DNA from: a virus
DNA length: 36,759 bases
Direction: 5' to 3' (one strand)
Virus record (IMG/VR): IMGVR_UViG_3300020401_000038
Location: 1 to 36,759 of that record
The translations under genes were made by a program, and so were the position numbers. Shown here piece by piece: positions 1 to 36,759 of this stretch (within the stretch, counting starts at the first letter, position 1; each line of letters begins with the position of its first letter). The notes below the pieces were generated by a model that searched no databases, was not told the origin of the DNA, and worked only from the letters and a program-made list of their open reading frames with translations.

Positions 1-870
1 ACAGCCCTGTTGTTTCTTCGATGTCTAGATATTACCAAGAAATTGGGGATGATCTCGGAAGGCGTGAACGCATGGCAAAAGCTTGTTACGACGTGTAACA
101 GGATACACCATCATTGTTCTGTCGCCACTAACACATTTCGATGTGCCCACAGAAAACCAAACTTAGCACAAGTACCATCAGATGAAAGATTCAGAAAACT
201 CTTCCAAGCCACTCCTACGAAACAAATGGTTTCAGCTGACCTTAGTGGGATTGAGCTCCGTATGCTTGCTCATTACCTTTCGAGGTACGATAATGGCCGG
301 TATCAACGAATACTTACTACGGGGGATATTCACCAAACTAACGCCGAAAGGATTGGAATCACTAGACGGCAAGTTAAAACTGTTACCTACGCCTTCCTCT
401 ACGGTGCCGGCGACGCCAAGCTTGGATATTCCTTCGATAAACAACTTACAGAAGTAGATGCGAGAAAGAAAGGAAACGATATTCGTAAAGCTTATGTGGC
501 TGCCATTCCGGGTCTTGCGGAGCTGCTACAGGCTTGTCAGAAGTGTAGTCAGAGAGGTTATGCAGTGTCCATCGACGGTCGTCGTATCAGCGTGGACAAA
601 GGGCACAAGTTTCTCAACTACTTACTCCAAGGAAGTGCAGCGACGATCGCAAAAAGATGGATGGTGATTGTGAATGATTGCCTGCCACCTGATGCCCACC
701 AATTATCATTCGTACATGATGAGCTAAACTACGAATGTTACCCAAAATATGCCGATGAATTGGCAAAATGGCTCGAGATCTCCGCTAAATTAGCTGGAGA
801 ATATTACAATCTAAGATGCCCTATCGCAGCTGAAGCTAAAATTGGGCAGACTTGGGCTGACGTACACTAA
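1..870 (+). CDS. T7 gp5-like DNA polymerase, C-terminal part (5' end outside window)
   Basis: Family A replicative DNA polymerase that copies the phage genome. The frame is open from base 1, so the gene enters from outside and only the palm/fingers half is present. Motif A (DLSGIELRMLAHYL, 238-279) supplies the first metal Asp. Motif B (RRQVKTVTYAFLYGAG, 364-411) is the fingers O-helix. Motif C (VHDE, 712-723) gives the second catalytic Asp. The protein ends in a T7-like C-terminus (IGQTWADVH). The exonuclease domain and N-terminus are not in the window. The next gene, an exonuclease, starts 7 bases after the stop, as in the T7 gene 5-6 order. The identification is secure; the true start cannot be seen. 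Confidence 0.96.
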   Translation, partial: TALLFLRCLDITKKLGMISEGVNAWQKLVTTCNRIHHHCSVATNTFRCAHRKPNLAQVPSDERFRKLFQATPTKQMVSADLSGIELRMLAHYLSRYDNGRYQRILTTGDIHQTNAERIGITRRQVKTVTYAFLYGAGDAKLGYSFDKQLTEVDARKKGNDIRKAYVAAIPGLAELLQACQKCSQRGYAVSIDGRRISVDKGHKFLNYLLQGSAATIAKRWMVIVNDCLPPDAHQLSFVHDELNYECYPKYADELAKWLEISAKLAGEYYNLRCPIAAEAKIGQTWADVH

Positions 871-877
871 ATCCACC

Positions 878-1627
878 ATGAAACTACTAATTGATGCAGA
901 CTTCATAGTATATAAATGCTGTGCAGCCTGCGAAACAGAAATAGATTACGGCGAAGACGTTATATTTGTTACATCTAACTTTTCTGACGCATATAAAGCC
1001 GTAACAAACGAAATAGACAAAATAAAACAAAAGTTCGGCGGTTTCAGCCAAACAATACTGTTTTTCTCTGACTCCAAAAATTTTAGGAAAAAAATTTCCC
1101 CAGAATACAAGGGTCATCGAAACAGAAAGAAGCCCTGTGGCTACAAACGAGTTATACGTAACTTAGAGTTACATTATGACCTAATTATCATGCCAGAGTT
1201 AGAAGCTGATGATGCGATGGGCATCTACGCTACACAAAACCTCGGTAACATTATTGTCTCCCCAGACAAAGACATGAGACAGATACCCGGTTTGTTATAT
1301 AACTTAGAAGACTCCATACCTATTACATGGGAAGAGGGTGCAAAGTGGCACCTGATACAGACACTTGCAGGCGATCAGACTGATGGCTACAGTGGTGTGC
1401 CGGGTATTGGTGTAAAGCGAGCAGCTACTCTGTTTGACAAAGAAGGTTACAGCTGGGCTACAGTTGTAAAAGCATTTGAGGATAAAGGATTGACAGAAGA
1501 CGATGCTTTACTCAATGCAAGACTAGCCAGAATACTTACATACAAGGACTATGACTCAAAAAAGCAAGAACCAATCCTCTGGACACCCGAAGAATCCTAT
1601 GCAGTTGACGACGGAACAGGACTTTAA
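878..1627 (+). CDS. T7 gp6-like 5'-3' exonuclease
   Basis: FEN/PIN-family 5' exonuclease of 249 aa; in T7 this enzyme degrades host DNA and removes RNA primers. Acidic metal-binding residues appear in the family order: LIDAD (D6, D8), FFSD (D65), ELEADD (E109, D111, D112), SPDKD (D130, D132) and LAGDQTD (D166, D169). These are followed by the helix-hairpin-helix-like GVPGIGVKRA. The basic arch segment YKGHRNRKK is at residues 78-86. I chose the ATG at 878 because MKLLIDADF is the expected N-terminus; an in-frame ATG at 842 would run into the polymerase gene. It sits directly downstream of DNA polymerase and probably feeds nucleotides to the RNR that follows. Confidence 0.93.
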   Translation: MKLLIDADFIVYKCCAACETEIDYGEDVIFVTSNFSDAYKAVTNEIDKIKQKFGGFSQTILFFSDSKNFRKKISPEYKGHRNRKKPCGYKRVIRNLELHYDLIIMPELEADDAMGIYATQNLGNIIVSPDKDMRQIPGLLYNLEDSIPITWEEGAKWHLIQTLAGDQTDGYSGVPGIGVKRAATLFDKEGYSWATVVKAFEDKGLTEDDALLNARLARILTYKDYDSKKQEPILWTPEESYAVDDGTGL

Positions 1628-1772
1628 GATGAGAGTGATTGAAGATCAGCTCAGAAAGAATTATGATAAAAAGGAGGACGTTATCACCGTCTTCCTTGCA
1701 TTACAAAGACAAAACTACGCATTAACAAATGCACTCAAAGAATTTATAGAAAACAGCACGATTATTTATTAA
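1599..1772 (+). CDS. Small hypothetical protein between exonuclease and RNR
   Basis: A 57-aa charged, helix-prone protein with no recognised domain. It overlaps the exonuclease 3' end by 29 bases and stops 1 base before the RNR alpha start, so it is well packed into the operon. An internal ATG at 1629, two bases after the exonuclease stop and preceded by GGA, would give a 47-aa product and is equally plausible. The alternation of charged and hydrophobic residues (VIEDQLRKNYDKKEDVITVF) suggests one or two amphipathic helices. Function unknown. Confidence 0.6.
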   Translation: MQLTTEQDFKMRVIEDQLRKNYDKKEDVITVFLALQRQNYALTNALKEFIENSTIIY

Positions 1773-1773
1773 A

Positions 1774-3144
1774 ATGTCACAACTAATCTCCCGCACTGGT
1801 CGGGTCCAATCTTGGTTGGATAACCCAGAGTCCCGACTACCTGTGTCATGCACCACCTTCGTAGTTGAAGATAGTATGGAAGGTGCTAATGGTATAGAAG
1901 CTAGCTGGAGGTTCGCATCTCATGCACTACGTTATGGTGCTGGATGTGCTATCCACCTGTCTAAGCTTAGACCAGCAGGGCATACAAATGATAAAGGACT
2001 GGTAGCTACTGGCCCAGTTAGTTTTGGTAAAATATATTCAGCTCTAAATGAAACCTTGAGAAGAGGTGGAGCTTACAAGAACGGTGCTATCGTATTGCAC
2101 CTAGACCTATCCCACCCAGATGTAGGATCTTTTATAAGAGCCTCAAGATCTGAGTTGCCTTGGGTTAAAAGATGTGTCGACATCGACGATGAGATGTGGG
2201 CATTTGCAAATCAAGAAACAAAGGATGACTTAATTTATGGAATCAAATCAGGAGACATCTGGCTCAACAAAATCAAGTACACCGAATCCGGGGAGCGTAT
2301 CTATGGAAACGTCTGTCTTGAAGTATACTTGCCCTCACGTGGGACTTGCTTGCTACAGCATGTCAATCTCGGTGCCTGTACTCTCGACAACCTACAAGAG
2401 GCTTTCGTATCAGGCATGTCCCAGTTGTGTGATCTCCATGGCCGGACAGGTGTTGGAGAATCTGGAGAATACCTTGCCCCAGAAGTCGATAGACAAGTCG
2501 GGCTTGGAGTGTTGGGTCTTGCCAACTTCCTCAGACGTTACAATATCTCCTACGAAGAGTTCGGAGAAGCACTTAGAAAAGTTAACCAAGGATATTCAGC
2601 AAACAACGCAGCTGGACTTGCCGCTTGGGAACTAAACAAAGCTATCTTTGAAGCAGCACAGATAGCAAGACAAAATAATATGGTAAGGGCGTTCGCTATT
2701 GCACCCACTGCCAGCTGCAGCTATCGCAGTAAAGACCTAGACGGCTTTACATGCACACCCGAGATAGCACCACCAATAGCTAAGACCGTAGACAGAGACT
2801 CCGGCGAGTTCGGAGTAGAAAGAGTAGACTACGGAGACGTTGAGATAGCAAGTGAAGTAGGATGGGACGCATACAAGCGTGTAGCAGACGAAATCATGAC
2901 AATGCTCGATAGGACAGGATTGCTTCATGGCTACAGCTTTAACAGCTGGAGTGATGTAGTTACATACAATGAAGCTTTTATAGAGGACTGGTTAGAAAGT
3001 TCACAGACCTCACTATATTATTCTCTCCAAGTTATGGGCGACGTACAAGATAAGTCTGATGCTTATGCAGCACTGGCAGATACTGACGTCGAAGATTACT
3101 TGGCAGGGATACTTGAAACCACATCATGCGACTGCCAACAATGA
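1774..3144 (+). CDS. Ribonucleotide reductase alpha subunit (cyanopodovirus type, class I-like)
   Basis: Catalytic subunit reducing ribonucleotides to deoxyribonucleotides for phage DNA synthesis; 456 aa, shorter than cellular NrdA and without an ATP-cone. The three active-site cysteines are visible: C26 (LPVSCTTF), the thiyl-radical C181 in NVCLE with E183, and C202 in VNLGAC. The finger loop reads APTASCS (about 310-316). Tandem tyrosines Y415-Y416 in SLYYS match the class I radical-transfer pair, and a C-terminal CxC (C452, C454) could relay electrons. Phage genes of this kind were long labelled B12-dependent class II; the YY pair and the beta-like gene next door argue for class I. The stop overlaps the next ATG (ATGA). 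Confidence 0.92.
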   Translation: MSQLISRTGRVQSWLDNPESRLPVSCTTFVVEDSMEGANGIEASWRFASHALRYGAGCAIHLSKLRPAGHTNDKGLVATGPVSFGKIYSALNETLRRGGAYKNGAIVLHLDLSHPDVGSFIRASRSELPWVKRCVDIDDEMWAFANQETKDDLIYGIKSGDIWLNKIKYTESGERIYGNVCLEVYLPSRGTCLLQHVNLGACTLDNLQEAFVSGMSQLCDLHGRTGVGESGEYLAPEVDRQVGLGVLGLANFLRRYNISYEEFGEALRKVNQGYSANNAAGLAAWELNKAIFEAAQIARQNNMVRAFAIAPTASCSYRSKDLDGFTCTPEIAPPIAKTVDRDSGEFGVERVDYGDVEIASEVGWDAYKRVADEIMTMLDRTGLLHGYSFNSWSDVVTYNEAFIEDWLESSQTSLYYSLQVMGDVQDKSDAYAALADTDVEDYLAGILETTSCDCQQ

Positions 3145-3857
3145 ACCCCTACGAAAAATTATTATCAAGAAAAAGAACATGGACACCAGTTGTCCCAACA
3201 AAAGGCGAGGTAAAATACGGTGCTGAAGAAACCATCAAACGTGCTCTCGCAATACGTCATATGGAGCTACCAGTTGGAGACTTTATTGCTCAAGGCTTGG
3301 AGAAGGAGGTTCCGCATTCAGCGAGGACACTTCTTCAGTCAAACGTTAAAGACGAGATTAAACATGATCTCGCTTTGGGCTACATTGTTGACGCCCACGG
3401 TGCCGACCCTCAATCAGAACTGGAGGCAATAAGATTACGTGACGCTTGGATTGCACACCCTGACCATACTATCACAAAAGCTCTCGTTGCAGAGCGAGCT
3501 ATATTTTTTGTTCTACTGCCTTTCTTTAGGTTTAATGGTGATGCTGCTCTCAGAACAGTATCAGCTGATATATCCCGAGATGAACAGGTCCACGTGGCAA
3601 CGAACAGCTTGGTTTGCCGTGAGCTCGGTCTTAATCCTTCTCCTAGTTTGGACAAACTTCGGAAGGCAACTATCAATTGGATAGTACAACCACTAGGTAT
3701 AAATACTACTGATAAATATTTGGACAAAAAATTTTGGCTGGATGCGAGCGATCAGTTAATGTATCAAGGGAAAGCCCCACAGTTTTCCGACACAAGAGCA
3801 GCTCGTATGCCAGCATTCTTTGAACATGCAAACACCAACCTCCCACAATATGCTTGA
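3141..3857 (+). CDS. Ribonucleotide reductase beta-like subunit (ferritin-like metal protein)
   Basis: A 238-aa, mostly helical protein placed as the partner of the preceding alpha subunit. Ferritin-like dimetal ligands are visible: DEIKH (E72, H75), VAERA (E118) and RDEQVH (E148, H151). It is much shorter than cellular NrdB (about 320-375 aa). In Escherichia coli NrdB the radical Tyr lies four residues after the first His ligand; here that position is Leu79, so a canonical tyrosyl radical is not expected. This fits a Mn- or Fe/Mn-type cofactor, which is an inference. I chose ATG 3141 for the ATGA overlap with alpha; an in-frame ATG at 3126 would add five residues. Confidence 0.82.
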   Translation: MNPYEKLLSRKRTWTPVVPTKGEVKYGAEETIKRALAIRHMELPVGDFIAQGLEKEVPHSARTLLQSNVKDEIKHDLALGYIVDAHGADPQSELEAIRLRDAWIAHPDHTITKALVAERAIFFVLLPFFRFNGDAALRTVSADISRDEQVHVATNSLVCRELGLNPSPSLDKLRKATINWIVQPLGINTTDKYLDKKFWLDASDQLMYQGKAPQFSDTRAARMPAFFEHANTNLPQYA

Positions 3858-4023
3858 GTCCATCATCGGACCAACCATTAGTTCTATACAAGTAGAGCTA
3901 GAAGAAACATTCCCACCCGTTAACCCACATCCGAAGCAGAACATCAGCGAAGTCATGTACCTAGCTGGTCAACGCTCGGTGGTCGAGTGGTATAACAAAA
4001 GAGTAGCTAAGGATGAGAATTGA
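3850..4023 (+). CDS. Small conserved-looking hypothetical protein
   Basis: A 57-aa protein starting at an ATG that overlaps the RNR beta stop by 8 bases. Its own stop overlaps the next gene by 11 bases. It is amphipathic and mixed charged, with a C-terminal stretch containing MYLAGQRSVVEWYNKR that resembles short helical proteins seen ahead of the head genes in other podoviruses. No catalytic motif, signal peptide or membrane segment is visible. An in-frame ATG at 3820 would give 67 aa but deeper overlap. Function unknown. Confidence 0.68.
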   Translation: MLESIIGPTISSIQVELEETFPPVNPHPKQNISEVMYLAGQRSVVEWYNKRVAKDEN

Positions 4024-4447
4024 AAAGATACATCCATGGCAATTGCCACGTACATGGCATCACATCAAACCTTTAATTGACAAAGCACTAGCACATAGTC
4101 TCGGTGAGCGGCTAGCGTCAGACATGCTCGAAGACTTAATGAACGATCAGCTCTGGATGCTAGCAGGCATCGACGAACAAGGGGACTTGGCTGGAGTAAT
4201 AGTAGCTGAAGAGGTTGTACACGCTCAAAAGAAAGAGCTGTATGTACACGCTTGGGCTACTCAGACTGGCTATGGCTACGATGAATGGGCTGATCTATTT
4301 GAACAGTCACTGTTTGATATAGCATATGACACAGGCTGTCATTATATATCTACAATGTGTCGTAAAGGATTAGCCAAAAAGATGGTAACAAAACATGGAT
4401 GGAATGAATCATATTCTGTCGTAAGTAAACCCGTACCAATGGAGTAA
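4013..4447 (+). CDS. Hypothetical protein, possible GNAT-like fold
   Basis: A 144-aa protein with an AAGG ribosome-binding site just before ATG 4013. The layout (N-terminal helices, GDLAGVIVAEEV strand pair, KKELYVHAWAT strand, a helix, then YISTMCRKGLAKKMVTKHGW) resembles small GNAT acetyltransferases and the acetyltransferase-like proteins found beside the portal genes of other phages. No clear acetyl-CoA loop (R/Q-x-x-G-x-G/A) is present, so activity is uncertain. It precedes the head-assembly block. Confidence 0.72.
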   Translation: MRIEKIHPWQLPRTWHHIKPLIDKALAHSLGERLASDMLEDLMNDQLWMLAGIDEQGDLAGVIVAEEVVHAQKKELYVHAWATQTGYGYDEWADLFEQSLFDIAYDTGCHYISTMCRKGLAKKMVTKHGWNESYSVVSKPVPME

Positions 4448-4451
4448 ATAA

Positions 4452-6281
4452 ATGGGTGGAGGAAACAAAGGCGGCTCAAAAGGCGGCGGAGGATCTAACA
4501 GGAAACTTAATAAGGTTCAGCAGAGATTTAAGCAACGTGAATCAATGGGCTTAAGTGGACTGACTGGACTAAAGAAAGGTACAGAAAAGAAAGGTAAGAA
4601 GAGTACCATTGGAATCTACAGGCAGTACCAGAAAGATAGCTTACAGGGTAGGCTTGGTAACGAAAAAGCCGCTGCAAGAAAAGCAGAAGTAGATAGCGAT
4701 GTAAGAGATATAAAAGCAGCTGCAACAGCAAGGAACAATCTCTCAATAGATTCAGCCAACTTTGGCATGAAGGCTAATCCTTTTAGCCAACAATACAATG
4801 AAGCTGGTAGAAATGAACTGAGTGGTGGGCTAGATTTCGCTAAGTACACCACAGAAGATTTTCATAATGTTAAAAATTACCACGAAAAATTAAAGAATGA
4901 TCCTCTGTATAAAGCGAAGCCTTATGAAAAAGATTCTCTTTTTAGACAGTATGGAAAACAAGTTTTTAATTTTAATGACTCAGGTACTTTACTAGCAGGG
5001 GGAGAGCCTTCTGCATGGCAGCAGAGAGAAGATGCTAGAAATATTTTAAGGTCTGGAATACCTATCGATCCGGTGCAGAGAGATAAGCTGATACAGCAAG
5101 CAACTATGCCGCTTAAAAAAGCTGATGCTTCAACGACTACTGATAGCAGTTTAACGGCAGCAATGGGCATAGACGGTTTAGGCAGTCTTACAGGTATCAA
5201 AGCAGTATCTAGTGACTATGATGCCGGAAGTACTGCATACGCTATGCGAACAGGAGACTTTGACCCAGCTTCTTATGCAAGATTTAAAGAATCACAAAAG
5301 AAAAATTTGTTTGGGTTGAACCTTGGTAATACAGGAGCCAAAGCTAGCCTTGAAAATAACACAGGGAGAGCTCTTACAAAAATGTCACAGCTCAAGGATA
5401 AAGGTATAGAAAGAAATGCAGAGAACGATGCAGCAATTAATAATAAACTTTCAAGTCTCTATAATTTTTCTAAGAAAATACCGTTTGGTATAGGAAAGAG
5501 TATAGAAAGAAACGTAGAAGCAAACAAACCTTTCTTTAATAGATTAAATGTAGACACTCCAAGAGCAAACAAACTAACTATATCTGATTATATTGCTAAC
5601 TTAGATAACATGCCTGATAGTACACGGAGAGCTCTAAAAGTTATTGGTACTGACAATCCAAACGTTCCTAACAAATGGGGGATGGAATTCGCTGCTGATG
5701 CATTTGGTACTGTCAATCCTTTTAATAAGGATTTTGTAAAGGCACAAGATCAGTCATGGACAAAACCAATACAAGCTATAACTAACAATTTTTTATCTGG
5801 TGCGTCAAAGAATGTATTCCAAGAGGCTGCTAATGACGTTGGTGCTACAGGTAATTTAAGTGCGGCTGAGGGTATAGACATAGCAAGAGCTACGATGAAA
5901 AATGTACAGACTCCAAATACTCTAGCAAATTATGAAGTAACTAAACTACAAGATCTTGCTGAGAAATATGGTGGTGGTACATTAAGACCTACTCCTAGTA
6001 CAATATTTCGAGGTTTAAGAAGAGGAGGAGGAGGAGCATCCCGTAGTGGGTTACAATCATTACCTCAAAGCGGTGGTGGGAATCGACCTTTACCTCTACC
6101 TCTACTTGAAGAGAAACCTAAAATTATACCACAGACAGGAACAGATAATAAAGAACTTCAAAACTTACAACAACAATCATATCTAAACACATTAATGATG
6201 ATACAAAATGATCCTCGCTTTATGTATGCCAAGGGCACACCCCTATCATATAAGCGATCATTTAATAGACGTTACTTTTAA
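4452..6281 (+). CDS. Large hypothetical protein upstream of the portal, probably virion-associated
   Basis: A 609-aa protein with a low-complexity glycine-rich N-terminus (MGGGNKGGSKGGGGSNRK), a basic Lys/Arg segment to about residue 75, a largely helical middle and a second Gly/Arg-rich stretch near residues 520-545. It ends in an aromatic/basic tail (SYKRSFNRRYF). It starts 4 bases after the previous stop and ends 6 bases before the portal gene. I recognise no enzyme motif. Position, size and disordered basic ends suggest a capsid-interior or DNA-associated structural protein, which is inference. It has no counterpart in T7 at this position. Confidence 0.82.
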   Translation: MGGGNKGGSKGGGGSNRKLNKVQQRFKQRESMGLSGLTGLKKGTEKKGKKSTIGIYRQYQKDSLQGRLGNEKAAARKAEVDSDVRDIKAAATARNNLSIDSANFGMKANPFSQQYNEAGRNELSGGLDFAKYTTEDFHNVKNYHEKLKNDPLYKAKPYEKDSLFRQYGKQVFNFNDSGTLLAGGEPSAWQQREDARNILRSGIPIDPVQRDKLIQQATMPLKKADASTTTDSSLTAAMGIDGLGSLTGIKAVSSDYDAGSTAYAMRTGDFDPASYARFKESQKKNLFGLNLGNTGAKASLENNTGRALTKMSQLKDKGIERNAENDAAINNKLSSLYNFSKKIPFGIGKSIERNVEANKPFFNRLNVDTPRANKLTISDYIANLDNMPDSTRRALKVIGTDNPNVPNKWGMEFAADAFGTVNPFNKDFVKAQDQSWTKPIQAITNNFLSGASKNVFQEAANDVGATGNLSAAEGIDIARATMKNVQTPNTLANYEVTKLQDLAEKYGGGTLRPTPSTIFRGLRRGGGGASRSGLQSLPQSGGGNRPLPLPLLEEKPKIIPQTGTDNKELQNLQQQSYLNTLMMIQNDPRFMYAKGTPLSYKRSFNRRYF

Positions 6282-6287
6282 TTAATC

Positions 6288-7847
6288 ATGACAGCAAAAT
6301 CTAGGTATGATAATTTATCCAGTGATCGTTCCCAGTTTCTAACAGAAGCGGAAGACGCAACTAAACTTACACTACCATATCTTATTCGAGGACACGAAGA
6401 TTACTCAAAAGGTATGAAACAACTGAAGACACCTTGGCAGTCCGTGGGGGCTAAAGGAGTTGTAGCGTTAGCATCAAAGCTATCTCTATCTCTCGTCCCT
6501 CCACAGACAAGCTTCTTTAAGCTACAGCTAGATGAGTCTCAGTTAGGACAGGAGTTTGGTCCGGAAATAAAATCAGAACTTGACTTATCCTTTGCAAAGA
6601 TAGAGCGTACAATCCTTGACGCTATCGCTGCATCAGATGATCGTGTAGTAATACACCAAGCATTACAACATCTAGTTGTAGGTGGTAATGCTCTTATCTT
6701 TATGGGCAAGACAGGACTGAAGCTATATCCTCTTAACCGCTACGTGATAGAACGAGATGGCAACGGCGACGTGATTGAAATTATCACAAAAGAAAGTATT
6801 AATAAAGATCTCATTCCAAACTACGATGAGATTAAACCAAACGTACCATACAACATGGATGAAGACGAAGACAGTGAAGAGTGTGATGTATTCACTCACG
6901 TCAAGCGTGACAACAACAGGTTTGTATGGCATCAAGAAGTCCACGATAAAGTACTACCCAACTCACAGGGTAAATCACCGGTTGACAGCACACCATGGCT
7001 ACCACTCCGATTCAATACAGTAGACGGAGAAGCTTATGGTCGTGGTAGAGTCGGTCAATTTATAGGAGATCTGAAGTCTTTAGAGGCATTGTCTCAGGCC
7101 ATCGTAGAAGGCTCTGCAGCAGCTGCTAAAGTTGTTTTTGTAGTATCACCCTCAAGCACTACCAAACCACAGACTCTTGCGACTGCAGGCAACGGAGCGA
7201 TCGTTCAAGGACGACCCGATGATATAGGTGTAGTACAAGTTGGAAAGACAGCTGATTTTGCTACGGCATTACAGCACATGCAGACCCTCGAGAAGCGGTT
7301 GAACGAAGCGTTCCTGATCCTGTCAGTTCGGCAGTCAGAACGTACAACAGCTGAAGAGGTACGTATGACACAGATGGAACTCGAACAACAATTGGGTGGA
7401 CTCTTTGGGCTCCTGACTGTAGAGTTCCTCGTACCTTACCTCAATAGAAAACTTAGTATCTTCCAGAAGACAGGAGAGATTCCACGTATACCCAAGGGTA
7501 TGGTGAAACCTATCATCGTAGCTGGTATAAATAGTCTAGGTAGAGGACAAGATGTACAAGCATTAGGTGGCTTCCTACAAACTATTGCACAAACAATGGG
7601 ACCAGAAGCTATCACTACATATATTAATCCGGAAGAGGTTATCAAAAGACTTGCAGCAGCACAAGGTATTGATGTATTAAATCTAGTTAGATCAATGCAA
7701 GAAGTACAACAAGAAGAGCAGCAAGCAATCGAACAGGAAGCTGAAATGGAAGCACTCAGAGCTACTCCAAATCTCATGAAAGCTCCTGTTTTTGACCCTA
7801 GCAAGAATCCGGAAGCAGCACAATTAACACAACAACCACCACAATAA
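6288..7847 (+). CDS. T7 gp8-like portal (head-tail connector) protein
   Basis: A 519-aa dodecameric portal through which DNA is packaged and ejected; T7 gp8 is 536 aa. Family features include the N-terminal RYDNLSSDRSQFLTEAEDAT, the LTLPYLI segment, LVPPQTSFFKL, and the helical C-terminal half with ERTTAEEVRMTQMELEQQLG. The C-terminus is acidic and Gln-rich (QEEQQAIEQEAEMEAL), as often seen in this family. It is followed 1 base later by the scaffold gene, as in T7 genes 8-9. Confidence 0.95.
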   Translation: MTAKSRYDNLSSDRSQFLTEAEDATKLTLPYLIRGHEDYSKGMKQLKTPWQSVGAKGVVALASKLSLSLVPPQTSFFKLQLDESQLGQEFGPEIKSELDLSFAKIERTILDAIAASDDRVVIHQALQHLVVGGNALIFMGKTGLKLYPLNRYVIERDGNGDVIEIITKESINKDLIPNYDEIKPNVPYNMDEDEDSEECDVFTHVKRDNNRFVWHQEVHDKVLPNSQGKSPVDSTPWLPLRFNTVDGEAYGRGRVGQFIGDLKSLEALSQAIVEGSAAAAKVVFVVSPSSTTKPQTLATAGNGAIVQGRPDDIGVVQVGKTADFATALQHMQTLEKRLNEAFLILSVRQSERTTAEEVRMTQMELEQQLGGLFGLLTVEFLVPYLNRKLSIFQKTGEIPRIPKGMVKPIIVAGINSLGRGQDVQALGGFLQTIAQTMGPEAITTYINPEEVIKRLAAAQGIDVLNLVRSMQEVQQEEQQAIEQEAEMEALRATPNLMKAPVFDPSKNPEAAQLTQQPPQ

Positions 7848-7848
7848 T

Positions 7849-8625
7849 ATGGCAGAAACATTCACAATGGAAAGCCAGCCAGAAGTTACTAGCGTTGACA
7901 GCCTCTCTGCTGAAGAACAAGATTCTTTAAAAGTTGGAGAGGTAATGCAAGAGGCTCAGGACAATCTACTGGCCGGTAAATATAAGAACGCAGAAGAATT
8001 AGAAAAAGGATATTTAGAACTTCAACAGAAACTAAGTAAGGCTGAACAACCAGCTGAAGCTACTGAAGAGGAAGCTACCCAAGAACCACCAGCTGAAACT
8101 AGCATTCTTGATGCCTTATGGGAAGAAGCTACATCTGGTAAAGAGTATAGTAAAGAGACTCTTGAAAAATTAGAGAGTATGAGTGCTACAGAATTGGCAC
8201 AGTTATACTTAGATGAAAGACAAAAAGGTAATGATGCACCGTCAGCAGAGACACGAGACTTTACCGAGTCTGACATACAACAACTAAAAGGTATTGTTGG
8301 TGGTGAAAAGAACTACGAGAACATGCTTAAGTGGGCTCAGGGTAGTTTAAATGCACAAGAGATAGACATGTTTGATGCAGTTATGCAACGTGGTGATCCA
8401 CTTGCTGCATTCTTTGCTGTTCGTTCTCTTGCTTATGCATACAATGATGCAGTAGGATACGACGGTAATATGGTACAAGGTAAAGCACCCAAACAAAGTA
8501 ACGATCAATTCCGTAGCCAAGCAGAAGTTGTGAAGGCTATGTCTGATCCACGCTACGATAACGACCCAGCATATCGTAAAGATGTGATGGATAAACTCAC
8601 ACGATCTCCAAACGTAAATTTCTAA
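7849..8625 (+). CDS. T7 gp9-like scaffolding / capsid assembly protein
   Basis: A 258-aa acidic, highly helical protein rich in Glu/Gln/Ala (EEATEEEATQEPPAE segments, about residues 65-85), with the basic short C-terminus (DKLTRSPNVNF) typical of scaffold tails that contact capsid. It is expected to direct procapsid assembly and then leave the head. It lies between portal and capsid as in T7 (gp9, 307 aa). Its TAA shares an A with the ATG of the next small gene. Confidence 0.92.
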   Translation: MAETFTMESQPEVTSVDSLSAEEQDSLKVGEVMQEAQDNLLAGKYKNAEELEKGYLELQQKLSKAEQPAEATEEEATQEPPAETSILDALWEEATSGKEYSKETLEKLESMSATELAQLYLDERQKGNDAPSAETRDFTESDIQQLKGIVGGEKNYENMLKWAQGSLNAQEIDMFDAVMQRGDPLAAFFAVRSLAYAYNDAVGYDGNMVQGKAPKQSNDQFRSQAEVVKAMSDPRYDNDPAYRKDVMDKLTRSPNVNF

Positions 8626-8726
8626 TGCCAAAAGTAAACGGAAAAAAATTCCCCTACACAGCAGCAGGGAAGAAAGCAGCAAAGACAGCTGCTAAAAAAA
8701 CTGGAAAAAAAATTAAGAAGTACTAG
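8625..8726 (+). CDS. 33-aa Lys/Ala-rich basic protein
   Basis: The ATG overlaps the scaffold stop (TAATG), giving a 33-codon frame ending at TAG 8724. The product begins MPKVNGKKFPYTAAGKKAAK and continues as Lys/Ala/Thr-rich sequence. Roughly 40% of residues are lysine and acidic residues are absent, suggesting a nucleic-acid or capsid-interior binding peptide. Similar tiny KKFPYT-type proteins are, to my recollection, widespread beside head genes in marine phages. The tight overlap and ordered basic composition support a real gene despite its size. Confidence 0.72.
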   Translation: MPKVNGKKFPYTAAGKKAAKTAAKKTGKKIKKY

Positions 8727-8728
8727 CT

Positions 8729-9388
8729 ATGGCTAACCTTGAAGAGCAACGCCGGTTTAATATTTTAACTGGTGGCGAACCCGGCCTTGTAACTGGTGGT
8801 TGGAGTATGGGTGGTGGTGGCAATGTACCCGGAGAAGACGGTCCATACAGAACTCCACCTCCTAGTGAAACACCACCTTACCCGCCTAACCGTGAACAGC
8901 TAATGATAGCTGACGGGTGGCCTCGCTCACGAGTTAAAATCCACGAAGGTGTGTCAATTGAAACTGGTAAACCTTATAAGAGAGTTCTACCAGACTACGG
9001 TGGTGCTGGAATCAATTACGATACGATTAGACCTAAACCCGGAGTTAATTTCCCAGATCTAGCTCACCATGGAGGGCATTTTGGTGACGGTGGTGGTCCA
9101 GATTTAATGAAACAAATTATGTCAGACCCGACGTTAGATGAGTCTGATTACGAACGTATCTTAGGACCTGACTATGAGAATAAAATTCAGCAGTATCAAC
9201 AGCAAAGTCTGCTAATCTCTGGTGTACCATATACTGGAGGTGGATACCTGACAAACGATGGAGGTGTTGTAAACTTACAAGGTGATGTCTTTATGCAAAA
9301 TCGTGATGGAAGTTTTGAATATCTCGGTCCGTATACCGAAGACAGGTTTGGACCACTTATTCCCCACGGAGGACCAGATAGAGTTTAA
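8729..9388 (+). CDS. Gly/Pro-rich hypothetical protein
   Basis: A 219-aa protein of low predicted order with Gly- and Pro-rich stretches (TGGWSMGGGGNVPGEDGPYR; PPPSETPPYPP; GGHFGDGGGPD) and a short helical Gln-rich segment near residues 140-155. No signal peptide or membrane segment is present. It starts 2 bases after the 33-aa gene and its stop overlaps a mini-ORF (TAATG). Position in the head block suggests a minor virion or head-decoration component, but function is unknown. Confidence 0.78.
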   Translation: MANLEEQRRFNILTGGEPGLVTGGWSMGGGGNVPGEDGPYRTPPPSETPPYPPNREQLMIADGWPRSRVKIHEGVSIETGKPYKRVLPDYGGAGINYDTIRPKPGVNFPDLAHHGGHFGDGGGPDLMKQIMSDPTLDESDYERILGPDYENKIQQYQQQSLLISGVPYTGGGYLTNDGGVVNLQGDVFMQNRDGSFEYLGPYTEDRFGPLIPHGGPDRV

Positions 9389-9441
9389 TGTACAGCCGGC
9401 GACCCGAATCGTATCGTCCTCGCCATATGTACTACCCTTAA
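9388..9441 (+). CDS. Possible 17-codon mini-ORF before hli
   Basis: ATG overlaps the preceding stop (TAATG) and the frame ends at TAA 9439, encoding MYSRRPESYRPRHMYYP, an Arg/Tyr/Pro-rich peptide. TAATG coupling recurs at 8625 and 10732, which argues for translation. The length is too short to exclude chance. It could alternatively serve as a translational bridge into hli. Confidence 0.3.
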   Translation: MYSRRPESYRPRHMYYP

Positions 9442-9448
9442 CGGACTC

Positions 9449-9649
9449 ATGATTACTACCGAATACGGTAAACAAAATATTTTTCCTAACGAAACTCCAG
9501 CGAGAGTTATTACTAATTACCCTACTAACACCAATCCTATTATGACAAACGAAGCAGAAAGATTTAATGGCTGGGCAGCGATGCTCGGTTTCGTAGCAGC
9601 TATCGGTGCATACGCAACAACAGGACAAATCATACCCGGCATTTTTTAA
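9449..9649 (+). CDS. hli: High-light-inducible protein (Hli)
   Basis: A 66-aa single-helix chlorophyll-binding stress protein of the thylakoid membrane, thought to dissipate energy and protect photosystem II during infection. The C-terminal half carries the Hli signature AERFNGWAAMLGFVAAIGAY (Glu and Asn chlorophyll ligands in ExxNG) and ends TTGQIIPGIF as in phage-type Hli proteins. ATG 9449 gives the full-length form with the polar N-terminal arm; Met32 would give a 35-aa core. Its TAA is immediately followed by the psbA ATG, so the two genes are co-transcribed and probably translationally coupled. Confidence 0.95.
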   Translation: MITTEYGKQNIFPNETPARVITNYPTNTNPIMTNEAERFNGWAAMLGFVAAIGAYATTGQIIPGIF

Positions 9650-10732
9650 ATGGCAACTATCCAACTCAACAAAGAACTAACTACCAGCAACTGGGAAAAG
9701 TTTTGTGAGTGGGTAACAAGCACCAACAACCGCCTCTATGTGGGGTGGTTCGGTGTTCTTATGATACCTACTTTACTAACAGCAACCACTTGTTTTATAC
9801 TTGCTTTCATCGCAGCACCGCCTGTAGACATTGATGGCATTAGAGAGCCTGTTTCCGGCTCGTTATTATTTGGGAACAACATAATATCAGGAGCAGTCGT
9901 CCCCTCCTCTAACGCAATCGGACTACATTTCTACCCCATCTGGGAAGCCGGCACACTGGACGAGTGGCTATACAATGGCGGACCTTACCAACTCATCGTG
10001 TTCCATTTTTTGATAGGAGTAGCAGCCTATGCTGGAAGACAATGGGAACTATCATACAGATTAGGTATGAGACCTTGGATCTTTGTAGCTTACACAGCTC
10101 CAGTATCAGCGGCTCTTGCTGTATTCCTAGTCTATCCTTACGGACAAGGAAGCTTTAGTGATGGTATGCCTCTTGGTATCTCTGGTACTTTTAACTTCAT
10201 GTTCGTATTCCAAGCAGAACACAATATCCTTATGCATCCGTTCCACATGCTCGGTGTTGCTGGGGTATTCGGTGGAGCTCTTTTCGCTGCTATGCATGGA
10301 AGTCTCGTTACTTCTTCGCTCATTAGAGAAACTACTGGATTGGAGTCTCAGAACTATGGCTACAAGTTTGGTCAGGAGGAAGAGACTTATAATATCGTGG
10401 CTGCTCATGGTTATTTTGGCAGACTAATTTTCCAATATGCAAGCTTTAACAATTCTCGTGCTCTACACTTTTTTCTGGCTGTATGGCCAGTCGTGGGCAT
10501 ATGGCTCACCTCTATGGGGATAGCTACCATGGCATTTAACTTGAATGGTTTTAACTTTAACCAGTCAATATCTGATGCAAATGGTAAGATTGTTCCTACA
10601 TGGGCTGACGTCTTAAACAGAGCCAACCTTGGCTTTGAGGTTATGCATGAGCGTAACGCACACAACTTCCCATTAGACCTAGCAGCAGCTGAGTCTACAC
10701 CTGTAGCTCTTACAGCACCAGCAGTAGGTTAA
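9650..10732 (+). CDS. psbA: Photosystem II D1 protein
   Basis: A complete 360-aa D1 reaction-centre protein that replaces photodamaged host D1 during infection. Numbering here is one above the standard. Key residues are intact: Tyr162 (YZ161), Asp171 (170), Glu190 and His191 (189/190), His199 (P680 ligand 198), His216 and His273 (non-haem iron), Ser265 (QB pocket), His333-Glu334, Asp343 and Ala345. The C-terminal extension after Ala345 is present for CtpA-type processing. The residue equivalent to 130 is Gln, the form associated with low-light D1 isoforms in cyanobacteria. No intron or frameshift is seen. It follows hli with no gap and its stop overlaps the next ORF. Confidence 0.99.
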
Positions 10733-10854
10733 TGGCACATCAAAATTCCACACTGCAAGCCGCTGTCACCCGCTATGGCTTCTATCAAGAAGAGGAAGAG
10801 AAGAAGAAAGAAACTGATAAAGAGCTTTCTGACAACGATAACTCTGATAACTAA
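10732..10854 (+). CDS. 40-aa ORF with capsid-like N-terminus (possible capsid gene remnant)
   Basis: ATG overlaps the psbA stop (TAATG). The product begins [14 protein letters not shown], matching 10 of 14 residues at the start of the major capsid protein encoded at 12103 (MAQQNSTLTTALTR). It then diverges into a highly acidic/lysine tail (YQEEEEKKKETDKELSDNDN). The likely origin is a partial duplication of the capsid 5' end when DNA was inserted between psbA and the capsid gene. Whether the peptide is functional, for example as a capsid competitor, is unknown. Confidence 0.6.
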   Translation: MAHQNSTLQAAVTRYGFYQEEEEKKKETDKELSDNDNSDN

Positions 10855-10916
10855 TTTCTTTATCATGTCCGGTGTGGCTCGACACTGGCCACGTGTTCAC
10901 TCAACTACTACTGACA

Positions 10917-11438
10917 ATGTTTACACCACCATATTGGAATCATAAAAATATTAAATTTCCAGAAGAAGAAATGGATACTGTCATTTCACAACTTAAAAAA
11001 CTTCCGTCAAAAAAGTATAAGAATTTTACTAGCTTACACTATAATGATGCACACCCAGAGAAAATTTGGGAAGAAGAATATAAGTTGATTTTGGCTGACT
11101 TACTTACAGACGTTGGTATACATGAAATGTCTAGATACTCATATGTTTTCTGGTCGCAATATTATACACAAAACAGTTCACATTATATCCATAATCATTT
11201 TCACAACTTAATGAATGATATAAGTTTTGTTCATTTTTTAAAAGTAACTGACACTCCTTTATTTAGATTTACAAATTTAGAAGGTGAATACTTTACACCA
11301 CCTAAACAAAATGAAGGTGATTTTATATGCTTTCCTTCGTGGGTATGGCATGAAGTAATCCCTAATGAATCAGATCAAGAAAGATTAGTTGTTTCTGGTA
11401 ATATTAAAATTACTAATATGGATAAATATGAAGAATGA
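10917..11438 (+). CDS. 2OG-Fe(II) oxygenase-like protein
   Basis: A 173-aa protein resembling the small 2-oxoglutarate/Fe(II)-dependent dioxygenases (2OG-FeII_Oxy_5 type) common in cyanophages. Visible features are a His cluster that would supply the first metal ligands (H92, H94, H96), a strand pair (DISFVHFLKV), then GDFICFPSWVWHEVIPN with the distal iron His145, and ERLVVSGNI with Arg156 as the likely 2OG-binding Arg. The substrate is unknown. I chose the ATG at 10917 over a GTG at 10872; no strong ribosome-binding site is evident. The gene is strikingly AT-rich (27 G+C in the 120 bases from 11161), unlike psbA, which points to recent acquisition. It overlaps the next ORF by 11 bases. Confidence 0.72.
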   Translation: MFTPPYWNHKNIKFPEEEMDTVISQLKKLPSKKYKNFTSLHYNDAHPEKIWEEEYKLILADLLTDVGIHEMSRYSYVFWSQYYTQNSSHYIHNHFHNLMNDISFVHFLKVTDTPLFRFTNLEGEYFTPPKQNEGDFICFPSWVWHEVIPNESDQERLVVSGNIKITNMDKYEE

Positions 11439-11859
11439 GTGGTGGTATGATTGTTATCACACAGCTGAAAATAATGATCTAATAGGAAATTGGTGTATTA
11501 CTGAAGATTTAAAAGAAGTTCATTATCTTTTTATGAGAGATATTGCACACCTGTTAACGGAGGAAAGAATAAAATCCGTTAAATTAAAATCTATCGCATG
11601 GAAAAATAAACATAACTTTCCATTTCCTTGGTTAGGTGAACGCTATAATAACGCTGATACAAATTATTTGGGGATTATTACAACTGGACCTAATCCGTAT
11701 GATAATGAATATCGAATGGTTGATGGAAGACGTAGAATACATAAGTTATTATCTAACAAAATTATAGAAAGTAATTTTTATGTCATCGAGTGGGATGAGT
11801 TAAGACCTTTCTTTAAAAGCCACGTCCGTTCATCCCCCTTGGGGACGCATGCAATCTGA
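11428..11859 (+). CDS. ParB-like (DGRRRI-motif) hypothetical protein
   Basis: A 143-aa protein, AT-rich like its upstream neighbour and overlapping it by 11 bases. Residues 97-104 (MVDGRRRI) match the substrate-binding G-x-R/H-R motif of ParB-N/sulfiredoxin-fold proteins. It is preceded by strand-like segments (KSVKLKSIAW, YLGIITTG) and followed by a helix and strand, consistent with that fold. Function is not assignable. The last 11 residues or so (VRSSPLGTHAI) are encoded by the riboswitch sequence, so the natural C-terminus was probably lost or replaced. An upstream in-frame start at 11389 is less likely. Confidence 0.6.
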   Translation: MKNEWWYDCYHTAENNDLIGNWCITEDLKEVHYLFMRDIAHLLTEERIKSVKLKSIAWKNKHNFPFPWLGERYNNADTNYLGIITTGPNPYDNEYRMVDGRRRIHKLLSNKIIESNFYVIEWDELRPFFKSHVRSSPLGTHAI

Positions 11860-11879
11860 CCATGGAACGGGGGTCAGGT
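11826..11879 (+). promoter_or_regulatory. Putative glutamine riboswitch (downstream-peptide class)
   Basis: A compact folded RNA is predicted. CCGTTC (11826-11831) can pair with GAACGG (11865-11870), which lies in the loop of hairpin CTGACC/GGTCAG (11856-11861 with 11872-11877), forming a pseudoknot. A third hairpin, TCCCC/GGGGA (11833-11837 with 11841-11845), sits between. The CGTTCATCC...GGACGCA...GGAACGGGG arrangement is what I recall of the downstream-peptide RNA of cyanobacteria and their phages, a glutamine-binding aptamer. A short YRG-containing ORF begins 3 bases after the element, as expected. The sequence and pairing are seen directly; ligand identity is from family knowledge. Confidence 0.8.
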
Positions 11880-11881
11880 AT

Positions 11882-11950
11882 ATGGACTTTACAATGACTG
11901 TAACTTACGTATATCGTGGCATTGAGTACACAAGAGTAGTTGGTAAATAG
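11882..11950 (+). CDS. 22-aa YRG 'downstream peptide'
   Basis: A 22-codon ORF starting 3 bases after the riboswitch-like element. The product MDFTMTVTYVYRGIEYTRVV (then GK) contains VYRGIEY. This matches the YRGxxY core of the short peptides found downstream of glutamine riboswitches and of the small cyanobacterial DUF4278-type proteins. The GGGGTCAGG of the element may mask or supply the ribosome-binding site, so translation could respond to glutamine. An internal Met5 is an alternative start. Function of this peptide class is not known to me. Confidence 0.72.
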   Translation: MDFTMTVTYVYRGIEYTRVVGK

Positions 11951-12029
11951 GCCACACAGGGAGGTTCGAGTCCTCCCAACTCTCTTGGCTTTTGCCCAGT
12001 ACGCTGGATACCTTAAGCCGTCTAGACGG
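11951..12029 (+). other. Structured leader upstream of capsid gene: T-arm-like hairpin plus three further hairpins
   Basis: Immediately after the YRG peptide stop lies GGGAGG-TTCGAGT-CCTCCC (11959-11977), identical in form to a tRNA T-arm (GGTTCGANTCC). The following AACTCT can pair with AGAGT..T at 11932-11940 like an acceptor stem. The D and anticodon arms are absent, so this is not a normal tRNA. Further hairpins are GGC-TTTT-GCC (11987-11996), CCAG-TACG-CTGG (11996-12007, sharing a base with the previous) and the perfect palindrome CCGTC-TA-GACGG (12018-12029). Possible roles are RNA processing, mRNA stabilisation, or an attachment site derived from a host tRNA. Confidence 0.55.
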
Positions 12030-12102
12030 TGGGATAGACCACAAAAAAAAACGATCGAAAAAAATTCTGTACAGGAAAGCAATATAACCCTTAACCATAA
12101 CA

Positions 12103-13275
12103 ATGGCTCAACAGAATAGCACACTGACCACGGCTCTTACACGCCCCGGTCAATCGAATAGCGCAGGCGACGCCCGTGCCCTTTATTTAAAGCTGTTCAG
12201 TGGAGAGATGTTCAAAGGCTTCCAGCACAACGCAATTGCTAGGGACCTTGTAATGAAGAGAACCTTATCTAACGGTAAGAGTCTTCAGTTCATCTACACT
12301 GGACACACAAAAGCCGAGTATCATACACCCGGTAACAGCATACTAGGTAACACCGATGGTGCACCACCAGTAGCTGAAAAGACAATTACTATTGATGACT
12401 TACTTATCTCTAGTGCATTTGTCTATGAGCTAGATGAAACACTTGCTCACTACGAATTGAGAGGAGAGATTTCCAAGAAGATTGGTTATGCTCTTGCACA
12501 AAAGTACGATAGACTTATCTTTAGAGCTATCGCTAAAGGTGCTAGACAAGCTTCTCCAATTTCTAAGTCAGGCTTTGTAGAGCCCGGCGGAACACAAATC
12601 CGCGTTGGTACTTCTAACCAAGCTAATAACGCATACGACTCAGCAGCTTTAATAGCAGCATTCTATGATGCAGCTGCTGCCCTTGACGAAAAAGGGGTTT
12701 CTACTGACGGTAGAGTCGCTGTGTTAAACCCAAGACAATATTACGAATTGATACAAGCTGTCGGTTCTAACGGTCTTGTTAACAGAGATGTACAAGGTTC
12801 AGCATTACAGTCCGGAAACGGAATCATTGAAATTGCAGGCATCAAGATCTACAAGTCAATGAACATCCCATTCTTCGGATCATATGGTACTAAGTACGGA
12901 ACTGCATCTGCAACAAACCCCGGTGTAGCAGATCCCGGAAACACAGGATCATTCGTTGCAGAGACTGCAGAAGACGGTAGAGCTTCTGTAACAGGTCTTA
13001 ACAACAACTATGGTAACGCTACAGACTTCGCTAACAGCTGCGGACTTATCTTCCAGAAAGAAGCCGCTGGTGTTGTAGAAGCTATCGGACCACAGGTTCA
13101 GATTACTTCTGGTGACGTTTCAGTTGTCTACCAAGGTGACGTGATTCTTGGACGTCTAGCTATGGGTGCAGACTTCTTAAACCCTGCTGCTTGCGTCGAG
13201 CTAATCGCTGGTGCTGCTACTGGATCTACAGGTAACGCTGTATTCGGTAACACATACCCTGCTAACAGCAACTAA
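12103..13275 (+). CDS. Major capsid protein (T7 gp10-like)
   Basis: A 390-aa HK97-fold shell protein; T7 gp10A is 345 aa. Recognisable parts are the N-arm (MAQQNSTLTTALTRPGQ), LYLKLFSGEMFKGFQ, the DLVMKRTLSNGKSLQF segment, the E-loop/spine-helix region and the late DGRVAVLNPRQYYEL strand-helix typical of this family. No frameshifted 10B-type extension is apparent. The gene has a long structured leader rather than a tight junction, and an intrinsic terminator right after it, matching the T7 gene 10 - T-phi arrangement and suggesting very high expression. The nearest purine-rich site (AGGAAAG, about 12073) is distant from the ATG. Confidence 0.96.
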   Translation: MAQQNSTLTTALTRPGQSNSAGDARALYLKLFSGEMFKGFQHNAIARDLVMKRTLSNGKSLQFIYTGHTKAEYHTPGNSILGNTDGAPPVAEKTITIDDLLISSAFVYELDETLAHYELRGEISKKIGYALAQKYDRLIFRAIAKGARQASPISKSGFVEPGGTQIRVGTSNQANNAYDSAALIAAFYDAAAALDEKGVSTDGRVAVLNPRQYYELIQAVGSNGLVNRDVQGSALQSGNGIIEIAGIKIYKSMNIPFFGSYGTKYGTASATNPGVADPGNTGSFVAETAEDGRASVTGLNNNYGNATDFANSCGLIFQKEAAGVVEAIGPQVQITSGDVSVVYQGDVILGRLAMGADFLNPAACVELIAGAATGSTGNAVFGNTYPANSN

Positions 13276-13290
13276 TTTATTCTTTATACA

Positions 13291-13313
13291 GGGGGCTTCG
13301 GCTCCCTTTTTTT
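13291..13313 (+). terminator. Intrinsic terminator after the capsid gene
   Basis: GGGGGC-TTCG-GCTCCC is a 6-bp stem with one G-U pair and a stable UUCG-type tetraloop, followed by seven T residues (13307-13313). It begins 15 bases after the capsid stop and is the counterpart of T7 T-phi. The next gene starts only 3 bases past the T run, so partial read-through is needed for tail gene expression unless a promoter is hidden nearby. Confidence 0.92.
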
Positions 13314-13316
13314 ATT

Positions 13317-13937
13317 ATGCCTTTTCCAACCACAAACGCTACGCAAGAGCTACCAGCTATAAACCAAATACTAACGTCATGTGGTCAAGCTCCTGTAACT
13401 ACACTAGACCAAACCAACCCGGAAGTTGCGATTGCTTATGATACACTGTTACAGGTGTCACGAGAGGTACAATCCGAAGGATGGACTTTTAATAAGGAGT
13501 ACCACTACGAATTTACAAAAGATGTTAATAACGAGATTCCTATACCTAATAACATTATACAAATCAAACTAACAGAAAACGCTCAGAACTCACCTTATGA
13601 TGCTATACGTAGAAGTGGTAAACTGTACGATAGACAGAATCATACCTTTGAGTGGGAGTACAGCCCCATCGAATGTGATGTTATATGGGAGTTTGACTTC
13701 ATAGATCTACCCGAAGCTATAAGAAATTATATAACAACCAGAGCAGCTAAACTTGTATCTGGTAGAATAGTAGGAGATGATGATCAGTATGCTAGACTTG
13801 AAAGAGAGGAAGGACAATCTAGAGCAATAGCTTTAGAGTACGAAACTCAACAAGGTCAGTTTACTATGTTTGGACACCCTCAAGGTCAGCAAGACTACTA
13901 CCAAAGCTATCAACCTTTTCACGCTTTACAACGCTAA
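13317..13937 (+). CDS. Tail tubular protein A (T7 gp11-like)
   Basis: A 206-aa adaptor/gatekeeper joining portal to nozzle; T7 gp11 is 196 aa. Family hallmarks are LPAINQILTSCGQAPVTTLD near the N-terminus, then ASREVQSEGW-type sequence (VSREVQSEGWTFNKE), the IPIPNNIIQI strand, YDRQNHTFEW and the helix AIRNYITTRAAKLV. The start codon lies 3 bases after the terminator T run, and the stop overlaps the next ATG (TAATG). Confidence 0.94.
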   Translation: MPFPTTNATQELPAINQILTSCGQAPVTTLDQTNPEVAIAYDTLLQVSREVQSEGWTFNKEYHYEFTKDVNNEIPIPNNIIQIKLTENAQNSPYDAIRRSGKLYDRQNHTFEWEYSPIECDVIWEFDFIDLPEAIRNYITTRAAKLVSGRIVGDDDQYARLEREEGQSRAIALEYETQQGQFTMFGHPQGQQDYYQSYQPFHALQR

Positions 13938-16540
13938 TGCCATCAGTTACTCAACGAGTTGACAATTATCTTGGTGGAGTATCTAGACAATCTGATGATA
14001 AGAAACTTCCCGGTCAAGTCGAGGAGTGCATCAACGGCTATCCTGATCCAACTTTTGGTCTTACAAAGAGACCCGGATTTCAATGGATAGCAAATCTAGG
14101 TACTGGCACTACATATGATAACTCAAAATGGTTCTATATCTCTAGAACTTCAACAGAAAAATATATAGGCTGTATTACACCAGTGCCTTCTGGACAGTCT
14201 CAGGGAGCCATTGCAATATGGAATGCTATAACTGGGGCAGCTGCTACCGTAACGTACGGTACAGGGGCACAGGCATACCTTACAGGAGCACGTACAGATT
14301 ATGATATACTAACTGTACAAGATAAGTCTATCATCACTAACAAAACTGTTACAGTTAACAAGACAGCTGACCCTTCTTTTACAGCTAACAAGCAAGGTAC
14401 TATTGTCTTAAGTGGTATATCAACTAGCACAACATACAGTGGTACTGTAGCTGGATCAAATTGGACTGTAACTACAGACAGTGATGATTCTTACTCTGAT
14501 GCTTTAGGTAAGATAAAGACAGCTATAGATAACTTAACTATATCTAACTTAACAGTTACTAAACTAGAAAACTCATTACATTTATCACGTACTTCTGCAT
14601 TTACATTAACAGGTACTGGTGGTATATATGGTACACAGCTAAATGCATTTCAGAATGAGGTAGCTACATTAGCTGAGTTGCCTAACCAATCTATGCACAA
14701 CCACGTTGTTAAGATTATTAACAGTGGTGCAGTTACAAAACCTTATTACTTAAAGTTTGTAGCTAATGATGGTACATCCGGTAAAGGTTACTGGACTGAA
14801 GGATTAGATCCAAGTAAATCTACTGGACTTGATGCAGCAACTATGCCACACGAGTTGTTAAATACCGGAACTAATGCATTTACATTTCAACGTGTAGCAT
14901 GGACAGCTAGAACAGTAGGAGACGATGAGACTAATTCACATCCTTCTTTTGTAGGATCTAAAATACAACAGTCATTCTTCCATAACAACAGGTTAGGATT
15001 CTTGTCTGAGGATAATGTCTCCATGAGTCAGTCAGGTGATTTCTTCAATATGTATCACGCTTCTGCTCAGATTGTTGTAGACTCAGACCCTGTTGATTTA
15101 AGTGCAAGCACAACTAAACCGGTTGCACTTCATAGTGTATTACCATCTACACAAGGTCTTGTGTTATTTAGTGCAAACCAGCAGTTTCTTATGGGATCTA
15201 ATGACGGTATACTTACACCAACAAAAACCGTTATACGAGCGATTGCTAACTATGAAATGGATACGATCATTGACCCTGTTGATACTGGTACTACAATTAA
15301 CTTTGTCAGTAAGACCCCTAGTTATACACGGATCTTCGGCATGGTCACACGTGGAGAAAACGAAAACCCACAGGTAGTAGACATCGGAAAGATAGTTAGT
15401 GAGTGGGTACCATCTACTGTAGATACATTAATTGCAAGTGCTCAAAACCAGTTTATTGCATTCTCAGGACAAAGTACAAGATACATATATTTCTTTAGAT
15501 CTTATTCTGAAGGTAACGAAATAAAGCTACAAACGTGGTTTAACTGGGAAGCACCCGGAACTGTACAAACTATAGCAGCTGACTCTGATGACTTCTTTGC
15601 TGTAACAAAACAGGGTGGCCAATTCACTCTTAGCAAAGCTAGTCTTAGTCAAAGTCCAGAAGACGCTATTATTGTTAATAATGATGGGCAGAGACTAAAT
15701 CCATGTATGGACTTATATGCGACTGCAAGTTCAGTAGTTTGGGATTCTACAAATGAGTTTTCCAAATGTTTTATACCATATAATGATGCAACTAATCTTA
15801 CACCAGTACTCATTATTAAAGGTACTACAGCTACAGGTCAGTTTATTGAATCTGGATTTACTATATCACCAGAACGTGCTGTCGAAAGTGGTAACACATA
15901 TTTCAAAGTACCATTTAAAAACTTAACAAGTGTAGCGAGTGATGTTATAGTAGGCTATAAGTTTGACTTTGATGTCACATTACCAAAGACTTACTATAAA
16001 GTAGACGATGCTATGAAGCAGAGTGACTTTACTGCTAATCTTACAATAGCTCGTATGAAGTTTGCTGTAGGATTATCAGGAGTTATGGCATTTAAACTAA
16101 AGTCAAAAGGTGTGCGTCAAGGTAAAAAAGAATATACAGGTGATGGATCTACAACAGTCTTTAGTTGGATTAATGATGACTTAAACTATGTAGACAATGA
16201 TCAAGTAAAAGTAACAGTAGATAATGTGGTAACTACTGCATTTACTATAGATACTACAAGCGGTAACGTACCTAAGATTACATTCAACTCTGCACCAGCT
16301 GATAAATCTAAGATAGTTATATTTCTTGATGAGTGGTATAACCTTAATCCAGTTATATTAGCAGATCAATATTTAGCTAACGATATTGCTATTTCAGATC
16401 ACACTGTATTTACCTTACCTATACATCAAAAAACAGATAATTTTACATTAAGATTATTCAACGACTCACCATTCCCTGTCTCTTTAAATTCTATGATGTG
16501 GGAAGGAATATACTCACCTAGATTTTATTTGAGGAAATAA
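13937..16540 (+). CDS. Tail tubular protein B / nozzle (T7 gp12-like) with fibre-type domain near C-terminus
   Basis: An 867-aa nozzle protein; T7 gp12 is 794 aa. The N-terminus (VDNYLGGVSRQSDDKKLPGQ) and CINGYPDPTFGLTKRPG are family signatures, followed by mostly beta sequence including SGDFFNMYHAS and QFLMGSNDGILTPTK. Residues about 733-800 (16133-16336) resemble the N-terminal virion-anchoring domain of this phage's own fibre: YTGDGSTTVFSW versus FTGNGSTTNYSF, and VTTAFTI versus ATTAFTL, with a shared I-x-F-N-x-x-P-A ending. The gene begins on the previous stop and ends 1 base before the next gene. Confidence 0.94.
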   Translation: MPSVTQRVDNYLGGVSRQSDDKKLPGQVEECINGYPDPTFGLTKRPGFQWIANLGTGTTYDNSKWFYISRTSTEKYIGCITPVPSGQSQGAIAIWNAITGAAATVTYGTGAQAYLTGARTDYDILTVQDKSIITNKTVTVNKTADPSFTANKQGTIVLSGISTSTTYSGTVAGSNWTVTTDSDDSYSDALGKIKTAIDNLTISNLTVTKLENSLHLSRTSAFTLTGTGGIYGTQLNAFQNEVATLAELPNQSMHNHVVKIINSGAVTKPYYLKFVANDGTSGKGYWTEGLDPSKSTGLDAATMPHELLNTGTNAFTFQRVAWTARTVGDDETNSHPSFVGSKIQQSFFHNNRLGFLSEDNVSMSQSGDFFNMYHASAQIVVDSDPVDLSASTTKPVALHSVLPSTQGLVLFSANQQFLMGSNDGILTPTKTVIRAIANYEMDTIIDPVDTGTTINFVSKTPSYTRIFGMVTRGENENPQVVDIGKIVSEWVPSTVDTLIASAQNQFIAFSGQSTRYIYFFRSYSEGNEIKLQTWFNWEAPGTVQTIAADSDDFFAVTKQGGQFTLSKASLSQSPEDAIIVNNDGQRLNPCMDLYATASSVVWDSTNEFSKCFIPYNDATNLTPVLIIKGTTATGQFIESGFTISPERAVESGNTYFKVPFKNLTSVASDVIVGYKFDFDVTLPKTYYKVDDAMKQSDFTANLTIARMKFAVGLSGVMAFKLKSKGVRQGKKEYTGDGSTTVFSWINDDLNYVDNDQVKVTVDNVVTTAFTIDTTSGNVPKITFNSAPADKSKIVIFLDEWYNLNPVILADQYLANDIAISDHTVFTLPIHQKTDNFTLRLFNDSPFPVSLNSMMWEGIYSPRFYLRK

Positions 16541-16541
16541 C

Positions 16542-17420
16542 ATGTTACCATGGATAGCACCAGTAGTTGGAGGGCTTGTCGGATTATATGGGGCAAAGAA
16601 AAGCTCCGACTCCGCTAAAGAAGCCGCTCGATTACAGAATCAGGCAACAGATGCTCAATACCAATATGATACGCAGGCTTGGGAAATGCAAAAACAAGCG
16701 GCCATAGCGGATCGAGACTTTGCTGTTAAAGAAATACAAATGAAAGCACAGCAAGAAGGACAACTTGCTGCGTATAAAGATGCTTCTAATTTACAGAACT
16801 ATAATTATAATCTTCAGATTCGTAATATGGAACAGGAGACGAATGAAAAGATGTTCCAAAAGTCTGAAGCTATATATGCCGGACAAGTCGGTATAAATGC
16901 ACAAGAAGCGAGAGCTGCAAGAGAAGATGAAAAACGTAAATTAGAAGAAATAAGAACTGAAAGTTTATATGAAAAGAATGATGAATATCTCGATATGCTA
17001 TCAGCAGAAGGAGAGATACGAGCTCGAGGTGTAACAGGTCGATCCGCAGAGAAAGCTCGTTCTGTAAAATTACTAGAAACATCACAAAAATTAGCACTCC
17101 TAGATTTGTCGTTAGCAAACGCTACACGAGAATCTAATAGTACACTTAGGGCTATAGGCCGAGAATCAACAGTTGCTGATCTAAATGCTTATGCAGCTAG
17201 AATGCTCGACCCCGGTGTGCTACCTATGCCAATCACACCACTTGCAACACCACAAGCACAATACATGTATCCACGTGTATTCCAAGACTACGACTTTGGA
17301 CCAGAACCAATAAGAGGAGCTATGGCTTCTCCAGCGGCTGCGTCGAATAGAGTCTGGGGTACAGCTATTACAAGTCTTGCAAGCACAGCGACCGATTTAA
17401 TAAAAGCCTTCAATACTTAA
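16542..17420 (+). CDS. Internal virion (core) protein, T7 gp14-like
   Basis: A 292-aa protein with a short hydrophobic Gly-rich N-terminus (WIAPVVGGLVGLYGAKK), then a long Gln/Ala/Lys-rich helical coil (about residues 20-190), as in T7 gp14 (196 aa). In T7 this protein is ejected early and inserts in the outer membrane to start the DNA channel. Its position between gp12 and gp15 homologues supports the call. The C-terminal third (PMPITPLATPQAQYMYPRV) is less ordered. Confidence 0.88.
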   Translation: MLPWIAPVVGGLVGLYGAKKSSDSAKEAARLQNQATDAQYQYDTQAWEMQKQAAIADRDFAVKEIQMKAQQEGQLAAYKDASNLQNYNYNLQIRNMEQETNEKMFQKSEAIYAGQVGINAQEARAAREDEKRKLEEIRTESLYEKNDEYLDMLSAEGEIRARGVTGRSAEKARSVKLLETSQKLALLDLSLANATRESNSTLRAIGRESTVADLNAYAARMLDPGVLPMPITPLATPQAQYMYPRVFQDYDFGPEPIRGAMASPAAASNRVWGTAITSLASTATDLIKAFNT

Positions 17421-17426
17421 CATACT

Positions 17427-19943
17427 ATGGCAAGAAGTAAAAGCTACAAGAGGTACGCCTCTGGTGGCAATCCTCGAAACCTACAATTAGCTGCTGGGCT
17501 ACGGCCAATGGAAGAGCAGACTAATAGAAAGGTTCGACAACTTGAAAAGCTAGCCGGACAGCAAAGCACTCAGTCTCGAGAATATCTACAAGACATGAGG
17601 GGTAAGCTATCTAGAGAAGCTGATAATAGAAAAGAAGTCTATGAGATAGAAGAAGTAACTCCTCGTAAACTAAGATCAGAAGCTTTAAAAAATAATAATA
17701 TTAGACAACAAGAAAACTTTAAACAAAGAATTAAAGATCAAGAAGATTTAGCACAAGTGTGGGCGGATTTATCTCCTACACTAGCTAGAACTTTATCCGA
17801 AACAGCCAGTACTACTGTTGACTTTTTTCAGAAAAGAAGTTCTGTAGAGGAATATAATAAGTCAGTAGCTAGAGGTGATATAATCAACATCTCGAATTTC
17901 TATGCTATTCAAAAGGCTAAGAAAGCAGACGAGCTTAATAAGATTATTGAACAACGTGCTATTCTTCTTGAGAAGTATAAGAAGACAGGAAAGGTAGAGT
18001 TTAAACAAGAAGCTGATTACTTAAGATCCCTTGAAAAAACCAGCAACCCTTACACACTAAGTAAAAGAGCTAATGATGCTATCGCAATGGCTCCCGCAAC
18101 TGTTGACGATCTGATTTCAAAGATGCTGACAGACGAAGAAACCGGTCAACTTCTAGCTGATCATAAAGATATAGCTTCACATATACAGTTTAGAGGTATG
18201 GAGGTGATATATCAACTTGGTCTTAATCCTAAATCAGCAGATGGGATAAAGGTACAAGAGAAGTATCGATCACTAGCTCTGACTTATGAACACCAGTGGA
18301 GTTTAAGACACGAGCATGCCTCAGAAACAGATATTATTAATACTAATGTAGAGGCACTTGGCTCATCTACCACTTACGAAGATAAGAATAATGCATTTAA
18401 AAACATTTTTGTTTCTCTTTCTGCATTACCTGAGCAGAGTAGAAGTGGTGTTTGGACTGAGGTATTTGGTAAGAATAAGATAAGTGAGTTTGAAAGTAAA
18501 GCCGCAGAGTTATTACAGACTCCTAAATATGCTAGTAACTGGGAACTATTTAAAGAAGAGGTATTAGGTAAGACACTTGAGAATCCGCTTGGATATGTTA
18601 TTGTAGGTGCAAAGGGGGACTTAACTAAAAAACATAATCGTCTTTTAGGTAAGCATCCTGACTTAGAATCTAGATTACTTCTTGAATTTGAAAAGGCTAA
18701 TAGAGATTATACTAAAGCTCAACAAGCAAAAAAAGAATCAAAAGATTTAAACGACGCTACTCCTTTTATTACTGCTGTTGATAATGGTGATTATGACGGA
18801 AGGCCAAAGGATCTATTGAAAGATTATTGGAAATTTAGGCACAACCCAGTAGTTAATAAAAAATTAGGAAATAGGCTACATTTTTCAGATGAGTCAATAA
18901 ATAAAGGTCTATATAAGAGTCAGATATTCAACGACATGCGTTCTGGAATTACAAGGACTATTGTAGAATCGTGGATGACTGGACCAGAAAGAGATCAAGA
19001 TATCACATGGGCTCATGATAACTTTTATGAACTAGCAGATATATTAAATGTAGAGGTTAATAAGTTAGATGATGAATTACTTACAACAGGTAAGGAGAAA
19101 CTCACATCTCTTCTGAATGATAACCCCCTAAGTACTAGCCGACATGAATCTGCCGGTCCGATAGAGAGAGATATGGCTGCATTTCTGCTTACTTACTTTG
19201 TAAATAATAGAGGACGCTTTGAGGAAGGGACAAAGGGAGCTCGAGCTGCTTGGGACACAGCACAAGCTCAACTTAATTTTATGTTAGGACTTGATGAGAA
19301 GAACGTGCCTGTAAAAGCAGATCCGGACACTGGCATTAGAGGTCACGGCGAGTTTAGGCACAGAGAAGGTTCTACTGGAGAGAGTCGAACAGTATTTTTA
19401 AACAACGTAGGGACAGTTTATAACGGTACATCGGCAGGAGAAATAAGAAGTGTAATTGATGGTGACACTGAGGATGCAAAAGGTAAACAAGCAAGACTTA
19501 ATTATCTTATTAATGCTGTTGGTGTTGACGCTAAAGATCATTTTACTGATTCATTCCTTTTAGAAACTAAGGACACAAAAGGTCATCCAGCTAACCATCC
19601 TATACTACAACAGATTTACCCACATTTAAACAAGTTTGGGATCAGTAGAAAGGAGTTTTTAGGAGAAGTCGTTAAGGTAAGATTTCCAGACAGTAAAGAT
19701 CAGAAAGATAAGTTTGTCGAAACAATCGGTAGTGATTGGTGTGATGAACATTTCAAGCCTGCTCAAAATATAAAAAATCCAAATGACAAAATTATGGCAG
19801 TGTGTATGGATAGAGTCTCTAAACAGACTAATATACCTAAATCATTTTTAGCTCTCTATGCAAGTGCAGACCCAAAAGTAAAAGAGTATTTACTAGAAAA
19901 AAGAGATAAATTCCAACCGGGGGTAACAGATGGAGGAGAATGA
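17427..19943 (+). CDS. Internal virion (core) protein, T7 gp15-like
   Basis: An 838-aa, strongly helical and charged protein with a basic N-terminus (MARSKSYKRYASGGNPRN) and long coiled-coil-prone segments. T7 gp15 is 747 aa and forms the periplasmic part of the DNA-ejection channel with gp16. No enzyme motif is visible. The call rests on size, helical composition and exact position. It overlaps the next gene by 14 bases. Confidence 0.86.
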   Translation: MARSKSYKRYASGGNPRNLQLAAGLRPMEEQTNRKVRQLEKLAGQQSTQSREYLQDMRGKLSREADNRKEVYEIEEVTPRKLRSEALKNNNIRQQENFKQRIKDQEDLAQVWADLSPTLARTLSETASTTVDFFQKRSSVEEYNKSVARGDIINISNFYAIQKAKKADELNKIIEQRAILLEKYKKTGKVEFKQEADYLRSLEKTSNPYTLSKRANDAIAMAPATVDDLISKMLTDEETGQLLADHKDIASHIQFRGMEVIYQLGLNPKSADGIKVQEKYRSLALTYEHQWSLRHEHASETDIINTNVEALGSSTTYEDKNNAFKNIFVSLSALPEQSRSGVWTEVFGKNKISEFESKAAELLQTPKYASNWELFKEEVLGKTLENPLGYVIVGAKGDLTKKHNRLLGKHPDLESRLLLEFEKANRDYTKAQQAKKESKDLNDATPFITAVDNGDYDGRPKDLLKDYWKFRHNPVVNKKLGNRLHFSDESINKGLYKSQIFNDMRSGITRTIVESWMTGPERDQDITWAHDNFYELADILNVEVNKLDDELLTTGKEKLTSLLNDNPLSTSRHESAGPIERDMAAFLLTYFVNNRGRFEEGTKGARAAWDTAQAQLNFMLGLDEKNVPVKADPDTGIRGHGEFRHREGSTGESRTVFLNNVGTVYNGTSAGEIRSVIDGDTEDAKGKQARLNYLINAVGVDAKDHFTDSFLLETKDTKGHPANHPILQQIYPHLNKFGISRKEFLGEVVKVRFPDSKDQKDKFVETIGSDWCDEHFKPAQNIKNPNDKIMAVCMDRVSKQTNIPKSFLALYASADPKVKEYLLEKRDKFQPGVTDGGE

Positions 19944-22900
19944 ATTAGATATAAGGGAAACATTTTACCCAGAAGGAGTACAACAAGAAGAAGTACCTAC
20001 AACTGAAACACCTTCCGTAGATGCTGCTCCTGTATTTCCTTCACCTTTTCAAGCGAAGTATGGTAATAGCTCAGTAGACTTATCTATTAAAGATAATAAT
20101 GATAAGATGCTACAAGAGTATGATGCTTATTGGAATGAAAAAGATGAAGATAAAAGAAATCAATTAGGTGAAGAGTTTCACCAAAAGTACTACGGCATGT
20201 CCTTAGAAGAAGCTAAGGAAGCTAAACGTCAAAATATGGGTAGCATGTATGGATCATCTAATCCACTTGAAGTCTTAAATAATACATTTCAAGGCATGGC
20301 TACACCCGGAATGGGACTTGCAGATTTCTTTTTAGATGCAGCTGGTACATTAATTCCCGGAATGGATAGGGTAGATGATGCTTGGGATGAAGCTACAAAG
20401 TTTGATAACCAATATTATCAGGGTATACGTCGTATCTCTTCGATTGTATTACCTTCAATGTTGTTTAGTAATGTAGCTGCTTCAAAGATAAATCAAGTAA
20501 TGCCACACGCTAGTAGGTTTACTTTACCTTGGTGGAAAAAACTAACTGCTAGCATGGCAGTACATGGTTTAGGAGATGCAGGCATATTAGGTCTAAGCGA
20601 TGTCGGAGAGGATGACTCACTTACTACAACTATAAGTGAAATGTTCCCCGAAACTTTTGGACCTAAAGGTAGAATACCATTACCTGACTTATTTAGAACA
20701 ACAGATAGTGACAGCCCCGGTGTACGAAAAGTTAAGAATATGCTGGAATCTGCACCCTTTAGTATTTTTGGAAGTATTGCCGGTATCTATTTAGATAACA
20801 ACACCATGGGCGGTGCTAAGAGAGCTATGCAATGGTTTGAGCCTCTTGACGATAATGCTGTTCAATATAAAAGATTACAAGAACAGATAGGAGCCGAGAC
20901 TGCAGATTTAATACGTTTACAAGAAATAGATCAATTACTATCTATGGGCGGTGATAATCTTAGTAAGCAAATGCAAGACATTCTTATTAATGAGAAACTA
21001 CGAATTGAAGAAGCTTTAGGTGGTGTTAAAAGTGTAGATGATGCTATGAAACAGTTAGGTATCATTGAAGATGTTGAAACATCATCAGCTATTGATAGAA
21101 AATTAGAAAGTTTTGAACAGTTAGAATTAGACTTAAATGCATCTGGATTAGATCCTGATATAAATAAAGATTTATTATCTGATGCAGCTACTGCAAAACA
21201 AACTACTCCTCAAGGAAATATAGCTCGTAATATGGCTGATACTACAGCTATTAAAAACGGTACTTCATCTGGAGACCCTGCGCCAATCATTACAGACTCC
21301 ATGAGAAAGAAAGGTCTTATGGTAGGACCAACTTCTCGCGATGCTGTTGTAGGTGTCGGAGAAGCTGCCAGAATAGCTGGTAGATTTGATGCTGTTGTAG
21401 ATGGTGTGAGAGTTAGTTCCAAAGAAATGAACGCAGCTGCATGGGGTATCTATCAAGATATCATTAACCCAGAATCTACACTAGACGATGTTAAAAAACT
21501 ATTCCTTGAGAATAGAGATGTAAAGAACTTACTTATGGGTAAGTTTCAGATTGAAGTTATTAATGAAGATCAAGCAAGAGCAGCAGCGTTTGCGATGCGT
21601 GACCTTGTTGATAAATTCTTAGGTAGAGAAGTTACAGAATCCTCTGCTAGAGTTATGGATACTTTAGGTAGAGAAGCTGCAACTATCTCACAAGCTGTTA
21701 CTGATATGGCTCCGTTTATAGACGATAACCGTGCAATGGATATCGTACTTGATAAACTACTATTCTTAATGGATGAGTATGCACTTAACAAGTATTTATC
21801 CGGTTGGTCATTACGTAACAAAAACTGGTTTGATCAGATACCGCCTCAAACTGCAGATGAAGGTATTGAAACATTACTGTCAGAATTTCAGATTGCTGAA
21901 AATAGTATACATGCTAAAAACTTAAAGTTTACTAAGGAACTTAAGCGTTTAGCGAAAGAAAATCCAGCAGCTATAAGACCATTGGTTGACGCTTTTGGAC
22001 ATACAAATGGTGATGTAGATAGTTTAGCTAAATTGTTTAAATGGGCAGAACAGCAAGTAACTCCTACTGGATTACTTAAAAGTCCTGATCCTAAAAACAT
22101 GAACCTATTTGCTAAGGCTGCATGGGGTGTACGATACAATAATATGTTGTCTGGTATATCTGCATTCAGAGCTGCATTAGGTAACACCGCACAGCTTGTA
22201 CTTAGACCGATGACTGCATTACTAGGTCACGGTATTACTGGTAATATTGATGGTATAAAACGTACTATATACTATAATACTGCTGTATTTGAAACAAACA
22301 GAAGGGCTCTTATTGATGGCTTCCAAATGTTGAAGAAGACTCATAAAGATCCTACTGCTATGATGAGAAACTTCCGTAAGGACTTTGTCTTTAAGACAGA
22401 TACTACATGGGATATTCTGGATGACGTAGCTAAACTTTGGGAAGCTCAAGGTGAGTGGGGTAAAGCTTATCAGTATAAAACAGCTTCAACATTAAAGCAA
22501 ATGGCTGGTATGAGTGGATTACGTTATGGTATGACCGCTATGGTATTTCCTGACGTATTTACTAATACACACATCGCACATTACATGTCCCGTGTTAAAG
22601 CTTACGAAGATGTATTTGCTGAATTTGGTAGTACCTATGGTAGGACAGCTCAGAAAGCTTTAGCAGAAGCAGAATCACGACACTATAAGTCATTCTTTAA
22701 TGCAGATGGTTTAATTAAGGATGACGTTGTTAATGCAATTAAAGGTGAGATACAGCTTAACTTAGATGATGGTTTATCTACATGGTTAAATGATGCTACA
22801 ACAGCTTATCCAGTATTGAAAGAAGTTATGGCGTTTCCACGTACAGCTTCTAACTCTATGAAAGCTGCATCATCATGGACACCTATAACTTTAATTCCCG

Positions 22901-24129
22901 GACTTAATAAATATAGTAAAACTATTTATGCTAGAAGTCAAGAAGATATCGCTGCAGCTTTATTAGAACATGGTATTAATGTAGCTAAGGAACCACATGC
23001 CAAAGTCATCTTTGAAAACTTAAGAGCTGAATATATTGGTAGATTAGCCTTTGCTGGCCTACTAACAACAACACTATTTCAGTATGCTATGGCTGGTAAT
23101 ATCCGTGGTAATGGACATTACAATCAATCTCGTAGAAACAAAGAAAGAGATGAAATGGGCTATGAACCAAAAACTATCAATATAGGCGGTAGATGGGTTA
23201 GCTTTAAAGGTATTGTAGGTATAGATCAGATACTTACTCTTATTGGTGATATGGCGTATTACGCTGGTGATGCTGATGAGCATATACTTGAAAACTACAT
23301 GGGAAAACTTACATGGACTATAGGTGCTACATTCTTAAATGAGTCTCCTTTAGCTGGTGTAGAACCATTGTTTGATGCTTTAAACGGTAACGTACGTGCA
23401 TTCAGAAGACTCGTAGCTCAAAGTGCTAGATCATGGATACCTCAAAGTGGAAGTTTAGGAGTTGTAGCTAGTGCTATTGACTCTGCTCAGAAAGATATAG
23501 GAGACGACTGGATTGACTATATTAAGAATAGCTTACCCGGATTTAAAAATACTCTTCCTAATCAAATAGATATATGGACAGGTGATCCTTTAAATGATAT
23601 TAACAACCCTTGGTTAAGAGTACTTAATGCTATCAGTCCTGTGAAGGTAAGCGAAGGAGAAGAGCCTTGGAGACGCTACTTACGTGATATAGGCTATAAT
23701 GGCCTCAGCATGCTAAGTATGGACTCTACAGGGTCATATGAGTGGGAACCAGCAGAAAGAGAAGCTATCAACAAACTCATAGGTGAACAAAAGTTATATA
23801 AAGAGATCGAGCGTATTATGAAAGTTAAACGCTATAATGATGAAATAAAATCATTAAAAGATCATAGAAAGAATAATGCGGAATTAAATAAAGATAGAAT
23901 TAAATTAAAAACAAATCTCTTACCTGTACATCAGGAAATTAATATGTTACTTCGCAATGCTTTAAAACTTGCAGAATCTCAATATTTAGCAGAACATCCT
24001 AATGTACAACAATCTATTATAAATGCTATTAAAGCAAAAGCAGCAATGAAAACTGGTGATGTGCAAGGCGCTGCTGAAATACAAAAAAGAGATTTACAAA
24101 CAAAACAACTTATAGAATACGGTAACTAA
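19930..24129 (+). CDS. Internal virion (core) protein, T7 gp16-like, no transglycosylase domain seen
   Basis: The largest protein of the window (1399 aa; T7 gp16 is 1318 aa), expected to span the inner membrane during DNA ejection. T7 gp16 starts with a lytic transglycosylase domain; here the N-terminus (MEENELDIRETFYPEGVQQE, Pro/Glu-rich) shows no such domain, so cell-wall opening would need another protein. Amphipathic/hydrophobic stretches include about residues 737-765 (SGISAFRAALGNTAQLVLRP) and 1037-1055 (LAFAGLLTTTLFQYAMAG). The C-terminal about 130 residues are Lys-rich helical. Confidence 0.88.
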   Translation: MEENELDIRETFYPEGVQQEEVPTTETPSVDAAPVFPSPFQAKYGNSSVDLSIKDNNDKMLQEYDAYWNEKDEDKRNQLGEEFHQKYYGMSLEEAKEAKRQNMGSMYGSSNPLEVLNNTFQGMATPGMGLADFFLDAAGTLIPGMDRVDDAWDEATKFDNQYYQGIRRISSIVLPSMLFSNVAASKINQVMPHASRFTLPWWKKLTASMAVHGLGDAGILGLSDVGEDDSLTTTISEMFPETFGPKGRIPLPDLFRTTDSDSPGVRKVKNMLESAPFSIFGSIAGIYLDNNTMGGAKRAMQWFEPLDDNAVQYKRLQEQIGAETADLIRLQEIDQLLSMGGDNLSKQMQDILINEKLRIEEALGGVKSVDDAMKQLGIIEDVETSSAIDRKLESFEQLELDLNASGLDPDINKDLLSDAATAKQTTPQGNIARNMADTTAIKNGTSSGDPAPIITDSMRKKGLMVGPTSRDAVVGVGEAARIAGRFDAVVDGVRVSSKEMNAAAWGIYQDIINPESTLDDVKKLFLENRDVKNLLMGKFQIEVINEDQARAAAFAMRDLVDKFLGREVTESSARVMDTLGREAATISQAVTDMAPFIDDNRAMDIVLDKLLFLMDEYALNKYLSGWSLRNKNWFDQIPPQTADEGIETLLSEFQIAENSIHAKNLKFTKELKRLAKENPAAIRPLVDAFGHTNGDVDSLAKLFKWAEQQVTPTGLLKSPDPKNMNLFAKAAWGVRYNNMLSGISAFRAALGNTAQLVLRPMTALLGHGITGNIDGIKRTIYYNTAVFETNRRALIDGFQMLKKTHKDPTAMMRNFRKDFVFKTDTTWDILDDVAKLWEAQGEWGKAYQYKTASTLKQMAGMSGLRYGMTAMVFPDVFTNTHIAHYMSRVKAYEDVFAEFGSTYGRTAQKALAEAESRHYKSFFNADGLIKDDVVNAIKGEIQLNLDDGLSTWLNDATTAYPVLKEVMAFPRTASNSMKAASSWTPITLIPGLNKYSKTIYARSQEDIAAALLEHGINVAKEPHAKVIFENLRAEYIGRLAFAGLLTTTLFQYAMAGNIRGNGHYNQSRRNKERDEMGYEPKTINIGGRWVSFKGIVGIDQILTLIGDMAYYAGDADEHILENYMGKLTWTIGATFLNESPLAGVEPLFDALNGNVRAFRRLVAQSARSWIPQSGSLGVVASAIDSAQKDIGDDWIDYIKNSLPGFKNTLPNQIDIWTGDPLNDINNPWLRVLNAISPVKVSEGEEPWRRYLRDIGYNGLSMLSMDSTGSYEWEPAEREAINKLIGEQKLYKEIERIMKVKRYNDEIKSLKDHRKNNAELNKDRIKLKTNLLPVHQEINMLLRNALKLAESQYLAEHPNVQQSIINAIKAKAAMKTGDVQGAAEIQKRDLQTKQLIEYGN

Positions 24130-24132
24130 CAC

Positions 24133-27030
24133 ATGGCTGTTACACAAAACGTTTTTACAGGTAATGGCTCCACCACCAATTACTCATTTACATTTCCATA
24201 TCTTAAGACATCTGACGTAAAAGCAAGCGTCGATGGGGTTGCTACAACGGCATTTACACTTGCCAATGCTACAACCGTACAATTTAATACACCTCCAGCG
24301 AACAACGCTGCCATTTTAATATTTAGAGAAACGGGTATTGATGATTTAACAGCTACATTCTTTGCTGGTTCTGCAATCAAGTCAGAAGATCTGAATGATA
24401 ACTTTACGCAGAACCTTTTCGTTACACAAGAGGTAAACAATCGTTTCCTAAGTATCCTTGGCGGTAACGCTATGGAACAGGACTTACTATTAGGTAAGAG
24501 TGTTGACATCGTAATGGAGGGCGAAACAGGTAATGATAATAATAAACTTACTATAAAAGGTGGTGATCCTACAACTAATAGGACTATCACCTTTCCTGAC
24601 GTCACTGGTACTGTCGTAACAACAGGAGACACAGGCACCGTAACATCTACCATGATAACTGATGGTACGATTGTCGATGGTGACATAGCAAACACTACCA
24701 TCACAGGTGGTAAATTAGTTAATGATACAATTACTGCTGCTCAAATAGCAACTAATGCTGTGACAGTTAATGAGCTAGCAGACAACGCTGTGGACAGAGC
24801 TGCTATTGTTAATGACGCAGTAGACGGAACTAAAATAGCTGACGACAGCGTAGACTCTGAGCATATAGTAGCAGATTCTTTAGACACAGAGCATTATGCA
24901 CCGGGGTCTGTAGACAATACAGCTCTAGGATCAGATGCAGTAAATGGTGACAAGATAGCTGATGACACTATTAACTCTGAGCATTATGTTGATGGAAGTA
25001 TTGATACAGCTCATATTGCAAACGGTGCTGTAACTGATACTCAAATAGCTACTGGTACGTTAGATAACAGATACTACACAGAATCTGAACTAGATGGAGG
25101 TCAGCTAGATAACAGATATTTTACAGAAACAGAGCTTACAGGGGGAGCATTAGATGGTAGGTACTACACGGAGACAGAAGCAGAAGCTAAATTCCTTAGA
25201 CAAGACTCTAGCGAAACTATTGCTAGTGGAGTTGCTTGGTCTAACTCTGATGCATTCGTGGCTACTACAGCTGCTATCAATGCCCGTATTATTGACCTTA
25301 TCGATGATGTCGGTGGTTTTACTGCTATTGCTAACGAAACTTCTTTCCCAGATACTAACCCGCAAGGAACCAGCGGCCAAGCAGCTATTTTAAGTGTTGC
25401 TACTATAGGCACAGCTCGTACTCCTAGTGGTACAACTGTTACTATTGCTAATGGTAATGCTTCTAGCAACGCTACAATTACAATTACTGGCGTACCAAGT
25501 ACACTACCAGCAGGCTTCGGTGTATTAGTAGAGTCTACAAGTACATTACATACATATACATTCCATAGACTTGTACCGAAAGCAACAGAAGTTACTACAG
25601 TAGCAGCTAACGCAACAGCAATAGCAGCAGCTGGAAACAACGTAACAGATATAAATAACTTTGTTGACTTATATCAGATAAGTGCTAACCAACCTTCACA
25701 AAGAGCTGATGGTACTTCCCTAACTGAGGGAGACCTATGGTATGATAGTAGTAATGACAACATACGTGTGTATGATGGTAGCGCTTTTGCAGCTGTTACC
25801 CCTACACAACAAGTATTAAATGATATAGCTATCGTCTCAGGTGCTGTAACATATCAAGAAGATTTAGGTCTAATTACTGACGCAGTTACTACGGGTAGCT
25901 CTAATGGCTCACTAGATATAGTAGCAGATGCGATAGAAGATGAAGTAACTTTAGCTATTACAGTTGAAGATCATAGTGGTAACAAGTATATCATAGATGG
26001 TGATAGTTCAAATCCGGCAAAAGCTCTTACCTTGTACAAAGGTTGGACATATACATTTGATCAAAGCCATTCTAGCAACCTTAACCATCGTATAGGATTT
26101 AAGACAGACTCAGGTAGTTACACAACTAATGTGGAGACATCTACAGCAGGGCCGGGTAATGCTGGTTCATATGTTAAAATTACAATACCAGAGTCACAAC
26201 CTACAGGATTTAGATATTACTGTACTGTACATGGTAATGCTATGGGTAACACCATAACTGTTAAAGATGATCCATTAAAAACAGTAGCTGATAATATAAG
26301 TAGTGTAGCTGCAGTAGCAAATAATAACAGTAATATTAATGCTGTTCATAGTAATGCATCTAATATTAACTCAGCTGTATCTAACGCATCTAACATTAAT
26401 AGTGCGGTCAGCAATGCTAGCAACATTAACAGTGTAGTCAGCAATGCTTCCAATATAAATACAGTTGCTGGTGATATATCTAATGTTAACTCAGTAGGTA
26501 ACAACATATCTAATGTTAATAGTGTTCATAGTAATGCATCTAACATAAACAGTGCAGTATCTAACGCTAGTAACATAAACACTGTTGTTGGATCGATATC
26601 TAATGTTAATACAGTAGCTACAAATATCTCTAACGTTAATGACTTTTCTGATAAGTACCGAGTAGCAAGTTCAGCACCAACAAGTAATAATGATGCTGGT
26701 GACCTTTACTTCGATACTTCATCTAACGAACTTAGAGTTTATAATGGCAGTGCATGGCAAGGTGGTGTTACAGCTACAGGTAACTTGGCTGGTACAGGTG
26801 CTAACACATTTAGTGGTGATCAAACAGTTAATGCAAACATCGTTGTCACAGGAACAGTTGATGGTGTAGACATAGCTGCATTTAAAACTTCATTTGATAA
26901 TCTTAGCACAGATATAGTGAATGACACTACTCCACAACTAGGTGGTGCATTAGATGGTCAGAACAACAACTTAAATAATATAGGTACTATAGATGGTACA
27001 AACTTACAACTAGACTTCGGAACAATTTAA
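24133..27030 (+). CDS. Tail fibre (T7 gp17-type N-terminus) with cupredoxin-like domain and decapeptide repeats
   Basis: A 965-aa fibre. Residues about 1-110 are the T7-type virion-attachment domain (FTGNGSTTNYSFTFPYL, IKSEDLNDNF). Residues about 170-360 hold imperfect repeats (DDSVDSEHI, DDTINSEHY) and three LDxRYYTExE units. Residues about 605-712 look like a cupredoxin: LYKGWTYTFDQS, then H652, and YYCTVHGNAMG with C697, H700 and M704, a full set of type-1 copper ligand positions. Residues about 730-840 are decapeptide repeats. The C-terminus (LNNIGTIDGTNLQLDFGTI) is short with no obvious receptor tip, so it probably hands over to the next two proteins. The stop overlaps the next ATG (TAATG). 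Confidence 0.92.
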   Translation: MAVTQNVFTGNGSTTNYSFTFPYLKTSDVKASVDGVATTAFTLANATTVQFNTPPANNAAILIFRETGIDDLTATFFAGSAIKSEDLNDNFTQNLFVTQEVNNRFLSILGGNAMEQDLLLGKSVDIVMEGETGNDNNKLTIKGGDPTTNRTITFPDVTGTVVTTGDTGTVTSTMITDGTIVDGDIANTTITGGKLVNDTITAAQIATNAVTVNELADNAVDRAAIVNDAVDGTKIADDSVDSEHIVADSLDTEHYAPGSVDNTALGSDAVNGDKIADDTINSEHYVDGSIDTAHIANGAVTDTQIATGTLDNRYYTESELDGGQLDNRYFTETELTGGALDGRYYTETEAEAKFLRQDSSETIASGVAWSNSDAFVATTAAINARIIDLIDDVGGFTAIANETSFPDTNPQGTSGQAAILSVATIGTARTPSGTTVTIANGNASSNATITITGVPSTLPAGFGVLVESTSTLHTYTFHRLVPKATEVTTVAANATAIAAAGNNVTDINNFVDLYQISANQPSQRADGTSLTEGDLWYDSSNDNIRVYDGSAFAAVTPTQQVLNDIAIVSGAVTYQEDLGLITDAVTTGSSNGSLDIVADAIEDEVTLAITVEDHSGNKYIIDGDSSNPAKALTLYKGWTYTFDQSHSSNLNHRIGFKTDSGSYTTNVETSTAGPGNAGSYVKITIPESQPTGFRYYCTVHGNAMGNTITVKDDPLKTVADNISSVAAVANNNSNINAVHSNASNINSAVSNASNINSAVSNASNINSVVSNASNINTVAGDISNVNSVGNNISNVNSVHSNASNINSAVSNASNINTVVGSISNVNTVATNISNVNDFSDKYRVASSAPTSNNDAGDLYFDTSSNELRVYNGSAWQGGVTATGNLAGTGANTFSGDQTVNANIVVTGTVDGVDIAAFKTSFDNLSTDIVNDTTPQLGGALDGQNNNLNNIGTIDGTNLQLDFGTI
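26320..26643 (+). repeat. Decapeptide coding repeats in the fibre gene
   Basis: About eleven tandem 30-base units encode variants of SNASNINSAV (others: GDISNVNSVG, NNISNVNSVH, GSISNVNTVA). The regular ten-residue period with Asn and Ile/Val at fixed positions suggests a trimeric coiled or beta-helical shaft. Synonymous differences between units (for example tctaacgcatct against agcaatgctagc) show the array is not a recent exact duplication. Confidence 0.85.
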
Positions 27031-28523
27031 TGGCAAAATTATTACAATTAAGAAGAGGAAATACCTCTGCACATGGAACCTTTACCGGAGCCGTAGGTGA
27101 AGTTACTATCGACACAGAAAAGGATGTACCTGTAGTACATGACGGCTCAACACAAGGCGGACATCCAGTAGCAGCAGAAGATATGTCTAACGTTTCTTCT
27201 GCTTCTATTGTAAGTAGAATAGGTAACTCACATTTAGCTGGTGTTAAAGTCCAACCTAATTTTGGATCTCAAAATGTAGAAACAACAGGAACTTTAAGTA
27301 GTGGTGATATAACTATATCTGACAACTCGCCAAAATTAACTTTTACTGATGGAGATCAAGATCCTGATTATGAAATATTAGTTGATGGTGGAGCTTTTGC
27401 TATACGAAGTGGTGGAAGCAACAGAATACGAGTTAAAAGTGACAACGATGTGGATATAACTGGCAACCTAGACGTTGGTGCTGGTGTTGACGTAACAGGC
27501 GATAGTGAATTTATAGGTGATGTAAAATTTGATGGTGCAACTGCTGGAAGAGATATTCTTTTTGACAGATCATTAGATAAACTTCACTTTTCTGATAATG
27601 CCGTTGCTGCTTTTGGTGACGGTTCAGATGTACAAATTTATCATAACGGAACTGCTGGATACATAGATTCAGCAGGCAACGATACTTTATTTATTCGTAA
27701 CGGAACTACTGGTGGAAAAATAAAAATTCAAGGTAACAGTGGCGAAGAAAGTATTATTGCAAATCACGATGGGTCAGTAGAGCTATATTACGACGACGAT
27801 AAAAAGCTTGAGACAGATACAAGTGGATCAGTAATTACAGGTAGATTAGCTTTTAATAATACTGGTTCAAGTATTCAACTTGCGGACGATCAAAAAGTAG
27901 CCTTCGGAGCTGGTCAAGACCTACAAATTTATCACGATGGGACAGATAACTTATTGGCTGCAAGTAATGGTTCTATAAAACTTTCTGCGGCTGGATACTA
28001 CATTAATAATGCAGATAATTCTCACAATTTTATACGTTGTGAAAACGTATCAAGTAATAATTTAGTTTCATTACATTTTAACAACAGTAAAAAGTTTGAG
28101 ACTACAAATACAGGTGTCTCTGTAACAGGTGCTTTAGTAGCATCTGGTGACGTAACCGCATTCTCTGACCAAACACTTAAGAAAGATATAACTACAATTA
28201 ATGATGCTTTAGGTCTTTGCGGTAAGTTAAGAGGTGTTTCTTATAAATGGATAAAAGATGACAAACCAAGTATTGGTGTTATCGCACAAGAAATAGAAGC
28301 ACATATTCCAGAGATTGTTTCTACTACACAACTAGACGGTAAAGATGTAAAGTCTGTAGATTACGGAAAAATAGTTGGTGTTCTTATAAATGCTGTTAAT
28401 GAATTAAAAGCAGAATTAGATGAATATAAAGCAACTTTTGAAACAATAAAAATGCAAGATCTTGGAGCTATGGACGGAGATGTGGTTCTACAGAAGATAC
28501 TTGTTCTTAAGAAGGAAAGCTAA
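27030..28523 (+). CDS. Tail fibre/spike protein with C-terminal peptidase S74 chaperone
   Basis: A 497-aa host-recognition protein. The N-terminus (MAKLLQLRRGNTSAHGTFTG) is a common cyanophage fibre start. The middle is beta repeats, including paired FGDGSDVQIYHNGT and FGAGQDLQIYHDGT units. From residue 379 a peptidase_S74 (intramolecular chaperone) domain begins: SDQTLKKDI with Ser379 and Lys384 as the expected catalytic pair, then IGVIAQEIEAHIPEIV and a C-terminal coil. In this family the chaperone trimerises, folds the fibre and cuts itself off before the Ser, which would leave about 378 residues here. It overlaps both neighbours by one base. Confidence 0.93.
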   Translation: MAKLLQLRRGNTSAHGTFTGAVGEVTIDTEKDVPVVHDGSTQGGHPVAAEDMSNVSSASIVSRIGNSHLAGVKVQPNFGSQNVETTGTLSSGDITISDNSPKLTFTDGDQDPDYEILVDGGAFAIRSGGSNRIRVKSDNDVDITGNLDVGAGVDVTGDSEFIGDVKFDGATAGRDILFDRSLDKLHFSDNAVAAFGDGSDVQIYHNGTAGYIDSAGNDTLFIRNGTTGGKIKIQGNSGEESIIANHDGSVELYYDDDKKLETDTSGSVITGRLAFNNTGSSIQLADDQKVAFGAGQDLQIYHDGTDNLLAASNGSIKLSAAGYYINNADNSHNFIRCENVSSNNLVSLHFNNSKKFETTNTGVSVTGALVASGDVTAFSDQTLKKDITTINDALGLCGKLRGVSYKWIKDDKPSIGVIAQEIEAHIPEIVSTTQLDGKDVKSVDYGKIVGVLINAVNELKAELDEYKATFETIKMQDLGAMDGDVVLQKILVLKKES

Positions 28524-29668
28524 TGGCTATTAAAAGTTCAGGTTCACCACTAGCAATTACAGAAATTGTAGATGAGTTTGGGGGTACAGCCCCTCACTCT
28601 TTATCGGAATACTACAGAGATGGTGGCAGTGTTCCGGGAAATAATACTTCTGTTCCGACTTCTGGTGAAATATCCATGTCTAATTTTTATGATGCAGTAA
28701 ACGAAATCCAACATACTGCTAGTAATAATGATACTAACCTTAATTTAGCAACTATTTTTGGAAGCAATTGGGGAACTGCCGTACCTAAACAATTTATTAT
28801 TCCTAGTGGCGTAACTGTTGGTGGCACTAATACAGCTGCTATAAGTGTTCCTACTGGGATGGCCGGTACTTTACTTATAAACGTTTCTGGTAATGTTCAT
28901 GGATTTGGAGGTGCTGCGGGAACTAGCGGAAGCGGTGGAGACGGTGGTAATGCTATATATTGTCAACAAACAACTGGTGTCACAATAACCCTAAACTCTG
29001 GCGGCGTTATTTATGGCGGCGGTGGAGGCGGCGGCCGAGGTGGATCTGGAGGAACCGGTGGCCAAGGTGGCCAAGGTGGAACTGGTGGTAACGGACAACG
29101 ATACAATACTACATTTAGCGGTGGTTCTGGCGGTTCTGGCGGCTCCGGAGGAGCTGGTGGAGCTGGTGGAGCTGGTGGCGTAGGTCAAGGTTATAACCAA
29201 TCTGCTGGTTCTGGTTCTGCTGGATCTAACGGTTCTGGCGGTTCTGGCGGTTCTGGCGGATTCAACCCTACTCCACAAACCATCTATCCAAACTCCGAAG
29301 ACATGGCTCACTACCCTGATAACGACTCATTTGGTGGAACCGGCGGTACCGGTGGCTCCGGTGGCTCTGGCGGACAGGGAGGCACTGGCGGTGCCGGTGG
29401 AGCATTTGGAAATTCGGGATCTACTGGTGCTACTGGAAATCAGGGTGCTACTGGAAGTACTGGTAGCACTGGAAGTAATGGTGCTTGTCAATATAATAAT
29501 GCTTGTACCATGTATGTTATTCTTGGTTTTTATAATGGATCAGCAGGGTCTGGAGGATCAGCAGGGAGTTCTGGGTCAGGAGGTTCTAGTGGAGGATTAG
29601 CTGGTTATTACATATATAATCGTGCTTCAATCACATTTAATAACAATGGAACTGTAGGCGGTAGATAA
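28523..29668 (+). CDS. Glycine-rich tail adhesin-like protein
   Basis: A 381-aa protein beginning MAIKSSGSPLAITEIVDEFG, a recurrent N-terminus of cyanophage structural proteins. Residues about 165-300 are extremely Gly-rich (GGSGGTGGQGGQGGTGGNG and similar), a pattern known to form polyglycine-II helices in the gp38 adhesin of phage S16. Further on, GSTGATGNQGATGSTGSTG is a collagen-like Gly-X-Y tract. Short non-Gly loops between tracts (RYNTTF, NPTPQTIYPNSEDMAHYPDN, CQYNNACTMYVILGFYN) could be the receptor-binding loops. The ending NNNGTVGGR is followed by TAA and then the same frame stays open (see next gene). Confidence 0.87.
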   Translation: MAIKSSGSPLAITEIVDEFGGTAPHSLSEYYRDGGSVPGNNTSVPTSGEISMSNFYDAVNEIQHTASNNDTNLNLATIFGSNWGTAVPKQFIIPSGVTVGGTNTAAISVPTGMAGTLLINVSGNVHGFGGAAGTSGSGGDGGNAIYCQQTTGVTITLNSGGVIYGGGGGGGRGGSGGTGGQGGQGGTGGNGQRYNTTFSGGSGGSGGSGGAGGAGGAGGVGQGYNQSAGSGSAGSNGSGGSGGSGGFNPTPQTIYPNSEDMAHYPDNDSFGGTGGTGGSGGSGGQGGTGGAGGAFGNSGSTGATGNQGATGSTGSTGSNGACQYNNACTMYVILGFYNGSAGSGGSAGSSGSGGSSGGLAGYYIYNRASITFNNNGTVGGR

Positions 29669-30034
29669 CTGGAAATACCTACTTTTCCTACTATACAAAC
29701 CCCGTCAATACCTCTCCCTACAGCAGATGTTCCCTCATATCAACCTTTGGTCGTACCTCCGAGCGATTTACGAAGACCCAAAGGCACAGAAGAGGTACAG
29801 ACAGCAGAAAACCCACCCCCAAAAATCCACTTTCCACCATTACCTAGTATTACTCTACCCTCTCAGGAAGTTTTAGTTGCTGCGTCTGTTACAGCTGTAA
29901 CGGCTGTAGCAGCTGCAACTGTTACACAACCTATAATTAACGCACTAAAGGAAAAAATACAAAAGTTCTTACAAGGCAAGATAAATAAATGGAAACAAAA
30001 CCGCCAGAAAAGAAAGGAATCATCAGCAAGTTAA
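29669..30034 (+). CDS. Pro-rich protein with one membrane segment; CTG start likely
   Basis: The frame directly after the previous TAA is open and reads LEIPTFPTIQTPSIPLPTAD, then PSYQPLVVPPSDLRRP. This is coherent Pro-rich protein sequence well upstream of the first conventional start (TTG 29747). AGGCGG lies 9 bases before CTG 29669, so I take CTG as the start (121 aa). The TTG start would give 95 aa. A hydrophobic segment (EVLVAASVTAVTAVAAATVT) lies near residues 69-88, followed by a Lys/Arg-rich tail. It could be a lysis or envelope protein. Read-through of the TAA, extending the adhesin, is an alternative. It overlaps the next gene by 46 bases. Confidence 0.72.
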   Translation: MEIPTFPTIQTPSIPLPTADVPSYQPLVVPPSDLRRPKGTEEVQTAENPPPKIHFPPLPSITLPSQEVLVAASVTAVTAVAAATVTQPIINALKEKIQKFLQGKINKWKQNRQKRKESSAS

Positions 30035-30300
30035 AAGATGCTGCTGAAGACAAAGAACATCAGATAGAAATATTAGGAACATTTGTAAGGCTCGGTGTAG
30101 TTGTCTGGTCAGGTTTTATCATCACCATGAACTATATAGATATACCGATGGTAAAAAAATCAGGCAACTCTGATATTACTTTTGTCGCTAGTGTTTTTAC
30201 TGGAGCCTTGGCAACATTCGGACTTACTACTGGCAAGAATGGTAGTAGTAAACCACCTACTTGCCCAATGATGAAAAAACAAGATACACCAAAAACATGA
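29989..30300 (+). CDS. Putative holin (two membrane segments)
   Basis: A 103-aa protein with a charged cytoplasmic-type N-terminus (METKPPEKKGIISKLKDAAE), two hydrophobic segments (about residues 33-51, VRLGVVVWSGFIITMNYI; about 62-80, ITFVASVFTGALATFGLTTG) and a polar C-terminus. Size, topology and location (after fibres, before terminase) match T7 gp17.5, the class II holin that permeabilises the inner membrane. Sequence similarity to a named holin family was not tested. Stop overlaps the next ATG (ATGA). Confidence 0.68.
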   Translation: METKPPEKKGIISKLKDAAEDKEHQIEILGTFVRLGVVVWSGFIITMNYIDIPMVKKSGNSDITFVASVFTGALATFGLTTGKNGSSKPPTCPMMKKQDTPKT

Positions 30301-30653
30301 AGAAATGGATTCTTCTCTTGGCTCTGTTATCACCCAGCATAGCTAGAGCAAATACTGTCACGCCTCAGTTTACGACTGGTAGCATGAACAGCACAACAAC
30401 TACCACTCAAACTATAGTGGAGACGGAGCAAGTTCAAGTATATGGTGCAGCCGTAAACACTTGGTCTGGTACAAACATAACTCCGTCAGCAGATATTACA
30501 ACAAGCGGAACAACCTTTTCCGTAACTAATGCATCTAACCCATGGAGTTTAGAAACAACAACAAGAGCAGCAGGGTTAGTAGAACAAAGAGATTATACAC
30601 GCAACTATACAATAAACTCTACTACTACGTCGCTCTCTGTGTTCTCACAGTAG
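30297..30653 (+). CDS. Secreted hypothetical protein with signal peptide
   Basis: A 118-aa protein starting at the ATGA overlap with the holin-like gene. A clear signal peptide (MKKWILLLALLSPSIARA) has a likely cut after Ala18. The mature part is Thr/Ser/Asn-rich beta sequence (TTTTTQTIVETEQVQVYGAAV) without cysteines. Secreted proteins at this place occur in many cyanophages, but their function is unknown. Its 3' third overlaps the next reading frame by 112 bases. Confidence 0.72.
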   Translation: MKKWILLLALLSPSIARANTVTPQFTTGSMNSTTTTTQTIVETEQVQVYGAAVNTWSGTNITPSADITTSGTTFSVTNASNPWSLETTTRAAGLVEQRDYTRNYTINSTTTSLSVFSQ

Positions 30654-31153
30654 CACCTGTATACGCAGAAGGAGATACAGTTAATAAATCAAATCCAGTC
30701 GCAGCAGCTACTGGTAACGTCACCAATCAGGCAGTGCAATTCCAAAACAACGGAGCATCGTCACGACAGGTGTATGGCCCTAACATACAATGCAATGGGT
30801 CAACCATGACTTTTAGTCCGTTCTACATGGGCAACGATTCCGAACCTAGAGATCCAGATGGATATGTCATAAGTGAGAACTGGGGATTCCAGCTTAACTT
30901 TATGGTGCCACTGGACAGAGAAGGACTCAAGCAATGTAGGCGGATAGCTAAACGTCAAGAAGAGAAGATGCAGCTAGACTTTGAGCTTGTACGAGCATTG
31001 AAGTGTGCAGAGCTGCAACAAAGAGGTTTTACTATACGGCCTAACACAAGAGTATATCACATATGCTCAGATATAGTACCAATACAATCATTACTACCTA
31101 AACAAAATGCTAGCAATTCTAAAACCAATCGTTTTAACATTTTTAAAAAGTGA
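30542..31153 (+). CDS. Secreted hypothetical protein overlapping the previous gene
   Basis: A 203-aa frame from ATG 30542. A hydrophobic segment preceded by a basic region (KLYYYVALCVLTVAPVYA) resembles a signal peptide with a cut before EGDTVNK near residue 43. The N-terminal 23 residues (MEFRNNNKSSRVSRTKRLYT) are unusual for a leader. The real start may therefore lie closer to KLYYYV, but no ATG/GTG/TTG/CTG is available there in frame. The mature part has GNVTNQAVQFQNNGASSRQVYGP-like sequence and four cysteines. The nested arrangement recalls Rz/Rz1 spanins, yet no lipobox is present. Function unknown. Confidence 0.68.
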   Translation: MEFRNNNKSSRVSRTKRLYTQLYNKLYYYVALCVLTVAPVYAEGDTVNKSNPVAAATGNVTNQAVQFQNNGASSRQVYGPNIQCNGSTMTFSPFYMGNDSEPRDPDGYVISENWGFQLNFMVPLDREGLKQCRRIAKRQEEKMQLDFELVRALKCAELQQRGFTIRPNTRVYHICSDIVPIQSLLPKQNASNSKTNRFNIFKK

Positions 31154-31265
31154 CAAGTTTAAAGGCTTCGTCGTTGATCTACTCGAAAAGCTAGTCGAGC
31201 AAACTGATAATAACCTTGATGACAAGGCATTAGCTATAGTTAAAAAAGGACTTGATATAGAATGA
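31107..31265 (+). CDS. 52-aa hypothetical protein
   Basis: ATG 31107 opens a 52-codon frame (MLAILKPIVLTFLKSDKFKG..., ending KKGLDIE) that overlaps the previous gene by 47 bases and ends with an ATGA overlap onto TerS. It has an N-terminal hydrophobic amphipathic helix and an acidic middle (EQTDNNLDDKA). Such small helical proteins are familiar to me just before terminase genes in cyanophages. The two-sided coupling supports translation. Function unknown; a membrane-associated lysis helper is possible. Confidence 0.7.
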   Translation: MLAILKPIVLTFLKSDKFKGFVVDLLEKLVEQTDNNLDDKALAIVKKGLDIE

Positions 31266-31528
31266 CAGATACCAGAGTAATACCTAAGAAAGCTGGCGAG
31301 GAAAGTTTTAACGAACTCCACTACCTTGTAACCGAAGAGTTCTTACGTAAAATAAAGTGTGGTGAAGCAAAAACTCAAGACTTAAAAGCAGCATGTGATT
31401 GGCTTAAGACTAATGACATAACAGGTGTTGCTCTTGAAGGCAGCCCACTTGACAAACTAGCTTCGATCATACCGAAGGTAGATCCAGAATTAGTAAAGAG
31501 CAGACTCTATGGCAAGACCCGGACCTAA
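31262..31528 (+). CDS. Small terminase subunit, T7 gp18-like
   Basis: An 88-aa DNA-recognition subunit of the packaging motor; T7 gp18 is 89 aa. The C-terminal half (LKAACDWLKTNDITGVALEG, then SPLDKLASIIPKVDPE) is the conserved part of the T7-type protein. It would bring concatemer DNA to the large terminase encoded at 34356. It starts on an ATGA overlap and overlaps the next gene by 20 bases. Unlike T7, three genes separate it from TerL. Confidence 0.85.
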   Translation: MTDTRVIPKKAGEESFNELHYLVTEEFLRKIKCGEAKTQDLKAACDWLKTNDITGVALEGSPLDKLASIIPKVDPELVKSRLYGKTRT

Positions 31529-31775
31529 GCTTAGTCCTAATCCCGGTAAAACTGCAAAGTACTACCGAAGCAACCCAAAGGCTAGGAAAAAGCACAACGA
31601 AACAAATAAAAAGATTAATAGCACTCCCGCTAAACGAGCATACCGTCGAGACCTTATGAAAATACGTCGAGACCGTAAACCCGGACCACAGACAGATATG
31701 TCACATAAAGGTGGCAGAATCGTGGCAGAATCACGAAAAACAAACCGTGGAAGAGGCGGAGCTAGCAGAAGTTAA
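31509..31775 (+). CDS. Small basic hypothetical protein
   Basis: An 88-aa, strongly basic protein (MARPGPKLSPNPGKTAKYYR, then SNPKARKKHNETNKK), Lys/Arg/Asn-rich and probably unstructured or nucleic-acid-binding. Similar PGPK...PGKTAKYYR proteins sit near terminase or HNH genes in cyanophages, so a DNA-packaging accessory role is possible but unproven. It overlaps TerS by 20 bases and is followed 3 bases later by the HNH gene. Confidence 0.75.
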   Translation: MARPGPKLSPNPGKTAKYYRSNPKARKKHNETNKKINSTPAKRAYRRDLMKIRRDRKPGPQTDMSHKGGRIVAESRKTNRGRGGASRS

Positions 31776-31778
31776 TCT

Positions 31779-32105
31779 ATGACACCATTACTACCAAAAC
31801 CTGATTACTATTTACACAATTTAATAACCATGACAAGTTCAGAATCTAAAAGGCTCTGGAGAAGAGCTATCAAAGAGCACTTCAATTGTCAATGTGTTTA
31901 TTGCGGAAAATCCTATGAATTACACAACCTTACTATTGATCATGTACACCCTAAATGCAAAGGGGGCGAGGACATTACAACGAATGTTGTTTCCTCGTGT
32001 CAACGATGTAATCAGGCGAAAGGTAGCACTAACTGGTTAGACTGGATGAGGTCGACATTCGGTATTACAGATAGAGAACAAACTATACTACAGCATATAC
32101 AATAA
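31779..32105 (+). CDS. HNH endonuclease
   Basis: A 108-aa nuclease with a zinc-ribbon-supported HNH motif: CVYCG and CQRCN provide two CxxC pairs. The core reads LTIDHVHPKCKGGEDITTNV...CNQAKG, with the catalytic His in DHVHP and the Asn residues in place. In several phages an HNH protein next to the terminase is required for cos cleavage and packaging; a homing role is the alternative. An internal ATG at 31830 (91 aa) keeps the whole domain. Its stop overlaps the next ATG (TAATG). Confidence 0.93.
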   Translation: MTPLLPKPDYYLHNLITMTSSESKRLWRRAIKEHFNCQCVYCGKSYELHNLTIDHVHPKCKGGEDITTNVVSSCQRCNQAKGSTNWLDWMRSTFGITDREQTILQHIQ

Positions 32106-34363
32106 TGCCACATACAAAATCCCATAAGAGAGGGGCAAACATGAAGGGCTATTCTATTAAAGAATTAGTACCTGAGAATCTTGGTGAAAAAATTATAAAA
32201 GGTAGGCTTCTTGAAGGAACTTTTGATAATATAGGAGCTGGAATACAACAGGATGTAGATAAATGGTCTGATGATGACAATTTAAACATTCATGAAAAAA
32301 GACTCAAGGAACTTCTTATAGGTGTTGGAGATACATATTCAGATATGCGTACGATAGATAAAGAAGAGTTGAAAGAGGCATGGAAAAATCCTATAGACTT
32401 TAAAAATCAAGTAGGTTCATTTCTCGGAGTAAGAGGTCTTGAAGCTGCCGCTTGGTTATCAGATCAAACTCTTGGACGGTTTGGAAGAGGGATTGGTCAA
32501 GCACTTAGAATAGATCCACGTGGTAGAGAAGTACTAGGTGTTGCATCTCAATTCTATACCCCTCTGGGTGTAAAAAAGTTACCCGGTTTAACTAAAGGGT
32601 TTTTAAAGACCAGAATGGGTCAACAAATGCTTAACGAAGCAGGCTTTAATTTAGGCATGCACTATCGTAGTGGTAAAGCAACAGTTGATTCTGTAAAAAA
32701 GGTTGGTAAGAAAGTTAAACAAACACTTACTGAAAAGTTCAGTAAAGACCCAAGCAAACGAGTAGTTAATACTAAACCTATAGAAAAGACTATAGATGAC
32801 GTTGTAGCAAAATCTCCTAAAGATATTAGAGCTATTATTAAAATAGCTAAACAAAATCATATTAGTTTAAGTAAAGCCGAAGATTGGGTTAACCTATCGA
32901 AACGAGCCATTAGACCTAAACAGAGATTAAATCCGGGAACTAACGAAGGTAACAGATTACAAGTATCTCCTGATCCAATAAATAAGAATAATTTAACTTA
33001 TGCTTCAATAGATGATATCAGAAACGCAGAGCTAGCCCTAATAGCTAAAGGTGTTGCTGCTCCTACAACTGAAGACTTATCTAATTATTTAAGTGAGTAT
33101 AAAACTGATCTTACAATTCAACCTAAAAAAGAATGGTACAATAAAAACTTTAAGAAAACTACTATTCATGATCTAGGTCTTTATAGTAAGAAAGCTAAAG
33201 ACTTTACAGATTATAATACATTTGAGGATGCTTTAAATGCGGCTGAAGTTAACCTTCTAGCTACTAAATTAGGCACAAAGAAAAGATGGCAAGGTATAGA
33301 TGCTAAAATAGGTGATGAGTATGTAAAGTTTTTTGGTACAAAGAATGAAGGTATTAAAGTTCTACCTTATAATAAGTGGCATCAGATAAAGAAAAATCCT
33401 TTTGTAGTACCTAAAGATGTTGTCAATAAATTAAAGAGTATGGAACCTAGACAAATAGATTTAATTGATGATAAACCTCCTACTATAGAAAAGATAACTA
33501 AAAAAGGTAAAATTATTAACCAACCAGCACCAACTAAATTTGATAAAGGTACAGTAGATCAGTTTGTTAAATATGTTAATGACGAAATAGCTTGGCAAAC
33601 TGAACAACAAAGAATAGATGAAGACTTTGCTAAAGCATTATATAAGGATTTAGGTATTAGATATCGTAGAGGTAAAACAGTCTTTTCTAGAGATAAAAGT
33701 CACGCCGTAGCAAGATCTGAAGGTGGTCCGGGCTATACATTCCTAGAAGCATGGTGGTCTAACCAGCAACGGGGAGCTAAGGAGATACTTAAACCAGAAA
33801 TACTAGCTGAATTAGGTATTCCTAGAACTTGGGAAGAGTATTTCTACAGATGGTATCAGCAACAAGGCTTAGGAGAACCAGTTACTGATTTAGGTAAACT
33901 AGCAGATATTAGCTGGGATGATTACGAAAGAGCTATGAATGGAGTTCCTGTTAATCAAATTAAAATTGATCGTAGAACAATTAATCACTTAATACAAAGA
34001 CAAATAAAAGATAATACTACTTTAAATCAACCGGGAAACCTAGGAGCAACTATTGGTGAAGACTTTGATATTCTTGTTAAGCGTACCAAAGGTTTAAGTC
34101 CAGATGATGAGTTACTTGGTGAAATTAATCCTAAAGAATTTGACTTAAAATGGCGAGCTAACACTTATCAAACGGGACTAGAAGCTAAAGGTGAATTTTT
34201 AAAAGAAAAATACGAAAAAAAGGTTTATCAAAAAGCTTATAGGCAGAATGTTAAAGAGCAGAAACAAGCTCAAAAGAAAGCTAGTCGAGAGACAAAACAA
34301 TTAGAGAAAAAAGGACAAGGTAAACTTTTTGATTTTTTAAATAATTTATTTCCTGATGACTGA
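32105..34363 (+). CDS. Large hypothetical protein between HNH and TerL, with an HNH-like segment
   Basis: A 752-aa basic protein with no T7 counterpart at this position (T7 has the small Rz gene 18.5 here). The N-terminus is basic (MPHTKSHKRGANMKG). About residues 100-185 are Gly/hydrophobic (FLGVRGLEAAAWLSDQTLGR), and a long Lys-rich middle follows. Residues 531-557 (DKSHAVARSEGGPGYTF and WWSNQQRG) resemble an HNH/colicin-like fold with His533, a GGP turn and Asn553, though the usual middle Asn is not clear. The C-terminus is a Lys/Gln helix ending NNLFPDD. Possibly a virion or packaging-linked nuclease. It overlaps TerL by 8 bases. Confidence 0.82.
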   Translation: MPHTKSHKRGANMKGYSIKELVPENLGEKIIKGRLLEGTFDNIGAGIQQDVDKWSDDDNLNIHEKRLKELLIGVGDTYSDMRTIDKEELKEAWKNPIDFKNQVGSFLGVRGLEAAAWLSDQTLGRFGRGIGQALRIDPRGREVLGVASQFYTPLGVKKLPGLTKGFLKTRMGQQMLNEAGFNLGMHYRSGKATVDSVKKVGKKVKQTLTEKFSKDPSKRVVNTKPIEKTIDDVVAKSPKDIRAIIKIAKQNHISLSKAEDWVNLSKRAIRPKQRLNPGTNEGNRLQVSPDPINKNNLTYASIDDIRNAELALIAKGVAAPTTEDLSNYLSEYKTDLTIQPKKEWYNKNFKKTTIHDLGLYSKKAKDFTDYNTFEDALNAAEVNLLATKLGTKKRWQGIDAKIGDEYVKFFGTKNEGIKVLPYNKWHQIKKNPFVVPKDVVNKLKSMEPRQIDLIDDKPPTIEKITKKGKIINQPAPTKFDKGTVDQFVKYVNDEIAWQTEQQRIDEDFAKALYKDLGIRYRRGKTVFSRDKSHAVARSEGGPGYTFLEAWWSNQQRGAKEILKPEILAELGIPRTWEEYFYRWYQQQGLGEPVTDLGKLADISWDDYERAMNGVPVNQIKIDRRTINHLIQRQIKDNTTLNQPGNLGATIGEDFDILVKRTKGLSPDDELLGEINPKEFDLKWRANTYQTGLEAKGEFLKEKYEKKVYQKAYRQNVKEQKQAQKKASRETKQLEKKGQGKLFDFLNNLFPDD

Positions 34364-36101
34364 TAATGAAATAGTAACCTCTTTAAAAGAAGATTTTAAG
34401 CTGTTCCTACAAGCTTTGTGGGATCAGCTAGGTCTTCCTTCTCCTACGAGGGCTCAATATGCGATTGCTGATTACTTGCAGAATGGTCCCAAGAGACTTC
34501 AGATTCAAGCGTTCAGAGGTGTTGGTAAGTCTTGGATTACTGGTGCTTTTGTGTTATGGACGCTATTTAACGATAACGAAAGGAAAATAATGATTATCTC
34601 CGCCTCTAAGGAGAGGGCGGATAACATGTCGATCTTCTTACAGAAAATTATTATTGAAACACCATGGCTAAGTCATCTACAACCGAAATCGGACGATTCT
34701 CGCTGGAGTCGCATCAGCTTCGACGTCAACTGTTCTCCTCACCAAGCACCAAGCGTAAAGTCGGTGGGAATCACTGGGCAGCTAACCGGAAGCCGAGCCG
34801 ATCTCATGATTTTAGACGACGTAGAGGTACCGGGCAACAGTATGACGGAGCTTATGCGTGAGAAGCTACTTCAACTCTGTACAGAAGCCGAAGCAATCCT
34901 TACGCCAAAAGACGATAGCCGTATTATGTATCTCGGGACTCCTCAGACTACTTTTACTATTTATCGTAAGTTGGCAGAGCGGAATTACAGACCATTTGTT
35001 TGGCCCTCCAGATATCCAAGAAAAGGTAAGCTTAGTCAATATGAAGGACTCTTAGCACCTCAAATACAGGAAGATCTGGATATGGGAGCTGACGAGTGGA
35101 GTGTTACAGATCCCGACAGATTTAGCGAAGACGACCTAGTAGAACGTGAAGCATCTATGGGTCGGAGCAACTACATGCTTCAATTTCAACTAGATACGAG
35201 TTTATCCGATGCAGAAAAGTTCCCTCTTAAAATGGCTGACCTTGTGGTTACTAGCGTCAATCCTACTACTGCTCCTGATAACGTGGTCTGGTGTTCAGAT
35301 CCAGCAAATGTCATCAAAGACGCCCCTACGGTGGGACTGCCCGGGGACTACTTCTACTCACCCATGCAACTACAAGGAGAATGGGGTCCATATTCCGAGA
35401 CCATTTGCTCCGTAGACCCCTCTGGAAGGGGTACAGATGAGACTGCAGCAGCCTTCTTATCTCAACGCAATGGCTTTCTATATCTACACGAAATGAGAGC
35501 CTACAGAGACGGTTATAGCGACGATACACTACTCAACATACTCCGTGGTTGTCGTAAGTATAAGGTTACTAAACTTGTAATAGAGACAAACTTTGGAGAT
35601 GGTATTGTAAGTGAACTATTTAAGAAACATATTCAACAGACGAAACAATATATCGATATCGAGGAGATACGTGCCAATGTTCGGAAAGAAGACCGAATTA
35701 TTGACGCTCTTGAACCTGTGCTTAACCAGCATCGTCTTGTTGTTGATCGTGGGGTTATCGACTGGGATTATTCGTCCAACAAAGATGCACCTCCTGAAAG
35801 TCGACTTCTCTACATGCTCTTCTACCAAATGAGTCGTATGTGCCGTGAGAAGGGTGCAGTTAAGCATGATGATAGACTTGATTGCCTAGCTCAAGGAGTG
35901 AAGTACTTTACAGATGCGATGTCAATCAACGCTCACGACGCCATTGTACAACGTAAAAGAGAGGAATGGGAGTCTATATTGGAAGACTTCCTTACATCGC
36001 CTCACAGGTCCGCTAATCACCTTATACTGGGCATGAATAAGGAACAAAGAGACCAAGCCAATGGATTAGAGGGTGATTCAAAGGTTCCAACATGGACATA
36101 A
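34356..36101 (+). CDS. Large terminase subunit, T7 gp19-like
   Basis: A 581-aa ATPase-nuclease that packages DNA into the head; T7 gp19 is 586 aa. The ATPase Walker A is FRGVGKSW (residues 53-60, Lys58) and Walker B is MILDDVE (151-157). The coupling motif region reads RIMYLGTPQT (189-198). The nuclease acidic residues sit in SVDPSGRGTDE (Asp354), VIETNFGDG (Glu410) and KHDDRLDCLAQG (Asp505/506/509). It overlaps the preceding gene by 8 bases and is the last gene of the late block, followed by a strong terminator. Confidence 0.97.
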   Translation: MTDNEIVTSLKEDFKLFLQALWDQLGLPSPTRAQYAIADYLQNGPKRLQIQAFRGVGKSWITGAFVLWTLFNDNERKIMIISASKERADNMSIFLQKIIIETPWLSHLQPKSDDSRWSRISFDVNCSPHQAPSVKSVGITGQLTGSRADLMILDDVEVPGNSMTELMREKLLQLCTEAEAILTPKDDSRIMYLGTPQTTFTIYRKLAERNYRPFVWPSRYPRKGKLSQYEGLLAPQIQEDLDMGADEWSVTDPDRFSEDDLVEREASMGRSNYMLQFQLDTSLSDAEKFPLKMADLVVTSVNPTTAPDNVVWCSDPANVIKDAPTVGLPGDYFYSPMQLQGEWGPYSETICSVDPSGRGTDETAAAFLSQRNGFLYLHEMRAYRDGYSDDTLLNILRGCRKYKVTKLVIETNFGDGIVSELFKKHIQQTKQYIDIEEIRANVRKEDRIIDALEPVLNQHRLVVDRGVIDWDYSSNKDAPPESRLLYMLFYQMSRMCREKGAVKHDDRLDCLAQGVKYFTDAMSINAHDAIVQRKREEWESILEDFLTSPHRSANHLILGMNKEQRDQANGLEGDSKVPTWT

Positions 36102-36108
36102 AGTCGAT

Positions 36109-36125
36109 CCCTCACGTATAGAGGG
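36109..36125 (+). other. Hairpin with T7-promoter-like sequence just after TerL
   Basis: CCCTC-ACGTATA-GAGGG forms a 5-bp stem with a 7-base loop 7 bases after the TerL stop, leading into a purine-rich tract (GGGGAAGGGAAGGG). The string CTCAC-G-TATAG resembles the T7 RNA polymerase core (CTCACTATAG) with one inserted base. In T7 a promoter (phi-OR) lies at this right-end position. The insertion and the simple hairpin explanation keep confidence low. Confidence 0.3.
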
Positions 36126-36151
36126 GAAGGGAAGGGTGGACCCGACCCCTC

Positions 36152-36194
36152 AGAGGGAAATGATTGTCTTAAACGACAACATCTCCCTCTTTTT
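36152..36194 (+). terminator. Late-region intrinsic terminator
   Basis: AGAGGGA...TCCCTCT continues inward through ATG/CAT and TTGTC/GACAA, giving about 15 paired bases with small mismatches around a TTAAAC loop. Five T residues (36190-36194) follow. It closes the late operon downstream of TerL, as T-phi-like signals do before the terminal repeat in T7-like genomes. Confidence 0.85.
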
Positions 36195-36253
36195 ACTATT
36201 ACCGGTTATCATATGAGTTGATAACTCTCAATATACTACTCCTAACCACTAAT

Positions 36254-36424
36254 ATGATAAAAAAAGAGGATAAGATACGATATATGGTACTATATAACAG
36301 CCATGAGTCAGATAGGGTCTATATAAGGCCAGATGGGACTACATATGTCTGTAAACAGCGTAAGAACGTACCAGATACCTATTATACACCGCAAATGCAA
36401 CTAGAACTACCTCTAGAATTTTAG
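36254..36424 (+). CDS. Possible small hypothetical protein at the genome end
   Basis: A 56-aa frame (MIKKEDKIRYMVLYNSHESD...) with a mixed beta-like, charged composition (RVYIRPDGTTYVCKQRKNV) and a Leu/Pro-rich end (QLELPLEF). It lies past the late terminator and would need its own promoter. No good ribosome-binding site is visible before 36254; the ATG at 36284 has GAGG about 15 bases upstream. Protein-like composition suggests it may be real, possibly an early gene in the terminal region. Confidence 0.45.
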   Translation: MIKKEDKIRYMVLYNSHESDRVYIRPDGTTYVCKQRKNVPDTYYTPQMQLELPLEF

Positions 36425-36457
36425 CATAAATTTGTGAAGAGGAATGGCGTCCTGACC

Positions 36458-36487
36458 GTGACTCACATCCCCCCAATGGGGTATAAT
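36458..36487 (+). promoter_or_regulatory. Candidate sigma-70-type promoter
   Basis: The -10 hexamer TATAAT (36482-36487) is a perfect match. GTGACT (36458-36463) matches 4 of 6 positions of TTGACA at an 18-base spacing. A CCCC-AAT-GGGG hairpin abuts the -10. The inverted repeats starting at 36495 lie just downstream, so a repressor bound there could block initiation. Confidence 0.5.
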
Positions 36488-36494
36488 TATTACC

Positions 36495-36535
36495 GAATAA
36501 TACAGATTAATACTGTATATTAACAGTAATTATTC
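36495..36535. promoter_or_regulatory. Nested inverted repeats, candidate operator
   Basis: TACTGT-ATATTA-ACAGTA (36511-36528) is a perfect 6+6 palindrome. It is enclosed by GAATAAT (36495-36501) and ATTATTC (36529-36535), and an overlapping ACAG...CTGT pair lies at 36502-36516. The half-sites look like the LexA CTGT/ACAG box of Escherichia coli, but the spacing is two bases shorter, so LexA binding is not claimed. An operator or an RNA hairpin are both possible. Confidence 0.5.
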
Positions 36536-36716
36536 TGATTTGAACAGATTAGTAACAGAATCTACACATTATTTGTATTTATTTGTTGCTATCTGTCGGC
36601 GTCTCAGTTGTATCAGTATCATACCGTTATTAGCCTTAGATTCACAATCACATGCGACTCAAATAAGATGTGTGAGTATGCTTAAATCTTGAGTGAGTCT
36701 CAGATGGTGTTGCTAT

Positions 36717-36741
36717 TATAATAGTGTAAGAGAAAAGGAGG
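36717..36741 (+). promoter_or_regulatory. -10 element and strong ribosome-binding site of a new gene
   Basis: TATAAT (36717-36722) without a convincing -35 is followed by AGGAGG (36736-36741), the strongest ribosome-binding site I see in the window. AGGAGG lies 5 bases before ATG 36747. TATAAT falls only about 25 bases before the ATG, so it would give a very short leader. Confidence 0.55.
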
Positions 36742-36746
36742 AACAG

Positions 36747-36759
36747 ATGACAAACATTC
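36747..36759 (+). CDS. Start of a new gene (truncated by window end)
   Basis: ATG preceded by AGGAGG; only Met-Thr-Asn-Ile is visible. From its position after the late terminator and control region it is probably the first early gene of the phage on a circular or concatemeric map. Product unknown. Confidence 0.6.

Follow-up and report, generated by a model that had tools for sequence, protein, structure and literature searches.

A glutamine-II riboswitch, a YRG mini-gene and an apparently structured leader RNA ahead of the capsid gene of T7-like cyanophages

The riboswitch and its place in T7-like cyanophages

The window, by which we mean the whole stretch of viral DNA that was analysed (36,759 nucleotides; IMG/VR record IMGVR_UViG_3300020401_000038), was assigned by its gene order to a T7-like cyanophage, as an earlier sequence-only reading had proposed. 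Scaffold, hli, psbA, 2OG-Fe(II) oxygenase and an unassigned ORF are followed by a riboswitch, a short ORF that we call the YRG mini-gene, the capsid gene and the tail tube gene. The aptamer had been described as lying beside psbA, but the oxygenase ORF and an ORF of phrog_35149 intervene. The latter (11431-11859; no assigned function) loses its homology at the aptamer, and its final ~10 codons continue through aptamer helix P1. The stop codon of the YRG peptide is followed, 152 nt later, by the start of the capsid ORF at 12103. The riboswitch and its flanking genes are laid out as follows.

9650-10732: psbA
11824..11879, + strand: glutamine-II riboswitch aptamer (RF01704, "Downstream-peptide"; cmscan)
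11827-11831 with 11865-11869, + strand: pseudoknot PK, CGTTC with GAACG, plus C11848 with G11870 (sequence against the published structure)
11833-11837 with 11841-11845, + strand: P1 hairpin, TCCCC/GGGGA (sequence; cmscan alignment)
11854-11860 with 11873-11879, + strand: P2 helix, ATCTGAC/GTCAGGT, enclosing the pseudoknot loop (sequence; cmscan alignment)
12103..13275, + strand: major capsid protein gene (phrog_27239, E 3.4e-86; phrog_267, E 5.1e-83)

The RF01704 match was the sole Rfam match in the window (58.7 bits against a gathering threshold of 33, E 7e-12), and the three helices that had been picked out from the letters, pseudoknot included, are each present. The score and the conservation of the contact bases bear out the proposed membership in a glutamine riboswitch class; the glnA family (glutamine-I, RF01739), named beside it as a candidate, scored 17.1 bits, under its cut-off of 35, and was rejected. 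The crystal structure that defines the glutamine contacts is that of a Prochlorococcus member of the class (PMC6698751). Its pocket bases C1, G2, G18 and C19 correspond to C11827, G11828, G11847 and C11848 of the window, and C39, G40 and G41 to C11868, G11869 and G11870; the closing A33:G42 pair corresponds to A11862:G11871, and G11864 and A11866 take part in a triple. Because all contact bases of that structure are present, glutamine binding by the window aptamer is to be expected and is very likely. By its covariance-model score and contact bases, the aptamer is a genuine glutamine-II riboswitch and adds one more member to a class already known.

In a host, the class has been shown to switch its gene ON with glutamine (PMC6316151, PMC6698751). 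At the window riboswitch, we saw neither a terminator/antiterminator architecture nor a clear anti-Shine-Dalgarno partner. Across all loci, an anti-Shine-Dalgarno helix 5′ of the aptamer scored weakly above chance (mean score 12.1 versus 11.3 ± 0.18) and was clear only in a minority subset, e.g., L017, L012 and L111. In these three loci and in L026 and L118, sequence just 5′ of the aptamer complements the Shine-Dalgarno/start region over 9 to 12 bp, which makes it a candidate expression platform.

A pattern scan of IMG/VR matched at least 120 contigs; the contig sets are samples, so that counts are among the matches listed, and the search patterns favour close matches. Among 153 aptamer loci from the matches listed, the next window-homologous gene 3′ was the capsid gene in 127 of 132 that could be judged, and the placement ahead of the capsid gene that had been pointed out in the window is thus a rule in this phage group. 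The upstream neighbour was psbA in 94 of the 153 loci, hli in 28 and scaffold in 13. Riboswitch and YRG ORF precede the capsid gene in P-SSP7, P-SSP3, P-GSP1, P-SSP10, KBS-P-1A and the uncultured MedDCM S28-C3, in all of which the YRG ORF is unannotated. On the basis of these genomes and contigs, the riboswitch-YRG unit is a standard component of T7-like cyanophages, located before the capsid gene. The pairing itself is of a known kind, since the motif and its short conserved ORFs were described in cyanobacteria and marine metagenomes in 2010 (Weinberg; PMC2864571).

The YRG mini-gene and its host relatives

Among the loci sampled, 145 phage aptamers were followed on their 3′ side by a YRG ORF. 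In the window the mini-gene comprises the following elements.

11885..11887, + strand: weak Shine-Dalgarno GGA for the start at 11894 (sequence; GGAG is the commonest form in relatives)
11894..11950, + strand: YRG mini-gene, probably 18 aa, MTVTYVYRGIEYTRVVGK, with a TAG stop at 11948-11950 (conserved in the 145 phage aptamer loci)

The sequence-only reading had called a 22-aa ORF beginning 3 bases after the aptamer. Such an ORF exists, running from an outer in-frame ATG at 11882 (11882-11950), but the gap is 2 bases and translation probably begins at the inner ATG (11894), because the Shine-Dalgarno of relatives precedes the inner start, because the outer in-frame start is without a Shine-Dalgarno in 42 of 48 cases and because many outer ATGs are not in frame. 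Single-change codon comparisons among relatives gave an omega-like ratio of 0.10, which rose to 0.17 once the selected YRG codons were excluded; these ratios are descriptive, since the pairwise comparisons are not independent. Nonsynonymous change was 6 to 10 times rarer than expected. The low ratio argues that the ORF is coding, and on these codon comparisons the mini-gene is genuine and under purifying selection in relatives.

In a search of bacterial genomes, the aptamer pattern matched many Prochlorococcus and some Synechococcaceae genomes. Host loci with the aptamer encode proteins of ~57 aa with three YRG-type repeats, and the host examples scanned scored 29 to 43 bits against DUF4278 (PF14105), above the Pfam cut-off of 25.3. 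A single YRG repeat was found in 144 of 145 phage peptides. Five phage peptides were scanned, of which three gave sub-threshold DUF4278 matches and two, the window peptide (in its 22-aa form, the 18-aa form being too short for the scan) and one other, gave none; among the four longer peptides scanned, three scored 16 to 23 bits, under the same cut-off. In the glutamine synthetase inactivating factor IF17, DUF4278 spans the N-terminal portion (PMC6316151, PMC6698751). Read from sequence, the phage peptide is one repeat of the three-repeat host DUF4278 proteins.

The leader RNA of the capsid gene

Between the YRG stop codon and the capsid start lies a block that is conserved in 185 sampled loci, some of them retrieved because they matched a pattern written for this block. 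It contributes the core of a longer leader, whose putative elements begin inside the YRG mini-gene.

11932..11986, + strand: likely tRNA-like domain (minimum-energy fold; P0 pairing in relatives)
11932-11936 and 11938-11942 with 11977-11986, + strand: acceptor-like helix P0 of that domain, T11937 bulged
11959..11977, + strand: T-arm-like hairpin GGGAGG-TTCGAGT-CCTCCC (sequence)
11985..12043, + strand: capsid leader RNA core (model R1, 71.1 bits; no Rfam family)
11987..12019, + strand: long-range helix H2, GGCTT 11987-11991 with AAGCC 12015-12019, enclosing H3 (covariation)
11996-11999 with 12004-12007, + strand: H3, CCAG/CTGG, with a UACG loop and a 3′ bulge AUAC at 12008-12011
12018..12029, + strand: first palindrome CCGTCTAGACGG, overlapping the 3′ end of H2
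12029..12042, + strand: H5 hairpin GTGG-GATAGA-CCAC (covaries in relatives: GTAGG/CCTAC, GTGTG/CACAC)
12065..12076, + strand: second, hypervariable palindrome TTCTGTACAGGA, with one U-G wobble

The capsid gene was the next gene in 179 of 179 core copies that could be judged. BLASTN found the block in 30 phage records, all from cyanophages or uncultured marine phages and intergenic where annotated, and scans of the window stretch and of relatives returned no Rfam match for it. Model R1 found one copy in the P-SSP7 genome; in 22 loci of the genome collection, almost all picocyanobacterial, it found none. Across 18 distinct aligned cores, 90% of the cells in H2 and H3 pair, and the covariation score of these helices was 0.331, versus 0.120 ± 0.016 for shuffles and at most 0.082 for slid versions. 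When the inner part of H2 was put to its own swap test, the value was 0.675 versus 0.554 ± 0.013, and in the divergent locus L118 an otherwise invariant H2 pair appears by eye to be flipped (GCCA/TGGC). Single-sequence folding energies of the window leader were not exceptional (z about -1 to -1.4). An alternative core pairing from the single-sequence fold, GTCTA/TAGAC, does not survive in the variants CCGTCATGACGG and GAAAGA and was dropped, and H2, H3 and H5 are preferred for that reason. These results indicate that the leader is apparently a conserved structured RNA with covarying helices, belonging to an RNA family uncatalogued in Rfam. In the part of the literature covered, we found no report of a riboswitch in P-SSP7 or of a structured leader for the capsid gene of cyanopodoviruses; since that coverage is partial, any claim to priority for the leader RNA is tentative.

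Could the block (11985-12043) instead serve chiefly as a promoter recognised by the phage RNA polymerase? It is conserved, single copy and immediately 5′ of the capsid gene, and it contains GGGATAGACCACAA, which resembles the transcript start of T7 gene 10. The compensatory changes in H2 and H3, however, indicate RNA, as do the wobble exceptions in the second palindrome described below, and the block sequence occurs once in the window. We therefore regard a promoter as an unlikely main function. The particular case of a multi-copy phage promoter was rejected, the core motifs being single-occurrence in the window.

Both palindromes vary in sequence while staying self-complementary. The first remains so in its variants CCGTCATGACGG, CCGTATATACGG and CCGTCTATAGACGG and in divergent loci, where it reads CCGTCGACGG, GCCGCGCGGC, AAACCGGTTT, GGGCTTGCAAGCCC or GCGAAAGCTTTCGC. 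The second sits 8 to 47 nt 5′ of the capsid start in relatives, and across 164 distinct leaders it took 48 different sequences, built around 19 different centres. Palindromes that were perfect over 10 nt or more occurred in 79% of these leaders, versus 12.5% of dinucleotide shuffles. The 35 leaders that fell below the 10-nt length, many of them related (~14 distinct sequences by eye), were all rescued by allowing one mismatched pair, and the mismatch was T-G on the sense strand in 28 of the 35 and A-C in none. This one-strand wobble suggests that selection acts on self-pairing of the sense RNA. A double-stranded-DNA binding site is disfavoured as the cause of the palindrome, given the U-G exceptions and the absence of A-C, and given that the palindrome recurred elsewhere in its contig in 1 of 138 cases. 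Because the central bases, which would form the loop of a hairpin, are also self-complementary, dimerisation of the leader RNA through the palindrome would be the simplest reading.

At the 5′ end of the leader, the minimum-energy fold of the window includes a tRNA-like three-way junction, in which P0 is accompanied by a small hairpin carrying the YRG stop codon in its loop and by the T-arm-like hairpin. A T-loop hairpin was found in 75 of 171 loci that could be judged, the window included, and a CACCTC-type hairpin with a CACCTCAGAGTCGGA loop in 94 of the 171. The 75 include L033 and L048, where a match to the Rfam tRNA family (RF00005) covers the position of the domain; L141 looks similar by eye. 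A tRNA-like 5′ module overlapping the end of the peptide gene is a feature of the window and of about 40% of relatives, and the overlap was also noted individually in L121, L068 and L087. The YRG stop lay 11 to 20 nt 5′ of the T stem, within the domain, in 52 of 56 T-loop loci with an upstream YRG. With fixed geometry, P0 had a mean of 5.0 bp versus 3.98 ± 0.14 when strands were swapped between loci, with at least 5 bp in 77% versus 33%; this geometry was picked after examples had been inspected, and the relatedness of the loci was not removed. An unconstrained test was not convincing (5.30 versus a null of 4.99 ± 0.11, null maximum 5.32). Compensatory P0 sets include GAGTA/TACTC, GAATA/TATTC, AAGTGA/TCACTT and AAGTAA/TTACTT. 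Given the unconvincing unconstrained test and the relatedness of the loci, we consider the tRNA-like domain likely rather than proven. A complete tRNA in the window was rejected (ARAGORN, 0 genes; no Rfam tRNA match at the T-arm-like hairpin).

Other elements lie near the leader in some relatives. L118 carries a group I intron (RF00028, 107.6 bits; 4136-4363, − strand) 3′ of the riboswitch, around the capsid region. In L022, an ORF starting MHRSIEWAAGLFEGEG lies just 3′ of the leader core, before the capsid gene, and resembles LAGLIDADG homing endonucleases by eye. A conserved-looking stretch, TGTAAAGCCCGAAGG...GGTTTAAGGAGTGG..., occurs between YRG and the capsid leader in L125, L119, L090, L098 and L118 and is possibly another structured RNA; the Rfam scan of L118, L119 and L125 gave no match for it.

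Proposed mechanism and comparison with known systems

We favour, with a probability of roughly 0.8, a mechanism in which the glutamine-II riboswitch turns ON a YRG mini-protein that serves as a mimic or competitor of DUF4278 proteins, with the leader as a processing or protection module. High glutamine would stabilise the pseudoknot at the expense of a competing fold in which the ribosome-binding site is hidden; the start region would be freed and the 18-residue DUF4278-like mini-protein would then be translated, an ON switch being most likely. The YRG peptide is probably a cut-down mimic or competitor of the glutamine-switched DUF4278 proteins of the host and would go on to act on host nitrogen metabolism. 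The capsid leader RNA is best read as a module for mRNA processing or protection: host tRNA-processing enzymes could cut the tRNA-like domain to leave a capsid mRNA with a structured 5′ end. Such a role would be sensible in P-SSP7-type infections, in which a phage regulator induces host RNase E (PMC9692554).

The sequence-only reading had the riboswitch control the capsid gene, possibly pacing capsid output to host nitrogen. Such control could be transcriptional or run through translational coupling, and the constant placement ahead of the capsid gene and the position of the YRG stop within a structure joined to the capsid leader both speak for it. The aptamer, however, abuts the YRG ORF, and a long structured leader of its own precedes the capsid gene. 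The distance from riboswitch to capsid match ranged from 110 to 1440 nt and exceeded 600 nt in 24 of 127 loci (~19%). In L040, an intrinsic-terminator-like hairpin, GAGCAGTC-ACACG-GCTGCTCTTTTT, appears by eye immediately 3′ of the YRG stop, with an additional ORF between it and the capsid gene, and no terminator/antiterminator architecture was seen. The long gaps and the L040 hairpin weaken direct pacing of capsid output, and the obvious target of the riboswitch is the YRG mini-gene rather than the capsid gene; we consider capsid control improbable.

The two modules may nevertheless interact. On reaching the YRG stop, a ribosome would overlie part of the tRNA-like domain, which makes coupling conceivable; that translation of the YRG gene is in fact coupled to the capsid leader in this way is a speculation to which we give little weight. 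Similarly doubtful is an integrated model in which the capsid mRNA leader consists of a tRNA-like domain, built from the final codons of the glutamine-switched mini-gene, a covarying core and hypervariable palindromes selected for self-pairing as RNA (leader dimers), and in which glutamine-dependent YRG translation would unfold the domain and so alter processing, stability or dimerisation. Least probable is that the phage acquired the cassette from its host as a mere passenger, still binding glutamine and of little use to the phage: the aptamer is common in host genomes and the phage peptide is far shorter than the host protein, but the YRG ORF is under purifying selection and the cassette keeps a near-constant location across a diverse set of phages, beside hli or the scaffold gene where its neighbour is not psbA.

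The hosts of T7-like cyanophages are the commonest photosynthesisers of the ocean, and a glutamine sensor fixed by the capsid gene offers a direct experimental handle on whether phage production reads the nitrogen status of the host. The one-repeat phage peptide may reveal the role of the unexplained host DUF4278 proteins. The signature of the leader, nearly always self-complementary and often different in sequence, makes RNA dimerisation in the mRNA of a DNA phage testable. The riboswitch class and its short ORF were already known; the folded capsid leader RNA, absent from Rfam, appears to be new.

Known tRNA-like structures include the tRNA domain of tmRNA, viral TLS and MALAT1-type RNAs, and the T7 leader has processing sites. 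With these the window shares a T-loop hairpin, an acceptor-like helix and a position before the capsid gene, but its acceptor helix is shortened, one hairpin replaces the D and anticodon arms, and the putative domain is joined to a new core RNA and draws no tRNA call from ARAGORN or Rfam. With picocyanobacterial DUF4278 proteins (PF14105) and the N-terminal part of IF17 (gifB), the phage peptide has the YRG[VI]xY core in common, and the riboswitch class upstream of the DUF4278 proteins matches its own; it differs in having one repeat where the host proteins have about three and, in the window, in lying below Pfam detection. Glutamine-I (glnA, RF01739) riboswitches, reported from other marine phages (PMC9004378, PMC9964418), bring the same ligand class into phage with a fold that differs from that of the window aptamer. 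The window element agrees with known glutamine-II riboswitches (RF01704, which includes Yfr6 of Prochlorococcus) in sequence, pseudoknot, ligand-contact bases and a short ORF directly 3′; in contrast to these, the phage ORF is a single YRG repeat (13 to 51 aa), and the phage unit precedes the capsid gene and adjoins an apparently structured leader.
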